This document shows positions 1 to 64,000 of a stretch of 64,000 nt of DNA, one piece after another (position 1 is the first letter of the stretch; each line of letters starts with the position of its first letter). The translations under genes and the position numbers were made by a program. Origin of the DNA: a virus; the IMG/VR virus record IMGVR_UViG_3300044977_000034, positions 1 to 64,000 of that record, one strand, 5' to 3'. The notes under the pieces were generated by a model. It saw only the letters and a program-made list of their open reading frames with translations. It searched no databases and was not told the DNA's origin.

Positions 1-646
1 CCCGGTTGGTGAACGAGCCGAGGAGGTTCTCGAACTGAACCGGAGGCCCTGGCGGTCCCTGCGCGCCGGTCGGGCCGGTGTTCCCCTGCATACCCTGCGG
101 CCCCATCGGGCCGACCTCGCCCTGCATGCCCTCCGGGCCAGTCGGGCCTGTCGGTCCAGGCTCCCCCTGGAGAGTGGCAGCGTCGACCCAAGCCGGATCG
201 CGGATCGCGCCACCGGAAGCGAGCAGCTGTCCGGGGAGACCATGGTTCAGCCATGAGGGCGGGGCGTTGGTTTCGCCAACGAGGATCTGCCCGGTCGCTC
301 CAGGCGGCACGTCGGCGATCGGATTGCCGCCAACCTGAAGCGCGTTGGGCGTGGCGTATCCCCGGCCGGTGCCGCCCGCGCTGACCGGCAGCGGAATCGG
401 CTGCGCGCCGAAGGTAGAGACCTGGGGAAGCGGGAGCCGGACCGTGATCCCGCCCTGAAGCACCGGCAGCCATTCGGCGCCGCTCGGCGGGTTGCCCTGC
501 GGCAGCTGCGAGATCGGGGTGTAGCTCTGCGGCGCTTGGCCCGGTTGCCATTGGGCAGGCCCCGGTATGCCCGGAATCGGCGCCGAGGGCTGCGTCGGGT
601 CCGGCGGCATGATCGGGGCGATCGGGAACGGAACGCGCTTGTTCAT
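1..646 (-). CDS. Collagen-like virion/fibre protein (partial, C-terminus beyond window)
   Basis: An open frame starts at ATG 646-644 and runs off the left edge without a stop, so at least 215 residues are visible. The N-terminal part is Pro-rich ([16 protein letters not shown]). Around residues 155-200 it becomes collagen-like Gly-X-Y repeats ([19 protein letters not shown] and similar). Gly-X-Y stretches are common in phage fibres and receptor-binding proteins, where they trimerise as rods, so a fibre role is inferred. It lies 5 nt after the stop of the upstream small zinc-ribbon gene and belongs to the same minus-strand late operon. Confidence 0.8.
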
Positions 647-651
647 GTGGC

Positions 652-1032
652 TCACTCGATCGTTAGCGGGCCTCCCGGCTCCGGCTCGGTATAGATCGGC
701 CGGAACGGCGGCGGAGGCCGCTGTTCGGTCGTGATCGGATTGCCCGAGAGCGGCGTCGGGTCGAAGCGCGAGGCGATGAAATTCTCGGGGCGCGGATCGT
801 ACACCGGCACCGGATCAGGCGGCGCGAGGCGCGCGCGCATTTGGGGGTTCGCGATGTCTTTGCAGAGGAGGCAGACGCGCTTGCGTGTATTGATGAGCTT
901 GGTGCCCTGCCACTCGTATTGGTACGTGAGCTTATGTAAATTATACCAGAGCGAGCACCGATCGCAGACGCCGAACGCGCGCGGCGCATGCGGGTTGGTG
1001 ACGGCTCGGCCGGAGCGACTCGCGTAGCCCAT
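652..1032 (-). CDS. Zinc-ribbon-like small structural protein
   Basis: 126 aa. An N-terminal cysteine cluster CDRC (about residues 23-26) pairs with CLLC (about 54-57), separated by a Tyr-rich stretch, which looks like a four-Cys zinc ribbon. The C-terminal half is Pro-rich. Genes like this sit beside head-tail connector genes in podovirus-like phages. No enzymatic motif is visible and the function is unknown. The alternative overlapping minus-strand frame (663-1040) is Arg/Ser-rich shadow sequence. Confidence 0.75.
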
Positions 1033-1041
1033 GAGCGCACC

Positions 1042-1749
1042 TCAGTCGTAGTAGCTCTGCACCATCGGCAGGAGATAGATCGAGCCGTCTTCTGTGTCCT
1101 GCGTCGCTGCGTAATCGTAGGCCTGTTTCGCCTGCGCCGCGCGCGTCACTTCAAGATCCTGCGCGTAGTGCACCGCGAGACGCGCGGCCATGCCCGCGCA
1201 AGCCGCATCGAGCCAGCGATAGGGAACGTCGAACTGCATCGCGCCGCGTATGACCGCATCGAACTGCTGGTCGAAGCTCCAGACGTGGAGGTGATAGGGC
1301 TGATTCGGCCATGGCCAGAGCGTGATCGATGGCGAGATCTGACGATCGAACCAGAACGACGTCGGGCGTCCCTGCGTGTACTTGTTCGGTTGCATCGAAT
1401 ATTCCTGCCGCGTCATCGGCGTGATGGTCAGCTCCTGCTCGTTCGGCGGGTCTCCGGTGCCGATGGTGACGTTGAGCACCATGATCGTGGTCGAGGGGAT
1501 TGGATAGGTCGCAGCGCTGGCATCAATGGGGATGATCTGTTCGCTGACCTTCCACAGATTTGGCCCCCGATTCGACCACTCGACTTGCATCAGGTTGGCT
1601 TCCATCCAGGCTTGATGGAGATGCTCGGCGAGGACCATCGGGCCGCGCAGCCGGATGCGCGAAAGCGCATTGAGCGTGACCTCGCCGAGCGACGGGAAGA
1701 AGCCGAAGGTGCCGCTCGTATTGCTGGGCTGGACGATGCCGTTGCTCAT
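1042..1749 (-). CDS. Putative head-tail adaptor / tail tubular-like protein
   Basis: 235 aa. The sequence is a balanced globular mix with a Trp/Pro-rich middle (ITLWPWPNQPYHLHVWSF) and a C-terminal helix ending in a Tyr-rich tail (LLPMVQSYYD). Size, composition and position between fibre and capsid genes resemble the connector/adaptor proteins of podovirus-like phages. The assignment is by context and general resemblance only. Its ATG overlaps the stop of a 34-codon upstream frame. Confidence 0.55.
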   Translation of the reverse strand: MSNGIVQPSNTSGTFGFFPSLGEVTLNALSRIRLRGPMVLAEHLHQAWMEANLMQVEWSNRGPNLWKVSEQIIPIDASAATYPIPSTTIMVLNVTIGTGDPPNEQELTITPMTRQEYSMQPNKYTQGRPTSFWFDRQISPSITLWPWPNQPYHLHVWSFDQQFDAVIRGAMQFDVPYRWLDAACAGMAARLAVHYAQDLEVTRAAQAKQAYDYAATQDTEDGSIYLLPMVQSYYD

Positions 1750-1850
1750 CGATATCGAGGCCTCGCGATCCGCGCGTAGAGACGCCGGTCAAGGACGTAG
1801 AGCATCACTGCGGTGACGCGGACGCCCCGATATTTGCTTCGCGGCATCAT
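1746..1850 (-). CDS. Very small coupled ORF (34 aa)
   Basis: A 34-codon frame, MMPRSKYRGVRVTAVMLYVL and on to RPRYR, exactly fills the gap between two virion genes. Its ATG overlaps the stop of the upstream gene (ATGA), and its TGA overlaps the start of the downstream adaptor gene (ATGA). Such four-base overlaps at both ends are the normal junction type in this operon and are the main evidence that it is translated. It is basic, with a short hydrophobic stretch. Function unknown. Confidence 0.45.
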   Translation of the reverse strand: MMPRSKYRGVRVTAVMLYVLDRRLYARIARPRYR

Positions 1851-2266
1851 TTCATCGCGCCATAGTTCGAGCCCTCGCGCGTCGCGGATGCGATGAGAGG
1901 CGGCGCAAACGGCCCCTGCGTGATGTTCGAGTGGCTGTGCTCGCCCACCTGAAGGAAGGTCGCGCGAACGGCCCCGACGCCGTTCGTCAGGTTGAGCCGG
2001 AAATACAGCGGGGCCGCCATCACCTGAAAGCTGACGCTGGCGTTCCCGGCCTTGACGTCGTCCGGTAGCAGCGAATCATCCCAGGTCATGTTGGCGAAGG
2101 GGACAGGGCTCACGAGATCGCAAGGGTCATCAAAACTGTGTTCGAGCGCGAAAGCACCGCCGCCCGAGGCGACGACCGCCCCGCCGAGGACCGCCGTCGC
2201 GTAGTTGTCGAGGCGGACCAGCGCCTGGGGCGCGGCCGGGGTCACACTGGCGGTGATGGCACGCAT
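1847..2266 (-). CDS. Small virion protein, paralogue A
   Basis: 139 aa. It is clearly related to the gene at 2673-3017. Both begin MR-IT, contain VRLD near residue 18, HSFDDP-DL near 44-52, PVP then M-WD, and have a similar beta-rich C-terminal half. The copies lie in tandem on the same strand, separated by an inserted plus-strand HNH endonuclease gene. Probably a small beta-sandwich structural or decoration protein, inferred from location in the capsid region. Copy A carries a C-terminal extension (HSHSNITQGPFAPPLIASA). Confidence 0.7.
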   Translation of the reverse strand: MRAITASVTPAAPQALVRLDNYATAVLGGAVVASGGGAFALEHSFDDPCDLVSPVPFANMTWDDSLLPDDVKAGNASVSFQVMAAPLYFRLNLTNGVGAVRATFLQVGEHSHSNITQGPFAPPLIASATREGSNYGAMK

Positions 2267-2347
2267 GGGCTATGCTCCACGGCGAGCTGGACAGGCGTTT
2301 GCCGCGCCCGCCCAGCTCTGACCAAGACGCGACTGGAGAGCGCGCGC

Positions 2348-2701
2348 ATGGCTACCCGCGACCTTATCCCGATTCCGTTTCTGCGCGAGTGCTTGAGCTA
2401 CGATGCCGAGAGCGGCGTCCTGCGCTGGCGCGAGAGGCCGCGCTCGCATTTCCTCCACGAGGAGGCGCGGTTGCAATGGAACATGCACTGGGCTCACACC
2501 GAAGCTGGGAAAGTCGATAAGCGAGGTTACCGGCACATCCACATCAACCATCATGGGATGCAACGACGAGTCTACGCTCATCGCGCCGCATGGGCGCTTG
2601 AAACAGGCGAATATCCTCCTCATCCAGTTGCCCATGACGACCTGAACCGCGACAACAATCGCTTCAGAAACCTTATCCCTCGACAACATTGTATTGTGTA
2701 A
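2348..2701 (+). CDS. HNH homing endonuclease
   Basis: 117 aa, read against the surrounding late operon. ATG 2348 follows GGAGAG. The C-terminal half carries the HNH_3-like block: YAHRAAWALETGEYPP, then VAHDDLNRDNNRFRNL, the usual HRLAW...DHxNGDxxDNR-NL pattern with AHDD replacing the usual DH. The protein stops soon after the NR-NL motif, so it is short for the family and may be truncated. Its 3' end overlaps the 3' end of the convergent virion gene at 2673. Its position between two paralogous virion genes suggests a mobile intergenic homing endonuclease. Confidence 0.8.
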   Translation: MATRDLIPIPFLRECLSYDAESGVLRWRERPRSHFLHEEARLQWNMHWAHTEAGKVDKRGYRHIHINHHGMQRRVYAHRAAWALETGEYPPHPVAHDDLNRDNNRFRNLIPRQHCIV

Positions 2702-3017
2702 CGACCATCTTCGCTTGGCCCGTGCCCGAGTTGAACAGGAGCCTCATCCAAAGCGGCGCAGTCGCCATCGCGAAAGTGATGCCCGCCGCTGCGCCGATCG
2801 CCCCAGCAGGAACCAGTCCAGAATCCCAAAACATGGACCCCACGGGGACTGGGTTGATCAAATCATTTGGGTCATCGAAGGAATGCTGCACGGTGTAGTT
2901 CGGCGCGCCCGAGAGGATCGAGACTTGAATGCCAACGGGCGCGTCGGCCCACTCGTCGAGCCGGACCATTTTCGACGGGCCAGCAGCTGGGCCAGCGGTC
3001 ACCGTGATCGGGCGCAT
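2673..3017 (-). CDS. Small virion protein, paralogue B
   Basis: 114 aa, paralogue of the gene at 1847-2266 (shared MR-IT start, MVRLDEW, HSFDDPNDLINPVPVGSMFWD). RBS AGGAGAGGTGA precedes ATG 3017. A strong hairpin terminator lies just upstream, so this gene may start a new transcript segment or depend on read-through. Probable structural protein. The last 29 bases overlap the convergent HNH gene. Confidence 0.7.
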   Translation of the reverse strand: MRPITVTAGPAAGPSKMVRLDEWADAPVGIQVSILSGAPNYTVQHSFDDPNDLINPVPVGSMFWDSGLVPAGAIGAAAGITFAMATAPLWMRLLFNSGTGQAKMVVTQYNVVEG

Positions 3018-3028
3018 TCACCTCTCCT

Positions 3029-3056
3029 AAAAAAGAAGCCGCCTGAGAAGGCGGCT
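3029..3056 (-). terminator. Rho-independent terminator
   Basis: On the minus strand AGCCGCC, a 6-nt loop and GGCGGCT form a 7-bp stem followed by TTCTTTTTT. It lies between the stop of the gene at 3134 and the start of the gene at 2673-3017, directly before the latter's ribosome binding site. It should reduce late transcription beyond the capsid block. Confidence 0.8.
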
Positions 3057-3133
3057 ATCGGAGAAAGACGCCCCATGAAAGGCTGGGCATAGCCGGTTCG
3101 ACAAAAGGAAGTCGCTTCGGGCGTCTCTCCGAA

Positions 3134-3523
3134 TTACGGGATCTTCTCGGATTCGGCCATGATCTTTCGCCCTTTCGGGCCAGACCCGGCGTCATGGGTT
3201 TTCGGGTGGAGATCAGCGCCGACGCCGCCGCCGCGCTTGCGCCCAGCTCGCCCCATCGAAGGGGCCTTGCCGCCGCCGCTGATCGTCCCGCCGAGGGCCT
3301 TCTTGACCCGGCCACCTTTGAGCCGAGCCACGATGCCGCCGTCCGCACGGTCGACGACGGCGCCGCCTTCCGCCTTGAAGATCGGGCCGGAGCCGCGCGA
3401 GAGGGAGCCGTCCGGTTCATTCTTCGGGTGGGCGCCTCGCGCCTCGCGCTCGACGTTCTTTCTGGCTTGCTTCTTGAGGGCGCCGCCGCTGGCCCTGCAT
3501 TCGCGATCGCTCTCGCCTCGCAT
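3134..3523 (-). CDS. Basic Gly-rich virion protein with GG motifs
   Basis: 129 aa, low-complexity, Lys/Arg/Gly-rich. The core has repeated FKAEGG, DRADGG, ARLKGGRVKKALGG units and then GGGKAPSMGRAGRKRGG. The same short motifs recur in the proteins at 8873-9718 and 16845-17078. No enzyme motif. Likely a virion component, inferred from its place two genes downstream of the capsid protein. The overlapping frame at 3055-3420 is Ser/Arg-rich and looks like shadow sequence. Confidence 0.6.
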   Translation of the reverse strand: MRGESDRECRASGGALKKQARKNVEREARGAHPKNEPDGSLSRGSGPIFKAEGGAVVDRADGGIVARLKGGRVKKALGGTISGGGKAPSMGRAGRKRGGGVGADLHPKTHDAGSGPKGRKIMAESEKIP

Positions 3524-3535
3524 GGGCTGATCTCC

Positions 3536-4747
3536 TTAAACCGGCGGGACGCCGAACAGCGTCTCCGCGTTGCTCTGACTTGCGCTGGCGCTCAGCACTT
3601 GCATGACAGTGAGCGTCTGCTGAATGACGAAGCGGCTGGTGCCGTCTCCCCCGGTGCCGGGGGTGCCGCCCGTGACGGGGCCAGCGGCCGACACTTGGAG
3701 CGCGCCTCGCGGGTCCATGGTGGAGGTCGTCGCCGGGTAGGTCAAATCGGCGTACTGCGTGAGGGCATCGGGGGCGTAGCCAACCCCGGCGAGAGTGATT
3801 GTCGGGATCGGCTGGTTCGGCAGGAGGCAGACCGGCATGCCGATCAGATCGGACGTGATGACGGTCACGTTCTGACCAGCGGTGTACTGCGGGATCGCGG
3901 CCAGGAAAATCTTGTACGTCTTGCGGCCATAGGTGGTAGCCGCGCCCGCTGGCGTGGCGATTATCTCGCTCTGCGGGCGCATGTAGATGTCGAGGCCTTG
4001 GATCAGGACATTGCCCGCTGGGCTGCCTCCGAGGCTGACCACGCCGACGCCGCGCGCGCAGCTGCTGTCTGGCGCAAGGAAGCGTCCAGCGCCGCCATTC
4101 ATGAACGGCGAATAGAACGAGGGAAGATTGCCGTGCTGCGTGAAGGCGTAGGAGCTTGGGTCGCCGCCATAGCAGCCGATCGCGGCGGCGGCTTGGGTGA
4201 CGACGGCGGGAGGCGAGATCGTGATCGTGCCGACCGGATTGATCGCCGTCACCTTGGCGAACAGCATCGAGCCGCCCGCTCCGGCCCCGGCGACCGAGAC
4301 GAACTGCCCAACCGCGAAGCGCCATGTGTCGTTGGCAAGGGCGAGAGTGACCGTGCCGCTGTTGCTGACGGTCGCGCCCATAGAGTAGCCGGTCTCGATG
4401 CCGACGCCGCGCGCGCCGGTAGGACCGGGCGTTCCCGGCGCGATACCGGGCGCATAGACCGTGGCGAGCGGGAGGGGCACGCCAGACTGGGCTGGGGCGG
4501 CAACGGTCAGCGCGAGTCCGGCGGGCTGGATAGCCTGATTCAGCGCTTGGACGATGGTGGACAGGTAGAGGGCGGGCATCGAGCCCATGCCCTTCTTGTC
4601 CTTGGAGCCAGTCCCCGGAGCGGGCAGGCCGATTCCCTGCCAGAAGATCGACGGGCCGATCTCGACCGAATATTCGGCGGGCGACGGCCTGCCGCCAGCG
4701 AGGCCGCCGAGGGCGATGATGGGGCCGACTGAAACTGACTGCGCCAT
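3536..4747 (-). CDS. Virion structural protein, unidentified
   Basis: 403 aa, rich in Gly, Ala, Thr, Val and Pro, consistent with a beta-structured surface protein. A short GTPGPTGARGVG segment near residue 125 is collagen-like. No catalytic motif is recognised. It follows the major capsid gene directly (8-nt gap), so it may be a head fibre or decoration protein. Several conserved-looking Tyr/Trp-containing segments (LANDTWRFAVGQFVSV) argue that it is a true coding region, although a long shadow frame runs on the opposite strand. Confidence 0.65.
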   Translation of the reverse strand: MAQSVSVGPIIALGGLAGGRPSPAEYSVEIGPSIFWQGIGLPAPGTGSKDKKGMGSMPALYLSTIVQALNQAIQPAGLALTVAAPAQSGVPLPLATVYAPGIAPGTPGPTGARGVGIETGYSMGATVSNSGTVTLALANDTWRFAVGQFVSVAGAGAGGSMLFAKVTAINPVGTITISPPAVVTQAAAAIGCYGGDPSSYAFTQHGNLPSFYSPFMNGGAGRFLAPDSSCARGVGVVSLGGSPAGNVLIQGLDIYMRPQSEIIATPAGAATTYGRKTYKIFLAAIPQYTAGQNVTVITSDLIGMPVCLLPNQPIPTITLAGVGYAPDALTQYADLTYPATTSTMDPRGALQVSAAGPVTGGTPGTGGDGTSRFVIQQTLTVMQVLSASASQSNAETLFGVPPV

Positions 4748-4754
4748 CTCTCCC

Positions 4755-5669
4755 TCACTGGGTCGGGAACGAGCCCCAGATGGAGCGGAAGTCGAAGTAG
4801 CCGAAGCTGTAGCGCTCGTAGCCCTTCACGAGGAGGTTGTCCGACGTGAAGTCCACTTGCATGTCGAGTTCAAAGCTGACGCGCTGGAGGTAGAGCAAGC
4901 CCTCCTGATCGGTCATGATGAACCACGCCGTCGGCGACGTCAGATAGTCGTGGACGACATGCCCATCGGGGATGCCGCCGGACGTCTCCGGAATTGCGTT
5001 GATGTCGTTGTCGTTCGTTCCGGGCCGCAGAACGGTCCGGAGGAGCCGGATGGCGATCGGTTCGAGCGCGATCGGCACGACGAGCTTGCGGGCGCGGGCC
5101 TGCATGCGGAGGCCAGCATTGTCGCGGAACGAGCCGCGAATCGAGGCCTGCGCGTTCAGCAGCGAGGCCTCGTTCAAGTCCATATCGACGGCGAATCTAT
5201 TCGGGACGACGCCAGTATCGATCGGATGGTTGAGCGAGCAGAGCGGCTGCTGATCCCCCAGGATGGTGGGATCGTAAACGGTCGCGGTATTGAGGGGATA
5301 GGCGCCGTAGATTTCCTTGGTCTGATTGAACGACTTTTGCAGCCCGAGATTCGATGGCTGCCACTGCCTCTTGTAGAGGTTGTCGTCGATCATTTTCCGG
5401 GTGAAGGCGTACCCGAGGCCAATTTCCTTGTGGTACTGGTTATAGACGTAGCGCTCGCCAGCTTGGTTGTCGAACGTCGTCGGGCCGCCCTCGTTCTTCA
5501 GGGCGGCGAGGCCGAGGTAGCGCATCGAGGCGGTGCGCTCGACCGACATGTAGGATTTGTCGACCTTGTAGATCTTGGGATAGATCCGGTCGAGATCCTT
5601 GTACTGTCCAGCAACCTTGCGGAGGCCTGGAAAGAGAAGGTCGTAAGCCTGGGCGACTGAGACGGCCAT
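4755..5669 (-). CDS. Major capsid protein
   Basis: 304 aa. Composition and layout fit a phage major capsid protein of likely HK97 fold. The N-terminal helix (AQAYDLLFPGLRKVAGQY) is followed by ERTASMRYLGLAALKNEG and GERYVYNQYHKEIGLGYAFTR. The C-terminal domain ends KGYERYSFGYFDFRSIWGSF, the domain-closing strand typical of capsid proteins. It lies downstream of the scaffold-like gene (6956) and a decoration-like gene (5682), the standard phage order. The family assignment was not checked by alignment. Confidence 0.8.
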   Translation of the reverse strand: MAVSVAQAYDLLFPGLRKVAGQYKDLDRIYPKIYKVDKSYMSVERTASMRYLGLAALKNEGGPTTFDNQAGERYVYNQYHKEIGLGYAFTRKMIDDNLYKRQWQPSNLGLQKSFNQTKEIYGAYPLNTATVYDPTILGDQQPLCSLNHPIDTGVVPNRFAVDMDLNEASLLNAQASIRGSFRDNAGLRMQARARKLVVPIALEPIAIRLLRTVLRPGTNDNDINAIPETSGGIPDGHVVHDYLTSPTAWFIMTDQEGLLYLQRVSFELDMQVDFTSDNLLVKGYERYSFGYFDFRSIWGSFPTQ

Positions 5670-5681
5670 TTCAATCCCTCC

Positions 5682-6278
5682 TCAGATGCCCGTTAACTGC
5701 TTGAAATCTTGGTTGTTGAACGTGACGTAGGCCCAGTTGAACGGGCTCGTGACGTCGCTGCCTGGGCTTCCCGGCGGATCGGTGATCAGGTCGACGATGC
5801 GCCAGGGGAAGGCCGCGCTGATCGCTGGCGGAGTGACGGAGACGTCGAGCGTCGCGCCCGACTTGCCGGTCACCGTATTGCCTGCGCCGAGCGCAAACGC
5901 GGCGTTCAGGCCGATCATCGCCATGGTGATCTGGCCATTGCCCTGGACCCTGAAGACGGTCAGCGGGTCGTCGATGATTTTCGCGTGGACGTCGAAGCCG
6001 GTGCCGGAGAGGACCGCGTCGTTACCGGGCCACCACGGGCTGGCGACCCACTTCTTCTGCGCGATCGACATGTATTCGCATCCGCAAAAGATGCCGCTGA
6101 TTTGGGTGTTAAAGGCCACCGGCAGCGCGATGTAGCCGGTCGACATCTGGACGATGGGATCGCCCGTGAAGATGGGGGTGGGATTGGTGGCGCTGATCCA
6201 GCGCCGCGACATCTGATAATTGACGGCGGCGCCGAGGCGGTGTGAGTCAGCGAAGCCGAAAGGCGCATTTGGGTTCAT
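5682..6278 (-). CDS. Probable head decoration / capsid-associated protein
   Basis: 198 aa, directly upstream of the major capsid gene (12-nt gap). Gly/Ala/Val-rich beta-type sequence with SRRWISATNPTPIFTGDPIV near the N-terminus and FNWAYVTFNNQDFKQLTG at the end. Position between scaffold-like and capsid genes is the usual place for a decoration or stabilising protein. That role is inferred. No domain is recognised with certainty. Confidence 0.55.
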   Translation of the reverse strand: MNPNAPFGFADSHRLGAAVNYQMSRRWISATNPTPIFTGDPIVQMSTGYIALPVAFNTQISGIFCGCEYMSIAQKKWVASPWWPGNDAVLSGTGFDVHAKIIDDPLTVFRVQGNGQITMAMIGLNAAFALGAGNTVTGKSGATLDVSVTPPAISAAFPWRIVDLITDPPGSPGSDVTSPFNWAYVTFNNQDFKQLTGI

Positions 6279-6392
6279 GGCGGGACGATCCCTTCCGCGA
6301 GAGCGGGATTACAGGGTTCGTCTCACCGAGCGCCGGACGAGACATTCAGATTTCAAGCGAGAGCACGAGCGCCGCACTCTCACCTAACCGCG

Positions 6393-6959
6393 TTAGTCGG
6401 GAACGCCTATGGGACCCACGGTCGAGCCCACCCGAGGTGCGGTTTTACGATGCTGATCGCGGGGCGCCGTACCGGCAGGCGCCTCGACTAATTTCGCTTC
6501 GCTGTTCCGCACCTGATCGGTGGCTTTGAGTTTCTCGCGCAATCTTCGCCGATCTGTCAACTCCTTCGGTCTCTCCATCAACATGAGACCGTCGATAATA
6601 ATCGTCTCATCAACATATTCTGGATACAACAATTCTCGATGTCGGTTCGCCGGAACGGGCGCCCAGCCGGTGCGCAGGAGCTGCGTCGAATAGTGCGGGA
6701 ACTGCTTGCCGAAAACCGTGTGCGTCTTCCATTCATAAGTCCAACCGGGGGGTGACTCGGCATAAAACCTGTCTAGCGCGATATCGCTATCCTCGTCGTC
6801 CATGTCGCCGTATTGGGCTCGCAGCTCGCTGATCCTGCGCCGCGCCCGCTCCTGATGGTCGATGTAGCCAGGACGGTTCTCGTCCGCGTCGAGGTCGCGA
6901 TAGCCAGGGCGCCCGTTGCGGGCTCCCATGAAGCCTTCGTCGCCTTGGAAATCAGTCAT
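6393..6959 (-). CDS. Conserved-type phage structural-module protein
   Basis: 188 aa. An acidic and aromatic N-terminal half includes NRPGYIDHQERARRRISELR, GWTYEWKTHTVFGKQ and TGWAPVPANRHRELLYPEY. The tail is charged and disordered. The short GWAPVPANRH-type segment looks like a conserved core of a phage protein, but its role is unknown to me. Its ATG overlaps the TGA of the upstream scaffold-like gene (ATGA at 6956-6959), so the two are translationally coupled. Confidence 0.6.
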   Translation of the reverse strand: MTDFQGDEGFMGARNGRPGYRDLDADENRPGYIDHQERARRRISELRAQYGDMDDEDSDIALDRFYAESPPGWTYEWKTHTVFGKQFPHYSTQLLRTGWAPVPANRHRELLYPEYVDETIIIDGLMLMERPKELTDRRRLREKLKATDQVRNSEAKLVEAPAGTAPRDQHRKTAPRVGSTVGPIGVPD

Positions 6960-8017
6960 GATCTGGCTCCCAACATCTTGCCGCGCCCTTGCGCGTCGAG
7001 CAGCTCGGCCGCGTATTCCTCATCGGTCATGCCCAGGACGTCTCGGGCATGCTCACGCTGGCGGGCCGTGAGCGCGACTTGCGTGCCGCGCGTCCGGCCG
7101 GTGCGCAGGCTCGGCGCTTCGGCGCGCGCTGGCGCTCCAGCCATGCTGCGGACCGTGTTCTGGCCTATCTGACGCTGGCCTTGGCGCGTCTGCGATGACA
7201 TCTGGCGATCTTCTCCGACGCCCAACAATTCCTCGATCTTGTCGAAGTAGGCGTCCGTTTCGGGGATCAGTTTCAACGTGTTGACGGCAAAGCCGTGCGC
7301 GCCGTCGACCGCGTTGATCGCCGTTTGATCTTTGACCATTTCGGGGTGGCTTCTGATCCACGCGGCGCTCTTCGGGAAGCCCGTTCGGTCGAGATGGGTG
7401 GAGAGGTTGTTGACGTTCGCTTGCATCAGCTGGGCGGGGTCCGCGTACTGCTGACGCTGGGGTTGGGGCTGCGGGCGGGGCTGCGGCTGTTGCGTCTGCG
7501 CTTCGGAGGCGACGCCCTCGCGCATCTCCATCAGGCGTAACAAGTTCGCGCGGGCGTCCGAAATAAGAATCTGGGCCTCGGACGCGCCCTTGTGGTCGCC
7601 CCGGTCGAGCGAATGGCGGAAAAACTCCCGCGCTTGATCGGAATCGCGTTTCGCCGCCTCGATCGCCTGATCGATCATCGCGACGTTGGACTGCGCGACG
7701 CCGCGCTCGGCCGCGATACGGGCCTGATGCTCGTTGCGCGCCACTTCGGCGGCGCGATTCGTCATCATTTGCTGGTGCGAGAGCTGGCGCTTCAGCTCGG
7801 TGACGCCCTCGTCCTCCGGAGCGGGCTCCGGCGAGGCGCGCATCGGCGAGTCCACCTCGGCAGGCGTTACCTTTTTGTCGCCCTTGCGGACCGTCTCGCC
7901 GCCGACAACGACAGTTTTCGCCGGTAACCGCTCCTCCGGGGAGAGATCGTCGTCGGGTTCGTCTAGGAGCGCGCCGAAATGCGTTGCCTGTTCGGGGTCG
8001 TCCGTCTCTCTGGCCAT
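6956..8017 (-). CDS. Scaffolding-like protein
   Basis: 353 aa. Acidic N-terminus (DEPDDDLSPEERLP), a long Glu/Ala/Arg/Gln-rich coiled coil (about residues 70-165), a Pro-Gln repeat (PQPRPQPQPQRQQ, about 175-190), then a helical C-terminal half ending in a basic tail. Location upstream of the capsid genes, high charge and a long coiled coil all fit a capsid scaffolding protein that directs prohead assembly and is later removed. No protease domain is visible in it. Confidence 0.6.
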   Translation of the reverse strand: MARETDDPEQATHFGALLDEPDDDLSPEERLPAKTVVVGGETVRKGDKKVTPAEVDSPMRASPEPAPEDEGVTELKRQLSHQQMMTNRAAEVARNEHQARIAAERGVAQSNVAMIDQAIEAAKRDSDQAREFFRHSLDRGDHKGASEAQILISDARANLLRLMEMREGVASEAQTQQPQPRPQPQPQRQQYADPAQLMQANVNNLSTHLDRTGFPKSAAWIRSHPEMVKDQTAINAVDGAHGFAVNTLKLIPETDAYFDKIEELLGVGEDRQMSSQTRQGQRQIGQNTVRSMAGAPARAEAPSLRTGRTRGTQVALTARQREHARDVLGMTDEEYAAELLDAQGRGKMLGARS

Positions 8018-8018
8018 C

Positions 8019-8492
8019 TCAGAACCATGCGTCCGGGTGATCGATTTTGCCTCTGATGTAGACGTCGGCGATGAAGCGGACCTCGCGGTTGCCGATCATG
8101 CCCTTGAGGCCGTCCGACGCCCGGTAGACAACCCAGTCTCCAGGCGCGACGTCTTGTCCGTAAAACTTGACCGGGCCGTCATCGACGAAAGCGCGCGGCC
8201 CCTTTTTCAAAACCAGCCCCACCTTGCCCTGGTAGCGGTCCTCATCGACCGCCTCCTCGGCGATCTCCAGGCCGCTCGCGGTGCGGGTCGCTGGCCGGAT
8301 ATAGGTCGCGATCAGCACTTGCTGGTTCATCGGCTCGACCTGTTCGAGGTCGCCGCCGAGCGACTGCCAGATGACGTCTTTGGGGTCCTCCAGATGGAGG
8401 GTGACGATTCTATGATGCGCGGGCAAAGGGTCCTCTTCCTTGGTCGTCTTCCTCGGCGTTGATCTCGCCGATCCACTTGATGACGTCTTCAA
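8019..8492 (-). CDS. GroES-like (Cpn10) co-chaperonin
   Basis: 157 aa. The central part matches the Cpn10 pattern: NQQVLIATYIRPATRTASGL (strand, then mobile-loop position), EDRYQGKVGLVLKKGP (the E-x-G-x-V-x-x-V-G-x-G-type strand) and APGDWVVYRASDG (the 'GD-V-Y' strand). A co-chaperonin of this kind would cap host GroEL while phage capsid subunits fold, as T4 gp31 does, and it sits just upstream of the scaffold and capsid genes. The ATG at 8492 overlaps the previous gene by 83 nt. A TTG at about 8427 after AAGGAAGAGGA is a plausible alternative start that would remove the odd Ser/Thr/Lys-rich leader. Confidence 0.7.
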   Translation of the reverse strand: MKTSSSGSARSTPRKTTKEEDPLPAHHRIVTLHLEDPKDVIWQSLGGDLEQVEPMNQQVLIATYIRPATRTASGLEIAEEAVDEDRYQGKVGLVLKKGPRAFVDDGPVKFYGQDVAPGDWVVYRASDGLKGMIGNREVRFIADVYIRGKIDHPDAWF

Positions 8493-8634
8493 GCGCTGCG
8501 AGGTATCCGGCGCGCTTTTTGTAGTCGGGGTAATCGGTGGCGGCGCCCTGGATTAGGGGGCGCAGCATTTCCTTCTGCTTGGCTTCGATCAGCTCGACGA
8601 GCTTGCGCGCGACGAAGATTGAGGTGGCGTCCAT
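8410..8634 (-). CDS. Small helical phage protein
   Basis: 74 aa, helical throughout (MDATSIFVARKLVELIEAKQ, then YKKRAGYLAALEDVIKWIGE). Small proteins with this RAGYLAAL..V-type helix are common in phage late operons. No function is known to me. Its start touches the stop of the Acb2-like gene (shared base 8634), and its 3' end overlaps the 5' part of the GroES-like gene. Confidence 0.7.
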   Translation of the reverse strand: MDATSIFVARKLVELIEAKQKEMLRPLIQGAATDYPDYKKRAGYLAALEDVIKWIGEINAEEDDQGRGPFARAS

Positions 8635-8876
8635 TATTCATCCCGCCACGTCGCGGCCTTGACTCCCCACATCTGCGCCGTCTGCGCCTCGGTGATGGCG
8701 ATCGACCACAGCCTTGCCTTCTCGCCCTTGTCGCCGGACGCTCGGGCGTCGTTACAAATGTCGATGATCTCGGCGTACAGCTGCTTGAGCTTCGTCACCG
8801 TCTTGTCGCCGCTGGGATTGAACAGGAGTCCGACCGCCTGCTCGCCGTAGGTATGGGTTTGGGCTCGGTCCGTCAT
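8634..8876 (-). CDS. Acb2/Tad1-hairpin-like protein (candidate anti-CBASS)
   Basis: 80 aa, two helices separated by a charged turn. THTYGEQAVGLLFNPSGD is followed by helix 1 (KLKQLYAEIIDICNDARAS), then KARLWSIAITEAQTAQMWGVKAATW. Small phage proteins of this pattern (GE-AVGL-FNPSGD ... AITEAQ-AQMW-VKA-TW) are, as I recall, grouped with the Acb2/Tad1 hairpin domain. Acb2 proteins bind cyclic nucleotides and blunt CBASS immunity. Recognition is from memory of the pattern, not a search. It is coupled to the gene at 8873 by an ATGA overlap and lies in the late operon. Confidence 0.55.
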   Translation of the reverse strand: MTDRAQTHTYGEQAVGLLFNPSGDKTVTKLKQLYAEIIDICNDARASGDKGEKARLWSIAITEAQTAQMWGVKAATWRDE

Positions 8877-9718
8877 TCCGGCAACATCACCTTTCCGCTG
8901 TTCTCGCGCTTGGTCTTCTCCAGGCGGCCTCGGCCGGAGCCAGAGCCGAACCTCTCGCTGATCCGGCCGCCGCGCGCGCGGGGCATGCCGGGAGGCGGCA
9001 TCGGCGGCCCGCCCGGAGGCATTCCAGGGGGCATCCCTGGCGGCATACCCGGAGGCCCAGCCGCTCCAGGCGCGCCCGGTGCACCCGGCATCCCTGGAGG
9101 CATCGGTCTCGGGCCAGTCGCGGCCTGGGGAGGCGGCGGCGGCGGAGGCGGCTGCATCGGTGGCAGCATGGGATGGGGAGGCGGCTGGTCCTGATTGCCC
9201 TTGCCGCCGCCGACGATGACGTTAACGACGGTCTTCCCTTTGGCGCCCTTGGTCTTGCCGCCGTGCGCGCGGCCGACTCGGCCGCCCTTGGCGCGCCCCA
9301 GACCCGGTAGGCCAGGGATCTGCCCAGTTGGGGGCGGCGTGGTCATGCCTGGGGGCGTTCCGGCGGCTGGGGGCAACGCGCCGCCGAGCTGCTTCCCGAT
9401 CCGGCCGCCCTTGGCGCGGATCAGCGGCCGATCGCCGTAGCCAATCGGGCCTGAATCACTGACTTTGCTGATGTCGCGGGTCTTGCCGCCATTGGCGCGG
9501 GCGATTCGGCCGCCGCCAGCTCGACCGGCGCGACCAAGCGACGGCGCCTTCGCGGCTCCGCCAGCGGCGAACGCGGAAGAATCGCTCGTCCGGGCGGCTT
9601 TCCGCCCATAATCGTCCGCCGAAGCCCCCTTGTCTCCGTTGGAGCCGCCGTTTTTGCCACTGACCTCAAACTTTTTCAGTTTGTCGGTCGTAAAGGCCTT
9701 CGCTGAATGTTCGCCCAT
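8873..9718 (-). CDS. Low-complexity Gly/Pro/Met virion protein with RAxGGR motifs
   Basis: 281 aa. After a charged N-terminus it contains GGAAKAPSLGRAGRAGGGRI, then three or four repeats of the form R-A-x-GG-R-(I/V)-G/A-R-A-x-GG. A Pro run (QPPPHPMLPPMQ, about residues 177-200) and Met-Pro-Pro-Gly repeats follow. The same peptide motifs recur in other virion genes here. Function unknown. Probably disordered, perhaps an internal head or linker protein. The divergent promoter and operator at 9771-9813 lie just upstream. Confidence 0.65.
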   Translation of the reverse strand: MGEHSAKAFTTDKLKKFEVSGKNGGSNGDKGASADDYGRKAARTSDSSAFAAGGAAKAPSLGRAGRAGGGRIARANGGKTRDISKVSDSGPIGYGDRPLIRAKGGRIGKQLGGALPPAAGTPPGMTTPPPTGQIPGLPGLGRAKGGRVGRAHGGKTKGAKGKTVVNVIVGGGKGNQDQPPPHPMLPPMQPPPPPPPPQAATGPRPMPPGMPGAPGAPGAAGPPGMPPGMPPGMPPGGPPMPPPGMPRARGGRISERFGSGSGRGRLEKTKRENSGKVMLPE

Positions 9719-9770
9719 GGCGGAACCCTCTCTGGGGTCCAGCCTTTCACGCGCGGATTTATGGCGCCGA

Positions 9771-9799
9771 TTGCAATTGGGCGAAAGGGTTTCTATATT
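9771..9799 (+). promoter_or_regulatory. Sigma70-type promoter for the gene at 9827
   Basis: TTGCAA (9771-9776), a 17-nt spacer and TATATT (9794-9799). Transcription would start at about 9806, inside the adjacent TTGCA-N5-TGCAA palindrome, so repressor binding there should block it. Confidence 0.6.
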
Positions 9800-9813
9800 T
9801 GCAGTTCGTGCAA
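9799..9813. promoter_or_regulatory. Operator palindrome TTGCAGTTCGTGCAA
   Basis: Perfect 5-bp arms around a 5-nt spacer. It is identical to the sites at 41415 and 54610, overlaps the promoter of the small gene at 9827, and lies about 80 bp upstream of the minus-strand gene at 8873-9718. Presumed binding site of the phage repressor. Confidence 0.65.
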
Positions 9814-9826
9814 ATAGGAGGCCGGG

Positions 9827-10036
9827 ATGGCCCAGATTCAGCGACAGATCCCCCCGGAGATCCTCCAGGCGGCGAAGAACGACGGTATCCTGCGGCGCAT
9901 GATCAAGAGCGGCGCACCGCTGACGCGCGCCAAGTGGATCAACATGAATTGGCTCGGCAACCCGCCGAAGCCGTGGACGTCAGAGCACGAGGCCGAGGTG
10001 CCTCCGCCGTTCCAGCGGCCCCTGCACCCGGACTAA
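9827..10036 (+). CDS. Small plus-strand gene inside the late region
   Basis: 69 aa (MAQIQRQIPPEILQAAKNDG, then SGAPLTRAKWINMNWLGNPP and a Pro-rich end). TAGGAGGCCGGG before ATG 9827 is a strong RBS, and a promoter and operator lie directly upstream. It is a single-gene unit, convergent with the large hydrolase gene, whose stop overlaps its stop region by 4 nt. Function unknown. Its operator suggests expression differs from that of the late genes around it. Confidence 0.75.
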   Translation: MAQIQRQIPPEILQAAKNDGILRRMIKSGAPLTRAKWINMNWLGNPPKPWTSEHEAEVPPPFQRPLHPD

Positions 10037-12540
10037 CCCTGCGGGCGCCAGCCCGCTGTATGCCAATCCGGCGGCCGGATGCGCGATGCGCCGGTCGTCG
10101 GATCGGTCATAATCATCCGCTGGGCCGTCGGCAGATCGATATGGCCCATCTGATACAAGTTCCAGACGTTCTGAACCGCCGCGTTGACATCGGGGCTGGC
10201 CTTCTCCGCCGGGGTCCAGAGGCCGCGCAGCGCTTCCCATGTGATTGACTGCATCTGGCGCGGCAGGATGTTCCGGTCGGCCGCAGCGCGCCGATAAGCC
10301 TCGGCATAAGCCCCGTAGAGCCCTTTCGCGCCGGTTGACCGATTGCTGCCGCCCGAGCCGCCGAGGCCGATGTCGACGTCTTTATCGTCGCCCGCCATTG
10401 GGCGCAGATTCGCCCCGGCAATCGCGTGCGTATCGACCGTGACGTCTCCTTGCTGGGAGTTCGGCGCGACGATGTTGTTGAAGAAGTTGCGCACCTTGTG
10501 CCGATCGCCCATCGCGCCAGAGATCGTTGGCATGTCCGGAGCATTGAACGCGGTGATCGCCTTCTCGATCATGTTCATGCTGCCCCACGCCACTCTGGAG
10601 TTGGAGCCGTCCGTGTTCGTCGCCGTGGGGCCGAACGTGCCATCGGGATTGACGATGTTGTAGTCGCGCGGATTGTGCGCCTCGTCGAAGGCGCGGAGCC
10701 AAAGCGCTTGGTTTTCCGGATCGTTGATCTGCCCGAGCGTTCTGCCCGTGTTCTTGAACATTCTGTACGTGGCCAGCGTGTCCGGATCGCCTTTCGCGTA
10801 CTTGCTCGCCCACTTCCACATCTGGGGCGTGAAGGGCGTGTCTTGCTGGTTGTGCATGATGTCCATCACGCGGTCGCCCAGCGAGACGTTCTCGAACCAG
10901 TCCTTCTGCGGCGAGAGCGCCGCGTAAACGCCAGCCGTGTTTTCGACCGGCTTGCCGTAGGTCAGCGCCTTCTGGCTCGCGCGGTTATTGGCGCCGTCGT
11001 ACCAGAGCTGCGAGCCCTGCTTGACGTCGGGAGAGACGGCGTCGTGGAGGGCGAGAATGTTGCTCTTGAAGTGGTTGACCAGCCCCTCGTGGACCTCGTC
11101 GTCGGTCGCGTCGGGCGCGAAGTTGAGTAGATGGGTGGGCGTCCACGTCGGCTTTCCATCGACTACCGGCCCAGGCACATACGGCATCTCTCGCGCGACG
11201 TTGGCCGTCTTCGCGTACATCGAGGGCGTGCTCTGGATCGTGTCGAGGCCGATGGTAGCGGCGTTCGATTGATGGGCCGCATCAGCGAGAGGGCCGACCG
11301 CCGACGGGACGCGGGTGGCAATGCGCCCCTCTGGGAACGAGGGATGATTGTGCGACGCGGGCGGACCGAGTTCGCCCGACTCCATCATCCCGCGAATGTC
11401 GCGGGCGAACCCGGTCGCTCCAGGCACGCCGATCGCCGCCAGCGTCGACCCGGTATATTGCTCGGCCTTGTCGCCCAACCAGCTCTGAGCAGCGCCAAGC
11501 TTGCCCACGACGTCCTCGTAACCAAGTTCGGCGGCCTTGCCCCATTGACCGCCGGAGACTTGCGTCTGCGGCTCTCGCGGCACGTTGGTCGCCGGGTCGA
11601 AGCTCGGCAGGCCGGTTTCTGGATCGACCAGCGAATCGGTGGACGCCTGGGTTGGAGCTGGAGGTGGAGCTGGTTCGGCCGCGCGATCGGCCCGCCCGGT
11701 CATCTGGTCGAGCGCGGAGAACCCAGCGGCGTTGGGATCGTCCGGCGCGCCGCCGGTTTGGAATCCGTGCCGGGGCTGGCGGATCAGCGCGAGACGGCGC
11801 CGCAGATCGGCGTTCAGCTGCACCGGGCCGCCGCCCGCGTAGCCCCCGGCCATTTGGCTCGGCGTTTCGCCAGGGCCGTGCTCGCGGCCGACGAACGTGG
11901 TGCCGCCGATCCTGACTTGGTTCTGCGCGGCGAGCGGCGGCGACCACCATGGATGGCCGCGCATCCGGCCGTAGTAGTGCGTCGCGCCGCCGGTCTGATC
12001 GGGCATGAGACCCGAATAGGCCTTGTCGACGACGTCGCCGATGTTCCGGTAGGCGGCGGCTTGATTCGGATCTCTGCTGTCCGGCGACAGATGCTGCGCG
12101 ACCGGATTGCCCTCTTTGGCGCGCCCCGTGTTCCAGGGCGAAAACTCATGGTAGCCGTACTTGGGGTTCTCGCCCGCAGCGGGCGCCATCACGACGCCAG
12201 GGATGCCCTGGCCATAGGTGCCCGCTCGAACCCGGTTCAGGATAGCGTGGACGATTCCGGCTTGGCCTTGCGGCGGCTCGCCGCTCGCCTCGCCGTAAAC
12301 CGTTTTGATGAGGAGATCTCGATCGCGAGGATCGAGCGGCGGACCGCCCGCGCTCGACGGCGTCGCCTCGGGCTGCCGCGAGGCTAGCTCAAATTGGTCT
12401 GGCGCCGGGTTTTCGCCAGCGCCAGCGAAAGGATCGTGATCGACCGGGCTGACATCGTAGTCGTTCGGTGACGACGCCATCGCGCCGAAGGGGTTTCCTT
12501 CGACTGGGGTGACGTCGTAGTCGCCGAGATCGTCGACCAT
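10033..12540 (-). CDS. SleB-type cell-wall hydrolase fused to a large phage domain
   Basis: 835 aa. Residues 1-45 hold two degenerate repeats (DYDVTPVEGNPFGA / DYDVSPVDHDPFAGA). About 70-185 fits a Hydrolase_2/SleB-like wall hydrolase: RDLLIKTVYGEASGEPPQGQ with the catalytic-type E of YGEA, then HAILNRV and YHEFSPWN. After a low-complexity linker, the C-terminal half (about 440-830) holds VYAALSPQKDWFENVSLGD, VTVDTHAIAG and PRQMQSITWEALRGLW, a pattern seen in other phage virion proteins but of unknown function to me. Likely a virion-associated murein hydrolase used at entry. Confidence 0.7.
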   Translation of the reverse strand: MVDDLGDYDVTPVEGNPFGAMASSPNDYDVSPVDHDPFAGAGENPAPDQFELASRQPEATPSSAGGPPLDPRDRDLLIKTVYGEASGEPPQGQAGIVHAILNRVRAGTYGQGIPGVVMAPAAGENPKYGYHEFSPWNTGRAKEGNPVAQHLSPDSRDPNQAAAYRNIGDVVDKAYSGLMPDQTGGATHYYGRMRGHPWWSPPLAAQNQVRIGGTTFVGREHGPGETPSQMAGGYAGGGPVQLNADLRRRLALIRQPRHGFQTGGAPDDPNAAGFSALDQMTGRADRAAEPAPPPAPTQASTDSLVDPETGLPSFDPATNVPREPQTQVSGGQWGKAAELGYEDVVGKLGAAQSWLGDKAEQYTGSTLAAIGVPGATGFARDIRGMMESGELGPPASHNHPSFPEGRIATRVPSAVGPLADAAHQSNAATIGLDTIQSTPSMYAKTANVAREMPYVPGPVVDGKPTWTPTHLLNFAPDATDDEVHEGLVNHFKSNILALHDAVSPDVKQGSQLWYDGANNRASQKALTYGKPVENTAGVYAALSPQKDWFENVSLGDRVMDIMHNQQDTPFTPQMWKWASKYAKGDPDTLATYRMFKNTGRTLGQINDPENQALWLRAFDEAHNPRDYNIVNPDGTFGPTATNTDGSNSRVAWGSMNMIEKAITAFNAPDMPTISGAMGDRHKVRNFFNNIVAPNSQQGDVTVDTHAIAGANLRPMAGDDKDVDIGLGGSGGSNRSTGAKGLYGAYAEAYRRAAADRNILPRQMQSITWEALRGLWTPAEKASPDVNAAVQNVWNLYQMGHIDLPTAQRMIMTDPTTGASRIRPPDWHTAGWRPQG

Positions 12541-12999
12541 TTACCTTGGACGGGGGGCCGTCCGCACGACAGCCGCAGCCGTCGTCGCCCGAGGCGTCGG
12601 CACAGGCGCGCGCTGACCCGGCTGCTGCCCTGGCAGACGCGGCGGCAGGCCTTGACCCGGCTGACGCCCCGGCAAACCTTGACCCGGCAGCGGCCCTGTC
12701 TGCGGCCCGTCATAGGGCTCGCCTGCCGTGATTTGCCCCTCAGTCGCCGCGCCCTCGGCTGCGCCAACGATGATGTCGATAGCGCAAGTGATCCCGTTAG
12801 ACTCAGCGGTGATCGTCGCAGTTCCGTCTGCGGCCGAGGCCACAGTCGCATGAGTGTCATCGGTCCCGGCTCTGACGCTAGCGATCGAGTCGTCGGACGA
12901 CCACCAAGTCACTGCCCCCGGCGGGTGCGCGGGCGTTCCCGCCGAATCGGTATAGGCGACCGTTAGATCGACAGATTGTCCATTAGTAAGTTCGACCAT
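12541..12999 (-). CDS. Ig-like (Big_2-type) domain protein with Pro/Gly tail
   Basis: 152 aa. Residues 1-80 look like a bacterial Ig-like domain: LTNGQSVDLTVAYTDSAG, VTWWSSDDSIASV, then GTATITAESNGITCAIDI. The remainder is Pro-Gly-Gln repeats (GPLPGQGLPGRQPGQGLPP). Such Ig domains decorate phage capsids and fibres and bind surface sugars weakly. It overlaps the next small gene by 17 nt. Confidence 0.7.
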   Translation of the reverse strand: MVELTNGQSVDLTVAYTDSAGTPAHPPGAVTWWSSDDSIASVRAGTDDTHATVASAADGTATITAESNGITCAIDIIVGAAEGAATEGQITAGEPYDGPQTGPLPGQGLPGRQPGQGLPPRLPGQQPGQRAPVPTPRATTAAAVVRTAPRPR

Positions 13000-13261
13000 G
13001 TTTCCTCTCCTTCAAAGCTGGGGTGTAGGGGGTTCCAGCAGTGATCGTCGCCGTCATCGTCGGCGCGTTCGGGTCGTAGAGCATCACCGGGTGCTCGGTG
13101 AAGTAGGCGACCGCGTCATCGAACGGAATCGGGAAGACCATGGCGCGCTGGCCCTGCCATTGGCCGCAGACAAAGCTATCTGTGGGGACGGCGACGAACG
13201 CCATGGGCGAGCCCGAGTAGAAAAGGGTCGCCGCTTCTTGGGGATCGAGTGCTTTGCTCAT
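12983..13261 (-). CDS. Small structural-module protein
   Basis: 92 aa. Globular-looking (SGSPMAFVAVPTDSFVCGQW, FPIPFDDAVAYFTEHPVM) with a basic end. Its start overlaps the portal stop by an ATGA junction at 13258-13261. Function unknown. Confidence 0.65.
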   Translation of the reverse strand: MSKALDPQEAATLFYSGSPMAFVAVPTDSFVCGQWQGQRAMVFPIPFDDAVAYFTEHPVMLYDPNAPTMTATITAGTPYTPALKERKHGRTY

Positions 13262-16014
13262 GATCGCCGCCTAATCCTGAAATATTGGCCTGTGTGGGGG
13301 TGCTGAACGTAGAACTCGCCGTCCGGCGCGCGGCGCGCGTGCCCGTAGGGCGTGTCGATTCCATCGTGGACTGAGCCGCCGGTCGCCCGCTTCTGCCGCG
13401 TCGAGCCCGAGCTGCTCGAACGCTGCGGCGCGGGCCGCGCTTTCACCTCTTGGATCTTCGCGCGAGCCTGTTGCTGGCCCATGACGCGCTCATGCTGCTG
13501 CGAGCGCTCTGTCATCTGGTCTTCATGCTGTCGGCCGCGCTCTTCGCGCTGCGCCTCGACCGTTTGCTCGCGCTCTCCCATCTGGGATTCATGCATGCGG
13601 TCCTGCTGGGCGTTCGCGGCGTCCATTTGCCGGTCCTGCTGGCCCTGCACAGCCTCGAATTGCTGTTGCTGCGCGCCCATGACGCGCTCGTGCATCTGGC
13701 CGCGCATCTCGCGCTGGGTCTCATGCTGCTGATCGGCCTGATGCAGCTGGTCTTCGTGCGCCCAACCTCCTCTCTCCAGATTCAATTCGTGTGCTTGCTC
13801 GCGCAATTGCGTCGCTGTGTCGTGCGCGCGGTCGAGCTGCTTCTGCTGGCCCTCATGCTGCTGCTTCGCCGCCTCCATCTGAGGCTTTCTGGCCTCGTTT
13901 TGGGCCTGGAAGCCCGCCGTGTGGGTGGCCAATTGCTGCTTTTGCAGCGCCATCTTCGACGTCGCCATCTTCACCTGGGCGTCGACCTGATGTTGCTGGT
14001 CGTCGAGCGGCTTGTCGCGCATGTCGAGCTGGAGCTGACCCGCCCGTGTCGTCGCATCCATCATCGCCGCCTGCCCGGTGAGCATTGCGGCCTGCGCTTT
14101 CGGGTCCGGCGGCGGGCCTTGCGGCATCGGGTTGAGGAACTGGTCCGGATTCGAGAACCCGATTCCGCGAATGCACATGCGGCGGATCGTCAGGACGTTG
14201 AAGGCGCCCGGTTCGTCCTTAGCCATCTGATACAGGGCCGCATTGCGCAGCATGCGCTGGAGATGCGAGGCCGTATTCGGGTCTGCGCGGGTGACAATCT
14301 CGCTGCGATCGAGCGCCTCAAGAAAGACCTCCGAGTCCCAGTTCCAGGCTTGCCGCTTGTTGGCGCGGAAAAACGACTCGGGATCTTCGCGGAAGCGCTC
14401 GCACAGGAGTTGAAGCTCGTCGGACTGGGCCGCGCACAACCTCTTGTGCGTCGCCATAAGCGGTTTGATCGCCTGCTCGATGAGCGCGAGCGTCGTGCCG
14501 ACAGGGGCGTCCTGGCGGCCCTCGCCGACCATGATCTCGGCCGTGCCGCCGAGGCTCTTGCCCTCCTGATTCAGCTGCTGAACGAAGCCCACCCAGACCG
14601 CGTCCGGGCTCTTGTAGGGCATGCCCATCGCGACTTGCTGAATCGGTAACCCGCCCGTCTCGACTTCAGCTGAGCCCCCTGGCGGAATACGGAAGATGTT
14701 GTTATTCTGTCTAGCGGCTCCCTTGGCAACTAATAAGCCTGGGAAGTTGGCGAACATGCCTGCGTCTACTATCTCTCGCCAAGCCGCCGTGATGCCGTTT
14801 GTAATATTGCCAAGTAGATGACTGAGGCCAATAGCATAAAATCCGAACCCACGGATGAACGGATATTGAACGAAATACGTCTTCGGCAGACACATCTCGT
14901 CGTCTTCGTTCCAATTCCTTCGCAAATCGAGGACGGTTCGCGTCTCCTTGTGAATCGCCACCTTATAGGGAACCGCCAAGCCGTCCGGCTCGCCGTCTGT
15001 CTCGTGCTCGAACCCCTCAAGGTCCAGCTCGCAGTAGGTTTCGAGGATCTCGTGGTCCCGGTCGTCCTGCTCCCAGCTATCGAATCGCCGCACGCCTGAG
15101 ATCTGTTCGCTCTGAAGCTCGGTGGGCGTCTTCTCGATGTACCCAGGCTCGCTGAGTTCGACGTCGCGATAGGCTCCGCAGAGCTGCATGCGGCGAATCA
15201 TCGACGGGCGCATGAAAACGCGGTGCGTGATTCGGCCCGCGTCGTAGATCGAGGTCGAGCTATTGTTTACGATCAGATCGTCGCCGAACACCGCGCGCGA
15301 GATAGGCCGCCGGAGGATCGGATCGTGATAAATTTTCTTGAAGACACAACCATCCAGGCCGACACGCAACAACATCTGATCCGTATCGGGAACCCAAGGT
15401 TTATCGGTGACGGTCAGGTAGTGATTGAGGTCATGCTCCAGCGCGTCGGAGAGCGAGTCGAGGTCTTCAGTCGTCCCCGATGTATCTTCGGCGACTTTTG
15501 CAGGGCCGTCGGTGGGACACAATTCAGCGAAGGCATTGGCTCCGAAACGAATCACCGCTTCCGCCAATAAGGTCGCCCGGATCTGCGACTGACCTTCCAG
15601 CGGCGCCGAGCCGTCTGAGCCGTTCGAGCGCATTGCCTCGATACGTAGGCCCATCAGCTCCATACCGCGAGCGCGCGTGTCGAGCCATTCGCGGCGCGAT
15701 TCGTTGTCCTGCTCGATGAGCCGGATCAGCTCGTCAGCGATATGGTTGAGCTGGGTTTCGGGGAGCGCCTCGGCGAGGTTGTCGCCGAACTCCGTGTCTT
15801 CTTTCGGGATGCGCCTGGGGCCGACCCAGACCACGACGCCGCCGTCGTCGGTTTCTATCTTTGTCGCTTTGTCGTAATCGATGTCGCCGTCGTCGGCGTC
15901 GAGGTCGATATCCCGTGGCGCGAATCGGCTCGCTAAGTCGTCCGGGTCATCCAGGCTCCCGTCAATGGGGCTCGGCGGCAACCTGATGGCGCCGAGTCCC
16001 CCCAGTCCAGCCAT
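13258..16014 (-). CDS. Portal protein with long His/Gln-rich coiled-coil tail
   Basis: 918 aa. The first 630 or so residues fit a large podovirus-type portal: LAEAVIRFGANAFAELCPTD near residue 150, IRRPISRAVFGDDLIVNN-like wing sequence and LLGNITNGITAAWREIVDAG in the stem-helix region. From about residue 670 the chain is an unusually long Gln/His/Arg/Met-rich coiled coil (RMHESQMGEREQTVEAQREE), ending in a basic YxVQHPHTGQYFRIRRRS tail. The portal is the dodecameric DNA entry ring. The tail may be the barrel extended into the head. GC and codon use drop locally at about 14690-14890 (residues 375-441). Confidence 0.8.
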   Translation of the reverse strand: MAGLGGLGAIRLPPSPIDGSLDDPDDLASRFAPRDIDLDADDGDIDYDKATKIETDDGGVVVWVGPRRIPKEDTEFGDNLAEALPETQLNHIADELIRLIEQDNESRREWLDTRARGMELMGLRIEAMRSNGSDGSAPLEGQSQIRATLLAEAVIRFGANAFAELCPTDGPAKVAEDTSGTTEDLDSLSDALEHDLNHYLTVTDKPWVPDTDQMLLRVGLDGCVFKKIYHDPILRRPISRAVFGDDLIVNNSSTSIYDAGRITHRVFMRPSMIRRMQLCGAYRDVELSEPGYIEKTPTELQSEQISGVRRFDSWEQDDRDHEILETYCELDLEGFEHETDGEPDGLAVPYKVAIHKETRTVLDLRRNWNEDDEMCLPKTYFVQYPFIRGFGFYAIGLSHLLGNITNGITAAWREIVDAGMFANFPGLLVAKGAARQNNNIFRIPPGGSAEVETGGLPIQQVAMGMPYKSPDAVWVGFVQQLNQEGKSLGGTAEIMVGEGRQDAPVGTTLALIEQAIKPLMATHKRLCAAQSDELQLLCERFREDPESFFRANKRQAWNWDSEVFLEALDRSEIVTRADPNTASHLQRMLRNAALYQMAKDEPGAFNVLTIRRMCIRGIGFSNPDQFLNPMPQGPPPDPKAQAAMLTGQAAMMDATTRAGQLQLDMRDKPLDDQQHQVDAQVKMATSKMALQKQQLATHTAGFQAQNEARKPQMEAAKQQHEGQQKQLDRAHDTATQLREQAHELNLERGGWAHEDQLHQADQQHETQREMRGQMHERVMGAQQQQFEAVQGQQDRQMDAANAQQDRMHESQMGEREQTVEAQREERGRQHEDQMTERSQQHERVMGQQQARAKIQEVKARPAPQRSSSSGSTRQKRATGGSVHDGIDTPYGHARRAPDGEFYVQHPHTGQYFRIRRRS

Positions 16015-16031
16015 GGCGAACCCCAGTCAGA

Positions 16032-16385
16032 TCAGGGTTGCGGATCATCCGCGAGCACGAGGTCTTGCTCCAAGACCTGTTTCTCGATGTCCTCGGTGAC
16101 TGGGTAGCAGATGACCAGGGTATTGTGCAGTCTGAACGCCGCGAACCAGTTTTCCGGTGGATCGCCCCGTTTCTTGAGCCGGTGACCGGCGCGGAAGAGC
16201 TGCGCGGCCTCTTCTGGAGCGACCGTTCTCTCAGGCGGCGCTTCCTCTTCCGGCTGGGGCTGCTGATCGCGCTGGGCGACGCCGGGTCTGGCGGCTGGGG
16301 GCTGCGCCGGGTGGCGCGGGGGCTCATGTCGAGGGGGCGGCGCGGGCCTAGTGGACGCCGCCGGACGTTGTGGAGACTGTGCCAT
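16032..16385 (-). CDS. Small virion-module protein, Pro-rich N-terminus
   Basis: 117 aa. Residues 1-50 are Pro/Arg/His/Gln-rich and disordered. The C-terminal 65 residues are globular (APEEAAQLFRAGHRLKKRGD, NWFAAFRLHNTLVICYPVTE). It sits 17 nt upstream of the portal gene. Function unknown. Confidence 0.65.
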   Translation of the reverse strand: MAQSPQRPAASTRPAPPPRHEPPRHPAQPPAARPGVAQRDQQPQPEEEAPPERTVAPEEAAQLFRAGHRLKKRGDPPENWFAAFRLHNTLVICYPVTEDIEKQVLEQDLVLADDPQP

Positions 16386-16439
16386 GGGGTTCCTCGCCTA
16401 TTGCGGGGCGGGGATTTCGCGCATCGACGGGGAGGTTAG

Positions 16440-16628
16440 TCAAGACGTCCGCTGGACGTGCAACGCGAACTCCTGGCCACGAAACTTGAAAACGACCACT
16501 CCGCCAGCCCTTCCGATGATCTCGACGCCGCTCTGCGCCCGAAGAAGGTCTTCGAGTAATGTCCCCCAGTGGGCGAGCCCTTCGTCCGCCGGGGCGGGCG
16601 GAGGCGGTTGAGTCGGTTCGTCAGCCAC
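16440..16628 (-). CDS. Small protein, 62 aa
   Basis: Pro-rich start followed by a compact domain (WGTLLEDLLRAQSGVEIIGR, then VVFKFRGQEFALHV). The domain has the same aliphatic/Phe-rich pattern as the C-terminal half of the gene at 16032 and may be distantly related to it. It overlaps the gene at 16621 by 8 nt. Function unknown. Confidence 0.65.
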   Translation of the reverse strand: MADEPTQPPPPAPADEGLAHWGTLLEDLLRAQSGVEIIGRAGGVVVFKFRGQEFALHVQRTS

Positions 16629-16848
16629 GGTGCACCTTCGTGTCGGGTCCGATCGGCATCAGCTTCGCCATATCCTCTTCAGTCTCGCCAGAGAAGATCA
16701 TCACGTCGATCGGCAGATCCATCACCTTGCCGTCGATCTTGATGTACGTGTCTCCGGGCTCGTCAATGAACTTGCCGAGGTTGCCAAAGCTAAGGCCGAT
16801 CACCAGAAGCTGGCGACCGTCTTCCCCCATTACCGTCGCTTTGATCAT
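16621..16848 (-). CDS. Small protein, 75 aa
   Basis: I choose ATG 16848, which overlaps the upstream TGA as ATGA. The longer frame starting at 17016 would bury the gene at 16845-17078, and its extra N-terminus is charged shadow sequence. The protein (MIKATVMGEDGRQLLVIGLS, then YIKIDGKVMDLPIDVMIFSG) is beta-rich and resembles small phage proteins of unknown role. Confidence 0.7.
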   Translation of the reverse strand: MIKATVMGEDGRQLLVIGLSFGNLGKFIDEPGDTYIKIDGKVMDLPIDVMIFSGETEEDMAKLMPIGPDTKVHRG

Positions 16849-17078
16849 CGCTTCCGCCCGAGTGAGGGCGCCTTCGCCGCGCCGCCGATCGCCAGCGGCT
16901 TCGCGTGCCTCTGTTTGCGACTCATTTTGCCGCGCTTCACGCCGAGCTTGGTCGGCTGATTCGTCCCCTCCTTCAGCTCGCCAGCCTTTTGGAGAGTAGA
17001 CGTCGCGACGGCCCACGGGTTCACACCGGGGCTCGATTTCTTAATGGCTTTGACCGCCTTTTCGAGGATGGCTGGCAT
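16845..17078 (-). CDS. Small basic protein with GVNPWAV motif
   Basis: 77 aa. Helical start, then SPGVNPWAVATSTLQKAG, a short motif common in small phage and plasmid-borne proteins. It ends GGAAKAPSLGRKR, a peptide shared with the virion proteins at 8873 and 3134. The shared tail suggests a common localisation or packaging signal, which is an inference. Confidence 0.7.
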   Translation of the reverse strand: MPAILEKAVKAIKKSSPGVNPWAVATSTLQKAGELKEGTNQPTKLGVKRGKMSRKQRHAKPLAIGGAAKAPSLGRKR

Positions 17079-17091
17079 CCTTCGGCCTCCT

Positions 17092-17388
17092 TCACTGCGC
17101 CTTCCACTTCTTGTCGAGCAACGGCTTGGTGATGAACTCGTTGACCGGGGTCAGCTCCCGCACCGTCTTGATGAACACCTTCAGCGCATGCTCGCGCATC
17201 GCGTCCGTCTCACGCCGTTTCAGCTCTCCGGTCTGCTTGTCCGTGAGGAACATTCCGGCCAGCCACATGGAAACCAGATCGGCGAGCGCCGCGCTTTGCA
17301 CGATCTCACTTTTCCCGGCGAGAAGCGGCCGGATCGATTCCATGAGGTCGAGCGCTGCGGTGGCTTGATCGCTGGTATCGTCGCTCAA
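17092..17388 (-). CDS. Small helical protein, 98 aa
   Basis: The likely start is TTG 17388, overlapping the upstream TGA (ATTGA). The reading frame is open to 17439, but that extension is Arg-rich shadow sequence. Helical sequence with LVSMWLAGMFL and HALKVFIKTVREL. Function unknown. Confidence 0.6.
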   Translation of the reverse strand: MSDDTSDQATAALDLMESIRPLLAGKSEIVQSAALADLVSMWLAGMFLTDKQTGELKRRETDAMREHALKVFIKTVRELTPVNEFITKPLLDKKWKAQ

Positions 17389-17708
17389 TTGACGCCGCCC
17401 ATCACGCGCCGGACGTGCTCCTGCGCGAAGCGCTCGCACAACGCGGCGAAGAAACAGCGCGGCGTGAAATACTTGAGGAAGTCGCCGCTCGCGATCTCCT
17501 CGTCGCTACAGCAGAGGATGTGCACCGGGCCGTCCTGCACGATCTCGCCGACGCCATTGATGAAGAACAACCCCTCGCTCGTGACATGGCTGACGCCGAG
17601 CGTGACGCCGTGCAACTTGCCGATCTCGGCGGCGATCTTGTCGAGGATCGGCCGCACCTCAAACGAGCTGCGGACCTTGGCCTGCTGCCGAATCTGATGC
17701 TCGCTCAT
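17385..17708 (-). CDS. Small protein, possible paralogue of 17995-18270
   Basis: 107 aa from ATG 17708, which overlaps the upstream stop as ATGA. The C-terminal half (DEEIASGDFLKYFTPRCFFA) resembles EEITAGKFLDDFAVRAFRAG of the gene at 17995, and the middle strands align in order (GLFFINGVGEIVQDGP with RLIFVDIDGEPVTNDG). The two are probably diverged copies. Function unknown. Confidence 0.65.
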   Translation of the reverse strand: MSEHQIRQQAKVRSSFEVRPILDKIAAEIGKLHGVTLGVSHVTSEGLFFINGVGEIVQDGPVHILCCSDEEIASGDFLKYFTPRCFFAALCERFAQEHVRRVMGGVN

Positions 17709-17998
17709 GACAACCAATACTCCGCTTTTTGCTCGACGAGATCGGTCGCGGCCCACTTAGCGGCGAAGGCTGGATCGTAATCGTGGAGGTTGATCCAGTT
17801 GTCCGCCATCGGGCGCGACCAGCCGTGCGCCTCAAGGTCGACGCCGTTGCGGATCGCTTGATGGAGCCAGCTGGCCGGAACGTAGAGCGGCATGTGCCGC
17901 ACCAGCGGAATCCGCATGAGCGACTCGACGCGGACGATCGCTGGCGCGGCGACCAGGGCTGCGAGCCCAGTGATGAATCCGCGTCGGCCGATGATCAT
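17705..17998 (-). CDS. Small protein with Tat-like signal sequence
   Basis: 97 aa. It begins MIIGRRGFITGLAALVAAPAIVRV, a twin-arginine-type leader (RRGFI followed by a hydrophobic Ala/Leu run and an AAPA end). The mature part is Trp-rich (LYVPASWLHQAIRNGVD, MADNWINLHDYDPAFAAKW). Small proteins with a 'RRxFxxGLAALxAAPAIVR' start occur near portal genes in other alphaproteobacterial phages, as I recall. ATGA overlaps lie at both ends. Role unknown; possibly exported during infection. Confidence 0.65.
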   Translation of the reverse strand: MIIGRRGFITGLAALVAAPAIVRVESLMRIPLVRHMPLYVPASWLHQAIRNGVDLEAHGWSRPMADNWINLHDYDPAFAAKWAATDLVEQKAEYWLS

Positions 17999-18270
17999 GG
18001 GGTTCGAGCCTTCTCGATCTGCTGGTAGCGGAGAAGCATACCCGCGCGGAACGCCCGGACGGCAAAGTCATCAAGAAATTTGCCCGCCGTGATCTCCTCC
18101 AAGGTCGTCGCGATAACTTCTTCCCCGTCATTCGTGACCGGCTCGCCGTCGATGTCGACGAAGATCAGCCGATCGCCGTTTTTAACAACCTCGACATCGA
18201 TCCCGACAACCCGGCCGATCGCCCGCGCCATGCGGGTCAGCCGTTCCGCAACTTCATCAAGTTCTGCCAT
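17995..18270 (-). CDS. Small protein, first gene of the late minus operon
   Basis: 91 aa, possible paralogue of 17385-17708. A helical start (LDEVAERLTRMARAIGR) is followed by three strands and EEITAGKFLDDFAVRAFRAG. A good RBS (TTTGGAGGAAAC) precedes ATG 18270. The upstream gap to 18461 carries the divergent promoter of the next operon. Confidence 0.65.
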   Translation of the reverse strand: MAELDEVAERLTRMARAIGRVVGIDVEVVKNGDRLIFVDIDGEPVTNDGEEVIATTLEEITAGKFLDDFAVRAFRAGMLLRYQQIEKARTP

Positions 18271-18363
18271 GTTTCCTCCAAAAAAGGCGGGCGGGCCCCA
18301 TCCGCGAGCGTTGGGGGGCTTAACCGCTTAGGGAGCCGCCCGGTGAGACGGGAGTCTCACAAT

Positions 18364-18395
18364 TTGCACGATACGCGAGTTCGCAGAACTTGCAA
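18364..18395. promoter_or_regulatory. Paired operator-like sites
   Basis: TCGCAGAACTTGCAA (18381-18395) matches the TTGCA-N5-TGCAA palindrome with one arm mismatch. A weaker copy TTGCACGATACGCGA (18364-18378) lies just upstream. The right arm of the first site is the -35 box of the following promoter. Confidence 0.55.
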
Positions 18396-18418
18396 ACCGT
18401 GTCTCGCTATGTTATAAT
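18390..18418 (+). promoter_or_regulatory. Strong sigma70-type promoter for the 18.4-22.5 kb operon
   Basis: TTGCAA (18390-18395), a 17-nt spacer and a perfect TATAAT (18413-18418). The predicted transcript begins near 18425 with a short GGGCG...CGCCC hairpin whose loop contains GCCTAT, followed by GGAGTCGAA (18451-18459) and ATG 18461. The -35 box lies inside an operator-like palindrome. Confidence 0.75.
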
Positions 18419-18460
18419 TACCGGGACGGGCGGCCTATCGCCCGAATCAAGGAGTCGAAT

Positions 18461-18979
18461 ATGAAAACGAAAACCTTCGATCGCCCGATCGTTGACTTGC
18501 AAGCGGCCCGCAAGGCCGCCGCCGAGCGCTTCTACGCCATCGGCATGGCGTGTCTGCCGGAAGGCTGGACCTACACCTTCCGCAAGGCGCTGAGCGGCCG
18601 AGCCTTCCTCGAATTGAAGCGCATCGAGGCGCCGAAGCCGGTGACCCGCAAGGCGCTCTACATCTGGCTGCATGAGTGCGCGCACGCTCACCTCCACGTC
18701 GGATCGCGCAAGACGCGGCACGTCGAGGAGATGGAGGCCGAGAAATGGGCGCATGAGAAGATGCGCGAACACGGCGTCCCGGTGCCGAAGGCGATGACCA
18801 AGCGCGCCAAGCGCTACGTCGCCCACAAGATCAAGCAGGCCCAGGTGCGCGGCGCGAAGAAGATCGACGCGGAGGCCAAGGCCTTCGCCGAGGGGTCATA
18901 CGCCAAGGCCAAGGCCGGATCGCGAGGTCCCATCCTGCTGGAACGGCTGCTGAACGGGATGTTCAACCGCCGCCGCTAA
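18461..18979 (+). CDS. HExxH-motif protein (putative zinc metallopeptidase-like)
   Basis: 172 aa. LYIWLHECAHAHLHVGSRKT (about residues 66-85) contains HECAH, an HExxH zinc site, followed about 17 residues later by EEMEAEKWAHEKMREHG, which supplies a possible third ligand. The C-terminus is Lys/Arg-rich helix. The layout recalls phage-encoded ImmA/SprT-like metallopeptidase domains, but the family is not certain. It is the first gene of its operon, under a strong promoter overlapped by the operator, so it may be an early or lysogeny-linked gene. Confidence 0.65.
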   Translation: MKTKTFDRPIVDLQAARKAAAERFYAIGMACLPEGWTYTFRKALSGRAFLELKRIEAPKPVTRKALYIWLHECAHAHLHVGSRKTRHVEEMEAEKWAHEKMREHGVPVPKAMTKRAKRYVAHKIKQAQVRGAKKIDAEAKAFAEGSYAKAKAGSRGPILLERLLNGMFNRRR

Positions 18980-18985
18980 ACGAAA

Positions 18986-19014
18986 AGGCCGCCGCGCTGC
19001 GGATGCGCGGCGGC
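18986..19014 (+). terminator. GC-rich intergenic hairpin
   Basis: GGCCGCCGCGC, a 7-nt loop and GCGCGGCGGCC form a perfect 11-bp stem just after the stop of the HExxH gene, followed by CCCGTCTC rather than a T-tract. It may attenuate transcription or stabilise the upstream mRNA. A second small hairpin (GGGAC-GTCCC) lies just before the recombinase gene. Confidence 0.45.
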
Positions 19015-19063
19015 CCCCGTCTCGCCCACAGAAAGGGACTGGAGGTCCCAACAGGAGTCTACC

Positions 19064-19711
19064 ATGAAACACGCCGTCGCCTACTTCAGAACCAGCTCAG
19101 CCACCAACGTCGGCCAGGACAAGGATTCGCTCGCCCGCCAGGAGAGCGCCGTCCGCAGCTACGCCGCGCGCAACGACATCGAGATCGTCGGCGAATATTA
19201 CGACGCGGCGGTCAGCGGCGCCGATCCGGTCACGCAGCGCGAGGGATTCAGCCTCATGCTCCAGCGCATCGCCAGCAACGGCGTGCGGACAATCCTCGTC
19301 GAGACAGCGAATCGCTTCGCCCGCGACCTGATGGTGCAGGAGACTGGCTGGAAGATGCTTCAGGATCTCGGCGTCGAGCTGGTCGCCGTCGATTCGCCCA
19401 TGAGTTTCGTCGAGGACACGCCGACGGCGAATATGGTCCGGCAGATCCTGGGCGCGGTGGCCGAGTTCGATAAGGCGCTGACGGTCGCCAAGCTCCGGGG
19501 CGCGCGCGAGCGCATGAAGGCCAAGACCGGCAAGTGCGAGGGGCGGAAGAGCTGGGCCGAGATGGACCCGGCGATGGTCGCGATGGCGCGCGAGCTGCGC
19601 CGGTCCGGCAAATCGCTAAACGCGGTGCGCGTAGCCCTGGCGAACCTGGGCTATGTCTCCGCGAGCGGGACGCCGTTCACGCGATCGGTCGTTTCTCGGA
19701 TGACCGACTGA
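19064..19711 (+). CDS. Serine recombinase (resolvase/invertase family)
   Basis: 215 aa. N-terminal catalytic domain: AVAYFRTSS with the nucleophile at Ser11 (or Ser12), DSLARQESAVRSYAARNDIE, then ETANRFARDLMVQETGWKML, which holds the conserved Arg cluster (NRFARD) that activates the serine, and a long E-helix (MVRQILGAVAEFDKALTVAKL). The C-terminal segment (MAMARELRRSGKSLNAVRVA) is a resolvase-type HTH DNA-binding region. The size fits a small resolvase/invertase rather than a large serine integrase. It may resolve genome multimers, invert DNA or integrate the phage. AGGAGTCTACC is the RBS. Confidence 0.88.
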   Translation: MKHAVAYFRTSSATNVGQDKDSLARQESAVRSYAARNDIEIVGEYYDAAVSGADPVTQREGFSLMLQRIASNGVRTILVETANRFARDLMVQETGWKMLQDLGVELVAVDSPMSFVEDTPTANMVRQILGAVAEFDKALTVAKLRGARERMKAKTGKCEGRKSWAEMDPAMVAMARELRRSGKSLNAVRVALANLGYVSASGTPFTRSVVSRMTD

Positions 19712-19733
19712 AACAAAACTTGCAAAAAAATGG

Positions 19734-19762
19734 TTGACAGCAACGCCAACCCATCGAAATAT
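19734..19762 (+). promoter_or_regulatory. Promoter for the DndB-like gene
   Basis: A perfect TTGACA (19734-19739), a 17-nt spacer and AAATAT (19757-19762). A half operator (TTGCA at 19720) lies just upstream. Confidence 0.5.
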
Positions 19763-19764
19763 GC

Positions 19765-19796
19765 GCCTGCGGCGTTCGTGGTGGAACGCCGCAGGC
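19765..19796 (+). promoter_or_regulatory. Perfect 13-bp 5'-UTR hairpin
   Basis: GCCTGCGGCGTTC, a 6-nt loop GTGGTG and GAACGCCGCAGGC. It lies immediately after the -10 box and 23 nt before the ATG at 19819, so it should form the 5' end of the transcript. No T-tract follows, so a stabilising or regulatory leader hairpin is more likely than a terminator. Confidence 0.6.
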
Positions 19797-19818
19797 CTAA
19801 AAGTGATGGAGAAGCGTT

Positions 19819-21150
19819 ATGAGTATTTCTGCGACTGATAAGCTACGCCTTTTGGACAACGTAGACCAGCCTCCCGGCCTCAACGTCGAGATCGTCGACA
19901 AATTCGAGGCCCTCCAACCCGGCAAGGCGACTCTGAACAAGGCCCAAACGGCCCTGTTCGGCTCGGCCTTCCTGCAAGGGCGCAGGCTGCAATTCACGAC
20001 CTCGATGCCGCTCGGCGATTACCTCAATGTCGTCAGCATGCACCGCGCCGCCAAGGGCGCGACCGTCGAGGAACTGCGGACCGCCTCCAACCGGACCAAG
20101 ATCGCCGCGCACGAAAAGGCGATTCGGGAATATCTGGCCGACACTGCGTTCGTCAGCGAGAAATTCATCTTCCCGAATTTCATGCTGAACTACGGCAGCG
20201 CGTGGGACGAGGGCATGCCCAAGGCCAAGCTGACCTTGCTGGCGACCGATCCGGAAACCCTGGCGTGGCCAGCGGTCTTTGAGACGGCGACCGGAACCAA
20301 GATGCCGGTCACCGACGGCGCGCACCGCACCGGAAGCCTGATCGAGCTGATCGCGAAGCATCAGAACAAGGCGGGCATCGGCGCGCTTCTCAGCAACTCA
20401 GTCGGGCTGACGATTGTCATGGAGGCATCGAAGGACGATGCCCACCAAGACTTCGCCGATTGCGGTCGCGCGAAGCCGATCGCGGACAGCGTTCTGGCGA
20501 CCTTCGACATGCGCAATCAGGTCGTCGCCTTCGCGCGCGATCTGGTGGGCTCAAGCCCGTTCTTGAGTCGGCATGTCGATGCGACGAGCGCCTCGGTCAA
20601 CCTGTCGAGCAACTCGACCAAGGTCTGGTCGATGTCGGCGGTGCGCGGCTATCTCATGGCGGCGATTCCCACGGACAAGCCGTTCCTCGACATGACGGCG
20701 GCCGAGCGCGCGGCGGTCTTGCACGAGCATAAGAAGCCGCTGGCGGAGTACATGCACGCGGTCGTCGAAGGCGTGCCGATCCTCACCGATCTGGCGTCGG
20801 AGAAGCCCGACCAGACGCCGGGGGCCTTGCGCAAGCAGCGCGGCGGCTGCGTTCTCATGCGCGGCGCCGGATTCGGCGTCCTCATGCGGGCCTACCGGCA
20901 CGGCCCCGGCAAGACCGGAACGGCGAACGGCGCGATCGCGGCGGCGGTCGAGAAGCTGGCGGCGGTCGACTGGTTTGTGTTCAAGCCTGGAGTCGGCCAG
21001 CAGCCGCTGATGGACGGAGACGCCTACGGCTGGCTCAAGGAGAACGTGCAGCCAGCTTGGTTTGAAATGATCGCGGTCGATCCCGGCAAAGGCTCGTATC
21101 GGCTCAAGGGGACGAACGCTATGATCGACGCCGCGTTCGCCGCCCTCTAA
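19819..21150 (+). CDS. DndB/DGQHR-like protein
   Basis: 443 aa. The central part shows the DGQHR-domain pattern: RTKIAAHEKAIREYLADT (about residues 92-110), then MPVTDGAHRTGSLIELI (about 161-178) in place of DGQHR, and HQDFADCGRAKPIADSVLAT (about 211-230), which matches the 'F-D-N-..KP-..S' element. DndB itself regulates DNA phosphorothioation, and relatives occur in 7-deazaguanine (Dpd) systems. No sulfur-transfer or Dpd genes are seen here. I infer a DNA-modification-related or ParB-like role. It stands directly upstream of the radical SAM gene. Confidence 0.65.
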   Translation: MSISATDKLRLLDNVDQPPGLNVEIVDKFEALQPGKATLNKAQTALFGSAFLQGRRLQFTTSMPLGDYLNVVSMHRAAKGATVEELRTASNRTKIAAHEKAIREYLADTAFVSEKFIFPNFMLNYGSAWDEGMPKAKLTLLATDPETLAWPAVFETATGTKMPVTDGAHRTGSLIELIAKHQNKAGIGALLSNSVGLTIVMEASKDDAHQDFADCGRAKPIADSVLATFDMRNQVVAFARDLVGSSPFLSRHVDATSASVNLSSNSTKVWSMSAVRGYLMAAIPTDKPFLDMTAAERAAVLHEHKKPLAEYMHAVVEGVPILTDLASEKPDQTPGALRKQRGGCVLMRGAGFGVLMRAYRHGPGKTGTANGAIAAAVEKLAAVDWFVFKPGVGQQPLMDGDAYGWLKENVQPAWFEMIAVDPGKGSYRLKGTNAMIDAAFAAL

Positions 21151-21156
21151 CGGCAA

Positions 21157-21180
21157 GGGCGCGAGGGCAACCTCGCGCCC
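21157..21180 (+). promoter_or_regulatory. Intercistronic hairpin with GCAA tetraloop
   Basis: GGGCGCGAGG, loop GCAA, CCTCGCGCCC: a perfect 10-bp stem capped by a GNRA tetraloop. It ends 5 nt before ATG 21186. No Shine-Dalgarno sequence is visible between hairpin and start codon, so it may influence translation of the radical SAM gene or mark an mRNA processing site. Confidence 0.6.
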
Positions 21181-21185
21181 GCTCC

Positions 21186-22208
21186 ATGATCGTCCGCCTC
21201 ACCCATATCGACGGCAAACTGCCGAATCTGGCTTTGATGAAAATCGCCGCCGAGCATCGCCGCCGGGGCGATACCATCGTTTTCACCAAGGACGTTGAGC
21301 GCGGCATGTTCGAGGCCGCTTACGATCGCGTCTACGGTTCAGCCATCTTCGCCTACGACCACTCGCTCGCCCGCGTCGAGCGGTTCAAGGCCGCCTTCCC
21401 CGACGCCATCCTCGGCGGCACCCATAACCGAGCCAAGCCGATCACCGTCGAGGCGGTCCTCGGGATCAGCGAGACGGCGCCGGTCGACTATTCGATCTAC
21501 CCCAAGTTCGACGGCTCCATCGGCTTCACCCAGCGCGGCTGTCGGCTGAAATGCGGCTTCTGCGTCGTGCCGAAGAAAGAGGGCAAGAACCGCACGATCG
21601 CGACGATCTTCGATATCTGGCGCGGGCACGGCCATCCGAAGCATCTGCACCTCCTCGACAACGATTTCTTCGGCCAGCCGCGCGACCAGTGGGAGGCGCG
21701 AATCGATGAGATCCAGCGGGGCAACTTCATGGTCTGCCTCAACCAGGGCATCAATGTCCGGATGATCGACGACGTCTCGGCCGCCGCGCTCGCCTCAATC
21801 CATTATTGCGACGACAGCTTCACCCGGCGACGGCTCTACACCGCCTGGGACAGCCTGGGCGACGAGGAGCGGTTCTTCTCCGGCGTCAACACGCTGGAGA
21901 AGCACGGCGTGCCGCCGAGCAACCTTCTGGTCTACATGCTGGTCGGCTACGACAAGCGCGAGACCTGGGAGCGCGTCCTCTATCGCTTCGACAAAATGGT
22001 CGCGCGCGGCATCCGGCCCTATCCGATGATCTTCGGCGACCGGCGCCGCAAGCTGCCGCTGGGCGGCACCAACCAGCGGCTCGACGAACGCACGCTTTCC
22101 GAGTTCCAGCGCTGGGCCGTCGGCCGGTTCTACAACGTCTCTTCATTCGAGAACTACGACGCGAGCAAGCGCGGCCCGACCGCGACCGACCAGATGAGCC
22201 TGTTCTGA
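21186..22208 (+). CDS. Phage radical SAM protein
   Basis: 340 aa. The radical SAM cluster motif is C119-x3-C123-x2-C126 in TQRGCRLKCGFCVVPKKEG. An N-terminal segment with GDTIVFTKDVERGMF and SLARVERFKAAFPDAILGGT resembles the B12-binding-like or Rossmann half that precedes the barrel in MiaB/B12-type radical SAM proteins. LHLLDNDFFGQP and LNQGINVRMIDD fit later barrel strands. The substrate is unknown. It sits in an operon with a DndB-like gene and overlaps the next gene by one base (TGATG). Confidence 0.8.
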   Translation: MIVRLTHIDGKLPNLALMKIAAEHRRRGDTIVFTKDVERGMFEAAYDRVYGSAIFAYDHSLARVERFKAAFPDAILGGTHNRAKPITVEAVLGISETAPVDYSIYPKFDGSIGFTQRGCRLKCGFCVVPKKEGKNRTIATIFDIWRGHGHPKHLHLLDNDFFGQPRDQWEARIDEIQRGNFMVCLNQGINVRMIDDVSAAALASIHYCDDSFTRRRLYTAWDSLGDEERFFSGVNTLEKHGVPPSNLLVYMLVGYDKRETWERVLYRFDKMVARGIRPYPMIFGDRRRKLPLGGTNQRLDERTLSEFQRWAVGRFYNVSSFENYDASKRGPTATDQMSLF

Positions 22209-22477
22209 TGCCTGGATTCTGGATGTTCGAGACGAGCGGCGTCCTGCGGCCCGCGATCGAGGCCTATCTGTTCACGCGCGGGCCGCTGACCGACAAACAG
22301 GTCGCGGCGATCAGAGTTTACCTTCGCCAGTGGATCGCCGGACCCTGGCACGCCGCCCCAGGCGCCGAGGCGCGCGTGCTCGAACGGCTGCGCAGCATGG
22401 TCGACCAGCTCGACGACCGGGCGAAGATCGACATCTGGCTGATGCAGGCGAACAGCATCGATATCGATCCGCTCTAG
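22208..22477 (+). CDS. Small partner gene of the radical SAM protein
   Basis: 89 aa from ATG 22208, which overlaps the radical SAM stop (TGATG). The longer frame in which it lies is shadow upstream of this point. Helical: MFETSGVLRPAIEAYLFTRG, KQVAAIRVYLRQWIAGPWH, and an end IDIWLMQANSIDIDPL. I recall similar small proteins next to phage radical SAM genes, but the function is unknown. Its stop overlaps the convergent gene at 22474 by 4 nt, closing the operon. Confidence 0.7.
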   Translation: MPGFWMFETSGVLRPAIEAYLFTRGPLTDKQVAAIRVYLRQWIAGPWHAAPGAEARVLERLRSMVDQLDDRAKIDIWLMQANSIDIDPL

Positions 22478-22953
22478 CCGCCAAGCTTGACGAATTTCAC
22501 CAGATCCAGCGGGCACGCGAAATTGCTCTCGACGTTGCCGGTATTACTGACCGGGCACGTTCTGATGTACCACTCGTCCGAGGTGCGCTCCTCCACGATC
22601 GCGGCTGCGCCCAGGTCGTCGCTCACGCTCACCCAGGCGAAGACGTCACCGATCGCGCGCCGAACCGAATCCACGCTGGCGACGAAGACCTCGCGGTAGG
22701 GCCAATCCCTCCGGCCGGTGAAGGTCACCCCGAGCGTCTTGACCTCGATTCGGAGCCTCGGGCCGCCCTCTTCCCAGGCGAACACGTCGCCGTTGTCGCG
22801 GTAGTTCCTGTGCTCAGCCGCCGTCGGCGCCTCTCGGAGCGGCGGAATCGTGACCCAGTAGCCTTGCGAACTGAGCCAATAGGCGAAGGCCCACTGCCCA
22901 CGCTTCGACCCGCGCAATCGGTCGAGGAATTTCGCATGTTGGCTGGTGCCCAA
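22474..22953 (-). CDS. PD-(D/E)XK nuclease-like protein
   Basis: 159 aa. RDNGDVFAWEEGGPRLRIEVKTLG supplies D56 and E70-V-K72, the D...ExK core of the PD-(D/E)XK nuclease fold, preceded by a helix (GQWAFAYWLSSQGY). Possibly a phage endonuclease or a Holliday/repair-type nuclease. The only upstream in-frame start that keeps the whole domain is TTG 22953, which lies inside the 3' end of the tRNA gene. A TTG at about 22917 is the alternative. The start is therefore uncertain. Confidence 0.6.
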   Translation of the reverse strand: MGTSQHAKFLDRLRGSKRGQWAFAYWLSSQGYWVTIPPLREAPTAAEHRNYRDNGDVFAWEEGGPRLRIEVKTLGVTFTGRRDWPYREVFVASVDSVRRAIGDVFAWVSVSDDLGAAAIVEERTSDEWYIRTCPVSNTGNVESNFACPLDLVKFVKLGG

Positions 22954-23019
22954 GGAAGGGATCGAACCTCCGACGCCCGCGCCTTCAACGCGGCGCTCTA
23001 CCAGCTGAGCTACCTGGGC
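22944..23019 (-). tRNA. tRNA-Phe (GAA), CCA encoded
   Basis: A 76-nt cloverleaf. Acceptor GCCCAGG pairs with CTTGGGC (one G-U), D-arm GCTC/GAGC, anticodon stem CCGCG/CGCGG around TTGAAGG with anticodon GAA, T-arm GGAGG/CCTTC with TTCGATC loop, and encoded ACCA end. All four stems pair. Both neighbouring genes on the same strand overlap it by 10 nt. The stop codon TAG of the gene at 23010 lies in the acceptor/D junction, and the proposed start of the next gene lies in the acceptor 3' side. It must be excised from the mRNA to function. Confidence 0.95.
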
Positions 23020-23309
23020 ATCGCGGGAGCCTCCGGGGTTGTGGATGCAGACGTCGTCCCGGCCGAGCCGTCACTCGTATCTGCGCACGCCCCGGAGGCC
23101 CGTAGGCCCGCTTTCTCGAACTCCCAAATGATCCCCAGCCCACCATCCAGCTGATCGATCGCCCGACAGATCAAAACCCGCGACTCGACCGTCCGCCCCG
23201 ACGCCAGCTCGAACTGCGCGTGCTCGACCATCCGCACCGCAAAGCTGACGCGCAGATTCACCCGCTCGTTCAAAACTTGCAAGCGCCGCTTGGCCAGCCG
23301 GTCAATCAT
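23010..23309 (-). CDS. Small gene ending inside the tRNA
   Basis: 99 aa from ATG 23309, which overlaps the upstream stop (ATGATTGA, 8 nt). The helical domain (IDRLAKRRLQVLNERVNLRV, then FELASGRTVESRVLICRAID, WEFEKAGLRA) looks like a small phage protein of unknown role. The last 20 residues are Ala/Thr/Pro-rich and read into the tRNA-Phe 5' end, where TAG of GGTAGC is the stop. The tail may therefore be an accident of tRNA insertion. Confidence 0.65.
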   Translation of the reverse strand: MIDRLAKRRLQVLNERVNLRVSFAVRMVEHAQFELASGRTVESRVLICRAIDQLDGGLGIIWEFEKAGLRASGACADTSDGSAGTTSASTTPEAPAMPR

Positions 23310-23514
23310 AGGCCTCCAGGCTGTCGATGAACGCGAGCACGCGCTCCTCGCCCAGGCACGTCCAGGCCCGGTCATGCATAGCATGGTATGCAAACGCCGC
23401 CTTGGCGTGATCGAGATCCGGCGACTCCTCCAGGCAGATCGGCCACAGGATCTCCATGTCGATCGCCCGCTGCCGCTTATGCCACCACGCCTGAATCAGC
23501 GCCCAGAGACCCAT
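23302..23514 (-). CDS. Small conserved-type phage protein
   Basis: 70 aa: MGLWALIQAWWHKRQRAIDM, then HAKAAFAYHAMHDRAWTCLG and ERVLAFIDSLEAY. The Trp-rich N-terminus followed by 'AF-YHAMHD-AW' is familiar from terminase-proximal phage genes, but the function is unknown. AAAAAAGGAAC is the RBS. Confidence 0.7.
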   Translation of the reverse strand: MGLWALIQAWWHKRQRAIDMEILWPICLEESPDLDHAKAAFAYHAMHDRAWTCLGEERVLAFIDSLEAYD

Positions 23515-23645
23515 GTTCCTTTTTTGTCTCTCGATAGAGGCGGTATATCATTCGCCCGGTAGGGTGACGATAGCGTCCTCAAGACGTGTTCACCGATCCA
23601 CGCCAGAAGGTTCGGTCCGCCCACGCGCCTGTCGGATGGACTGAA

Positions 23646-23675
23646 GGGGCCGGTTCCGGCGCTGGAGCCGGTCCC
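23646..23675 (-). terminator. Hairpin downstream of terL
   Basis: On the minus strand GGGACCGGCTCC, loop AGCGCC and GGAACCGGCCCC: a 12-position stem with two mismatches, just after the terminase stop. No clear T-tract follows. A probable transcription end or mRNA-stabilising hairpin. Confidence 0.5.
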
Positions 23676-23681
23676 ACCCCC

Positions 23682-25340
23682 TCAGACCGGATACAGCGGC
23701 ATCGGCGGCATCGGGCTCTGCATCAGCTCCGCGTATTCCTCCATCTGAACCTCGGTGCTCTTCTTCAGCATCCCCCGATCGCGGAAAAACTTCAGCCCTT
23801 GGGTGACAGCGTCAACAATGTCGTCGTGCTTGCCCTTCGGGAAGCTCGCCATCTGCGACATCGCCAGCTCCGCCCAGTCCCGAGGCCAAATCGCCCCATG
23901 GCTCTGAGTCTGCGCCGGAACCCAAACCACGCCCTTCCGCACCGAGCCGTCGGCCTGCTCCTCGCCCCACAGGTGACTCAGCGCATGCGCCCGCGAGGTC
24001 TTGTCCATGTTGCCCGGATCGATCCGCTGAACCGCGAACTCCTCGTCCCGCGTCAGCCGCGTCACCTCCTGGGCGACCGAGATCCCGCTCCCCTTCAGCT
24101 CGATGAGCAAGCGATCGACCTTGAGCTTGCGGCAGCTCTTGATCACCTCCTCGACCAGATCGTTCAGCGGCAGCCGCTTCTGCCAGCACGCCATCAAAAT
24201 CACTTGCTGGACGCCCTTGTGGTTCGTCCAAACCCCGAGCACGACGAACGCCGAATAGTCGTTCTCCTGCTTCTCGCCGTAAGCCGAATCCAGCGAGCCC
24301 ACGATCATGTCCAGATCCGGAAATTGGCTCTCGTTGCGCCCATAGGTCACTGCGACGCTGCGCGACCATAGCTCCCAACCATTGTACGGAAAAATCCCGC
24401 CGCCACGCGGCGCAGGCCTTTGCTGGTACTGACCATTCCAGGCCCATTTGTCCATGTCGCGCTTGAGGTTCTCGACCTCCGGCCGAGCCCACCGCGCCGG
24501 AAACAACAGCTCCCCCTCCGAGCGCCGCCAGTCGCTGAAGCCGATCGACGTCTCGCAGTGCCGACCGCTCTCGTATTCCATCGGCAAAACCAGCTGAACG
24601 TAATCCGGCATGTGCTCCTGAATGACCCCCGAAATATCCGCCTCGTGCAGCCGCTGCATCACCACAACGATCGCTGATTTCGCCTGATCGTTGAGCCGAT
24701 TCACCGCGCTTTCTCTAAATCTACGTGTTGCCTTTTCTCGGTCGTTCTGGCTCTCTGCTTTCTCTACACTGTGAGGATCATCAAGTATAAGACGATCTCC
24801 TCTTCGGCTCGTAAGACTAGAGAAAGCAACACCATCCCTTGTCCCAGTAAGAGTGTTCTCAAAACTAAGTTCGCCGCCTCTGGTTAACTCAACGTGCGGC
24901 CAATGTCTTTGATACCAGTCGCTCGTTACTAGCAACCGCATCTTCCGAACGTCCCGAACGCACGCGCTCTCCGCAAATGAACTCGAAATATACCGATAGC
25001 TCGTCAGACCCTTCGGTCCCCATTCCCACGCGGGCCACATCACCGACACGAGCAAACTCTTCGCGCTCCCTGGCGGGACATTGATCAGCAGCCGTGTGAT
25101 CAGCCCAGCGGTCACCGATTCGAGGTGCTCGCAGATAGCCTCCACCAACATTCCACGTACAAACGGCATCCTCGGTTCGAGGATCGGCCACGCCTCCTCT
25201 ACAAACCCAACCAAGCTATCTCGGCACTTCTCCCTCACCGACGACATCGACTCCGTCGCCGCCATCGACGAGATCCCCAGCTCCCGCCGCATCAACTCGC
25301 TGACCACCGCCTCGTGACTGGGTAGATTCGACCTGGGCAT
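23682..25340 (-). CDS. terL: Terminase large subunit
   Basis: 552 aa ATPase-nuclease of the packaging motor. Walker A-like NVPPGSAKS (residues 87-95), Walker B LILDDPH (184-190), then the RNase H-like nuclease domain with D351 (GSLDSAYG), E414 (LLIELKGSG) and D506/D507 (KHDDIVDAVTQ). All catalytic positions are present. It follows terS with an unusually long 125-nt overlap. Internal ATGs at residues 17 and 26 could shorten it without loss of a domain. A low-GC codon island (about 24710-24960, residues 127-210) surrounds the Walker B region. Confidence 0.95.
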   Translation of the reverse strand: MPRSNLPSHEAVVSELMRRELGISSMAATESMSSVREKCRDSLVGFVEEAWPILEPRMPFVRGMLVEAICEHLESVTAGLITRLLINVPPGSAKSLLVSVMWPAWEWGPKGLTSYRYISSSFAESACVRDVRKMRLLVTSDWYQRHWPHVELTRGGELSFENTLTGTRDGVAFSSLTSRRGDRLILDDPHSVEKAESQNDREKATRRFRESAVNRLNDQAKSAIVVVMQRLHEADISGVIQEHMPDYVQLVLPMEYESGRHCETSIGFSDWRRSEGELLFPARWARPEVENLKRDMDKWAWNGQYQQRPAPRGGGIFPYNGWELWSRSVAVTYGRNESQFPDLDMIVGSLDSAYGEKQENDYSAFVVLGVWTNHKGVQQVILMACWQKRLPLNDLVEEVIKSCRKLKVDRLLIELKGSGISVAQEVTRLTRDEEFAVQRIDPGNMDKTSRAHALSHLWGEEQADGSVRKGVVWVPAQTQSHGAIWPRDWAELAMSQMASFPKGKHDDIVDAVTQGLKFFRDRGMLKKSTEVQMEEYAELMQSPMPPMPLYPV

Positions 25341-25797
25341 CTATCAAAACCGGATTCCGCGCCAAAGGCCGCAACGCCTTCTCCAGCTCAATCAATTGCG
25401 GCACGCTCAACCTTGTCAAATCCGGCCCGCGCTCCTCGTCCGCCTTCGGCGGCGCCCAGATCGGTCCGCCCCTCCGCTCCAGCCAAAACTTGTTCATGCT
25501 CGCGTCCGCCTGACGCCAGTTCTTCTCCGGCCCTCCCGTCGCCATCAAATACGCCGCCTGCGCGACCTCGTTCGTCCGCTTCGCTCCCCCCTTCATCATG
25601 AAGTCCTTGTACTTCCGGTACAGCCGCTCCGCGCTCAACCCCGTCAGCAGCGAGATCTCTTGAGGCGTCAGACCGTTCGCCGACATCTGCTCAACGCTCG
25701 CCTCCATCTCCTTCGCCTGCTTCTCTCGCTCCGCAAGCTCCTCCGTGCTCAGCGCCCGCGATCGCCGCGCCCTCGGCTTGCCCGCTTCTGCCATCAC
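25216..25797 (-). CDS. terS: Terminase small subunit
   Basis: 193 aa. A helix-turn-helix-like segment (ANGLTPQEISLLTGLSAERL, about residues 40-59) is followed by YKDFMMKGGAKRTNEVAQAA and WRQADASMNKFWLERRGG. This is the usual layout of small terminase proteins: DNA-binding N-terminus, central oligomerisation helices. The last 35 residues are Gly/Asp/Val-rich and overlap the terL start by 125 nt, so the C-terminus looks like read-on in a second frame. The start overlaps the upstream gene as ATGA. Confidence 0.8.
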   Translation of the reverse strand: MMAEAGKPRARRSRALSTEELAEREKQAKEMEASVEQMSANGLTPQEISLLTGLSAERLYRKYKDFMMKGGAKRTNEVAQAAYLMATGGPEKNWRQADASMNKFWLERRGGPIWAPPKADEERGPDLTRLSVPQLIELEKALRPLARNPVLIDAQVESTQSRGGGQRVDAAGAGDLVDGGDGVDVVGEGEVPR

Positions 25798-26315
25798 TCG
25801 CCCTCATCATCCGCCTGGGGAGACCGAACACTGCGCAATTGCTGAACCGCAACCGGCAAACTCGACCCCCCATCTCCAGCCAACCGTACTTGGCTCGCCG
25901 GTAGCGAAATCCGCCGCATCGGACGCAAAACCGGCACAAAAATCACAGTGTCAAACCCCAAATGATAGAGCGCCAAAAGATCAACCTCATCCGACGTCAG
26001 CAACCTGTTCACATATCTCCCGCCACCAATCGACCGCTGCTTCGCAAGCTCCCAAGTACACCGCTCCTTCAGCCCACCTTGATGGTAGTCACTCGTCGAC
26101 TTCACATCCACACGATAAGACCGCCCCTCATAATCCAAAATAATGTCAAACCCTATCGTGTCTACATGCACACAGTAATGCCCCATCTTCGTCAAAAAAG
26201 CGCAAACCATAAACTCAGCATATCGCGGAAGTCGAGGAAACTTCTCAGCCTCAACTTCAGCAGAACTCGAAACGTCTACAATATTGCCAAATAAATCCTT
26301 CACTTCTCCCATCAC
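25794..26315 (-). CDS. PD-(D/E)XK-like protein, low-GC gene
   Basis: 173 aa. FDIILDYEGRSYRVDVKSTS gives D57 and D70-V-K72, the D...DxK core of the PD-(D/E)XK nuclease fold (group-I-intron or Holliday-type small nucleases look like this). A preceding helix (YAEFMVCAFLTKMGHYCVHV) fits. Base and codon use are clearly lower in GC than in the neighbours, suggesting recent acquisition. GTG 26315 or ATG 26312 (after GGAGATGT) may be the start. First gene of the terminase operon. Confidence 0.65.
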   Translation of the reverse strand: MMGEVKDLFGNIVDVSSSAEVEAEKFPRLPRYAEFMVCAFLTKMGHYCVHVDTIGFDIILDYEGRSYRVDVKSTSDYHQGGLKERCTWELAKQRSIGGGRYVNRLLTSDEVDLLALYHLGFDTVIFVPVLRPMRRISLPASQVRLAGDGGSSLPVAVQQLRSVRSPQADDEGE

Positions 26316-26414
26316 ACATCTCCATTACGCTAATACTACACGGGGCAACCCATATTTTTGCCTCGTGGTTATAGGCTTAAAACTTTCCGACCAGCACTCC
26401 CCCCCCACCCTCCT

Positions 26415-26452
26415 GGCACCATTACGGCACCCTATCGGCACCGTTGCGGCAC
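26415..26452. repeat. Four GGCAC direct repeats, 11-bp period
   Basis: GGCAC begins at 26415, 26426, 26437 and 26448 (units GGCACCATTAC, GGCACCCTATC, GGCACCGTTGC, GGCACTG). The exact 11-bp step places all copies on one face of the helix, as for iteron or multimeric regulator sites. Confidence 0.7.
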
Positions 26453-26757
26453 TGAATACGCCCCTGGCAGTGGTGCAGAACGCCATGCGTTCTACGCCTG
26501 TCTCACAATCCGAAGATAGCGAGCGCGCAACGCCTGGAGATGCCCGCAATTGCTGGGCTTTCCGGGCCATGCGGTTGACCGGAGGCGGCGCTGCGCGGAA
26601 ACCAGTTGACCGAGCGCGAAACCGGGCCGCAGGGACGCCCGACGCGCGCCGCGCGACAATCAATCTTCGCATCCGGAGGAGGGAACCGGCGGGGAAGTGA
26701 TCGAATCGTCGATCGCTGGCCGCTGCCCTCATGAACGTGAATGCAGGCTTTAGCGGC

Positions 26758-27045
26758 GGGACGAAGAAAGGGTTTGCCCAACGGGACGCGCAGCGCCCTT
26801 TCTTTGTCCCGGCGTGGGGACATTAGCGGGACAAAGGGCATCATTATTGACGTTTTCTCGCGGCGGAGCGCTAATGTTTGAACGCCTGGGGCCTGGGCGC
26901 TGCGGGACCTCGCTTAAACCGGGCGCTAGTCGCGCCCGCGCTCCGTCCCTTGGCCGCTATGGGCTGGTGGAATGTGGCGGGGGGAGGGGGGATAGGGGGG
27001 AACCGTCACAATACTTGTCAAGAGGGACATGGCGGATAGCGGGAC
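26758..27045. repeat. Cluster of GGGAC/GTCCC motifs with inverted repeat
   Basis: Motifs begin at 26758, 26783, 26806 (inverted), 26817, 26828, 26904, 26945 (inverted), 27024 and 27041. The pair 26817/26828 is 11 bp apart. The motifs at 26806 and 26828 form part of a larger inverted repeat, GCCCTTT(CTTT)GTCCCG at 26795-26811 against CGGGACAAAGGGC at 26827-26839. Confidence 0.6.
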
Positions 27046-27060
27046 GGAATTGAAAATTTA

Positions 27061-27525
27061 ATGTTTGAGGTGGGGCAAGCCACTGATTTGACTACCTCGC
27101 ATTTTATGCAAGATTGGCCTTCAGACGCTCACAGAAGGCCGCTGGCGAGCATGGCGAACAATCCGGCGCTGATTCCTGCCCAATCAATCGACGAGGTTTT
27201 GAGGCCTCGTGGATGGCTCCAATTGCGGCTGCAAAGCCACAAGTCTGGGGTATGGTTTGGCTGGTCTCTGCGCCAGCGGCGCAACTGGTGGCGCGTGAGC
27301 GGCTGGGCCGACAAGTCCGAGTCGATCGTCATCGGCCATGTTGACTTTGACGCGCGCGTGTTCCGGCCGGTTCCGGGTCGAGGCGGCTTGCCTCAAACGG
27401 TGATGTTTGGATGGCTCTTGCGCCGTCTCGCGTCTGGCGAGCTACCGCTGGCTGACGCTGACCTGTACGCGCTGACGCTGAACGTCGAGACACTCCAAAC
27501 CCGTCAACGGCGCCTTCGCCGATGA
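27061..27525 (+). CDS. Unknown protein, 154 aa or shorter
   Basis: The frame is open from ATG 27061. The well-formed part starts at ATG 27151 (MANNPALIPAQSIDEVLRPR, then HKSGVWFGWSLRQRRNWWRV, ADADLYALTLNVETLQTRQR). Neither start has a strong RBS, so either may be used. The Trp/Arg-rich middle and ordered C-terminal helix argue for real coding. Its stop overlaps the next ATG (ATGA). Function unknown. Confidence 0.6.
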   Translation: MFEVGQATDLTTSHFMQDWPSDAHRRPLASMANNPALIPAQSIDEVLRPRGWLQLRLQSHKSGVWFGWSLRQRRNWWRVSGWADKSESIVIGHVDFDARVFRPVPGRGGLPQTVMFGWLLRRLASGELPLADADLYALTLNVETLQTRQRRLRR

Positions 27526-27704
27526 TCGATCGCGACGAGGCGTGCGACCGCCTGGAGGATGAGAACCTCACCGACTGGGAGGCGGACTTTGTCGCCTCGA
27601 TTCGCGACTGGCACGGTTCGCTGACTGACGCGCAGGCTGAGACGCTGGCGCGTTTGGTCAAGCGGCGGCTGGGCGAGGACTGTGACCCGACAGACTTTCA
27701 ATGA
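27522..27704 (+). CDS. Small acidic helical protein, 60 aa
   Basis: MIDRDEACDRLEDENLTDWE, then DFVASIRDWHGSLTDAQAET and LARLVKRRLG. The 'W-DFV-SI-DW...L-D-Q-E-L-RL' pattern is common in small phage early proteins, function unknown. Coupled to the previous gene by ATGA. Confidence 0.7.
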   Translation: MIDRDEACDRLEDENLTDWEADFVASIRDWHGSLTDAQAETLARLVKRRLGEDCDPTDFQ

Positions 27705-27718
27705 GGAGGAACCGAGCC

Positions 27719-27877
27719 ATGGCGAGAGACAAGTATGAGCAACACGCCCGGATCGTGATCGATCAATTGTTCCCGCAATGGCCGGACGAGGCGCGCGCGT
27801 CTCTGGTCTGGCTACTGGTTGATTTTCTCCTGAGTCTGGACGGCATCTGCGCCAAGATGCCTGAAGGGCCGCAATGA
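27719..27877 (+). CDS. Small hydrophobic-helix protein, 52 aa
   Basis: ATG 27719 follows the strong RBS TGAGGAGGAACC. It reads MARDKYEQHARIVIDQLFPQ, then WPDEARASLVWLLVDFLLSL, ending at TGA 27877. It lies 14 nt after the previous gene and has normal codon use. The aliphatic C-terminal helix could pack in a dimer or a membrane. Function unknown. Confidence 0.6.
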   Translation: MARDKYEQHARIVIDQLFPQWPDEARASLVWLLVDFLLSLDGICAKMPEGPQ

Positions 27878-27973
27878 CTTAGGCGGCAAATTTCTGAAAA
27901 GCACCTCGAGATCGGTAAACCGGGAAAACTCCTAGATCGCTGTTAACATCGCCAGTTATCAGAACATCATCTT

Positions 27974-27992
27974 TCGGCTTTGCCGACTTTTT
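27974..27992 (+). terminator. Weak rho-independent terminator
   Basis: TCGGC, loop TTT, GCCGA followed by CTTTTTC. A 5-bp stem with a T-tract, about 100 nt after the stop of the gene at 27719. Confidence 0.5.
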
Positions 27993-28071
27993 CTGCAAAC
28001 CTGACTTTCCCGTAGCTTAGGGTAAATTCGGCGTATTTGGCCGCTGATGGGCCTTGCCGGAATCTCCGGGC

Positions 28072-28086
28072 TTGCACGGCGTGCAA
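28072..28086. promoter_or_regulatory. Operator palindrome TTGCACGGCGTGCAA
   Basis: Perfect TTGCA/TGCAA arms with a 5-nt spacer, in the control region ahead of the early operon. No promoter boxes align with it directly, so it may act as a distal or roadblock site. Confidence 0.6.
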
Positions 28087-28158
28087 AAATGGACCCCGCT
28101 CACGGGCGATCTATGGCCGTTTAATCGCCTATCGTCTTTTGTGGCTTGAGAGGCGTTT

Positions 28159-28291
28159 GTCCCTGGCTTGTCCCGTCTCAGTCCCGCCTGTTTAAGCGTG
28201 TCCGAGCCGAATCGACGCGCGGGACACGCGCGGGACATTGTGCAAGCATTCCGCCCGGAATTGCTCAGGTCGAGAGGGACAAGCGCGGGAC
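28159..28291. repeat. GGGAC/GTCCC motifs in 11-bp-spaced groups
   Basis: GTCCC begins at 28159, 28170 and 28181 (11-bp steps). GGGAC begins at 28221 and 28232 (11 bp), and at 28276 and 28287 (11 bp). Further single copies lie at 28361 and 28382 around the promoter. The repeated helical-turn spacing in three separate groups is unlikely to be chance and suggests cooperative protein binding. Confidence 0.7.
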
Positions 28292-28350
28292 GCAACCAGC
28301 CCTATGTATATAAAGCGTGCAAAAAGCGTCGTGATGGCGACGAAAACCTC

Positions 28351-28406
28351 TTGACCGCGCGTCCCGCAACGATCATATAGAGGGACATGCGCGCCGCCTA
28401 CGGCGC
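28351..28406 (+). promoter_or_regulatory. Early promoter with leader hairpin
   Basis: TTGACC (28351-28356), a 17-nt spacer and CATATA (28374-28379). One GTCCC motif lies in the spacer and a GGGAC at the predicted start. The leader forms GCGCCG-CCTA-CGGCGC (28391-28406), followed by GGAGTCGAG (28416-28424) and ATG 28428. Confidence 0.55.
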
Positions 28407-28427
28407 CCCAAAAGAGGAGTCGAGATC

Positions 28428-28664
28428 ATGTCCCGTTTTGAAATGAAGGTGAACGATACCGCCGATTGGGCCGAGCACGATTGGCTCGTTTTCGAGGACG
28501 GCGTGATGGTTCATGGGTTCGCTGGGTCCAATGCGGCCGAGCGTTTCATCGCCCGTCGTCAGGCTGCGATCGCGATCGACAAAGAGATTGCTCGCGCTCG
28601 CCGGACGTCTCGCGTGTCGAACGCCGAGGCGCGCCGCATCCACGCTCTTTTGCGGAGGCGCTGA
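28428..28664 (+). CDS. Small early protein, 78 aa
   Basis: MSRFEMKVNDTADWAEHDWL, then VFEDGVMVHGFAGSNAAERF and a long basic helix to the end. First gene of the early operon, preceded by GGAGTCGAG. Its TGA is followed after two bases by the first hammerhead ribozyme. Function unknown. Confidence 0.75.
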   Translation: MSRFEMKVNDTADWAEHDWLVFEDGVMVHGFAGSNAAERFIARRQAAIAIDKEIARARRTSRVSNAEARRIHALLRRR

Positions 28665-28666
28665 CA

Positions 28667-28729
28667 AGGCGAAACGCGATCGGCTATTGGCCGATCGCGT
28701 CCTGGCGTGAGGCGCCAGCTGACGAGCCT
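28667..28729 (+). ncRNA. Type II hammerhead ribozyme 1
   Basis: All hammerhead elements appear in type II order. Stem II 5' strand AGGC (28667-28670), GAAA (28671-28674), stem III of 10 bp (28675-28684 with 28690-28699, loop TATTG), cleavage triplet GTC (28699-28701, cut after C28701), stem I of 6 bp (CTGGCG 28702-28707 with CGCCAG 28713-28718, loop TGAGG), core CTGACGA (28719-28725) and stem II 3' strand GCCT (28726-28729). The C at the fifth core position is a tolerated CUGANGA variant. It lies between two genes and ends 19 nt before GGAGTCGAA of the next. Confidence 0.9.
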
Positions 28730-28759
28730 ACCGTCTGCCATCCAACCGGAGTCGAATCC

Positions 28760-29176
28760 ATGTCACGCGAATCTGATCTGCGCCCGTTCTCGTTTGATGA
28801 TCTGCCTTGCCGCGACGGCAAGCGCGTCGAGCCCGAAAAATGGGGACCGAAATATTCCCGGCCGGTGAAACCCGGCAAGCCGGTCGATCGCTGCCCCACC
28901 AATTGCGCGAGCGGGCAGAAGTATGACTTCGACGCGGGGAAACACCGGGCGAAGATCCGGGCGGAGTTCGTCGCCCAGGCTAACGCCGATCGGCGGTCCT
29001 GGGCGGAGGGCAAGCCGCGCGCGAAGGCCTGGGGCCTCACCGAGACGATTGTCGACGTCTACAAGGCGGCCATGCGCGACAAGCGCAAGCGTGAGTTCGC
29101 CGCGCAGTCCGCAAAAAATGCCGAGTACCTACAATTTTTTCTCGACGACGACGCCCCGATCGCGAGGGCGGCATGA
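28760..29176 (+). CDS. Early protein, 138 aa
   Basis: I choose ATG 28760 because GGAGTCGAA (28748-28756) precedes it. The frame is open upstream only as shadow of the preceding gene and ribozyme. SFDDLPCRDGKRVEPEKWGP, PVDRCPTNCASGQKYDF and a Lys/Arg-rich C-terminal helix. Two Cys (DRCPTNC) could bind metal. Function unknown. Its mRNA would begin with a 5'-OH end after ribozyme cleavage. Confidence 0.75.
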   Translation: MSRESDLRPFSFDDLPCRDGKRVEPEKWGPKYSRPVKPGKPVDRCPTNCASGQKYDFDAGKHRAKIRAEFVAQANADRRSWAEGKPRAKAWGLTETIVDVYKAAMRDKRKREFAAQSAKNAEYLQFFLDDDAPIARAA

Positions 29177-29358
29177 TGACCAAGTGGATTGTGACCTATC
29201 CCGGCATCACTCAAGACCTAACCCGCGCCTTCGACAACGAGTCGGAGGCCAAGCAATTCGCGCGCGTCCGCCGGGATCGCGAACTGCATATGTGGCGCCA
29301 TGTCCGCCTTGAACGGACCGAGGACAATTGCGTCACCATGATCCCGGTCAAGTTCTAA
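29173..29358 (+). CDS. Small early protein, 61 aa
   Basis: ATGA overlap with the previous stop. MMTKWIVTYPGITQDLTRAF, then FARVRRDRELHMWRHVRLER. Its TAA stop (29356-29358) provides the first base of the second ribozyme's stem II. Function unknown. Confidence 0.75.
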   Translation: MMTKWIVTYPGITQDLTRAFDNESEAKQFARVRRDRELHMWRHVRLERTEDNCVTMIPVKF

Positions 29359-29423
29359 GGCGAAACGAGGAGGCCCGTCAGCGGGCTTCCTTGTCGCGCG
29401 GTGAGGCCGCGCCTGATGAGCCT
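29358..29423 (+). ncRNA. Type II hammerhead ribozyme 2
   Basis: Stem II 5' strand AGGC (29358-29361; the A is the last base of the upstream stop codon), GAAA (29362-29365), stem III of 12 bp with G-U pairs (29366-29377 with 29382-29393, loop TCAG), GTC (29393-29395, cut after C29395), stem I of 6 bp (GCGCGG 29396-29401 with CCGCGC 29407-29412, loop TGAGG), core CTGATGA (29413-29419), stem II 3' strand GCCT (29420-29423). The stem I loop is the same as in ribozyme 1 although stem sequences differ. It ends 8 nt before GGAGTCGAA of the next gene. Confidence 0.92.
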
Positions 29424-29441
29424 AACCAACAGGAGTCGAAT

Positions 29442-29726
29442 ATGACAGACCGCAAGATTGATTACGTGACCTTTGACGATGACCCGGACGGGCTCGATTG
29501 GAAGGCGCCGATCTACGACAAGGACGGGACGCCTCGTCCGCAAATTGTCTTGATGGCGCTCGCCTACCGCGACGGGAGCGATGACCTCGTCGATTCGCTA
29601 AGCACCATCGATTTCTATCAGGAGCGCGGCGACTGGATTCGGGGGACGTTCCGGCGCGTGCGGGACATCCCGGCGCGTTGCGCCCATCTGCGTGAGGTCG
29701 CGGAACAGCTGGGGTTGAAGCAATGA
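29442..29726 (+). CDS. Early protein, 94 aa
   Basis: ATG 29442 follows GGAGTCGAA (29432-29440); the open frame upstream is the ribozyme. Acidic: IDYVTFDDDPDGLDWKAPIY, then DFYQERGDWIRGTFRRVRDI and RCAHLREVAEQLG. Function unknown. Confidence 0.75.
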   Translation: MTDRKIDYVTFDDDPDGLDWKAPIYDKDGTPRPQIVLMALAYRDGSDDLVDSLSTIDFYQERGDWIRGTFRRVRDIPARCAHLREVAEQLGLKQ

Positions 29727-30013
29727 GACTGCCCACCATCCACCTGAACGGGACCGACGCACAGTCGCTCTTTGACGGCTACAAGGCCGCCCATGAGGCG
29801 ATCAAAGCCGCTCAAGAGGCGCTCGCCCAGTGCGCGCCCAATGGCCGCGACTACTACGTCCAAAAGACCGAGTCCGGCGACTGGACCGACGTACCCACCA
29901 ACGAGGCGATATATGAGCACCGCGCCCGGATGGCGGCGCTGGAAACGATCGAGCGTGACCTTGAGGCGCTCGCCCTGCACGTCATGGACGCTGACCCCAA
30001 GGTGCGGACGTGA
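29723..30013 (+). CDS. Early protein, 96 aa
   Basis: ATGA overlap with the previous gene. RLPTIHLNGTDAQSLFDGYK, AHEAIKAAQEALAQCAPNGR, then RARMAALETIERDLEALALH. The 'THLNGTS--L---Y--A--A---A--AL----PNGRDYY' pattern is widespread in phages. Role unknown. Confidence 0.8.
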   Translation: MRLPTIHLNGTDAQSLFDGYKAAHEAIKAAQEALAQCAPNGRDYYVQKTESGDWTDVPTNEAIYEHRARMAALETIERDLEALALHVMDADPKVRT

Positions 30014-30066
30014 TCGGCCTCGCCTGCCTGTTCGCGCTGTTCATGTTGGCGAGCGGCAGAATATAA
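30010..30066 (+). CDS. Possible 18-aa hydrophobic peptide
   Basis: GTG 30010 overlaps the previous TGA (GTGA). It reads (M)IGLACLFALFMLASGRI to TAA 30066. A single short membrane helix. Very small phage membrane peptides exist, but evidence here is only the coupled start and hydrophobicity. Confidence 0.3.
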   Translation: MIGLACLFALFMLASGRI

Positions 30067-30080
30067 AAACGGTTGCCATG

Positions 30081-30136
30081 TTGACAAGTTTTGCAGTCAA
30101 CGCTATCTGAGAGGGGCGCGGCGCCTACCGCGCCCC
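30081..30136 (+). promoter_or_regulatory. Promoter and leader hairpin of the ArdC-like gene
   Basis: TTGACA (30081-30086), a 17-nt spacer, TATCTG (30104-30109). A half operator TTGCA (30091) lies in the spacer. The transcript would start in GGGGCGCGG-loop CGCCTA-CCGCGCCCC (30113-30136), a perfect 9-bp hairpin followed by TTAACTTTTTT and then GGAGTCGAA. The hairpin plus T-tract could also act as an attenuator. The promoter is a near copy of the one at 32751. Confidence 0.6.
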
Positions 30137-30160
30137 TTAACTTTTTTGGAGTCGAATCCC

Positions 30161-31069
30161 ATGCGTGACCTACACCGAGAAATTACCGACAAAATCCTCG
30201 CCCAGCTCAAGACGGGCGTGGCGCCCTGGCGCAAGCCCTGGTCTGAGCACGTCCAGGCGCACGGTTCCGTGATGCCGCGCAACGCCGTCACCGGCCGCGC
30301 CTATTCGGGCGCCAACGTCCTGTTGTTGTGGGGCGTAGCGCAGACTGAGGGCTACGGCCCGAGGTGGCTGACGTTCAAACAGGCCAAGGCGGCTGGCGGG
30401 ACTGTGCGCGCGGGCGAGCACGGCGTGGCCGTGATCTTCGTCAAGCGCATGCTGGTGCGCGATCGAAAGGACCCGGACGCGCACAAGACGATCGGTTTTC
30501 TCAAGGCCTATACCGTGTTCAACACGGCCCAGTGCGACGGCTTGCCGGACTCGGTCCTGGGCATTGGCGAGGCTCCCCTGCACCGCCCGGTGAACCCGGA
30601 CGGGCGCGATGCTGACCTCGATGCCTTCGTCGCGGCGACCGAAATTCGCTTTGTCGAGCAAGGCATCAAAGCCCAATATTCGCCCCTGTTCGACCGCATC
30701 GAGATGCCGCCTTTCGCCCAGTTCAAGGGCGCCCATCCGTACTACGCGACCATGTTCCATGAGATGGGGCACGCCACCGGCCACAAGAGCCGCCTGGACC
30801 GCAACCTCAACAACAAATTCGGCGACCGCTCCTATGCGGCCGAGGAGCTAATCGCCGAGCTAACGTCGGCCTTTGTGTGCGCGGAGTGGGGCATCGACAT
30901 GGGCGAGGCTCCGGCCGCCTACATCGAGACCTGGGTCTCGCTCCTGGCCGAGAAGGAAACGGCGATCGTGACCGCCGCTGCGGCGGCCTCGCGCGCGGTG
31001 GAGTGGATGCGGGGCGCGGCGAGCGCCGAGGAGGCGGACGAGGACGAACCCCTGCCCATGGCCGCCTAA
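30161..31069 (+). CDS. ArdC-like antirestriction protein (zincin)
   Basis: 302 aa from ATG 30161 after GGAGTCGAA. The N-terminal part (DLHREITDKILAQLKTGVAP, then GRAYSGANVLLLWGV and WLTFKQAKAAGG) is the ArdC N-terminal ssDNA-binding-type domain. The C-terminal part has HEMGH (residues 200-204) and, about 30 residues later, EELIAELTSAFVCAEWGI, the zincin metallopeptidase layout of the ArdC C-terminal domain. ArdC-type proteins protect incoming DNA from restriction. The first promoter-linked gene in this stretch, consistent with early action. Confidence 0.85.
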   Translation: MRDLHREITDKILAQLKTGVAPWRKPWSEHVQAHGSVMPRNAVTGRAYSGANVLLLWGVAQTEGYGPRWLTFKQAKAAGGTVRAGEHGVAVIFVKRMLVRDRKDPDAHKTIGFLKAYTVFNTAQCDGLPDSVLGIGEAPLHRPVNPDGRDADLDAFVAATEIRFVEQGIKAQYSPLFDRIEMPPFAQFKGAHPYYATMFHEMGHATGHKSRLDRNLNNKFGDRSYAAEELIAELTSAFVCAEWGIDMGEAPAAYIETWVSLLAEKETAIVTAAAAASRAVEWMRGAASAEEADEDEPLPMAA

Positions 31070-31093
31070 TTCAATCCTGAGAGGAGTCGAGCA

Positions 31094-31324
31094 ATGTCTA
31101 AGCCACAGTACGTCGTAGTGATCACCTTCGCCAACGGTTCGATCGATCGCCTATCGTTCGATCGCTGGTCCCAGTGCCGGGACGTCTGCCAACACGGCAT
31201 CAGCTACAGCGGCGGTCGCGTGCGCCGCGTCGAGGTGGATTGCGCCGCGCTTGGCGGCGGCCTGCGGGCTATGTGGGACGTCTCGTGGACGGCCGAGAGT
31301 CAGCACGCTGGTCTGTACAACTAA
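31094..31324 (+). CDS. Small early protein, 76 aa
   Basis: GGAGTCGAG (31083-31091) precedes ATG 31094. SKPQYVVVITFANGSIDRLS, then GGRVRRVEVDCAALGGGLRA; beta-rich. TAA 31322-31324 is followed immediately by ribozyme 3. Function unknown. Confidence 0.75.
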   Translation: MSKPQYVVVITFANGSIDRLSFDRWSQCRDVCQHGISYSGGRVRRVEVDCAALGGGLRAMWDVSWTAESQHAGLYN

Positions 31325-31386
31325 GGGCGAAACGGCGGCCGAGCGATCGGCCGTTGTCGCGGCGTAAGGCGCCGCCTGATGAGCCT
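31325..31386 (+). ncRNA. Type II hammerhead ribozyme 3
   Basis: Stem II 5' strand GGGC (31325-31328, directly after the stop codon), GAAA (31329-31332), stem III of 10 bp with two G-U pairs (31333-31342 with 31347-31356) capped by a GCGA tetraloop, GTC (31356-31358, cut after C31358), stem I of 6 bp (GCGGCG 31359-31364 with CGCCGC 31370-31375, loop TAAGG), core CTGATGA (31376-31382), stem II 3' strand GCCT (31383-31386, one G-U pair). It ends 5 nt before GGAGTCGAA of the next gene. Confidence 0.92.
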
Positions 31387-31401
31387 AAACAGGAGTCGAA
31401 A

Positions 31402-31905
31402 ATGATTAGTGACGAAGACAAGCTTGCGGCGGCCGAGGCGCTCGACCGGGCCTATGCAAAGGCGGAGGCCTTTGACGCGGCGCAAGAGGAAGACCGCAAA
31501 TTGGATGCCTACGGGCATCTGACGTGGACGCTTGGGGATGACGATTGGATGGCGTGTTTCGACGCCGTCCGGATAGGCTCCGAGATCGCCTACCACGTCG
31601 TGGTCGACTGTGAGTCGGGCGGTTTTATCTCCACAATCGAGAAGGGCGTCGTGCCAGTTAGCGAGGCCGCGCGCCTCATTAATCTGCCGAGCCAGTACGT
31701 TGATATGGCGATCGAGAACCATCTCGACGCGCGCCGTAAACGCGAACCCGTGGGCCGGTTCGCCTATCGCGGCTGCGAGAAGCGCTGGGCGCGACATATC
31801 AAGCAGCTCATCAAGCAAAAGCCGGAGCCCCAGGACGATGACGTCGAGGACGTTGACCAAGCGGCCGAGCTACGCAAGGCGGCGCTGAATCGGGGGCAAC
31901 CATGA
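31402..31905 (+). CDS. Early protein, 167 aa
   Basis: ATG 31402 follows GGAGTCGAA (31392-31400). Acidic, with LDAYGHLTWTLGDDDWMACF, EIAYHVVVDCESGGFISTIE, then FAYRGCEKRWARHIKQLIKQ and an Asp/Glu tail. Function unknown. Upstream frame is shadow of the previous gene and ribozyme. Confidence 0.75.
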   Translation: MISDEDKLAAAEALDRAYAKAEAFDAAQEEDRKLDAYGHLTWTLGDDDWMACFDAVRIGSEIAYHVVVDCESGGFISTIEKGVVPVSEAARLINLPSQYVDMAIENHLDARRKREPVGRFAYRGCEKRWARHIKQLIKQKPEPQDDDVEDVDQAAELRKAALNRGQP

Positions 31906-32135
31906 GCCAAGTTATATTCACGCGCTGGTGCCTGGACCCCAAGGGGCGCACGCCGGTCTCGGTTGACCCGGCGCGCGTCGATTGCACCGAGCACTACGGC
32001 GATGCTTTCCAGGCGCCCTACGCTGACGGTGAAGCCTTCCCGGCGGCCACGCGGGTCATCATGAAGGGCAAGCAAGAATATGTCGTCCAAGGGGCTCTGG
32101 CTGACGTCGTGGCGCGCCTGAACGTCAACGACTGA
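31902..32135 (+). CDS. Small early protein, 77 aa
   Basis: ATGA overlap with the previous gene. SQVIFTRWCLDPKGRTPVSV, then FPAATRVIMKGKQEYVVQGA and LADVVARLNVND. 'IMKGKQEY-V-G....V...LN' is familiar from small phage proteins. Function unknown. Confidence 0.75.
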   Translation: MSQVIFTRWCLDPKGRTPVSVDPARVDCTEHYGDAFQAPYADGEAFPAATRVIMKGKQEYVVQGALADVVARLNVND

Positions 32136-32209
32136 GAACGCGAGCGGGACGGCGTCGAGCAATCGTCGCCGCCTCGCGGGCGCTCTTGCCCGGTTAAGGA
32201 GTCGAACCC

Positions 32210-32512
32210 ATGCAGAAAGTAGCCGAAAAAACGATCAAACCCACCGAGCTGGTGAGCGAGGGGAGCTGGGGCTCCCGGCGTCTCGGCAAGCACGCCTCGA
32301 CCATGACGCTGTACGCGGACGGTCCCCATTACACGATCGAGTGGGACATCCCCGCGCTCGATGAGGTCGAGCACATAGGCCTGACGTTCGAGCACAAAAC
32401 GCTGACCGATTACGACGGCATCATGTCGCTGCCACGCGAGGCGGTCGCGTTCCTGCGCGAGCAGGGCTTCATCGTGCCTCGCGAGTTCGAGGACGACGAG
32501 GCGCTGTCGTGA
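32210..32512 (+). CDS. Early protein, 100 aa
   Basis: GGAGTCGAA (32198-32206) precedes ATG 32210. The 74-nt gap before it folds into a GC-rich imperfect hairpin without hammerhead core. GSWGSRRLGKHASTMTLYAD, PHYTIEWDIPALDEVEHIGL, then LPREAVAFLREQGFIVP. Function unknown. Confidence 0.75.
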   Translation: MQKVAEKTIKPTELVSEGSWGSRRLGKHASTMTLYADGPHYTIEWDIPALDEVEHIGLTFEHKTLTDYDGIMSLPREAVAFLREQGFIVPREFEDDEALS

Positions 32513-32730
32513 ACCCGGAGCTGGACAAGCGCCGGGATGCCCTCCTGCGGGCGATCTCCGCGCCCGATCTATATCGGATGCGCGCGGCGGTCGATGGGTG
32601 CTGGACGCGCGAGCTGGGCGACTTCAACGTGGTGAACGTGCGCTATTTCATCGCCGCCAACTGGCACCGCTACGCCGACGAGATTCGGCGGTGGTGCGAG
32701 TTCACGCTCACGGGCGAATCGACGCTCTAA
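32509..32730 (+). CDS. Small early protein, 73 aa
   Basis: GTG start in a GTGA overlap. NPELDKRRDALLRAISAPDL, then NVRYFIAANWHRYADEIRRW. Helical. Function unknown. Confidence 0.7.
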   Translation: MNPELDKRRDALLRAISAPDLYRMRAAVDGCWTRELGDFNVVNVRYFIAANWHRYADEIRRWCEFTLTGESTL

Positions 32731-32750
32731 AAATAAAAACAGTCGCCATG

Positions 32751-32806
32751 TTGCCTCTTTTCGCATAGCATGCCATATCAGGACCGGGCGGCGCCTACCG
32801 CCCGGT
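32751..32806 (+). promoter_or_regulatory. Promoter and leader hairpin (copy of the 30081 unit)
   Basis: TTGCCT (32751-32756), a 17-nt spacer, CATATC (32774-32779). The 21 nt leading into the -35 box (ending GCCATGTTG) nearly match those at 30081. The leader is ACCGGGCGG-loop CGCCTA-CCGCCCGGT (32783-32806), with the same loop as the 30113 hairpin but a different, fully paired stem, then TTTTCTTTT and GGAGTCGAA. Confidence 0.55.
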
Positions 32807-32826
32807 TTTCTTTTGGAGTCGAAATT

Positions 32827-33030
32827 ATGTCCCGTATTGGAATCCTGCGACAAGCGCGCCGCCTCGCGCGCATGCCCAACCCCGAGGCGCGGCTCGCCTC
32901 TCTCGATCGCATCGCAGCCATTCTTGAGAAGGCCTGCGAGCGCAATGCGCGCCAACGTGCGCTGGCTAAATTCCAGCCGCGCGTCATCCCCTCAAAGCGC
33001 ATCTACACGCGCAAAGGGAGGCCGCAATGA
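32827..33030 (+). CDS. Small basic protein, 67 aa
   Basis: GGAGTCGAA (32815-32823) then ATG 32827. SRIGILRQARRLARMPNPEA, RLASLDRIAAILEKACERNA, basic C-terminus. Possibly nucleic-acid binding. It precedes the helicase genes with an ATGA overlap. Function unknown. Confidence 0.7.
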   Translation: MSRIGILRQARRLARMPNPEARLASLDRIAAILEKACERNARQRALAKFQPRVIPSKRIYTRKGRPQ

Positions 33031-33371
33031 TCACGATCACGCAAGAGGGCGGCCGGTACGTCGCCCGATTCGCTTTCGACTACGCGACCAAGGATTTGGT
33101 GAAGGCGGCCGGATTCAGGTTCGACGGCGTCCGCAAAATCTGGTGGACCGACAAGGCCGAGATCGCCGCGCAAGTTTCGGCCGATCCTGGCGAGCTGGCG
33201 GCGCGTCTCAACGCCGAGCGGCAGGCGCAACATCAGGCTCGCGAGGCGTCAATTGTCGCATCGCACGCGACCGATGCCGCGATCGAGATTCCGGTGCCGC
33301 AGGGGCTCGAATATTTGCCCTACCAAAAGGCAGGCATCGCTTACGCGCTCCGAGTTTTCGGGGACCTCTGA
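33027..33371 (+). CDS. N-terminal fragment of split SNF2-family helicase
   Basis: 114 aa. YVARFAFDYATKDLVKAAGF, then FRFDGVRKIWWTDKAEIAAQ is a small N-terminal module that precedes SMARCAL1-like phage helicases. It ends IPVPQGLEYLPYQKAGIAYA-LR-VFGDL. 'LPYQKAGIAYAL' is the Q-motif that in intact proteins leads straight into the Walker A region, which here begins the gene at 33744. The last few codons after YALR appear non-native. Split by the HNH gene at 33371. Confidence 0.8.
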   Translation: MITITQEGGRYVARFAFDYATKDLVKAAGFRFDGVRKIWWTDKAEIAAQVSADPGELAARLNAERQAQHQAREASIVASHATDAAIEIPVPQGLEYLPYQKAGIAYALRVFGDL

Positions 33372-33754
33372 TGCCCGTCGCGATCGTCTGCGCGATTTGT
33401 TCGACGCAATTTTTTGTGGTGCCGAGCCGCGTCAAAAAGGGCGCGAAATATTGCAGCTACGCTTGCCACCAGATTGGCGAGGGCCGCAAGGGCGGCACTG
33501 CCCGAGGCGAACAAGTCAAGCAGGCGAGCAAGGGCAAGACTTACACCAAGACCAAAGGGCGCCACACGCATCGTGTCGTCGCCGAGAAGGTTCTCGGGCG
33601 GCCACTGCGTCCAAAAGAAACCGTCCACCACGCGGACGAAAACATACTGAACAATGACCCCGGCAACATCGAAGTCCTGCCGGACCAAGCAACCCATATG
33701 CAGAAGCATCGCAAAGCGCTGCTGGCTGCCAGGAAGGTGAAACATGGCTACTGA
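33371..33754 (+). CDS. HNH endonuclease inserted in the helicase gene
   Basis: 127 aa. ATG 33371 shares a base with the TGA of the helicase N-fragment (TGATG). An N-terminal treble-clef zinc finger (CAIC and CSYAC, about residues 8-32), a basic linker, then HRVVAEKVLGRPLRPKETVH, HADENILNNDPGNIEVL and HMQKH, the HNH active site. Its stop overlaps the ATG of the helicase C-fragment by 11 nt. Insertion exactly between Q-motif and Walker A marks it as a homing endonuclease. The roughly 390-bp insert is almost entirely coding, leaving no room for a group I intron core. Confidence 0.85.
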   Translation: MPVAIVCAICSTQFFVVPSRVKKGAKYCSYACHQIGEGRKGGTARGEQVKQASKGKTYTKTKGRHTHRVVAEKVLGRPLRPKETVHHADENILNNDPGNIEVLPDQATHMQKHRKALLAARKVKHGY

Positions 33755-35399
33755 TGGCGTATTGATCGGCGACGAAATGGGATTAGGAAAAACAATACAG
33801 GCGCTTGGTATCGTCAATGCGGTTCCGAGCATTAAGTCGGTACTTGTTATATGCCCTGCCTCGCTAAAACTAAACTGGCTGCGCGAGGCCCAGAAGTGGC
33901 TTGTGCGCCCAGTGACAGTGGGCGTTGCTAATGGATCGTTTCCAACGACTGACGTCGTGATTGTCAATTACGACGTGCTGACCAAGTTCGACGCCCAGAT
34001 CAAAGCGGTGAACTGGGACCTCGCGATTCTCGACGAATGTCATTTTGCCAAGAACGCCAAGGCGCAGCGGACTCAGGCGATATTCGGCAAGTGGGACGCT
34101 GAGACGAAGGCGTGGAAGGTCGCGCCGGTTCGCGCCGCGCGCCGCCTGTTTTTGACCGGCACGCCCATCCTGAACCGGCCAAAAGAACTGTGGACGATTG
34201 TCCACGCGCTGGACCGGCAAGGGCTGGGTGCCAATTGGAGGGCGTTCCACACTCGCTATTGCGCTGGTCACCAGACCCGGCACGGTTGGGATATCGACGG
34301 CGCATCGAACCTCGCCGAGCTGAATAGCAAGCTTCGCGCGGCGTTCATGATTCGCCGCCTCAAGAGCGAGGTTCTCACCGAGCTACCGCCCAAGCGCCGA
34401 CAGGTGATCGTGCTTGAGCCGTCGAAAAAGGCGCGCGCCCTGATCGAGCGGCAGAACGCCCTCGCCGATCGCGTCAGCAAGGCCAAGGAAGCCCTCCAGG
34501 CGTCGAAGGCCTCAGAGGACCCCAAGGCGTTCGAGGCGGCTGTAGCCGCCCTGGAGGACGCCTCTGGGGCCGCTTTCGAGGAGATGAGCGCGCTCCGGCA
34601 CGAGATCGCCCTGGCCAAGCTTCCCCAGGTCATCGAGCACGTTCGCGATGCCCTGGACGGCAGCGAGGGCAAGATCATTGTTTTCGCCCACCACCGGGAT
34701 GTGGTCGAAGCCCTGGCGAAAGAGTTTTCCGACGTCGGCGCCGTCAAGCTTATGGGCGGCGATAGCGCTGACGACAAACAGTCGGCGGTCGATCGCTTCC
34801 AGACTGATCCGAGCTGCCGCGTGTTTGTCGGTTCGATCAAGGCGGCAGGCGTAGGCATTACTCTGACGGCGGCGACTCACGTTCTGTTCGCGGAGCAGGA
34901 CTGGACTCCTGGCTGGAATCAGCAGGCCGAGGACAGGGCGCACCGCATCGGGCAGCGCGAGTCGGTGCTCATCCAATACGTGGTGCTCGACGGTTCGTTG
35001 GATGCGCACATTGCGCAAGTCAATGTCGATAAGGCGGCCATTGCCGACAAGGCGCTCGACAAGCCGGGGGCCGCGCTCGTCGCGCTCGCCGAGTTGGTGA
35101 CGCCACCGGCTCCCAAAGCCCCAGAGAGCCTCGTGGAGCCGCGTCCGGCCGCTCCGGCTCCCAGCCTAGCCCCGGAGGTCGTGGAGGCGGTCCACGCTGG
35201 TCTGAAGGTGATTGCGGGCCTATGCGACGGCGCCCAGGCGCTCGACGATCACGGGTTCAACAAGCTGGACAGCACGTTTGGCAAGAGCCTTGCGGCGGCG
35301 CCGTTCCTTTCGCCGCGTCAGGCCGATCACGGGCGGCGCCTCTGCATCAAGTATGGGCGGCAGCTCCCGGCCGATTTGCTGGCGACCATCAAAGGCTGA
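33744..35399 (+). CDS. SNF2-family helicase, C-terminal fragment (motor)
   Basis: 551 aa. It starts MATDGVLIGDEMGLGKT (Walker A), then DECH (residues 97-100, Walker B), LFLTGTPILNRP (motif III), KIIVFAHHRD and AAGVGITLTAATHVLFAEQD plus RAHRIGQ (motifs V and VI). All motor motifs are present. Only the Q-motif and N-terminal domain lie on the separate 33027 gene. The Ala/Pro-rich linker (about 448-490) is followed by a small C-terminal domain. The first 200 bp have lower GC than the rest, as expected for co-conversion next to a homing site. Probably aids replication or recombination. Confidence 0.88.
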   Translation: MATDGVLIGDEMGLGKTIQALGIVNAVPSIKSVLVICPASLKLNWLREAQKWLVRPVTVGVANGSFPTTDVVIVNYDVLTKFDAQIKAVNWDLAILDECHFAKNAKAQRTQAIFGKWDAETKAWKVAPVRAARRLFLTGTPILNRPKELWTIVHALDRQGLGANWRAFHTRYCAGHQTRHGWDIDGASNLAELNSKLRAAFMIRRLKSEVLTELPPKRRQVIVLEPSKKARALIERQNALADRVSKAKEALQASKASEDPKAFEAAVAALEDASGAAFEEMSALRHEIALAKLPQVIEHVRDALDGSEGKIIVFAHHRDVVEALAKEFSDVGAVKLMGGDSADDKQSAVDRFQTDPSCRVFVGSIKAAGVGITLTAATHVLFAEQDWTPGWNQQAEDRAHRIGQRESVLIQYVVLDGSLDAHIAQVNVDKAAIADKALDKPGAALVALAELVTPPAPKAPESLVEPRPAAPAPSLAPEVVEAVHAGLKVIAGLCDGAQALDDHGFNKLDSTFGKSLAAAPFLSPRQADHGRRLCIKYGRQLPADLLATIKG

Positions 35400-35410
35400 A
35401 GGCCAGCGCG

Positions 35411-35434
35411 CGCGCCTCGACGTTTCGGGGCGCG
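35411..35434 (+). promoter_or_regulatory. Intercistronic hairpin
   Basis: CGCGCCTCGA, loop CGTT, TCGGGGCGCG: a 10-bp stem with one G-T pair between the helicase stop and the gene at 35472, followed by a second small stem (GCGGGC-CCGCCC). No T-tract. A processing or stability element is possible. Confidence 0.5.
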
Positions 35435-35471
35435 GTCGCGGGCAATCCGCCCGGTAGAGAGAGTCGAACCA

Positions 35472-35720
35472 ATGGACATCACAAAAGACGGCGCCATCGC
35501 GCGTGCGAAGGCGGTGGCGGGGTTTTCGGTGAACGCCGTACACCACATCACCCAGGACGATTGGGCGGCCCTTGGGCATGCCCTCCTGGGCATCGAGCGG
35601 ACGTTGGGCGAGCTACGCGAATATTGGGAGACGAAGGAGGAGACTCCGCCGCGCTTCAATATGTTCGCGATCCGCGTGACCCACGACGATGACGTCGAAG
35701 AGCGCGGATCGGAGGGCTGA
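35472..35720 (+). CDS. Small early protein, 82 aa
   Basis: GAGTCGAA (35461-35468) precedes ATG 35472. DITKDGAIARAKAVAGFSVN, then WAALGHALLGIERTLGELRE. Function unknown. Confidence 0.7.
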   Translation: MDITKDGAIARAKAVAGFSVNAVHHITQDDWAALGHALLGIERTLGELREYWETKEETPPRFNMFAIRVTHDDDVEERGSEG

Positions 35721-35724
35721 AGCA

Positions 35725-35922
35725 ATGACTGCACGATGGACAATCTACCTTCGCCAAACGCCCAAGGGCTGGGAGTGGGGGCGCAAGCCAGACGTCATGC
35801 ACTGGGGGCCTTACAAGACCAAAGGTCACGCGACCAGTGCGGCCAAGCGGTCGATCAATCCGGTTGTCGGCGGCAAGACCCAACCCTCCGATTGGAATTT
35901 CGTCGTCGTGGCGGAGGGCTGA
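35725..35922 (+). CDS. Small early protein, 65 aa
   Basis: GGAGGGC precedes ATG 35725, preferred over the upstream ATG at 35689, which overlaps the previous gene. MTARWTIYLRQTPKGWEWGR, then MHWGPYKTKGHATSAAKRSI. Function unknown. Confidence 0.7.
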   Translation: MTARWTIYLRQTPKGWEWGRKPDVMHWGPYKTKGHATSAAKRSINPVVGGKTQPSDWNFVVVAEG

Positions 35923-35925
35923 CCA

Positions 35926-36408
35926 ATGGACCTAGAACAGATGCTCAAGCTTGCCGAGGATCAGGCGCGGCGCGTCCTGATTGGCACGCGCGAAGAGCTG
36001 ATGCCGATATGGCTCGTCCAGTCGGAGGGCAAGGTCGAGGTCACCGCCACGCCATGGGCGAATAACAACCAAAAGCGTATGACGGTCGAATTTATGCGGA
36101 GGCGGATGCGCGAGCAAAACGCGACCGCCTACAGCCTCCTGACTGAGGCTTGGTACAGCGTGATTTCTGTCTTGGAGGCGGCCAAGGAATACACCGGACC
36201 GCCGCCGAGCGAGCGCGCCGATCGCAAAGAGGCGGTTGTCGCCATGGCCGCCGATCGCGACGGCAAGCACATTTACCGGCACTGGGAGATCATCCGCGAC
36301 CATCAAGGGCGCACGCGCGAGCTGCGGCGCCTGGACGGTCCCGAGGACCTGATCTCGTCGGGGATCTTCGACAACCTCCTGATGGACGATCGCGGGAGGG
36401 CGAATTGA
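35926..36408 (+). CDS. Early protein, 160 aa
   Basis: MDLEQMLKLAEDQARRVLIG, EELMPIWLVQSEGKVEVTAT, then YSLLTEAWYSVISVLEA and KHIYRHWEIIRDHQGRTREL. A compact alpha/beta domain ('MPIW-----G----I-TPW' pattern) seen in other phage early regions. Function unknown. Confidence 0.75.
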   Translation: MDLEQMLKLAEDQARRVLIGTREELMPIWLVQSEGKVEVTATPWANNNQKRMTVEFMRRRMREQNATAYSLLTEAWYSVISVLEAAKEYTGPPPSERADRKEAVVAMAADRDGKHIYRHWEIIRDHQGRTRELRRLDGPEDLISSGIFDNLLMDDRGRAN

Positions 36409-36620
36409 GGCAGCGCTACACGATCGATCTGGAGCGGGTTCCGGTCCAACACCTCACACTCACGGTTGTCGCGGAGGGCATCGCCGAGGCTCAACGCAAA
36501 GCGCTGGCCCATATGCGCGACTATCCCGAGCAATGGGTGACCGAGGAGCATCCGCTGTCTGACGCGCGGGTGACCAAGGTCATCTGTCACGCTGGCGAGG
36601 CGCCCGATGAGCAGGATTAG
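36405..36620 (+). CDS. Small early protein, 71 aa
   Basis: TTG 36405 overlaps the previous TGA (TTGA). MRQRYTIDLERVPVQHLTLT, VVAEGIAEAQRKALAHMRDY, then WVTEEHPLSDARVTKVI. No alternative ATG covers the domain. It overlaps the next gene by 14 nt. Function unknown. Confidence 0.65.
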   Translation: MRQRYTIDLERVPVQHLTLTVVAEGIAEAQRKALAHMRDYPEQWVTEEHPLSDARVTKVICHAGEAPDEQD

Positions 36621-36885
36621 GCGCCGCGTCTACCCAAAACATAGCGGGGACGCCTACGACCGATTCCTTACCGAGCGGTCGCGCGGCCAGGACGGCGAGT
36701 TCTCGTTCGAGCGATTCGTCGCGCTGATCGACTCGCTCGACTGCCCGCCCGACACGATCCCCAAGGACGGGAACAACGGGACCAAGCGCATGACCGCCGG
36801 GATTCTTCTGCGGTCATGGTTCGCGGACGGCGTGCTCCGTTTTCGAGACGGCTCGACCGTCCAGCTAAATCTTGAGGACTCGTAA
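36607..36885 (+). CDS. Early protein, 92 aa
   Basis: MSRIRRRVYPKHSGDAYDRF, then FSFERFVALIDSLDCPPD and GILLRSWFADGVLRFRDGST. Function unknown. Confidence 0.7.
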   Translation: MSRIRRRVYPKHSGDAYDRFLTERSRGQDGEFSFERFVALIDSLDCPPDTIPKDGNNGTKRMTAGILLRSWFADGVLRFRDGSTVQLNLEDS

Positions 36886-36886
36886 A

Positions 36887-37114
36887 ATGATGCAAGTTAC
36901 TAAGATGCGCCGAGGCTGGCGCCTGCGGCTCACCGACAATGAAATGGAGATGCTGCGGCATGCCGTCGCGCGCGGCCTCCCAGACTTCCAACGCGTGAAC
37001 GTCCGCGAGCGGCTGCCCTACAAAGTGCGCAAGGTGCTCATGCATGACCCTCGTTGGGCGCTGCCGCACGGCCCGCTCGTTCCTGACGAAGACAGGAGGC
37101 TGCATGAGCAATGA
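36887..37114 (+). CDS. Small early protein, 75 aa
   Basis: ATG 36887 after TTGAGGACTCG. MMQVTKMRRGWRLRLTDNEM, RVNVRERLPYKVRKVLMHDP. Short basic alpha/beta protein, unknown. Confidence 0.65.
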   Translation: MMQVTKMRRGWRLRLTDNEMEMLRHAVARGLPDFQRVNVRERLPYKVRKVLMHDPRWALPHGPLVPDEDRRLHEQ

Positions 37115-37376
37115 GATTATCGACACTTGGTTCAGGCTTCACGATGCGATGTTCCGCGACGGGCACCCCGGCGACGTAACCGCGCTGCGTCCGCCGTCGC
37201 TGCGTGACGCCTGCTATGCGCGCGCGCTCGCGGCGCGGAAACAGGATACCGAGACGACGCCCGAGACGATCGAGGCGTTTGTGAATGGGCTTGAGCTGGG
37301 CGCATTGAGCGCGCTGCGCGCGGCCTGGAAGGTGCAGCATGCGCGGGCGGAGCCATATCCGCCGCAGGAGGGCTAG
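37104..37376 (+). CDS. Early protein, 90 aa
   Basis: AGGAGG precedes ATG 37104. MSNEIIDTWFRLHDAMFRDG, ALRPPSLRDACYARALAARK, then TIEAFVNGLELGALSALRAA. Last gene of the plus operon; its stop meets the convergent methyltransferase by a 4-nt overlap. Function unknown. Confidence 0.7.
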   Translation: MSNEIIDTWFRLHDAMFRDGHPGDVTALRPPSLRDACYARALAARKQDTETTPETIEAFVNGLELGALSALRAAWKVQHARAEPYPPQEG

Positions 37377-37882
37377 CGCCCGATGAACGTGGCGCGGCGC
37401 CCGTCCTTGTAAAACAGGAGCCAAGCCGCGTTGTCCTTACCGACATGGGGCGAGTCCGGAATCCACCGCACGCGACCGACAGCGACGACTCGGCGCAACC
37501 GCTTGGCGATGATGGGGCCGGACGACTTGTTGAATAGCCAATCGGCGCTCATCAAGAGCCACGTCGGCGCCTGATCGGACAAGTTTTCGATCAGAGGATG
37601 CAGCTCTTTCGGGCGGCCCCATGAGGGAGGATTCGTGATGAAGATCACTCCAGGCGCCAAATGGAGGCGATAGGAGTGAAAGCGCGCGTCAGTCGGCAGA
37701 TCGAACGCGCCGACGTTTCGATGCCCAGAAGCCTCTAGGGCGCCCGCTAGCGCCCCTTCGCCGTAGCAGGGGTCAATGAACCAAGTCCCGCGCTTGAGCC
37801 AGCGCAAGAGCGGCCTGACGGCTGCGGTGGGCGTATTGTAGAGATCTCGCGGAACCCTCTCGAACGTGGAACGCTTGCCCAT
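37373..37882 (-). CDS. DNA adenine methyltransferase-like protein
   Basis: 169 aa from ATG 37882. FIDPCYGEGALAGAL (about residues 35-49) is the SAM-binding motif I, and FITNPPSW (about 81-88) is the N-P-P-(Y/F/W) catalytic motif IV of N6-adenine-type DNA methyltransferases. RWLKRGTWFIDP and the later LLMSADWLFN fit the fold. No target recognition domain is seen, so it is a minimal type. It may protect phage DNA from restriction. The ATG pairs head to head with that of the plus-strand gene at 37881 within CATG. Confidence 0.7.
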   Translation of the reverse strand: MGKRSTFERVPRDLYNTPTAAVRPLLRWLKRGTWFIDPCYGEGALAGALEASGHRNVGAFDLPTDARFHSYRLHLAPGVIFITNPPSWGRPKELHPLIENLSDQAPTWLLMSADWLFNKSSGPIIAKRLRRVVAVGRVRWIPDSPHVGKDNAAWLLFYKDGRRATFIGR

Positions 37883-38183
37883 GGCCGCCTCAAAACGCGG
37901 GAAGAAACCGGAAGTGATGCCGCCAGGGCCGAATCCGGCCGCTAGCCGCCCGCTGCATATCGCGCCCTTTGGCAAGGTCTGGGCCGTCGTCGAGGGGCTA
38001 GGGGTTTTCTTCGCGAGCTGCGATCGAGCGGAGGTCGAGGCGGAGCTGGCGCGGCTCCAGGCGAAGCGTCAGAAGTCCCCGGACGCGCCGCCGCCGCCGG
38101 AGGAGCCGCCGCCGGGATCGATGGTCGAGGGCGGGTCCATGGGTGCCGTTGGAGCCTCAGAGGAGGCCGCTGGCGGCTCATAG
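37881..38183 (+). CDS. Small plus-strand protein, 100 aa
   Basis: MAASKRGKKPEVMPPGPNPA, then FGKVWAVVEGLGVFFASCDR and AEVEAELARLQAKRQKSP form a small alpha/beta unit. The last 35 residues are Pro/Gly-rich. It is divergent from the methyltransferase (start codons overlap in CATG) and its 3' 115 bp overlap the convergent gene at 38069. The well-formed core supports real coding, but the arrangement is unusual. Confidence 0.5.
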   Translation: MAASKRGKKPEVMPPGPNPAASRPLHIAPFGKVWAVVEGLGVFFASCDRAEVEAELARLQAKRQKSPDAPPPPEEPPPGSMVEGGSMGAVGASEEAAGGS

Positions 38184-38425
38184 GGCGTGAATGTGAACGG
38201 AGAGGGCGGATCGCTGTCCGAGGGCGCGGGCGGCCTTCTCTGGGCCTCCTGATGGCGGCGGAAGCGAGCGCGCTCCCGCTCGTAGAGCGCCTGGACGTTG
38301 TCATCGAATGTATGGCAGCGCCCGCAATAGCGCTCGCGGATGTCGTTCAGGTTCCAACTTTTCGCGCCGCACCTGGGACAGGTGAAATGATCCTTGCGCT
38401 CCCAGTGCTCCCTAAGCGTCGTCAT
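38069..38425 (-). CDS. Zinc-ribbon protein with disordered tail
   Basis: 118 aa. CPRC-x14-CGRC (about residues 16-36; FTCPRCGAKSWNLNDI, RYCGRCHTFDD) is a four-Cys zinc ribbon. The remaining 70 residues are Pro/Ser/Gly-rich. ATGA-type coupling to the DUF6283-like gene upstream. Function unknown. Confidence 0.7.
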   Translation of the reverse strand: MTTLREHWERKDHFTCPRCGAKSWNLNDIRERYCGRCHTFDDNVQALYERERARFRRHQEAQRRPPAPSDSDPPSPFTFTPYEPPAASSEAPTAPMDPPSTIDPGGGSSGGGGASGDF

Positions 38426-38766
38426 GGCAGCGTGTCCTCGAACGTCTCATGCTGGGGGCCGCGCAGCCGGATCGCCTTGGCGTTGTCGCAGAACATCAGC
38501 GAGATGCGGAGGTGGAGGTTGTTGCCGGGTCCGGCCTGATGGACAAGCCAGCCGATGCAATGGCCGTCCTGGGTCTCGTGGCACGCCATCACCGGCATCG
38601 GTTCCCCGCGCAGGAACGGCCCCAGGTCGCCCTCAATCGCGATCGTCTGCGCGAGCGCCTTATGCCTCTCGACGGTGTACCCGTTTGGGATCTCGTGCGG
38701 GTTTGTCGCCTTTCGCCAAGGGCACTTTTCGCACTGTCTTGTGCGCTTGAGCTTCCACCGTTCCAT
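38422..38766 (-). CDS. DUF6283-like cysteine-rich protein
   Basis: 114 aa from ATG 38766. RQCEKCPWRKATNPHEIPNG (CxxCPWRK), then VMACHET and GHCIGWLVHQAGPGNNLHLR match the pattern I associate with the DUF6283 family of phage/actinobacterial small proteins, probably metal binding. The longer frame to 38805 adds shadow residues. Function unknown. Confidence 0.7.
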   Translation of the reverse strand: MERWKLKRTRQCEKCPWRKATNPHEIPNGYTVERHKALAQTIAIEGDLGPFLRGEPMPVMACHETQDGHCIGWLVHQAGPGNNLHLRISLMFCDNAKAIRLRGPQHETFEDTLP

Positions 38767-38866
38767 GCCGACTCCGCAGATCATTGATGTAGGCCTCGAT
38801 CTCATCGATCGAGCATTGGCAATGGTCGATCGTCGCCTTCAACTTCTCGTCGTGAGGCGTCCTCAC
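38660..38866 (-). CDS. Small overlapping ORF, 68 aa
   Basis: GTG 38866 overlaps the upstream TGA (GTGA). Residues 1-33 (RTPHDEKLKATIDHCQCSID, EIEAYINDLRSR) look coding. The rest overlaps the DUF6283-like gene by 107 nt and is basic. Either a real short protein with an overlapping tail or a coupled leader. Confidence 0.45.
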   Translation of the reverse strand: MRTPHDEKLKATIDHCQCSIDEIEAYINDLRSRHGTVEAQAHKTVRKVPLAKGDKPARDPKRVHRREA

Positions 38867-39168
38867 TGTCGGGTGCCGATAGGCGGCTCCGGCATGCTCG
38901 GCTCCGGCTGCGGCTGCTGCGGCTGCGGCTGCGGCTGAAGCGGCTCCATCGCCTTGGTGACAATCGTATGATCCATGCACCGGATGCCGCCGATCAGGTC
39001 CGTTTGCGGCCGGTTGCCGAAATGCCAACGCCACCCAACGATTCCGTTCGGGTCCACGGTGATGACGGCGAAGGCGGCGATCTTCGCGTCGTGCGCGCGC
39101 TTGAGGATCTCCTCGAACGCCTCGACGCTGCGCGGGAACGGGTGGGCCTGCTTTTGGGTCTCGTTCAT
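38863..39168 (-). CDS. Small protein with Pro-Gln repeat tail
   Basis: 101 aa. FPRSVEAFEEILKRAHDAKI, AAFAVITVDPNGIVGWRWHF, then PQPQPQQPQPEP repeats. Possibly a small host-takeover protein. No function is recognised. ATGA overlap with the next gene upstream end. Confidence 0.65.
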   Translation of the reverse strand: MNETQKQAHPFPRSVEAFEEILKRAHDAKIAAFAVITVDPNGIVGWRWHFGNRPQTDLIGGIRCMDHTIVTKAMEPLQPQPQPQQPQPEPSMPEPPIGTRQ

Positions 39169-39377
39169 TGTTGCGGGGTCCCTGGTATGTCAGCCTCGAT
39201 TTGATCGGCGATCGATCTCAGCATCGCGGGCAAGTTGAGCAGGACGGGAAGCGTCGTTTGACACGCGAACCCTTCGCCCTTGTCGCCGCCGATCACGATC
39301 ACGATCACGCCCGAGGCGTTGGTCGCTTTTTGAACCATCGTGGCTTGGTCGTCGTATCTGCCGGGGCCGATGGTCAT
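39165..39377 (-). CDS. Small protein, 70 aa
   Basis: ATG 39377 overlaps the upstream TGA (ATGA). MTIGPGRYDDQATMVQKATN, SGVIVIVIGGDKGEGFACQT, LPAMLRSIADQIEADIPG. Small alpha/beta phage protein, function unknown. Confidence 0.7.
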   Translation of the reverse strand: MTIGPGRYDDQATMVQKATNASGVIVIVIGGDKGEGFACQTTLPVLLNLPAMLRSIADQIEADIPGTPQQ

Positions 39378-39832
39378 ACCGGGTTCTTCCCTTCCATTCG
39401 TTCCTCGAACGCGCGTTCCATTTCGGCTGGGTCCTTCTCGGCGCACGCCTTGCAGACCCACTGGCGCACGCCGTTCGCCTGTTTCTTGCCGTAGGGGCGC
39501 AGCTCTTTGAGCTTGCCGCAGTCCTGGCAGATCTCCGGCGGCAGTTCCTCAAGGACCAGAACCTTCACCTCCCCCTTGAGGGCGGCACGGAAAGCGCGGG
39601 TGCGGGCGAGCGCCTGCTTAAGGTCCGGCTCAGTCTCCAGCTCCTTCATCGCCGCTTCCGACAACTCGGCGAAACCCTCGCCGCCCCATTCCATGACGTA
39701 GGAGCAATAGCCGCAGACCATGATGGAGCCCTTCTGCGGGTCGTGCCCTTTCGGCCCGGAGATGCCATCCAGCTCCTTGCCGCAATGCAGGCAGGCGCCC
39801 TGCTTGAAACGACGGTTGTCCCACTCTTCCAT
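39374..39832 (-). CDS. Double zinc-ribbon protein, 152 aa
   Basis: Two four-Cys pairs: CLHC...CGYC (about residues 14-43) and CQDC...CKAC (about 101-129), separated by a helix. EEWDNRRFKQGACLHCGKEL starts the protein. A likely zinc-binding nucleic-acid or protein interaction module. Function unknown. Confidence 0.7.
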   Translation of the reverse strand: MEEWDNRRFKQGACLHCGKELDGISGPKGHDPQKGSIMVCGYCSYVMEWGGEGFAELSEAAMKELETEPDLKQALARTRAFRAALKGEVKVLVLEELPPEICQDCGKLKELRPYGKKQANGVRQWVCKACAEKDPAEMERAFEERMEGKNPV

Positions 39833-39834
39833 GG

Positions 39835-40071
39835 CTAATGCGCCGTATGGTGTTCACAGACGGCGCCGTCGTTCGTCTCGCCGTCGATCTGGCGCATCAC
39901 GCCCGCGAGGAACGAAACCCAACCCTCGCGGTCCCAGCCGAATACCGCCATTGGTTTCTCATGCTTGTCGAGGAGCACGGCGTTGTACGAGCCGCAGCCG
40001 CAAGGGCAGAGGCCCCACCACTGCACCTCTTCGGCTTGCGGGATGCGCTCCGGAACCAGTTTTTTGGCCAT
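39835..40071 (-). CDS. Small cysteine-containing protein, 78 aa
   Basis: WWGLCPCGCGSYNAVLLDKH (CPCGC), then MAVFGWDREGWVSFLAGVMR. It starts one base after the helicase stop, so it is co-transcribed and probably coupled. Function unknown. Confidence 0.7.
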   Translation of the reverse strand: MAKKLVPERIPQAEEVQWWGLCPCGCGSYNAVLLDKHEKPMAVFGWDREGWVSFLAGVMRQIDGETNDGAVCEHHTAH

Positions 40072-40072
40072 G

Positions 40073-41398
40073 TCAAAAATCCACGTCAGCTATAGGCTCC
40101 GAATCTTCGCTCTCGGGCTTTGGGCGGGGTTGCGTGTCCGGAAACGCACGCAAAGGTTTGCCGGTGAAGTACACGAACGTCTTCCCGTCGTGGCGGACGA
40201 CGCCCAGGATGCCGAGCGCTTCCAAATCCTCGCGCATTCTTTGAATCCGCTTCTTCATTGTCTCGCGCCAGCGCCGATCAGCGATCTCCGCCTCCGCCGT
40301 CGTTTGCTGGTCCGGAGTCAGGGCGTCGGACGGGCTCTTGTCGGCAAAGAGACGTTTCACATCCTCCCACGGGGCGAGAGAACGGACAGAGGCGGCCAAG
40401 GAGACCTCTCGCGGAACCGGCGTGCCATATCGGCGCTCCGCGTCAAAAAACGACGCCATAAACAGCTCTTGAGTTTTGTTGAGGCGGAAGCCCTTCAGCT
40501 CCTCCTCGCGGCGCACGGCGTCCTTCTCGCCCACCGGCAGACAGATGCAGCTCGTGATCTTCTCGCCGTCCTCATCGACGCCGATCACCACTTGCATCAG
40601 CTCGAATTTCATCGTCCGCCCGTCTTCGTCATCCTTTTGCTTGTCGAGCTTGACGGTCCTGATTCCGGTCTCCTCGTCTCTCTCCACCAGCATCACTTGG
40701 CCGACGTTGGCGTAGACCGAGGTGTGGCCACGTAACTTTCCGCCCGCCGCATTGAGGTGATGCACGAGCATGACGTGGCAGCCGCACTTATCGCTGATGC
40801 GCGCGACGTTCCCGAGAACGGTCGACATGTCGCGGCCCGAGTTTTCATCGGCTCCAGGCGTTGCGGTCGCGAGCGTGTCGATAACCACGAGCCTCAAAGG
40901 GTCCTCGAACACTTTGGCGTGGGCCAGGATCTCGGCGATCAGCGAGTCGACCTCTTCGGTCGAATGATAGATGTCGATTGGCCGCTGGAGGAGGACGAAC
41001 GGCGTCTCGCGGGTCCAGACCCTGCCGTGATGTTGGCGCCATGCGCGCAGGCGTTTTTTGACTCCCGTCGCCCCCTCGCCTGCCTGATAGACCACTGAGC
41101 CGTGCTTGACCTTGAGCCCGAAGAGCGGGCGCGCCTCCGCGACGCACAGCCCGGTTTCGAGCGCGAGAAATGACTTGCCCGAGCGTGAGGCCCCGGCGAG
41201 GACGCTGACCTCGTTGGCGGCGAGCCAACCCTGCACCAACCAGTTGTGCTCCGGGCCGGGATTGTCGAGTTCGTCCAAGTAGAGGGCTCCAAACTTGCTC
41301 TTCACCGGCTGGTCGAAGATCCAGGCGATGCGGTTGAGGAAGTCATCACCGGATTCGATGCCTACCGGGTGCTCAAGAATCGCCGGAAAAGCGGTCAT
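40073..41398 (-). CDS. RepA-like replicative helicase (AAA, RecA-fold)
   Basis: 441 aa from ATG 41398. VLAGASRSGKS (about residues 67-76) is the Walker A; LRLVVIDTLATATPG is the Walker B region; CHVMLVHHLNAAGGKLRGH is the sensor-like strand. The layout matches hexameric RepA/AAA_25 helicases. The C-terminal 190 residues are charged with a winged-helix-like end. It acts with the upstream Toprim primase in phage replication. The frame remains open upstream to 41701 but that part is shadow of the primase. An operator palindrome lies 17 nt before the start. Confidence 0.85.
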   Translation of the reverse strand: MTAFPAILEHPVGIESGDDFLNRIAWIFDQPVKSKFGALYLDELDNPGPEHNWLVQGWLAANEVSVLAGASRSGKSFLALETGLCVAEARPLFGLKVKHGSVVYQAGEGATGVKKRLRAWRQHHGRVWTRETPFVLLQRPIDIYHSTEEVDSLIAEILAHAKVFEDPLRLVVIDTLATATPGADENSGRDMSTVLGNVARISDKCGCHVMLVHHLNAAGGKLRGHTSVYANVGQVMLVERDEETGIRTVKLDKQKDDEDGRTMKFELMQVVIGVDEDGEKITSCICLPVGEKDAVRREEELKGFRLNKTQELFMASFFDAERRYGTPVPREVSLAASVRSLAPWEDVKRLFADKSPSDALTPDQQTTAEAEIADRRWRETMKKRIQRMREDLEALGILGVVRHDGKTFVYFTGKPLRAFPDTQPRPKPESEDSEPIADVDF

Positions 41399-41414
41399 GA
41401 GCCTACCCCGGCAT

Positions 41415-41429
41415 TTGCAGTTCGTGCAA
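41415..41429. promoter_or_regulatory. Operator palindrome TTGCAGTTCGTGCAA
   Basis: Identical to sites at 9799 and 54610. It fills the 37-nt gap between primase stop and helicase start. No promoter boxes align, so a bound repressor would act as a roadblock or block translation-proximal transcription within the operon. Confidence 0.6.
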
Positions 41430-41435
41430 GTCGCA

Positions 41436-42632
41436 TCAACGGCCCTCCTCCAGCAAGAGCTGGTTGTAGTCTTTGCCGGTCGGCGGCCAGCTAATCTCGA
41501 CGTTGAGTTCCTGCGCCTTGAAACGACGCACCGCGACCGCGAGAACGCCTGCCGTGGCGTAGCTCTCCGAGTCGGTGTCCGCGATGATGATGACGGAGCG
41601 GATGCCCTGCGGCAGGATGAGGCCTGGAGCCTTTGGGTCCGGCAGGCCGTTGGGCATGCGCCTGGGGCGCCCTTCCGGGTCGACGAGGGTCTTGTGGGCA
41701 ATGTTGCCGGTGGCGCGCCCCGCTAGGTTGCCCAGGTCGACCGCCGCCGCCAGCATGACCTCTTCAGGCCCAAGCCCGAGCTGGTGCCAAGCCAGGGCGT
41801 TCTCCCAGCCCTCCGCTATCGCGATCGTCTCGGCAGGCCGCCCCAGGCGGATCATGCCGCCGTGCTTCTTGCCCCGGATCTTCTTCGGGCTGTTTCGCGG
41901 GCTCCCGGTGGGTTGCCATTTTCGGGGCTCGTTGGGGTCGAGGTAGGTCTGCGAGATGCCGATGACCTCGCCCAGCGCGTCGCGGATAATCGCGATCAGC
42001 GCGGGGACGCTGGCGAGGAGGACCGGCTCGTTCGAGCCATTGTCCCCGGCGCCCCAGTAATCGAGAGCGGTCACGAATCGTAAGTCGCCCGTGAGCCAGC
42101 GCGGCGGGGTCAGCCCGCGTGTTTCGCGCATGTAGCGATCGGCGTGGGTTGTCCCATCGAGCGGCTTGGCGCGCTTGATGATGTCGGAGACCTTGGCCTC
42201 GTCCGCCGCCGCCTTGGCCTCCAGGGCGGCCCGCTCGTCCGCCTCGCGCTTGGCATATTCGGTCGCCAGCGCGGCGTGCCGTTGCTCCCGCTTCTTCCGC
42301 TCTTCGGCGCTCTCATCGCGGGTCCGGTCCGGGCGCGGCGTGCCGGTGATTCGCTCTACCGCCTCGATGAAGTCACAGCCGATGACGTGCATCACGAGAT
42401 TGATGGCGTCGCCCGCGCCATACGAGCCTTCGCCCGAGCCTCGGCAGTTAAAGATGCGCTTCTGTTGGTTTACGGCGAAGCGGTCTCGGCCGCCGCAGAT
42501 CGGGCAGGGGCCGATCCACTCATGGCCCTCTCTTTTGAGGTGGGCGCCATGCTCGACCGCGACGTCGTGGATGTCCCGCGTGCGGGCGACCGCGATCCAA
42601 TTCTCCCATTCTGCTCGACTTGCACGCGCCAT
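41436..42632 (-). CDS. DNA primase (zinc finger plus Toprim)
   Basis: 398 aa. CPICGGRDRFAVNQQKRIFN-C (C43, C46, C63) is a CHC2-like zinc finger. A helical linker follows. Then TIAIAEGWENALAWHQL and SVIIIADTDSESYA provide the Toprim E and DxD. The arrangement matches primases of phage/plasmid type that lack a fused helicase. Together with the RepA-like helicase downstream it forms the replication core. Confidence 0.88.
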   Translation of the reverse strand: MARASRAEWENWIAVARTRDIHDVAVEHGAHLKREGHEWIGPCPICGGRDRFAVNQQKRIFNCRGSGEGSYGAGDAINLVMHVIGCDFIEAVERITGTPRPDRTRDESAEERKKREQRHAALATEYAKREADERAALEAKAAADEAKVSDIIKRAKPLDGTTHADRYMRETRGLTPPRWLTGDLRFVTALDYWGAGDNGSNEPVLLASVPALIAIIRDALGEVIGISQTYLDPNEPRKWQPTGSPRNSPKKIRGKKHGGMIRLGRPAETIAIAEGWENALAWHQLGLGPEEVMLAAAVDLGNLAGRATGNIAHKTLVDPEGRPRRMPNGLPDPKAPGLILPQGIRSVIIIADTDSESYATAGVLAVAVRRFKAQELNVEISWPPTGKDYNQLLLEEGR

Positions 42633-42692
42633 TCGCTCGGTCCGCCTTCCGAATTGGGCGCTAAATTCAACGTCTGGTTCGTCGCAGCATCC

Positions 42693-43001
42693 TCACTGGA
42701 ACGCCGAGGTAAATGTCGCCATCGCCTGCTTGGCGATCGTCCTCACCCACTCTGGGCGCGGGTGCTTCTCATCGACGTTCTGCCATGCGCCGACAATGTG
42801 CGTGAATACGTCCGCCGCCGCCTCCATGGCGATCAGGCGCTTGAGGTGCTCCTTGCCCTCCTTGCTCTGGCAGTACAGGAAGGAATTGGCCTCAAAGCCG
42901 GTGCGCAGCCCATAGGCGCGCTCGATGAGCACATCGCGGATGAAGCAGAGCATGCGCTCGCGCTTCTCGTCCTTGGCGTCGATGACGGGCGCGTCGGTCA
43001 T
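42693..43001 (-). CDS. Small replication-module protein, 102 aa
   Basis: ATG 43001 overlaps the RuvC-like stop (ATGA). DEKRERMLCFIRDVLIERAY, FEANSFLYCQSKEGKEHLKR, HIVGAWQNVDEKHPRPEWVR. Helical, unknown function. Confidence 0.7.
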   Translation of the reverse strand: MTDAPVIDAKDEKRERMLCFIRDVLIERAYGLRTGFEANSFLYCQSKEGKEHLKRLIAMEAAADVFTHIVGAWQNVDEKHPRPEWVRTIAKQAMATFTSAFQ

Positions 43002-43552
43002 GCGGCCCGCCTCCGGAACGGAACGACCTCGACGCATTGTTTGTGCATAAGCTTGGAGATCAGCGGCGCTTGGCCGTGGGCGAGGCTGGCGAACCAGAAC
43101 AGGCAGCCCGCGTCCGCCTCATCGTCGTTCTGCGGATTCCAGCCGAGCAACCGGCACATCGCGCGCGAGCGCCGCTTGGCGACGTCGCGCTTGAGCCCGC
43201 CATGGCCCAAAAACCCCTTGCGGGCGGTCGTGATCCTGACGGGGTGCACCGGCACGCCCTTGAGGCGCGCGGCAGAGCCAATGATCATGTAAAGGCCGTT
43301 AAGCCGCACGCGGGACGCGGCGCTCGATTGGCCTTCCTTCCCCCCAAACGCCATCGGCTCCTCCATCCAGATTTCGTCCGGGCGATCATCAGTCAGCCGA
43401 TGGGCGATCCATCTCAAGGCCCGAGCGCCCACCTCCAGCTGGTTGTCCCCGATATCCCCAAAGTGAACAGTTTCGAGTCGTGGCTTCTCCCCCGCCTCGC
43501 CGGAAGCGAGGCCGCACTGCGTTGCCGCATCGATGGCGAGGATCTTGGGCAT
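42998..43552 (-). CDS. RuvC-like Holliday junction nuclease
   Basis: 184 aa. KILAIDAATQCGLASG (first Asp of the RNase H fold), PDEIWMEEPMAF (second acidic), and NDDEADAGCLFWFA (C-terminal acidic pair) give the RuvC-like catalytic set. Phage members resolve branched replication or recombination intermediates before packaging. It lies between the GapR-like and primase genes. Confidence 0.8.
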   Translation of the reverse strand: MPKILAIDAATQCGLASGEAGEKPRLETVHFGDIGDNQLEVGARALRWIAHRLTDDRPDEIWMEEPMAFGGKEGQSSAASRVRLNGLYMIIGSAARLKGVPVHPVRITTARKGFLGHGGLKRDVAKRRSRAMCRLLGWNPQNDDEADAGCLFWFASLAHGQAPLISKLMHKQCVEVVPFRRRAA

Positions 43553-43563
43553 GGTCGGCCGCC

Positions 43564-44013
43564 TTATTCGGCGGCGGCGGCATCTTCTTCGGGCGCCGGA
43601 TCTTCCTCGCGCACCAGCTCATCGATGGGATCGCGCCGCTTCTTGCGCGGGCGCGGCGCGCTAGCCGTCCTGGCCGCATCCATGGCGGCCTTGCCGAGCG
43701 GGGAATCGGCGAACGTCCCGAGGTGGAGCTGGAGCCTGTCGAGGGCCGTCTGGGTGACCTCGTCCAGCTCGTTTTCGAGCAGCTCCATCTTGCGCACATA
43801 TTCGCGCTGCTTCACGCCCACCTTCAACGCTTTTTTGTCGAAACCCTTGGTTTTGACGGCGTCTTCGATGGTGTCCTTGATGGCTTCATGAAGGGGTTTG
43901 CAGCGGTTCATATAGAGGGATTTTTCGGCCCTCAGATCGGCCATGTAGCCTTCGATGGCGTGGACGACGTTTTCGGTTTCCTCTTGCGTCGGCCCATTCG
44001 GTCGCTCGGTCAT
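43564..44013 (-). CDS. GapR/DUF2312-related protein
   Basis: 149 aa. A long coiled-coil helix (VVHAIEGYMADLRAEKSLYM, then AIKDTIEDAVKTKGFDKKAL, VGVKQREYVRKMELLENELD) matches the GapR layout, with 'GFD-KALK--VK-RE' as its most telling segment. Chromosomal GapR coats overtwisted DNA in alphaproteobacteria. A phage version may work at its own replication forks. The C-terminus is acidic and basic tail (RPRKKRRDPIDEL). Coupled to the repressor by ATGA. Confidence 0.6.
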   Translation of the reverse strand: MTERPNGPTQEETENVVHAIEGYMADLRAEKSLYMNRCKPLHEAIKDTIEDAVKTKGFDKKALKVGVKQREYVRKMELLENELDEVTQTALDRLQLHLGTFADSPLGKAAMDAARTASAPRPRKKRRDPIDELVREEDPAPEEDAAAAE

Positions 44014-44237
44014 ACTGCCTCCTTGGCATCGGGTTTCGACTGGGAGGAGACAGCAAACATCAGATCGCTAATGTCGACTTCGCCCTCGGTCGCCTCAATG
44101 ATTTTAATGAGGTTTTGGCGCTTGGGGATCGTCGCGCCCGAGAGCAGTCGATAGATCGTGGTTGGATGGACGCCCACCTTCGCCGCGAATTGCTCGGGAT
44201 TCATTTCGTGGCTAGCTAGATATTCGCTCAAGCGCAT
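44010..44237 (-). CDS. Cro/C1-type repressor
   Basis: 75 aa from ATG 44237 after AGGCGG. SEYLASHEMNPEQFAAKVGV, HPTTIYRLLSGATIPKRQNL is a clear Cro/C1 helix-turn-helix, with a short acidic C-terminus and no peptidase domain. The frame is open to 44321, but the extra 28 residues would be encoded across two operator palindromes (44257 and 44292), so the shorter start is preferred. TTGCAT and TATCGT (16-nt spacer) just upstream could be its promoter. It likely binds the TTGCA-N5-TGCAA sites and represses itself. Confidence 0.75.
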   Translation of the reverse strand: MRLSEYLASHEMNPEQFAAKVGVHPTTIYRLLSGATIPKRQNLIKIIEATEGEVDISDLMFAVSSQSKPDAKEAV

Positions 44238-44256
44238 CCGCCTACGATAGCGCGAG

Positions 44257-44306
44257 TTGCGGTCGATGCAAATTCCCACTTGCTTCTCATCTTGCAGATC
44301 GTGCAA
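44257..44306. promoter_or_regulatory. Two operators upstream of the repressor
   Basis: TTGCAGATCGTGCAA (44292-44306, perfect arms) and TTGCGGTCGATGCAA (44257-44271, one mismatch), 35 bp apart centre to centre. They lie between the repressor start and the divergent plus-strand operon, so they can serve autoregulation and the switch region. Confidence 0.65.
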
Positions 44307-44465
44307 GATTGAGTCGCCCATCGATCAGCGGTTCGGCCGATTCGAGCGCTGTCGTCGGGAACGGCAAGCGAAGTAGGCCGCTAAGGCGCGCGCCAACCGC
44401 CGATCGGTCCACGGGAGGTCGGGGGGCGGCCCCAGTCAGGGTCGTCCCCCGCAGGAGTCGAAAAC

Positions 44466-44954
44466 ATGAGATATCGCATTCAAGTTTTGGTCGATAGCGA
44501 TCGTCTGCCAGCCGTCATCGAGGCCGCCTTCGGTGGCGAGCTGGGCTATGACCCCGAGCTGAAGGTCTGGCCTGCGTCGCAGCCGGAGACGCCGCAAAAT
44601 GCGGCCTACGCAGCCACGCGGAGGATGATCGACAGGAACCTCTACAAGGCGCCGGAGAGGCCGAAAGACCACTCGCAAGTCGGCGGCGTTCACCGCGAGA
44701 CGCTCCTCGCCCAAAGGGCGGCGCGGAGCCGCTACAGCAAGCCAAACATGCGCGCCGAGTTGGTCGAGGCGGCGCTGAAGACGGGGCCGAAACGCTGGAG
44801 CGATCTAAGGACGGCCCTCGCGACGGGCGGGCTCTCCGAATCGTCGCTGAACAGCTTGATCAGCAAGTGGCAGAAAGCGGGCAAGATCGTCCGGCAGGAC
44901 GGTGGCCTCTGGAGCTTGACCTATGCGGAAGCGCAAAAAGCGCATGCTGGATGA
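44466..44954 (+). CDS. Winged-helix-like protein, 162 aa
   Basis: GGAGTCGAA (44454-44462) precedes ATG 44466. The N-terminal part (RYRIQVLVDSDRLPAVIEAA) is alpha/beta. The C-terminal 60 residues (RAELVEAALKTGPKRWSDLR, ESSLNSLISKWQKAGKIVRQ, GLWSL) form a winged helix. First gene of the rightward operon opposite the repressor, so possibly an early regulator or replication factor. Confidence 0.65.
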   Translation: MRYRIQVLVDSDRLPAVIEAAFGGELGYDPELKVWPASQPETPQNAAYAATRRMIDRNLYKAPERPKDHSQVGGVHRETLLAQRAARSRYSKPNMRAELVEAALKTGPKRWSDLRTALATGGLSESSLNSLISKWQKAGKIVRQDGGLWSLTYAEAQKAHAG

Positions 44955-45348
44955 CTTTCCGGATCTGGAATGGCTCGGCCAGTACATCCTCGGCGGCGAG
45001 GACGGGCATACGCCGGTCCCCTGCTACAGCCTGCACAAATGGGGCAGATGGCTGGAGGAGAAGGTCGAGCATCGGAGCCTCTGGTGGACCGGCAATGAGA
45101 CCAAGTGGGTCTCGACGGTCTTCCTTGGCCTCGATCATCAGCATTGGCGCGGCCCGCCGCTTCTCTTTGAGACCATGGCATTCGTCCACGAGGGCCGAAT
45201 GATGGACCTCGGCAACGGTCCGCAGCCAGTCCCCGAGACCCTCTGCCAAGAGCGCTACAGCTCTTGGGACGATGCGGAAATAGGGCATCGGTCGGCGGTC
45301 CGGAAATATCTCGTCAACCAAAAGACCCGCGCGGTGAAGGCAGAATGA
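44923..45348 (+). CDS. Conserved-type phage protein, 141 aa
   Basis: KWVSTVFLGLDHQHWRGPPL and LFETMAFVHEG are the familiar core of a widespread phage early protein ('STVFLGLDH-F---PPLLFETM'), unknown in function. It overlaps the previous gene by 32 nt and the HNH gene by ATGA. Confidence 0.75.
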   Translation: MRKRKKRMLDDFPDLEWLGQYILGGEDGHTPVPCYSLHKWGRWLEEKVEHRSLWWTGNETKWVSTVFLGLDHQHWRGPPLLFETMAFVHEGRMMDLGNGPQPVPETLCQERYSSWDDAEIGHRSAVRKYLVNQKTRAVKAE

Positions 45349-45836
45349 TCGGGCGACAATTCGGAAGGCTCCAAGTCATTGGGCTTCGGAGCGACGGAAG
45401 GCGCATTCTCGCGGTTTGCCGCTGTGACTGCGGCGGGCAAAAAGAGACGCGGCGGGATGCTTTGGCATCCGGAGCCACACGATCATGCGGATGTTTAAAC
45501 AGAGAGCTGTCAACGGCGAGAGCAATCCGCGCTGGAGAAACAAACCGAAAGCATGGGGAAAGCTGGCCGCCCACGAAGGAATATAAGGCGTGGCAGTCGA
45601 TGTGGCAGCGATGCGGCAACCCAAAAAACGCGAAATATGACCTCTATGGCGGTTGCGGAATCACAGTCTGCGAACGCTGGCGCGAGTACGGCAACTTCCT
45701 CGCGGCCCTCGGCCGCGCGCCGTCACCTACGCATTCGCTTGATCGTTGGCCTAATCCAAGCGGGAATTACGAGCCAGGGAACGTTCGCTGGGCGACGGCG
45801 GAGGAACAGCGCGCGAACAGGAGGGACGCGCAGTGA
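45345..45836 (+). CDS. HNH endonuclease (Cys-rich N-terminus)
   Basis: 163 aa from ATG 45345 (ATGA overlap). MIGRQFGRLQVIGLRSDGRR, CRCDCGGQKETRRDALASGA and SCGCLNRE form the N-terminal Cys-rich module. TKEYKAWQSMWQRCGNPKNA, YGGCGITVCERWREYGNFLA and NYEPGNVRWATAEEQRANRR are the HNH core. A free-standing homing-type nuclease between a small conserved gene and the YqaJ exonuclease. GTGA overlap with the latter keeps the operon coupled. Confidence 0.8.
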   Translation: MIGRQFGRLQVIGLRSDGRRILAVCRCDCGGQKETRRDALASGATRSCGCLNRELSTARAIRAGETNRKHGESWPPTKEYKAWQSMWQRCGNPKNAKYDLYGGCGITVCERWREYGNFLAALGRAPSPTHSLDRWPNPSGNYEPGNVRWATAEEQRANRRDAQ

Positions 45837-46774
45837 TCCATTCCGCGCCAATCGGAAGTCGCGAGCAATGGCTTGCGCGCCGCCGCCTCAACGTCAACGC
45901 CTCTGAGGCCGCCGCGCTATTCGGACCCGACATCCACCCATATCTGAGCCCGTTTAAGCTCTGGGCGCTCAAGAGCGGCAAGCTCCCCGATCAGGAGGAC
46001 AGCCCGATCCTCCAGCGCGGGCGCAAGTTCGAGCCGGTCGTCATCGAGATCCTCAAGGAGGACTATCCCGACTGGCACCTTAGCCCAGCCAACGTCTATT
46101 ACTGGGACGATTCGACGAGGATCGGCGCCACGCCCGACGTCTACGCCACCCGGCCTGCCGACTACGGCCGAGGGACGGTACAGATCAAAACCGTCGGCCA
46201 GTTCGCGTTCAAGCGCCGCTGGCATGACGAACACGGGAACATCGCGGTGCCCACCTGGGTGGCCGTCCAGGCCAGCGTCGAGGCCTATCTGATCGGGGCG
46301 TCATGGGCTGGCGTGGCGGCGATGAAGCTCGGGGACGGCGGCATCGAGATCGCCTACATCGACATCCCGCTCAAGCCTCACCTGATCCACAAGATCGAGG
46401 ATCTGACCGGCGAGTTCTGGCGCCGGGTGCAGGCCGACGAGCCCTATGACCCGGACTTCGGCCGCGACCGCAAAGTGATCTTCGACCTGTACGCGGAAGG
46501 CTCCGGGCCGATCATCGACCTCACTGACGACGCCGAGTTCCGCGAGATCCTGGCCGAGCGCGCGCAGTTCAAGCAAGTCGAGAAGGCGGGCACCAACGCG
46601 GCCGAGGAGCGCAAGATTCTCGACGCCCGGATCATCCAGAAGCTCGGCAATGCTCCGGCCGCGCGCAGCGGCGCGCGCTTGGTGACGGTCAGAGTGGTTA
46701 AAAAGAAAGCCTACCAAGTGAAGGCCACGCAATATCCGCAAGTGACCGTGAAAGGGGCCGATGATGGCGACTGA
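45833..46774 (+). CDS. YqaJ-type recombination exonuclease
   Basis: 313 aa, GTG start (GTGA overlap). REQWLARRRLNVNASEAAAL, LQRGRKFEPVVIEILKED, GATPDVYA and GTVQIKTVG give the YqaJ/lambda-exonuclease fold: E of the helix (FEPVV), D of ATPDV, and the (Q)IK pair where most relatives have ExK. The partner is the RecT annealase directly downstream (14-nt overlap). Together they act in strand annealing recombination. Confidence 0.82.
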   Translation: MIHSAPIGSREQWLARRRLNVNASEAAALFGPDIHPYLSPFKLWALKSGKLPDQEDSPILQRGRKFEPVVIEILKEDYPDWHLSPANVYYWDDSTRIGATPDVYATRPADYGRGTVQIKTVGQFAFKRRWHDEHGNIAVPTWVAVQASVEAYLIGASWAGVAAMKLGDGGIEIAYIDIPLKPHLIHKIEDLTGEFWRRVQADEPYDPDFGRDRKVIFDLYAEGSGPIIDLTDDAEFREILAERAQFKQVEKAGTNAAEERKILDARIIQKLGNAPAARSGARLVTVRVVKKKAYQVKATQYPQVTVKGADDGD

Positions 46775-48023
46775 GTCGAGGGATCTCACGATCGCGCAAG
46801 ACCTTGGCCACAGGTTGCCTCAGTTCGAGGCCGCGCTGACCGGGACCGGCGTCGATCCCAAGCGGTTCATCCGAGTGGTGATGACGGCCATTAACATAAA
46901 TCCGGACCTCCTCGCTTGTGAAAGGCGGTCTTTAATGAACGCGGCCATGCGCGCCGCGAGCGACGGTCTCGTGCCGGACGGAATCGACGGCGCCCTGGTC
47001 CCATTCGAGGGCAAGGTCACATGGATGCCGATGATCGCGGGCATCCGAAAGAAGGTCCGCCGGAGTGGCGAGGTGACCAGCTGGGACGTGACGGCGGTCT
47101 TCCAAAAGGATCGCTTCGACTACGAGCTGGGCGACGATCCGTTCATCAAGCACAAGCCCTACGATGCGCCGGAGCTGCCGCGCGCCGACGGCGAAGCCGA
47201 TGAGGATTACAACCGGCGGCTGCGCAAACATCTCGACCACGGACAGCTGACCCACGTCTATTCGGTCGCGAAGATCAAAGGCGGCGACAAGTCGCGCGAC
47301 GTCATGACGCGGGCCGAGGTCGAGCTGGTGCGCGATAGCTATGCGCGGAAGAACAAGAAGGGCGAGTTCTCGCCAGCCTGGAGGAAATCGTTCGCTGAGA
47401 TGGCGAAGAAGACGATCGCGCGGCGGCACGCCAAGCAGCTGCCGATGTCCACGGACATCCTGGCTTTGCTCTCTCGCGATGATGACCTATATGATGTGGA
47501 CAGAGAGCGCGCGGACCGCATTCAAGCGCCCAGCGTGCTCGATGACCGCCTAGAGCTTCTCGTCGGAGTCGATCCTGAGACTGGCGAATTTGGTTCTGCT
47601 GAAGGGGTGTCGACTCCCCCATCGCAGGAACGCGCGGCCCCCCATGACATCTCCGGAGTAGGCGCCGGGGACGAGGGGGCCGCGCAACATCTCGAATCCC
47701 GAGCGGTGATCCCCGCCGCTCCGGATGGCGCGGCGGACAGGGGCTCGCAGCCGACCGCCGCGCAGCCCGAGCTGGCGACTACCGCACTAGAACCCAGCTC
47801 GCCAGCGCCACCGGGAGTCTCGCAAACCCCCGCACCAGCTCCCGGTGGTACTCCCCGCGATCTCCTGACGCCGCCGGTCGAGCAGCGCGGCGCAGACATG
47901 GCCAAAAGAGGTAGGCCGGAGCTGGAGCGCTGGGTGAACGAATTGCCGCCCGATGAAATGGCGAAGATCTCCCTGGCCCAGCTCAAGGCATGGCGCGGCG
48001 TCGCCGACAAGGTGGCGACCTGA
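46761..48023 (+). CDS. recT: RecT-family single-strand annealase
   Basis: 420 aa. IAQDLGHRLPQFEAALTGTG, RFIRVVMTAININPDLLACE, MNAAMRAASDGLVPDGIDGA, VTWMPMIAGIRKKVRRSGEV, RAEVELVRDSYAR, then KKTIARRHAKQLPMS match the RecT core in order. From about residue 265 the chain is a Pro/Ala-rich linker, ending in a small C-terminal helix (WVNELPPDEMAKISLAQLKA). It pairs with the YqaJ exonuclease. TGATG overlap with the next gene. Confidence 0.9.
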   Translation: MMATESRDLTIAQDLGHRLPQFEAALTGTGVDPKRFIRVVMTAININPDLLACERRSLMNAAMRAASDGLVPDGIDGALVPFEGKVTWMPMIAGIRKKVRRSGEVTSWDVTAVFQKDRFDYELGDDPFIKHKPYDAPELPRADGEADEDYNRRLRKHLDHGQLTHVYSVAKIKGGDKSRDVMTRAEVELVRDSYARKNKKGEFSPAWRKSFAEMAKKTIARRHAKQLPMSTDILALLSRDDDLYDVDRERADRIQAPSVLDDRLELLVGVDPETGEFGSAEGVSTPPSQERAAPHDISGVGAGDEGAAQHLESRAVIPAAPDGAADRGSQPTAAQPELATTALEPSSPAPPGVSQTPAPAPGGTPRDLLTPPVEQRGADMAKRGRPELERWVNELPPDEMAKISLAQLKAWRGVADKVAT

Positions 48024-48235
48024 TGACGAAGGAAGAATGGCTCGCCGATCTGAAGAAGCGCGCGCTGGAGCTGGCCCGCGCCGGGGATCTCCAGCACGCG
48101 GTCAGCCTGATGGGCGTCGAGATCAACCGGCGGCAGGACATGAAGGTCCACCACGCCTTTGTCCTGGCCGGTACAATGCACGCGATGAACGATGATTCGC
48201 CTGCGGTCATCCACTGGATCGAGTCAATCCAATGA
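48023..48235 (+). CDS. Small protein, 70 aa
   Basis: ATG 48023 overlaps the RecT stop. TKEEWLADLKKRALELARAG, LQHAVSLMGVEINRRQDMKV, HAFVLAGTMHAMNDD. Helical, unknown function. Confidence 0.7.
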   Translation: MTKEEWLADLKKRALELARAGDLQHAVSLMGVEINRRQDMKVHHAFVLAGTMHAMNDDSPAVIHWIESIQ

Positions 48236-48492
48236 AAACGGTCGCGGAAGGTGACCTAATCCAAGTCAATGAGGACGGACCCGCCAATTGGTTCCGGTGC
48301 ATCCTCGTGGTCGACACGGTCAGGACCTCGTGGGTCCGGGCCTATGCGATCCTTCCCCAGGCGCGCGGCAAGCCCTCGGCCGACGCTTTCATGCAGCTCG
48401 ACTGGGAAGAGTTCGATACACTCGGGGTGAAATCCAAGTTCATCATCGCCCCGACGATGGATATGTTTGAAGGACAGGGAGAGCCACAATGA
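48232..48492 (+). CDS. Small protein, 86 aa
   Basis: ATGA overlap. VAEGDLIQVNEDGPANWFRC, ILVVDTVRTSWVRAYAILPQ, LDWEEFDTLGVKSKFI. Beta-rich SH3-like pattern ('GD-I-V------W-----V'). Function unknown. Confidence 0.7.
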   Translation: MKTVAEGDLIQVNEDGPANWFRCILVVDTVRTSWVRAYAILPQARGKPSADAFMQLDWEEFDTLGVKSKFIIAPTMDMFEGQGEPQ

Positions 48493-48971
48493 TGAGCTGG
48501 GTACTTGCGCTCCTACCGGGCGCTATCGCGGCGCGGCTGAAAGAGCCGAAGCCGAACGGGACCGTCGCTCTGCTCGCGCTCAAAGAGCGAAACGCCGAGC
48601 TGAAGGAGAAGCTGCGCCTTTGCGAAGCGGCCCGCGACGCAGCTCGCGCCGATCGCGACCAAAGCGACGCCCAGCTGCGCATGGTCCTTCGCAGATTCGC
48701 GGAGGAACAGGCCGCGCGCCTTCAGCTCCAACGCGACCTGATCGAGGCGCAGGCGTTCCAGCGCGCCGAGCGCGAAGTCTTGGGGCCGCTCCTCGCCCAA
48801 AGCGTCATGCTGCCGCTGCCAGCGCGCGCCATGCTGCCGCTGCCAGCGCCGACGATCGTGCCGCTGACGCAGAGCCTGGAGAACGCCATGCGGCAAATGG
48901 ACGAGTTCATCTGCAACTGCGCGCCTGGGCGCCATGAGATCCTCAACCTCAACCGCCTGTTCGAGGAGTAA
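48489..48971 (+). CDS. Coiled-coil protein, 160 aa
   Basis: Short hydrophobic start (MMSWVLALLPGAIAARL), a long coiled coil (residues 25-100), then a tandem repeat MLPLPARAMLPLPAPT encoded by a 24-bp near-repeat at about 48808-48855, and a C-terminal helix. Possibly membrane-anchored by the N-terminus. Function unknown. Confidence 0.65.
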   Translation: MMSWVLALLPGAIAARLKEPKPNGTVALLALKERNAELKEKLRLCEAARDAARADRDQSDAQLRMVLRRFAEEQAARLQLQRDLIEAQAFQRAEREVLGPLLAQSVMLPLPARAMLPLPAPTIVPLTQSLENAMRQMDEFICNCAPGRHEILNLNRLFEE

Positions 48972-48979
48972 AACCAACC

Positions 48980-48995
48980 GGGCCGCCTACGGCCC
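48980..48995 (+). promoter_or_regulatory. Leader hairpin with CCTA loop
   Basis: GGGCCG-CCTA-CGGCCC, 18-30 nt before the HNH gene at 49013, followed by AGAGTCGAA. It is the same leader style as at 28391 and is intercistronic here (no promoter seen). Confidence 0.55.
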
Positions 48996-49012
48996 CTCGG
49001 GGGAAGAGTCGA

Positions 49013-49333
49013 ATGAGTGGACGAGCGAAGTGGTCGCTTGCGCAGCGTTTTTGGGCGCATGTCGATATTCGGGGGCCAGACGAATGCTGGCCGTGGATGG
49101 GCTGCAAGCCCGACAGATATCCATTCTTCCGGGCTGGAACGAAAGCTTATCACGCCTCTCGCATCGCCTTCATGCTCGCGACCGGGCGGTGGACTGATTA
49201 CTTGCGGCACTCCTGTGACTATCCGCCGTGCGTCAATCCCGGCCATCTGGTCGAAAGTACTCATGCCGAGAACGTCGCCGACATGTACGCGAAGGGGCGC
49301 GATCGTTGCTGGGGATGGGGGGTAAGCCGATGA
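49013..49333 (+). CDS. HNH endonuclease, 106 aa
   Basis: ECWPWMGCKPDRYPFFRAGT, YHASRIAFMLATGRWTDYLR, HSCDYPPCVNPGHLVESTHA, ENVADMYAKGR: the compact HNH pattern (HSCD-PPCVNP-HL---T---N--DM--KGR) with zinc-binding Cys. A free-standing homing-type nuclease. AGAGTCGAA overlaps the ATG, an unusually close spacing. Confidence 0.85.
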   Translation: MSGRAKWSLAQRFWAHVDIRGPDECWPWMGCKPDRYPFFRAGTKAYHASRIAFMLATGRWTDYLRHSCDYPPCVNPGHLVESTHAENVADMYAKGRDRCWGWGVSR

Positions 49334-49863
49334 GGCGCGAGTGCGGCGACTGTCAATTGTGCTGTAAATTATTGCCCGTCAAAGGAATCAACAAGCCCGC
49401 GAACACGCGGTGCCAGCATCAGCGGCACGGGAAGGGGTGCGCCGTCTACCACAAGCCCCAGAAAGGGTTCCCGTGGGAGTGCGGCTACTGGAATTGCGTC
49501 TGGCTTCAGGGTGATGACGCGGCGGAGCTGCGCCGCCCGGATCGCGCTCATTACGTTTTGGATATCATGCCCGATTACGTGACTGCACAGGACCCCAAGC
49601 TCGGCGAGGTCCGAATCCCCTGCATCCAGATCTGGTGCGATCCGAAATACCCTGACGCCCACCGAGACCCCGCGCTGCGGGCATGGCTGATCCGGCGCGA
49701 CGGATTCGTCGGCCTCGTCCGCTACAGCAACGACAGCGGGGACTTCGTGCTGATCCCGCCGTACATGATGGAAAACGGCGAGTGGCTTGAGAAGCGCCAA
49801 GGCAATGTTCAAGAGGGCAATCATTCGTTCGGCCAAATCCTCGATGCTCTGAGTGGCGCATGA
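49330..49863 (+). CDS. YkgJ-like Cys-cluster protein, 177 aa
   Basis: ATG 49330 (ATGA overlap); the longer frame upstream is shadow. CGDCQLCCKLLPVKGINKPA, then RCQHQRHGKGCAVYHKPQKG contains the CxxCxxCC and later Cys of the YkgJ/UPF0153-type metal-binding proteins, usually zinc or iron-sulfur. The remainder is alpha/beta. Role in phage unknown. Confidence 0.65.
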   Translation: MRRECGDCQLCCKLLPVKGINKPANTRCQHQRHGKGCAVYHKPQKGFPWECGYWNCVWLQGDDAAELRRPDRAHYVLDIMPDYVTAQDPKLGEVRIPCIQIWCDPKYPDAHRDPALRAWLIRRDGFVGLVRYSNDSGDFVLIPPYMMENGEWLEKRQGNVQEGNHSFGQILDALSGA

Positions 49864-50132
49864 GACGGGCCGCCCTGGCTGTGATCGCCATCACACTGGC
49901 GACCGATTCGGCCGCCGCATGCCGCAAGCACGCCATCTGGAAATACCCGTGGCCCCAACCGTGCTTCACCGCCTATGCGCCGCAGCCGCTCCGGCATCGC
50001 GCCGATGAGCAAAGCCACGACTGGACCGTCGAGATCACCAAGCTGCCGCCGAGGTGGAACCTCGACGAGCCGCGCCTGGAAGACCCTGATCGGGCCAAGG
50101 GGCTCGATTTACTAAAGGAGCAACTCAAATGA
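49860..50132 (+). CDS. Small secreted protein, 90 aa
   Basis: ATGA overlap. Signal peptide MRRAALAVIAITLATDSAAA, cleaved before CRKHAIW (a Cys directly after the Ala run could allow lipidation, but no canonical lipobox). Mature part has TVEITKLPPRWNLDEPRLED. Probably exported. Function unknown; a spanin-like role is conceivable but not supported. Confidence 0.6.
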   Translation: MRRAALAVIAITLATDSAAACRKHAIWKYPWPQPCFTAYAPQPLRHRADEQSHDWTVEITKLPPRWNLDEPRLEDPDRAKGLDLLKEQLK

Positions 50133-50467
50133 GTGACGAGTCGAACCACTTCGCTGATCACGAAGGACAAGCCATTCGCCCCGGCGTCGGCATCCCAGTG
50201 AGCGCGCCACTGCGCGAAACCCCCGCCTTCAAGCGCATGCTCGGGGCCATCCCGCCCTCCGAGAAAGAGATCCTGGCCGACGCCGATCACGGAATCGCCG
50301 CCGTCGCCAACGGCAATGCTGTCAAGCGCTCCGAGGCGCGGCGCGACGCCATTCTCGCAGTCTCGCTAGCGATCGTGCGGCGCGGCCAGAACCCGGTCAC
50401 GGACTGGACGACGCGGGACACGGACACGGCCTACGCCATCGCGGACCAGCTCATCGCGCTGTCATGA
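50129..50467 (+). CDS. Small protein, 112 aa
   Basis: ATGA overlap. GVGIPVSAPLRETPAFKRML, EKEILADADHGIAAVANGNA, ARRDAILAVSLAIVRRGQNP. Helical. Function unknown. Confidence 0.65.
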   Translation: MSDESNHFADHEGQAIRPGVGIPVSAPLRETPAFKRMLGAIPPSEKEILADADHGIAAVANGNAVKRSEARRDAILAVSLAIVRRGQNPVTDWTTRDTDTAYAIADQLIALS

Positions 50468-50491
50468 ACCGCCTACAAACGGAGTCGAACC

Positions 50492-50791
50492 ATGCCAAAA
50501 TTCAGCCATCAAGACCTAGCGGAAGCGTTCCAATTCACCAGCGAGTACGGACCCGGATTCGGCGAAAGGTGGTCACTGTCCCAGTCTCGGCAGGAGACAA
50601 CGAGGCTGAGAAGACGCCTGGAGAGATACGCCATGCCGTTCGAGCTGGTCGACCACGGAAACGACGTCTGGGAGCTGATTCAAGAGGCTCCGATGAGCCG
50701 GTCGGACTATATGGGCCGCCTGTTTGGGCCTGAACGAAAGGACGACAGCAACCGTTGCCGCGTTGGCGCGTTTGCCTACGACCATTTGTGA
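50492..50791 (+). CDS. Small protein, 99 aa
   Basis: GCCTACAAACGGAGTCGAA leader then ATG 50492. KFSHQDLAEAFQFTSEYGPG, RQETTRLRRRLERYAMPFEL, VDHGNDVWELIQE. Last gene of the operon, with an operator 30 bp downstream. Function unknown. Confidence 0.65.
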   Translation: MPKFSHQDLAEAFQFTSEYGPGFGERWSLSQSRQETTRLRRRLERYAMPFELVDHGNDVWELIQEAPMSRSDYMGRLFGPERKDDSNRCRVGAFAYDHL

Positions 50792-50820
50792 CGAAAGCCC
50801 AGGCGTTCACCTAAAAGCAT

Positions 50821-50964
50821 TTGCACGTTGTGCAAAATCTGCCTAAATTGACGGCGTTGGCCGGAGCCCACACTCCGGCCCACACTTCGCCCCTCAAGCG
50901 CACCAAGGGGGCGGAGGGAGGGGGACCCGCTGCCCGAGACCGCCTCTCCTAAAGCCGGTCCCCC
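50821..50964 (+). ncRNA. Candidate structured small RNA with operator-promoter
   Basis: TTGCACGTTGTGCAA (50821-50835) is a perfect operator whose left arm is the -35 (TTGCAC). After 17 nt comes TAAATT (50844-50849). No plus-strand ORF follows. Instead the predicted transcript begins with a perfect hairpin GGCCGGAG-CCCACA-CTCCGGCC (50859-50880) and ends with GGGGGACC (50920-50927) pairing to GGTCCCCC (50957-50964). A repressor-controlled small RNA is inferred. The alternative is a terminator region with a chance promoter. Confidence 0.45.
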
Positions 50965-50969
50965 TCTAC

Positions 50970-51152
50970 CTACCCGAGCCTTCCTGTCAGCAGCAAGACA
51001 ATCACGATGATCAACAGAATCGTGATCAAGCTGATGCCGCCATTGCCGAATCCGTAGCCGGGTTGCCAGGGCGCGCCGGAATAGAAGCGCGGGCCGACGC
51101 CTCCCACCAGAATCACGATCAGAATGATGAGGAGGATGGTTCCGAGGCTCAT
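50970..51152 (-). CDS. DUF3309-type small membrane protein
   Basis: 60 aa, two hydrophobic helices (MSLGTILLIILIVILVGGVG and ITILLIIVIVLLLTGRLG) joined by a Gly/Pro/Trp-rich loop. The start 'MSLGTILLIILI' and end are typical for DUF3309 proteins of alphaproteobacteria. Next to the endolysin it could act in lysis as a holin-like protein, which is inference. Confidence 0.75.
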   Translation of the reverse strand: MSLGTILLIILIVILVGGVGPRFYSGAPWQPGYGFGNGGISLITILLIIVIVLLLTGRLG

Positions 51153-51153
51153 A

Positions 51154-51396
51154 TCACTGTCCCAGGATTCTGATTGCTCCGAGCACTCCGACTACGATCG
51201 CGACGAACTCCAGGGCAAACTTCGATATCGAGCCGTTGGTGCAACCCTCCGGCACTGGCTTGCTCACGAAAACAAACTGGAAGCACGCCCACTCGGCGTA
51301 GAGCGTGCCAAACGCGAACAGGAACAGGATGCCGAAGATCGACAAAATGGCGATGAGCAGCAGCTGCCGATAAGTTTTTTTGTCCTCATCGCTCAT
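51154..51396 (-). CDS. Small membrane protein, holin candidate
   Basis: 80 aa from ATG 51396, overlapping the endolysin stop (ATGA). Two membrane helices (LLLIAILSIFGILFLFAFGT and ALEFVAIVVGVLGAIRILG) with a short Cys-containing loop. Size, two TM segments and coupling to the endolysin make it the best holin candidate. Confidence 0.65.
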   Translation of the reverse strand: MSDEDKKTYRQLLLIAILSIFGILFLFAFGTLYAEWACFQFVFVSKPVPEGCTNGSISKFALEFVAIVVGVLGAIRILGQ

Positions 51397-51845
51397 GCAA
51401 AGCCGCTGCGGGTGCCCTTGTTGTCGATGGTCAAGGCTTGATGGCGCGGCTCGCCAGCGGTCAGACCGAGATGCACCCAAGTGTCATATTCGTGGATGAG
51501 CTGGTCGATACCCAGCTCCTTCATGTGTGAGTGGAGATGCTTGCAAATCTTCAGCGGCGTGCCGAAACCAGGGCAGCTGAAGTCGACCGCGAGCGCGCTC
51601 ATGTGCGCGGATGACTTGCTGCCCCCGACTGCCGCATTGACCTGGGGGCTGCGATAGCCGGAACTGACCAGAATCGGCTTGTCGCCAAGCAAGGTGCGAA
51701 CCTTCTCCATCACCTCGGCGGTGCGGGTGAGGTTCTTGCGCTCCTGACTGCTGGCAGGCGGCACGTTGTTGAGGCCTTTGCGGGCCGCCGTCTGGCTGTC
51801 TGTAAATTCCTCAAGCGTGAAATGCGGCGTAAGTTGAGTGGCCAT
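51393..51845 (-). CDS. Endolysin, peptidase M15-like
   Basis: 150 aa from ATG 51845 after GGGAGGGAATCCC. TPHFTLEEFTDSQTAARKGL at the N-terminus, ILVSSGYRSPQVNAAVGGSK, SSAHMSALAVDFSC (zinc His and Asp) and WVHLGL (His) match peptidase_M15A-type L-alanyl-D-glutamate or D-Ala peptidases used as phage endolysins. No signal peptide, so holin-dependent release. Confidence 0.88.
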   Translation of the reverse strand: MATQLTPHFTLEEFTDSQTAARKGLNNVPPASSQERKNLTRTAEVMEKVRTLLGDKPILVSSGYRSPQVNAAVGGSKSSAHMSALAVDFSCPGFGTPLKICKHLHSHMKELGIDQLIHEYDTWVHLGLTAGEPRHQALTIDNKGTRSGFA

Positions 51846-51936
51846 GGGATTCCCTCCCATTGCCGACCGGCTAGCCCGCCGCAGTTATGCCACAGATCGA
51901 CGGCGGCTGTCCCCATTCGCGATTCGTTCTTCGAGG

Positions 51937-51966
51937 AACAAAAAGGGGGCGGCCAAAGCCGCCCCA
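51937..51966 (-). terminator. Rho-independent terminator of the PEP-CTERM gene
   Basis: On the minus strand GGGGCGGC-TTTG-GCCGCCCC, then CTTTTTGTT. An 8-bp GC stem with T-tract, 27 nt after the PEP-CTERM stop. It separates that gene from the endolysin operon. Confidence 0.85.
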
Positions 51967-51992
51967 ATGTCCTTCTACGCGAAAGGAAAACC

Positions 51993-52643
51993 TCAGAACG
52001 CGAGACGCTCCTTGGCGCGCCTGTGCAGCCCGAGCAGGCTCAGCAAGCCGAAGCCGAGCACCAGCATGGCCCAGGTCGAGGGCTCCGGAACGCCGGTCAC
52101 CAACTGAACCGAGCCGCCGAACGACTGCCTCGGCGCCGTGAAGTCGATGGCGAATTGGGCCTCGTCCGAGGTGAACGCGCCAGCCGCCGCCGAAACCGGA
52201 CCAAAGGAGCCGTCGAGCAGCGTGGCTGGGAACGTGTGCGTGGCGAGCAGCCCGCCATCGGCGAAGGTCCGCTCGGTCGTCGGGCCTGGATCGTTGGTCA
52301 GGCCGTTGACCGTGAAAGTTGACAGCGTGTTCCCTGTCCCCGTGATGGCGCTTTGGATGACGTCGATCGTCAGCTCGTGCGAGCCGCTGAATCCCGCCGC
52401 CGCAGTGGCGTCGAGCGTCACGGCGGAGAGGTCCGCCTTGGGCAGAATCGGCGAGCCTTGAGCGTTGATGGTGATGTTGGCGAAGTTCGCGTCGTTGGCC
52501 GTGAGGCTCGCCGCGCCGGTCGTGATCCCCGTGATGTTGTCGATCAAGGTTCCGTTGTCGAACACCTCGATGCTCAACGTCGCCTTGGCCGGACCCGCGC
52601 CGATCGCCGCGAGAACCGCCGTAGTCAGTAGCAATCTATGCAT
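51993..52643 (-). CDS. PEP-CTERM-anchored secreted protein
   Basis: 216 aa. Signal peptide MHRLLLTTAVLAAIGAGPAKA, a beta-rich Gly/Thr/Ala mature domain (TLSIEVFDNGTLIDNITGIT and similar), then VPEPSTWAMLVLGFGLLSLL-GLHRRAKERL: the PEP-CTERM sorting signal (PEP motif, one membrane helix, Arg cluster) recognised by host exosortase. It is flanked by its own promoter/operator and terminator, which is typical of phage cargo genes expressed from the prophage. It may modify the host surface. Its operator overlap suggests control by the phage repressor. Confidence 0.9.
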   Translation of the reverse strand: MHRLLLTTAVLAAIGAGPAKATLSIEVFDNGTLIDNITGITTGAASLTANDANFANITINAQGSPILPKADLSAVTLDATAAAGFSGSHELTIDVIQSAITGTGNTLSTFTVNGLTNDPGPTTERTFADGGLLATHTFPATLLDGSFGPVSAAAGAFTSDEAQFAIDFTAPRQSFGGSVQLVTGVPEPSTWAMLVLGFGLLSLLGLHRRAKERLAF

Positions 52644-52705
52644 GGAAAGACCCCTAGAGTTGGATGCCGAATCGTAGCCTTTCTACAACTCGATGAATAC
52701 AAATA

Positions 52706-52734
52706 AATTACATCCGTCTTGCAGTCCATGCAAA
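52706..52734 (-). promoter_or_regulatory. Promoter and operator of the PEP-CTERM gene
   Basis: On the minus strand TTGCAT (52734-52729), a 17-nt spacer and TAATTT (52711-52706). The -35 lies in the palindrome TTGCAGTCCATGCAA (52720-52734, perfect arms). Confidence 0.65.
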
Positions 52735-52828
52735 AAAATCAGCGGCGGAGGCGCAGTGGGAGGAACGCGCCGCCGCCGCTTCAACCGCCTATTGCCCCTG
52801 CGCTAGAGACCTCGGCGATTCAGCCTGT

Positions 52829-53527
52829 TTACCGCTTGGGCTGTCGCTCCGGAGGCGTCGGCAACGGCTGGCCTGGAGCCGGACGGCTTGGCGGCAGGCC
52901 TTGGCCCGGACGCGGCGGAATCCCCGGCCTAGTCGGCGGCAGGGGTTGGCCTGCGGTCGGGGGACGGCCCGGTCGGCCGCCGGGGAGGCTTTGGTCGGGG
53001 TGCTCCTCGCCAACGCCATAGTCAGGATCGGTCGGCCGCTCCGGCCGCACCGGAACATCGATCACCGCCCACCGCGAGCCGACGCCCGAAATAAAGATCA
53101 CCGCGAGCGCCTTGCCCGGAGGGACGCTCGGAGGCAGCGGCGGCCAGACGGAGCCCGGAGGCAGCTCTGGAAGACCGGGAGGAACCTCCGGCGGCAAGCC
53201 CTGATCGGGACTCTCTGGATCGATCGGGTAGACCGGGAGCTGACCCGATTCGGCGCCTTCATCTACGCCATAACCCGGATCGCGACCGCCCCAACCGCCC
53301 CACGAACCCGGAGGACGATTGCCCGGATGCTCGCCGCCGCCCCAACCCCAGCCCGGATCGACCGGACGGCCAGGACGACCGGGCAAATGGCCGGGACGCT
53401 CGGGACGGCCGGGAAGCCCGCCGCCGATTTCAGCGCCTTCGTCAATGCCATAGTCGGGGTCGACAGGGCGCCCCGCGTGATCAAAGTGAACTGGTTGAAG
53501 CCAGACTAACTGCTTTCCTCGTGCCAT
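52829..53527 (-). CDS. Pro/Gly-rich repeat virion protein
   Basis: 232 aa from ATG 53527. Three imperfect repeats of R-P-(V/T)-DPDYG(I/V)-(D/G)-EGAE type (about residues 19, 83 and 170) are embedded in Pro/Gly/Trp-rich sequence. A short ordered segment (ALAVIFISGVGSRWAVIDVP) is the only folded-looking part. Likely a fibre-associated or disordered virion protein. Confidence 0.55.
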   Translation of the reverse strand: MARGKQLVWLQPVHFDHAGRPVDPDYGIDEGAEIGGGLPGRPERPGHLPGRPGRPVDPGWGWGGGEHPGNRPPGSWGGWGGRDPGYGVDEGAESGQLPVYPIDPESPDQGLPPEVPPGLPELPPGSVWPPLPPSVPPGKALAVIFISGVGSRWAVIDVPVRPERPTDPDYGVGEEHPDQSLPGGRPGRPPTAGQPLPPTRPGIPPRPGQGLPPSRPAPGQPLPTPPERQPKR

Positions 53528-53598
53528 GCGTTTCTCCTTCTTGGGGTTCGCCTCTCCCTTGTGCGCCTTGGCGGTAGCACGAATCGATGACGGGCGGG

Positions 53599-54594
53599 CT
53601 ACCACTTGATGATTTTCATCGTGCAAGTTGTGGGCTGGATGTTGTTGTGGGCGCCCGAGCTGCCCGCAGGGGCGAGGTTAGCGTAGCCGGTTCCGATATA
53701 GACGCCGCTGGCGGACGCGCCCCCGGTGTTTGCAGCGCTTTGAGAGACAGCGCCAGTACTGGGGTACGTCCCGCCATAAAGGGCGAAATTCGTCGCCTCG
53801 GTGTAGCCGTGGGTGTGGTTGTCCTGAGACGCGGCATGGCCATGGCCATAGTCGCCGTGGGTGTGGGACGGCATCTCGGCCGCCGACAACGTGTGATAGG
53901 CCTCGCCCGCGAAGGTCACCACGCCCCAGCTGTTGAGGATGCCCCGGTTGCCCTCGTTCTGGGCGTAAGGCCCCGAGGGAGGAACCGTGCCGATCTGGTC
54001 CGCCATCGCGGTCACCGTGCCGCGATAATCGGGGACCCTGAACGAGCCGCCGCTGACCCCCCAGGTCCCGCCGATGATGTCGTACAGCAGATCATGCTGG
54101 GCCTGACTCACATATCGGCCGTCGCACGGCAGCCAGCCGTTGTGGATAAAGGTCGTCGGCATATCCGCCACCGTCCCCGGAGGGCAACCGGCGTAATCCC
54201 AATAGACCCGGCTCGGGGTGACGATGATCGGATAGGGGATGCCGAAGCTGGTGAAGAAATAAATCCCGATCTGGTCGTTGAAGTTGTTGCCGCGCACATA
54301 GAGCGCGTGGCCGTTGAGGTTGATCCCCTGAATGACGATCCGGCGACCTCCGATCGGCGGGTAGCTGATGTACTGGTCGCTGCTCAGCGTGCCGGTCAGA
54401 TAGAGGATCGGATTGGCGGCCTGGGCGATGGTGAGTTCGATCGTTCCGCCTGAACACGAGAGGACGTACTGCCCGCCATACGCCGTGTCGAGCGTATTGA
54501 GCGAGCCATCCATAGGGGTGTCCCAGCCGGTCGCGGCGTAGTCTCCATGAGCGGGAATTTCCAAACTTAAGTTAGGTGTAAAAGTGCTAACCAT
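53599..54594 (-). CDS. Tail-collar-domain fibre protein
   Basis: 331 aa from ATG 54594. NGWLPCDGRYVSQAQHDLLY, DIIGGTWG and SFRVPDYRGTVTAMADQIG is the phage tail-collar domain (about residues 155-205), followed by a Gly/His-rich tip (SHTHGDYGHGHAASQDNHTH), whose HxH repeats resemble the metal-binding needle of collar fibres. The N-terminal half is beta-rich. Likely a short tail fibre. The divergent operator at 54610 lies directly upstream. Confidence 0.85.
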   Translation of the reverse strand: MVSTFTPNLSLEIPAHGDYAATGWDTPMDGSLNTLDTAYGGQYVLSCSGGTIELTIAQAANPILYLTGTLSSDQYISYPPIGGRRIVIQGINLNGHALYVRGNNFNDQIGIYFFTSFGIPYPIIVTPSRVYWDYAGCPPGTVADMPTTFIHNGWLPCDGRYVSQAQHDLLYDIIGGTWGVSGGSFRVPDYRGTVTAMADQIGTVPPSGPYAQNEGNRGILNSWGVVTFAGEAYHTLSAAEMPSHTHGDYGHGHAASQDNHTHGYTEATNFALYGGTYPSTGAVSQSAANTGGASASGVYIGTGYANLAPAGSSGAHNNIQPTTCTMKIIKW

Positions 54595-54609
54595 CGGTAT
54601 TTCCAGATC

Positions 54610-54637
54610 TTGCAGTTCGTGCAAAAAGCGCTATATT
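54610..54637 (+). promoter_or_regulatory. Operator and promoter for the gene at 54663
   Basis: TTGCAGTTCGTGCAA (54610-54624), identical to sites at 9799 and 41415. Its left arm gives the -35 TTGCAG. After 16 nt comes TATATT (54632-54637). The transcript would start near GGGCGGCCTAC, followed by GGAGTCGAA (54651-54659). It also lies 16 bp from the divergent fibre gene. Confidence 0.65.
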
Positions 54638-54662
54638 TGGGCGGCCTACAGGAGTCGAAATC

Positions 54663-54848
54663 ATGCCAGAACCAAGCCTAGAATTTATCCAGCGCAATTT
54701 GCGGATGATCCAGTTGGATCAGCGGCTGATGCGCAGCGAGATGCAAACCCTGCACACGAAACTGGACACGCTGAGCGACAAGTTTGATTTGCTGATGGAG
54801 GCGTTTGGCAGCTTGGAAACCGCCGTCAAAGCGAAGCTGGGGGACTAG
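54663..54848 (+). CDS. Small coiled-coil protein, 61 aa
   Basis: MPEPSLEFIQRNLRMIQLDQ, RLMRSEMQTLHTKLDTLSDK, FDLLMEAFGSLETAVKAK: one continuous amphipathic helix. GGAGTCGAA precedes the ATG. Its promoter is overlapped by the operator. Possibly a small regulator or oligomerisation protein. Confidence 0.7.
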   Translation: MPEPSLEFIQRNLRMIQLDQRLMRSEMQTLHTKLDTLSDKFDLLMEAFGSLETAVKAKLGD

Positions 54849-54852
54849 GGCC

Positions 54853-55002
54853 ATGTGGTTCCTTATTTTCCCGCACCCGTTCAGTTTCTCGCCGAGAGAG
54901 AAGCCGCCCCAGGACCCCGACCAGATATCATGGAGGACTGTGATCCTCGTGATCGTCCTCTGTTCGTTAGCCAGCGGCCTCTTTAATTATCTCGTTCATT
55001 GA
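54853..55002 (+). CDS. Small membrane protein, 49 aa
   Basis: MWFLIFPHPFSFSPREKPPQ, then a C-terminal membrane helix (VILVIVLCSLASGLFNYLV). It follows the coiled-coil gene by 4 nt. Convergent with the internal virion gene (7-nt overlap). Function unknown. Confidence 0.55.
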   Translation: MWFLIFPHPFSFSPREKPPQDPDQISWRTVILVIVLCSLASGLFNYLVH

Positions 55003-56885
55003 GGCACGTTTCCGCTCTGGTCCCCGGCCCCCTCGCCTTCATGCTCCGTGTAATGCTGTAGCGCCCAAGCGGCGAGCGGCTTTGGGTCAATCTTCGCGCC
55101 GAGCTGCGCCCCTGCGGTTGCTGCGGTCCGCACCGCCGCATTGCGGATGGCTTCGGCGTTGCCGCTCCCCACCGCGCGCGTCCAATTCGTTACCGCTCCA
55201 GAGCCAGCGGGGCTCGCCAGGAATTTGCCCATCGCTTTGAACCCAAGAAAAGCCGTGATGGCTTCTGCGGGATGCCTTGCTCCCTCCACCATCGCGACCG
55301 GGCCGACGGCGTGCATGCCGGAATGGGTTGGATTGGCGTAGCGGCCGAGGCTTTTCCACTGCTGCGAGACAGTCGCCAGATCATCGAGGTTCTGACGCAG
55401 CGCGGGGTTCTGATTGAACAATATGTCCTTCGCTTTGTCGTCGATTTTCGAGTAGCCGGTCAGAAATCTCGCGGTGCTAAAGCTGCCATCAGTCGGGTCT
55501 CGCCCCAGGTTTGAAACGAAGCCTCGCGAAATCTGATCCCAGTCGTTCGCCGGAACGGCTTGCTGCGCCCGCTGCAAGAGATCGAGGTCGCCTGCTTTTC
55601 CCGGCTGGGCGGCGGCCTGAATATTCCCGAACACGTTTTCGGGTTGAGCGTCCATCTTTGAGCCGCCCAGCAGCTCCTGCAACCTTTGCCGATTGTCGGT
55701 GATGGCTTTGAACGTGGCGCTCGCAGTGTTATTCGCGTCCACGGCGTCCTGGCCGCCAGCGCGCCTAGCGGCGTTGGTGAGGTCGCCGGAGAGCGCGCCC
55801 CAAAGGTGCTCGACCTCGTTGTCTTCCAGCTCCTTCGGCCCGACTTGGCCCCAGCTATCCGTCAGGGAGCCCAACCTCGTGCGCAGATCCTTCATCGCGT
55901 TGTAAGTGAGGCCGCCAGGGACGTTGTTCGCGTCCTGAATCAGCTTGGCGACTGGCCCCGTCATTTTCTCGCCATAGGCACCGCGTTTCCCCATGATCTG
56001 GTTGAACGCACCGACGGTGTTCGAGATCGGCGATTGAACCCGTTGGTTCATGAGGCTGTTGGCGTAGGCGTAGCGCTGGTCGACGATGTTCTGAGAGGTT
56101 GGCCCGATCCAATTCTTGAGGCTCGTGCTCGCCGTCTTGCCAGCGCCTCTCGTCGTTGCGCCCGCCGCCGCCTGCGTGGCGGCATCGCCGAGCCCCTCTA
56201 TGGATTTCGCCGTGCCCTCTTCAAGCGGCGCCGCAGCGCCAGGAATGCTGAACCCAAGCTTGCCCGCCATTTGAGTGATCGGCAGGCCGACCGAGTAGCG
56301 CGGCATCGTGACATTGAGCCGCTTCGCCGCATCGAGGATGGTCTGGCGCGCGACGCCTCCGACTGCGGGAAGAACCGAGTTTGCGAGCGCGGCGCCGCCT
56401 GCGCCGCCCGCCGCGCCAAGGGTTCCCTTAACGAGCGAGCCACCAACGCTCTCGCCCTCACCAGCGCCAAGCGCGCCGCCGTAGATCGCGGCCCCTTTCG
56501 CCGTGGCAGCCCCTGGCGTCATGATCATGGGGAGAGATTGCCCACCCGCGTAGAGCCAGGGATGCGCCTCGGCCGCCTGTCCGCCCTTCGTCGCCAGCGC
56601 CTCGCTTGCCGAGGTGTAATCCTGCGGCAGGCCCGCGACGGCTTTCTTCTGGTCCTCATTAAGAAGGCCGTATTCGTCGGCCTTGCGCGCGAGCCATCCG
56701 ATGCCCGCGTTCCCGGCGGCGGCGATCTTTGAACCGCCAGGAATGCCCTTGATCACGCCGTAGCCGAAGGCGCCCGCGCTGCTGTCGGCGTCGCTCGTTG
56801 GCCCGCCATCAGTCGACGTCGGCGGAGGCGGCGCCGCTGGCGTTACGACGTTTCCATCCGCGTCAACGATATCGCCGATTGCCAT
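54996..56885 (-). CDS. Internal virion / ejection-type protein
   Basis: 629 aa. Pro/Thr-rich N-terminus, a Gly/Ala-rich amphipathic region (about 130-175, YGGALGAGEGESVGGSLVKG, AGGAGGAALANSVLPAVGG) that could insert in membranes, then long helices (NQIMGKRGAYGEKMTGPVAK, KELEDNEVEHLWGALSGDL). Size and composition match internal proteins that podovirus-like phages eject with DNA. It directly follows the 2,069-aa protein (2-nt gap). Confidence 0.6.
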   Translation of the reverse strand: MAIGDIVDADGNVVTPAAPPPPTSTDGGPTSDADSSAGAFGYGVIKGIPGGSKIAAAGNAGIGWLARKADEYGLLNEDQKKAVAGLPQDYTSASEALATKGGQAAEAHPWLYAGGQSLPMIMTPGAATAKGAAIYGGALGAGEGESVGGSLVKGTLGAAGGAGGAALANSVLPAVGGVARQTILDAAKRLNVTMPRYSVGLPITQMAGKLGFSIPGAAAPLEEGTAKSIEGLGDAATQAAAGATTRGAGKTASTSLKNWIGPTSQNIVDQRYAYANSLMNQRVQSPISNTVGAFNQIMGKRGAYGEKMTGPVAKLIQDANNVPGGLTYNAMKDLRTRLGSLTDSWGQVGPKELEDNEVEHLWGALSGDLTNAARRAGGQDAVDANNTASATFKAITDNRQRLQELLGGSKMDAQPENVFGNIQAAAQPGKAGDLDLLQRAQQAVPANDWDQISRGFVSNLGRDPTDGSFSTARFLTGYSKIDDKAKDILFNQNPALRQNLDDLATVSQQWKSLGRYANPTHSGMHAVGPVAMVEGARHPAEAITAFLGFKAMGKFLASPAGSGAVTNWTRAVGSGNAEAIRNAAVRTAATAGAQLGAKIDPKPLAAWALQHYTEHEGEGAGDQSGNVPQ

Positions 56886-56887
56886 GG

Positions 56888-59800
56888 CTATGGCTCGTAT
56901 TCGACTTGGAAAGTGCCGTCTGGCTGAGCCCGCACAATCTTGCCGTTAGGCAACGAATAACGCTCGCCGGGTTGAGCGCCCGTCTTCGGGAGCGGCGCGG
57001 GCCAATCCTCGCCGGTCACGTTCTTCATCGTCTCCGGCGTGATGCCCTTGAAGATCGGCACCTCTTTCCGCGCCTTGCCCAGATAGTCGCCGTACTTGTG
57101 CGCCTTGGTGAAGGTGTCCATGTCGTCGCCGACGTTCAGATTATGGCCGGGGACGTTCGAGTACATGTCGTGCTGGTAGTCGAGCGTCGCGAGCTGGTCG
57201 GTGAGGATCTTGCGCAGCGCGGCGGGATCGCGGGTCGGCGAGGCGACCATCATCGTGGCCTCGCGCAGTCCGGCGCGCGGCGCTTTCTGGAGACCTGAGT
57301 TGGCGACCGCAGCGAAGGCCTGCTGAATCGCCGACTTCATCGCCGCGTCGGCGCTCGCCGCCTGCGGCAGCTTGAAGCCGAAGGCGTTGGCCCAGCTCGC
57401 CAGCTCGGCCTGCGCCTCGGACGAGCGACCAGCCTGGAAGTGCTGGTAGATGTTCGACAGCTCGGAGATTTCGCTGCGGGTCTGGTCGTAGGTCGACTCA
57501 AATTTCTCCCTGTTCTCCAGATAGGACTGAAGGACGGGCTTCTGCGCCTCGGTCGTCGCCGAGGTTACCGCCTCTTGCCCCTTGGACGAGATCTCCGCCT
57601 GCTTCTCCCAATTCGATTTTGCGGCCTCCTGCTGGGCCTTGCCTTGCGTGATGAGATCGTCGCCTAGCCCAGGATGGATCAGGTTTTGCTGATTGCCCTG
57701 CGCGATCAGGTTGGTGCCCGCCTTGTAGGCTGGATCTTGGTTGAGGTCGGGGACGCCGCCCGCAGGAGCCGCCCCGGCAGGAGCCGCCCCGGCAGGAGCT
57801 GCGCCAGACGGCGCGCCTCCGGATGGCGCAGCCGCGCCGCTAGGAGCCCCGCTGGGGGCCGCTCCGCCGCCGAGGGTCGGAAGTGTGGGGAGCCCGCCCG
57901 AGGGCGCTCCCTGGCCTCCTGTTGGCGCTGGCGCAGCCGTTCCTCCGCTCCCGCCGCCGAGCAAGCCCTTGCTGCGCAGCATCTGGATGTAGACCTTGTT
58001 CATCATCGCGCCGATCTGGAGCTGCTGGACCTTCAGATCCGCGTCCGCGCCATGCTCGCGCGCTTCCTGCGACAGGTTGTTGATCTGCGCCTGCGCCTCT
58101 CCCCATTGCTTCTCCAGCCCCTTTTGCGCTTGGAGGTAATTGTTCCCGGCCGTTAAGCCCTCGCCGATCGCCGTGCCGAGCTGGGGGGCGCGCGAGGACA
58201 TCATCGCCGCGCCGACGCTCATCAGGTAGCCGCCAGGATCGTGCCGCAGCTCGTCGCCCATGGTGGGCGCTTGCAGATTGCGCCGGTCCAACTGCCCCGG
58301 AGGGGGACCGCTTTGGCTTGGGCCGGGGAGCATGAAGCCGCCGCCGTAGGACGACGTGTCCGCCTCGGCGGGCTGGACGTCCTGCCCCGGTACGTTGGCG
58401 CCGCCCGCTATCTTGTCGGCCTGACCTTTCGTCGACCAATCGTGCCAGCCGTGCTGAGCGGTGTAGTCCGCGACAAACTTGACTTGGTCGGGCACGGTCT
58501 TCGGATCGCGCGGATCGAGGCCGGTCTGTTTCTTGAACTCATCGCCGAGGCCGGAGTGCGGCATGTCGGGGTTAATGCCGCCCATGTGCAGCTGGAACGG
58601 GCCGAACGAGGAGCCGCCGTCGCCGACATAGGACTTGCCCATGCCGCTTTCGAGCGAGGAGATCGTCGAGGCGTACCCGGCGCGATTGCCGAAGTTCTGC
58701 TTGATCAGGTCCGGCACCGCAGGAGCGGCGCCGCCGCCGCTAGGAGCTGGAGCCGCTACCGGCGGCGCTGGCGGCCCCCCGCCCGCGACTTCGGCGTCGA
58801 TGGCGTCGAGGTTCGGCGTCCCGCCATCTGAAAAGCCACCGCGCAGGGAGCCAAGCCCCACGCCACCTCCTGTCCTAAAGCCGAGATCCTGCCCTACGTC
58901 GAAGGCGTTGTCCGAGAGATTGGAGAAGTCCGGTGTCCCGGCCATGCTCCCCCATCCTCCAGAGGCGTCGCTCGGGTCGCCCGCCGGAGCCGTCTGCTGG
59001 CCGCCTGCCTGACCCGCGAATTTCTTCACCGCGTCGCCGAGCTTGCCGAGGCCGTCACCGCCGAGAGGCCCGCCGCCTGCGGCCGGTGGCGGCGCCGAAC
59101 TAGGCGGCGCAGGAGGCCCGTGCCCGCCGCCGCCTTGCATCGGCGTCGCCGAGGCCGTGATCTCCGCCAGGAACGGATCGCCGATGTCGGCCCCAGTCAG
59201 GCCGCCGCTGGCCCCGCCGCTGGCGAAACCGGCGCGGTCGCCGCCGCCGAACAGGTCGCCGAATCCACCGGCCGCCTTGTTGGCGGTCGCGATCGAGCCG
59301 AGGCCTCCGCCCTGCGAAGTCTGGCCGGTCACGCCCGCGCCCTGCGGGGTGTAGGCGCCCGCGTTCATCATGGGCGAGGAGCCGAGCACGCCGCCGCCGC
59401 CCTGGAAGCCAGCATAGGCTCGCGAGAGGGAGTCATCGCCCGTGATGCCGCTCGCCACACTGGTCGCAGGATGCATCCTCTTCTGATTGGCGATGATGCT
59501 CGGGTCCATCGGCCCTGGACCGGCCATGTTCTGGCGCGCCACGATCTCCGGATCGACGATTCCCGTTCCCAGCGAAGACCCCGAGCCCCGCGCGCGCATC
59601 GCGTCATGCTGCCGCACGATGTGCCGCATGGTCGTGATCGCCGGGTGCTCCGGCGCCTGTGCACGAGCATTCGGACTGATCCCCGCGCCTGCTCCGCCGC
59701 CGCCCGAGCCGGGGACATAGGTCGCGCCGCGCGCGTTGCCGGTCGTCGGCGTGTAGTGCCCCGAGAGGTCGAGCGCGGAGATCGGCGGCCCACCCATGTT

Positions 59801-62800
59801 GGAGACCTGGGTAAAGTGCGGGCCGCCGCCTCCGCCGCCAGCGCCCTGGAAGCTCGGCGCTTCGGCGACAGCTCGCGGATCGATCTGGGCGCGCTGCGGA
59901 CCGCGACTGGGGCCAAGATCGAAAGTGTCATCGGGGAGCGAAGAGAAGTCCGGCGTCCCAACCCCTCCCCCATTCCCGCCGAAGATCGAGTCCCAATCGA
60001 TATTGCTGAGATCCGGCGAGGCAGGCGTGCCAGTGGGCGCTTCCATGACATTGCCAGCGCCGCCGCCGATCGGGATCGAGCCACCGTCATCGCGGCCGAT
60101 TCGCCCTCCCCAGTAGCGAGGAACCCGGCCGCCGCGCGCCTCGGCGGCGATCCCTTGGCCACCGCCTCGGAAGACGCCGGGGAGGTCGACGTCCCAGCCC
60201 GTGTGCATGGGCGCTTCGTCGCCCGAAGGCGGCGCGATAGCCAGCGGGCGCTGCCCGAACGGGTCGCCGCCGACGAGCCTCGGCGCCATCAGCGGTCGCC
60301 CGCCCGCCTCTGAAAATTCGGCGCTCTCGCGCGGCGCCTCGACCTCGGCCGATGGCTTGTTCCACTCCTGCGTGCCCTCAAGCGGCGGGGCTCGCGTCGC
60401 CGGGAGGTTCTGCTTCGGGACGCCACCGAAGAACGCCGCCCTGGTCATCGGCGCGTTCGACGGCGTTCCTGCCGCCTCCGGCGGGACCAAGCCCAAGGTC
60501 GGATAGCCCATGCCAGGACCGCGCGAGCCAGGAACGGACGGCTCTCGCATAGTCAGCGAATCGCGCAGGGTCGCAGGCGCTTGGCCGCCGACCGGCGCCA
60601 CCGATCGCGGCGCCGTCATCGGTAGCCCGCCAGGGCCAGGAGGCTGCGGGCGCGGGTCGTCCTCCGGTCGATAAGGCGTGATGTCGTGGTGCTCGCCGGT
60701 CACCGGGTCAGGCGCGATGACGCGCGGCCTGACGACGCCGCGCTGGACCGCCGCCTTGGCGCGCGCCTGCCCGAGCTGACGCTGCATCTGGATGGCGCGC
60801 GGCGTTTGCTGCTGCTGACCGCCGCCGAACAGGTGCGAGAGGTCGAGCGCGGTATAGGTCGGCGGATTGCGCGCCGGATTCGCCGTGGGCTGGTAGGTCG
60901 TGAACTGCGGGAAGCCGCCGCGCTGGAAGCCGGATCGCATGTTCACTCCTCCGCCGCCCGCCCTGCTCATCCCGGCAGGCACCCATTCATTGTGAAAGAC
61001 ATTGCCCGTCGGCGCGCCCATGCCAGCGTTTTCGCCGCCAGCTGCGCCACCAGTGGTCGTCCCGCCAACGCTAGTCCAGTACCCCCCCTGCGGCTGCTGT
61101 GCGGCGGGCGCCGCTGCGGCAGCTGGCGCCGTCTTCGGGTTTTGAACCGGCGTCGATCCGGGCGTGTAGCCGAAGCCGCCGCTGCCGCCAGCGCCGCCAG
61201 CGCCGCCGCTTCCCTGTGTGCCGAAGTATTCATCGACAATTTGGCCGAGCCCACCGCGAGACAGCCCGCCTTCCGTCGCCCCCGCCGCGCCCATCGGACC
61301 GGGCATCCTCGCGCCGCCCACCGGCATCGGGCCGCTATTCGCGGCAGGCGCAGTGCCCATGGAGGCTTGCGTGCCGCCGAAGGCGCCCGCGAGCGAAGCC
61401 TCGGCCGAGCCGAACTGCGGCGAGTTCTGGAGGTTCTGATAGTCCGGCTGCGGCGAAACCGGGAACCCCGTCGCAGGCTGCGGCGGCAACCATTCCCCGC
61501 CGCCGATCGCGGCGCCCTGGTCGACATCGATGCCGGTGTAGGGCGACTTCGACCCGGCGCTCTCCTCGCCGAACAGCGCCTCGGAGATGCCCGCTTGGGA
61601 ATTGAGCAGCGTTCCCGGCTGCCAGCCCTCGCTGTAGCTGGCGCTCGATCCGGACCCGATCGGGATGACGCCAGGAGGAAGCACCACGCCGCCCTCTTGG
61701 AAGCTCTGGCGCGGCTGGGCGAGCGCAGTCTCGGGCTGGGGATGCATAGTCGTCCCGCCCATGAGAGCGAACGAGCCCATGCCCGAGCGTGCGCTGGGGT
61801 CGCCCATGAACATGAGCGCCTGATCCGGCGACATCGACTGCGGCTTTTGCTGCGGCTGGATGCCCTGCGTCACGCCTTGCGTCACGCCGCCAGGAGGCGG
61901 CTCCGCCTCGCCGCCGTCGGCGTAGTGTCCGCGCTCGGCCGCGCCTTGCGTCGCGCGCCCATAATCGATGCCAAGCAAGTCCCCCATGCCGATGCGGTGG
62001 ACGCTGCCAGGATCGTGGTAGGCCTCCTCCTGCGCGATCAAGCCGATCTGCGTGCGCGGATCGCCCTTGAAGTTGTAGCGGTAGATGTTCTGACCGTCGT
62101 AGGTCTTGCCGATTTCCTCCACGTTCTCTTTCGCGCGCTCGTCCGACATGCCGACGAGGCTGCCAAGAAGACCGAGGCCGGATGTCGCCGCGCCGAGGCC
62201 TTGCGCGATCGAGTTCGGCCCCGGCGAAGTGGTCTGGCTCTGTCCCCCCGAGAGGCTGCCGGTTCCCTCGATGAGGTTGCCCAACCAGCCGGTCGTCGTG
62301 AATGGATAGGCTTGGCCCTGCTGGTACATCTGCTGAGCGGCAGTATCGATCGCTTGCTGTTCCTGCTGCGGGATCATGCCAGCTTGGATATCGGCCTGCG
62401 CCCCTTGCAGGCCCGCCTGCTGCGCAGACTGGCCGATCTCCCCGAGCTGGGCGGCCCCTGACATCTGGCGCGCGGCGTTGGCCTGCTGCGCCGCAAGGTT
62501 GGTGGATTGCTGCCCCGTCCAATCGCCCATCGCCTGGGTGAAGTTGGCTTGATTCAGGCCCGCGATCGTCGGCGCTTCGGCGAGGTTCTGCTGGTTCGCC
62601 AGGATCGATTGGCCGATGCCAGCGCGGTCGCCGCCGAAAGCCCCAGAACTAATGTTCGCGGAATTTAAGAACTGAGCCTGTTGCTCGTTCTGGTTGTTCA
62701 TCTCCGCTTGGGTTGTGTCAACGACCGAGCTGGTGTACGGGTTCATAAACGGGGCTAACGAACCCATGCCTTGGAATTGCATCGGGTTGACCGGCGCAGA

Positions 62801-63097
62801 CGCGCCCATCGTCATCGCCCCGGCCGCGCCGAGATAAGGCTGCGCGGCGTTCGCGTACTGGTTGATTCCCCCGAGCCCCGCGTTGGTCTGGCTCGTCAGC
62901 GGGGCGACCTGTTCGCCCTGGTAGGGCTGATAGGGCTGGTTCGCGACGTTGGTCGCGCGGTCGACAAGGCTCTGGTACTCAGCCATCACCTGGGGCGGCG
63001 GCCCCGAAGAGGATGATGTCTGCTGAGTGGTGCCGCCCTTTGAGCCGCCCTCGAAACAGAATGGCTGGCGAAAAGAGGCTTCTCTGGGCGGCCTCAT
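56888..63097 (-). CDS. Giant internal virion protein with S74-like and transglycosylase-like domains
   Basis: 2,069 aa. Residues 35-310 are a Gln/Ala-rich helical domain (MAEYQSLVDRATNVANQPYQ). About 315-365 is SDERAKENVEEIGKTYDGQN, then YRYNFKGDPRTQIGLIAQE, the peptidase_S74 chaperone pattern with its Ser and Lys (SDERAK), here internal rather than C-terminal. A very long Gly/Pro/Met-rich stretch (about 400-1440) contains GG motifs seen in other virion proteins. About 1445-1580 looks like a lytic transglycosylase (ISSLESGMGKSYVGDGGSSF-GPFQLHMGG, then DPKTVPDQVKFVADYTAQHG). The C-terminal 400 residues are helical. Probably an ejected murein-cutting protein. Confidence 0.7.
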   Translation of the reverse strand: MRPPREASFRQPFCFEGGSKGGTTQQTSSSSGPPPQVMAEYQSLVDRATNVANQPYQPYQGEQVAPLTSQTNAGLGGINQYANAAQPYLGAAGAMTMGASAPVNPMQFQGMGSLAPFMNPYTSSVVDTTQAEMNNQNEQQAQFLNSANISSGAFGGDRAGIGQSILANQQNLAEAPTIAGLNQANFTQAMGDWTGQQSTNLAAQQANAARQMSGAAQLGEIGQSAQQAGLQGAQADIQAGMIPQQEQQAIDTAAQQMYQQGQAYPFTTTGWLGNLIEGTGSLSGGQSQTTSPGPNSIAQGLGAATSGLGLLGSLVGMSDERAKENVEEIGKTYDGQNIYRYNFKGDPRTQIGLIAQEEAYHDPGSVHRIGMGDLLGIDYGRATQGAAERGHYADGGEAEPPPGGVTQGVTQGIQPQQKPQSMSPDQALMFMGDPSARSGMGSFALMGGTTMHPQPETALAQPRQSFQEGGVVLPPGVIPIGSGSSASYSEGWQPGTLLNSQAGISEALFGEESAGSKSPYTGIDVDQGAAIGGGEWLPPQPATGFPVSPQPDYQNLQNSPQFGSAEASLAGAFGGTQASMGTAPAANSGPMPVGGARMPGPMGAAGATEGGLSRGGLGQIVDEYFGTQGSGGAGGAGGSGGFGYTPGSTPVQNPKTAPAAAAAPAAQQPQGGYWTSVGGTTTGGAAGGENAGMGAPTGNVFHNEWVPAGMSRAGGGGVNMRSGFQRGGFPQFTTYQPTANPARNPPTYTALDLSHLFGGGQQQQTPRAIQMQRQLGQARAKAAVQRGVVRPRVIAPDPVTGEHHDITPYRPEDDPRPQPPGPGGLPMTAPRSVAPVGGQAPATLRDSLTMREPSVPGSRGPGMGYPTLGLVPPEAAGTPSNAPMTRAAFFGGVPKQNLPATRAPPLEGTQEWNKPSAEVEAPRESAEFSEAGGRPLMAPRLVGGDPFGQRPLAIAPPSGDEAPMHTGWDVDLPGVFRGGGQGIAAEARGGRVPRYWGGRIGRDDGGSIPIGGGAGNVMEAPTGTPASPDLSNIDWDSIFGGNGGGVGTPDFSSLPDDTFDLGPSRGPQRAQIDPRAVAEAPSFQGAGGGGGGPHFTQVSNMGGPPISALDLSGHYTPTTGNARGATYVPGSGGGGAGAGISPNARAQAPEHPAITTMRHIVRQHDAMRARGSGSSLGTGIVDPEIVARQNMAGPGPMDPSIIANQKRMHPATSVASGITGDDSLSRAYAGFQGGGGVLGSSPMMNAGAYTPQGAGVTGQTSQGGGLGSIATANKAAGGFGDLFGGGDRAGFASGGASGGLTGADIGDPFLAEITASATPMQGGGGHGPPAPPSSAPPPAAGGGPLGGDGLGKLGDAVKKFAGQAGGQQTAPAGDPSDASGGWGSMAGTPDFSNLSDNAFDVGQDLGFRTGGGVGLGSLRGGFSDGGTPNLDAIDAEVAGGGPPAPPVAAPAPSGGGAAPAVPDLIKQNFGNRAGYASTISSLESGMGKSYVGDGGSSFGPFQLHMGGINPDMPHSGLGDEFKKQTGLDPRDPKTVPDQVKFVADYTAQHGWHDWSTKGQADKIAGGANVPGQDVQPAEADTSSYGGGFMLPGPSQSGPPPGQLDRRNLQAPTMGDELRHDPGGYLMSVGAAMMSSRAPQLGTAIGEGLTAGNNYLQAQKGLEKQWGEAQAQINNLSQEAREHGADADLKVQQLQIGAMMNKVYIQMLRSKGLLGGGSGGTAAPAPTGGQGAPSGGLPTLPTLGGGAAPSGAPSGAAAPSGGAPSGAAPAGAAPAGAAPAGGVPDLNQDPAYKAGTNLIAQGNQQNLIHPGLGDDLITQGKAQQEAAKSNWEKQAEISSKGQEAVTSATTEAQKPVLQSYLENREKFESTYDQTRSEISELSNIYQHFQAGRSSEAQAELASWANAFGFKLPQAASADAAMKSAIQQAFAAVANSGLQKAPRAGLREATMMVASPTRDPAALRKILTDQLATLDYQHDMYSNVPGHNLNVGDDMDTFTKAHKYGDYLGKARKEVPIFKGITPETMKNVTGEDWPAPLPKTGAQPGERYSLPNGKIVRAQPDGTFQVEYEP

Positions 63098-63102
63098 GGT
63101 CG

Positions 63103-63669
63103 CTACTCCGCCGCGACTTTGTTCGCGGGCGGCATATCAGCGAGGCGTTCGGCGAAAGGTGTTCGGTTCGGCGGGGCGTAGCAGAAGAAAGCCCCGAACT
63201 GCGGGACCCAGCGGCGATAGAGTCGGATCTTCGCAGCGGTCCGGATGTTCGAGTACACGCCGATGGTGAGGTCGAGGCCGATCTGATCGGAGCATTGCTT
63301 CGCGTAAGCGATCAGGTCGTTGGCGAAGCCCATGCGCCGATATTCCGGGCGCACGAAATTGAAAAATTCGAGCAGCTGCCAGTCGTCCGAATACCAGATC
63401 GGTTCGATGAGCAGGAAGATCGCGCCCTTGAGATGATCCCTCTCACCGATGACGCCGAGAATGCCGCGCCGCTCCGGCCCCTGGTGGATGGCAAGGCGAA
63501 TCATCGCCGCGACCTTGCCCATGTTCAACGGGTGATAAGGTTGTTCGCGATGCATGAGTCGGCACATGTCCAAGATCGCCAGCTCGTCGTCGTCGTCGGC
63601 TAAGCGGATCGGCGTGCGCGGTGGCGTCGAGCGCAGCTCCTCTTCGTGTTCGCGGCTGAACTCTTTCAC
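63103..63669 (-). CDS. GNAT-family acetyltransferase
   Basis: 188 aa. FNFVRPEYRRMGFANDLIAY matches GNAT motif A (V-PEYR-MG-A--L), with LKGAIFLLIEPIWYSDDWQL before it and IRLYRRWVPQFGAFF after. N-acetyltransferases of this kind occur in phage structural modules, with unknown targets. It lies 5 nt upstream of the giant virion gene. Confidence 0.8.
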   Translation of the reverse strand: MKEFSREHEEELRSTPPRTPIRLADDDDELAILDMCRLMHREQPYHPLNMGKVAAMIRLAIHQGPERRGILGVIGERDHLKGAIFLLIEPIWYSDDWQLLEFFNFVRPEYRRMGFANDLIAYAKQCSDQIGLDLTIGVYSNIRTAAKIRLYRRWVPQFGAFFCYAPPNRTPFAERLADMPPANKVAAE

Positions 63670-63679
63670 GCCACTTCTC

Positions 63680-64000
63680 CTATTTCGCCGGACCAGGGAG
63701 CTGCTTGAGTGTTTGCGCCGCTTCCTTCTTCAGGGCGACGACCCACTTGTCGAGGACGAGGTGTCCTTTGTCGACATTGCCGTCGCCGATTCGCGCGACC
63801 TCGTCCGGCTCGATGACGAACTCGCCGCCGCTCGCATTGATCGGGACCGCCGGACCGGGGCCGCGCGCCGCGCCGCCATGCTTCTGCTTCCCCTCCTCCA
63901 GCGCCGGGTTCTGCGCCGTGTAGCCAGGAGGACCGAAAACGGGCGGCTGAAAGTGCGCGGGCGGCGGCTTCGGAATCCCCACGCCCTTGCTAACCGGGAG
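63680..64000 (-). CDS. Structural-module protein (partial, N-terminus beyond window)
   Basis: At least 106 codons are visible; the frame is open to the right edge. An internal GTG at 63982 could be a start but the upstream codons (LPVSKGVGIPKPPPAHFQPP) look coding. NASGGEFVIEPDEVARIGDG, then NVDKGHLVLDKWVVALKKEA and QLPGPAK is a C-terminal module widespread in phage structural proteins ('GGEF-V-P--V--IG-G---GH--LD-WV'). Function unknown. Confidence 0.7.
   Translation of the reverse strand, partial: LPVSKGVGIPKPPPAHFQPPVFGPPGYTAQNPALEEGKQKHGGAARGPGPAVPINASGGEFVIEPDEVARIGDGNVDKGHLVLDKWVVALKKEAAQTLKQLPGPAK

Follow-up and report, generated by a model that had tools for sequence, protein, structure and literature searches.

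Three predicted type II hammerhead ribozymes between probable early genes of an uncultured phage

The window analysed here is a stretch of 64,000 nucleotides from the 78,058-base virus record IMGVR_UViG_3300044977_000034 (IMG/VR), and the locus of interest is a run of small, probably early genes on the plus strand. It consists of genes for proteins of 78 aa (28428..28664), 138 aa (28760..29176, with a start/stop overlap with the following gene), 61 aa (29173..29358) and 94 aa (29442..29726, overlapping the next gene), an ArdC-like antirestriction protein (30161..31069; ArdcN PF08401, MPTase-PolyVal PF18818, phrog_7245), and proteins of 76 aa (31094..31324) and 167 aa (31402..31905), the last with relatives in four viral contigs. 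Three gene borders in this run are occupied by hammerhead-like elements. The stop codons at 28662-28664, 29356-29358 and 31322-31324 precede copies 1-3, respectively, the second sharing the first base of copy 2. The ribosome-binding leader GGAGTCGA follows each copy on the same strand (28748..28755, 29432..29439 and 31392..31399), beginning 18, 8 and 5 nt past the 3′ ends of copies 1, 2 and 3. In this phage DNA the three copies lie close together and flank single genes or small blocks of genes.

Sequence inspection located the three elements at 28667-28729, 29358-29423 and 31325-31386 on the plus strand, and a descriptor of hammerhead structure, independent of that inspection and covering types I to III, returned the same copies with the same boundaries, all of type II and exact to the base with the preliminary description. 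Stems I and III are closed by loops and stem II is open. In copy 1, stem II (AGGC/GCCT), GAAA, a roughly 10-bp stem III hairpin and CTGACGA are accompanied by a 6-bp stem I with the loop TGAGG; the stem I loop is TGAGG in copy 2 and TAAGG in copy 3. The type II pattern gave three matches in the window versus none in 100 shuffles, and in Markov controls one type II match arose in every 60 windows, its stem pairs totalling 9 versus 21-23 in the real copies. With RNAfold, the minimum-energy and centroid folds alike form the three-way junction of the hammerhead in 3/3 copies (z of -3.8, -4.4 and -3.3 for copies 1, 2 and 3). Cleavage is predicted after C28701, C29395 and C31358, which would place the new 5′ ends at 28702, 29396 and 31359, the same sites as had been proposed earlier. 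No further hammerhead was found in the whole 78,058-base record.

A search with Infernal and Rfam had been suggested as a check, and its outcome was divided. The Rfam model RF02276 (Hammerhead_II) gave 24.7 bits for copy 2 and 23.9 bits for copy 3, and left copy 1 unlisted; none of the three reaches its gathering cutoff of 37 bits, which is a model threshold and not a chemical definition. By contrast, a covariance model trained on relatives only, leaving the window out, matched exactly these three copies in the window (copy 1, 77.0 bits, E 2.6e-21; copy 2, 71.6 bits, E 1.2e-19; copy 3, 73.3 bits, E 3.6e-20; next match E 0.2), and over the whole 78-kb record it returned three matches and no more. 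Across 21 related copies, pairing is kept in 98.8% of pair cells, compensatory change is seen in 12 of the 20 pairs, and covariation reaches 0.530 versus 0.151 in shuffles, which bears out the compensatory stem pattern noticed at the outset. The core CUGANGA, GAA, the A15.1-U16.1 pair and H17 are invariant across these copies except at the N position. Because the relatives-only model and the covariation are overwhelming, the Rfam gathering search, considered as a deciding test, was set aside as negative yet misleading. A copy from the same group (L133:4484-4545) lies above the RF02276 cutoff, at 39.3 bits. The three stretches are genuine type II hammerhead ribozymes with predicted self-cleavage, and many members of a hammerhead subclass are missed by the Rfam model.

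A pseudoknot between loop I and the 3′ tail has been reported for most type II hammerheads and is not part of their definition. It was looked for and is absent from all three window copies. A pairing of at least 4 between loop I and the 3′ tail is absent in 15/17 copies of the group and present in 59/97 other hammerheads. A subclass of type II hammerheads that lacks the usual pseudoknot is new here. In one tested type II ribozyme this pseudoknot was needed for fast cleavage (PMC3088659); since the window copies are without it, their speed of cleavage at cellular magnesium is uncertain.

The three copies had been assigned to one operon, an assignment that is doubtful. By inspection, a predicted promoter for the first unit lies at 28351..28379 (+; TTGACC-17-CATATA among GTCCC/GGGAC repeats), and relatives have a related layout there. 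An element at about 30081..30147 (+), consisting of a putative internal promoter (TTGACA-16-CTATCT) with a GC hairpin at 30111-30138 (fold z -4.0) and a T-run directly behind it, lies between copies 2 and 3, and a similar element precedes ardC in most relatives. The copies therefore probably span two transcription units, with a predicted count per transcript of two plus one. Other gene borders carry linker hairpins. Hairpin B (32136..32192, +) is near-invariant in seven related phages and occupies a slot that holds a hammerhead in other relatives, while hairpin A (35400..35452, +), after the SNF2 helicase gene, is conserved in relatives. This interchange of hammerheads with other hairpin linkers within the phage group is new here. 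RNase III, whose processing sites are stable hairpins spanning some two helical turns, was considered for linkers A, B and C, in which hairpins are predicted; such processing is doubtful for A and B, whose folds are no more stable than shuffles (z -1.6 and -1.25). Eight scattered exact 22-mers of hairpin B in bacterial genomes, mostly GC-rich, are probably chance matches, and the ribozyme-plus-leader pattern of the group had no match in the genome collection.

The placement of the elements recurs beyond the window. In the group of the window phage, most copies lie 0-6 nt past a stop codon with GGAGTCGA downstream, and the homologue of the 61-aa gene in the relative L133, 95% identical, is also followed 3′ by a hammerhead, with different stems. 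Among hammerheads of other phages, 57/92 directly follow the stop codon of an ORF 30 or more codons long, whereas random positions do so in 9.3% of cases. The start codon there mostly lies 15-34 nt past CTGANGA. In all 22 of the 22 multi-copy stretches, the copies share one strand. This recurrent layout, with a stop 0-6 nt before the ribozyme and a start usually 15-34 nt after it, is new here; the window adds a clear multi-copy case as well as a rule of placement that unrelated phages share. Streptomyces phage R4 carries nine hammerheads above the Rfam cutoff within 8 kb, and R4-like Streptomyces phages hold 6-10 copies and share many of the gene borders at which these lie, a recurrence that argues for a selected function. 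These conserved positions of predicted hammerheads are new here, and nothing relevant to hammerheads of Streptomyces or actinobacterial phages turned up in the literature searched. Some R4-like copies are preceded by a promoter-like repeat, not a stop codon, and these phages show a recurring motif similar to TGTGATACTGT. Sigma70-type promoters before hammerheads without an adjacent stop were considered and are unconvincing (4/37 versus 5.6% in controls).

The most probable reading, which we favour with reasonable confidence, is that the hammerheads cut early phage mRNA into pieces of one to a few genes, each newly formed end carrying a hairpin. Type II hammerheads would sit between the cistrons of early transcription units, each folding as the polymerase passes and cutting itself once between the stem III and stem I hairpins. 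Among the circular permutations of the hammerhead, only type II leaves a hairpin on both new ends. Just past its stop codon, the upstream mRNA would finish with the GC-rich hairpin of stem III and a terminal 2′,3′-cyclic phosphate; the downstream mRNA would open with the hairpin of stem I, bearing a 5′-OH, about 45-60 nt ahead of its start codon. The polymerase would not be halted, and the resulting mRNAs would have defined and probably protected ends and a standard leader; an effect on expression, such as a gene-by-gene change in decay or translation, may follow. The cutting of polycistronic transcripts, proposed in the preliminary description, is thus upheld as a likely role by covariation, conserved placement, all-one-strand clusters and known sets (PMC3088659). 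Against it speak the missing pseudoknot, with its uncertain speed of cleavage, the putative internal promoter, with its count of two plus one, and the R4-like copies that lie behind the promoter-like repeat, where cutting separates no cistrons. A wider proposal, offered tentatively and rather unlikely as a whole, is that type II hammerheads are a general punctuation of early mRNA in phages, placed on the stop codon with a cut timed by ribosome release, leaving a hairpin on both ends and swappable with linkers B and C, so that cassettes could be exchanged while the standard mRNA start is kept, a natural counterpart of RiboJ.

Since the first strand of the ribozyme adjoins the stop codon, a terminating ribosome would cover GGCGAAA and could block folding; the ribozyme might then act as a sensor of translation, with cleavage confined to times when no ribosome is completing the upstream gene, instead of cutting constitutively. 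This possibility, which we consider unlikely, agrees with the stop 0-6 nt before GGC in most copies of the group and with the excess of adjacent stops among unrelated copies, the 3′ spacing having slack, but in compact phage genomes any intergenic element adjoins a stop, and copies without an adjacent stop exist. A still less probable reading is that gene cassettes are swapped at borders which the hammerheads mark. With stem II invariant and the other two stems formed as local hairpins, recombination within the core would again yield an intact ribozyme; in the relatives L129 and L133 the upstream genes are unrelated and the DNA is identical from CTGATGAGCC on, except for a 2-nt gap before the leader, and in further pairs homology begins in the 3′ core. 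The phage also encodes RecE and RecT, and upstream of ardC synteny is kept at 7/36 hammerhead borders versus 34/82 for overlapping genes (non-independent counts; Fisher p 0.02). However, GGAGTCGA borders without a ribozyme show breaks no less frequently (46 breakpoints at 54 borders versus 16 at 29 hammerhead borders), and synteny across hammerheads in R4-like phages is 0.60 versus 0.57, so that the recombination joint, attractive from L129/L133, does not hold as a general role. That the elements are non-functional or very slow remnants travelling with neighbouring genes would fit the sub-threshold Rfam scores, the missing canonical pseudoknot and the 4/18 consensus-matching candidates found inactive in 2011, but is very improbable, since an invariant core with compensatory stem change requires selection for the folded form.

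The preferred reading of transcript cutting can be set against several known systems. Type II hammerheads in phage are an already known kind of element, and their occurrence in this phage genome is confirmed here. The purpose of bacterial and phage hammerheads has been called an open question (PMC6155905; PMC3088659). Perreault (2011) described tandem hammerheads flanking prophage genes; comparable tandem sets cleave in vitro, and a triple set around ardA of A. tumefaciens cuts in vitro and in E. coli (PMC3088659). These sets (A. tumefaciens, A. caulinodans and C. scindens) share with the window several hammerheads around small phage genes, and the ardA set also shares three copies and a nearby antirestriction gene. 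The window differs in having ArdC, not ArdA, in an unrelated uncultured phage, in lacking the loop I-tail pseudoknot and in its fixed GGAGTCGA leader. The initial view that three together are remarkable is not supported: hammerhead clusters have been described before (PMC3088659), and next to the 6-10 copies of R4-like phages three in one region is a modest number. The window copies share core, topology and element order with RF02276 and differ in a stem II of 4 bp, a stem I of exactly 6 bp and a UNNNG loop. Streptomyces phage R4 and its relatives (JX182370, MT701594) likewise have small early genes separated by type II hammerheads, of which one adjoins an Ocr-like antirestriction gene; they differ in carrying more copies, mostly of the pseudoknotted subclass, at positions conserved between phages. 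Phage R4 of Streptomyces coelicolor is cultured and, with nine copies in one gene block, offers a system for testing their purpose. In T7 early mRNA, the same job is done by RNase III hairpins, which likewise give intercistronic cuts and hairpin ends in a phage early transcript; these cuts need a host protein and leave a 5′ phosphate, whereas the window RNA should cut itself, leaving a 5′-OH. The synthetic RiboJ insulator also places a self-cleaving ribozyme before a ribosome-binding site and so gives a uniform hairpin 5′ end, but it is engineered from the sTRSV ribozyme with a separate hairpin, and the likeness is one of use, not of membership (PMC6206723).

A structural descriptor covering all three permutations identified three type II hammerheads in the 64 kb, at 28667-28729, 29358-29423 and 31325-31386 (copies 1, 2 and 3, all on the plus strand), and no type I or type III hammerhead in the window. 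The preliminary description had reported three complete type II hammerheads, and its positions proved exact by sequence inspection, pattern and descriptor; searches of the whole 78,058-base IMG/VR record, of which the window is most, found no fourth copy. Markov controls yielded one chance type II match per 60 windows, with 9 total stem pairs versus 21-23 in the window copies, and RNAfold gave a three-way junction as the minimum-energy and centroid fold of each copy. Across 21 related copies, 98.8% of structure cells are paired, both sides change in 12 of 20 pairs, and the covariation score is 0.530, versus 0.151 for shuffles and at most 0.107 with the partner slid; the hammerhead core is unvaried except for its free N. 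At Rfam gathering thresholds, the sole match in the window was a tRNA, with no hammerhead; at relaxed settings, RF02276 (Hammerhead_II) gave copy 2 a score of 24.7 bits and copy 3 one of 23.9 (cutoff 37), copy 1 being unlisted among its matches even then. Taken alone, this miss would fit the refutation that the preliminary description had tied to the Rfam search, but the refutation fails: a covariance model trained on 18 relatives, with the window sequence left out, matched exactly the three copies (77.0, 73.3 and 71.6 bits; E 2.6e-21 to 1.2e-19; next match E 0.2), and a related copy in another viral contig (L133:4484-4545) clears the RF02276 cutoff at 39.3 bits.

The record carries tailed-phage genes for terminase, portal, primase, RecE and RecT, the terminase being at most ~42% identical to any phage terminase in the collection searched. 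The hammerheads sit in a block of small, rightward-oriented genes of unassigned function, with an ArdC antirestriction gene (30161-31069, plus strand; PF08401, PF18818, phrog_7245) between copies 2 and 3. Promoter-like elements lie upstream of 28428 and of 30161, and a hairpin and T-run come after the second one and could also terminate transcription arriving from upstream. Because of this second element and its hairpin and T-run, copies 1 and 2 are probably on one transcript and copy 3 on an adjacent one; the single operon proposed earlier is doubtful, and we infer the block's early status from gene content. At 28351-28420, 30081-30161 and 32751-32827, promoter-like sequence leads directly into a hairpin whose CCTA loop is conserved, and then into the ribosome-binding leader GGAGTCGA, with a T-run in two of the three and a similar element in most relatives; these are possible leader attenuators or terminators. 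Many GTCCC/GGGAC repeats resembling repressor operators lie upstream of the first unit (28120-28400, and in relatives) and, with a serine recombinase gene (19064-19711), hint at a temperate phage. A DndB-like gene (PF14072) and, after it, a radical SAM gene (phrog_9298), together at 19819-22208, form a possible DNA-modification module.

The gene block is common to 14 related IMG/VR records, 12 of which carry 1-5 hammerheads each, on the gene strand, nearly always 0-6 nt from a stop codon and followed by GGAGTCGA. Non-hammerhead hairpin linkers (A, 35400-35452; B, 32136-32192; and C) also occur between genes. Between ardC and the same next gene, one record (G006) has a hammerhead and another (G010) linker B. 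In all 13 records whose ardC unit is readable, four of them near-duplicates, ardC is separated from the next promoter-like element or helicase gene by a hammerhead or by one of linkers B and C. In G008, G009 and G012, the 17 nt before one hammerhead match the beginning of linker B exactly and appear to be left over from it. Linker B (L159-L169 among the contigs compared) spans ~57 nt that hardly vary among seven related phages, with mostly different neighbour genes and GGAGTCGA next; an Rfam search with it gave no match. The sequences of linkers A and B are conserved, but their predicted folds are no better than shuffles, so either linker may act as RNA or as DNA.

A pattern scan of viral contigs returned at least 120 stretches, at least 63 with a clean type II hammerhead by descriptor; among the stretches listed, 22 have two or more, with all copies on one strand in every case. 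One hammerhead-bearing family includes Streptomyces phage R4 (JX182370), which itself has nine RF02276 matches above cutoff within 8 kb, none included among the annotated features of that stretch, and R4-related phages have 6-10 each, several at shared gene borders, so that a set of three, earlier called remarkable, is not unusual. One R4 hammerhead lies immediately upstream of the probable true start of an Ocr-like antirestriction gene; the annotated start of this gene, gp72 (L179:5240-5770), is upstream of the hammerhead, and the ATG near 5343 is the likely start. Outside the window's group, 57 of 92 hammerheads come directly after the stop codon of an ORF that is 30 or more codons long, versus 9.3% of random positions (the 92 include related phages and are not all independent; counting one per contig, 30 of 54 follow a stop), and a start codon with ribosome-binding site mostly lies 15-34 nt past CTGANGA. 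This placement rule is absent from the main text of Perreault 2011 (PMC3088659). Several hammerheads in R4-like contigs (L015, L021, L099, L100, L115 and L180) have no adjacent stop codon and lie ~10 nt downstream of a recurring TGTGATACTGT-like motif that may be a promoter; if so, such transcripts would open with the ribozyme.

Copies in the window's group have a 4-bp stem II and a stem I of exactly 6 bp, whose loop mostly fits UNNNG. Pairing of at least four between loop I and the tail is impossible in 15 of 17 distinct group copies and possible in 59 of 97 others. Such a pseudoknot was reported in a majority of type II motifs and was required for fast cleavage in one tested example (PMC3088659). 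The window copies must either replace the pseudoknot by another contact or have slower predicted cleavage.

In hammerheads the cleavage site lies between stems III and I, and the window ribozymes are predicted to cut themselves there. Since closed hairpins flank the cut on both sides in type II, the upstream product would carry a terminal hairpin a few nt past its stop codon, and a hairpin with a 5'-OH would open the downstream one; such ends would probably be shielded from exonucleases and from 5'-end-dependent decay. A rival explanation is that the terminating ribosome gates ribozyme cutting. A joint for gene exchange was suggested by two contigs, L129 and L133, in which the genes upstream of a hammerhead are unrelated and the DNA from its 3' core on is identical but for a 2-nt gap before the leader; upstream of ardC, gene order is less conserved across hammerhead borders, at 7 of 36 versus 34 of 82 for overlapping genes and 12 of 26 (p ~0.02-0.03, counts dependent). 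As a general role it is rejected, as plain-leader borders in the group are broken at least as often as hammerhead borders and R4-like phages show no gene-order loss at hammerhead borders (0.60 vs 0.57).

The window elements are real, were rightly described, and are additional examples of an already known kind; their value lies in the placement rule, in a subclass that is under-detected and in R4 as an accessible system. For the reading as cuts yielding hairpin-protected ends, known systems offer comparison: tandem hammerhead sets cut in vitro, the ardA set also in E. coli (PMC3088659), and RNase III cuts in T7 early mRNA are described as driving mRNA maturation and protection (PMC8708148).
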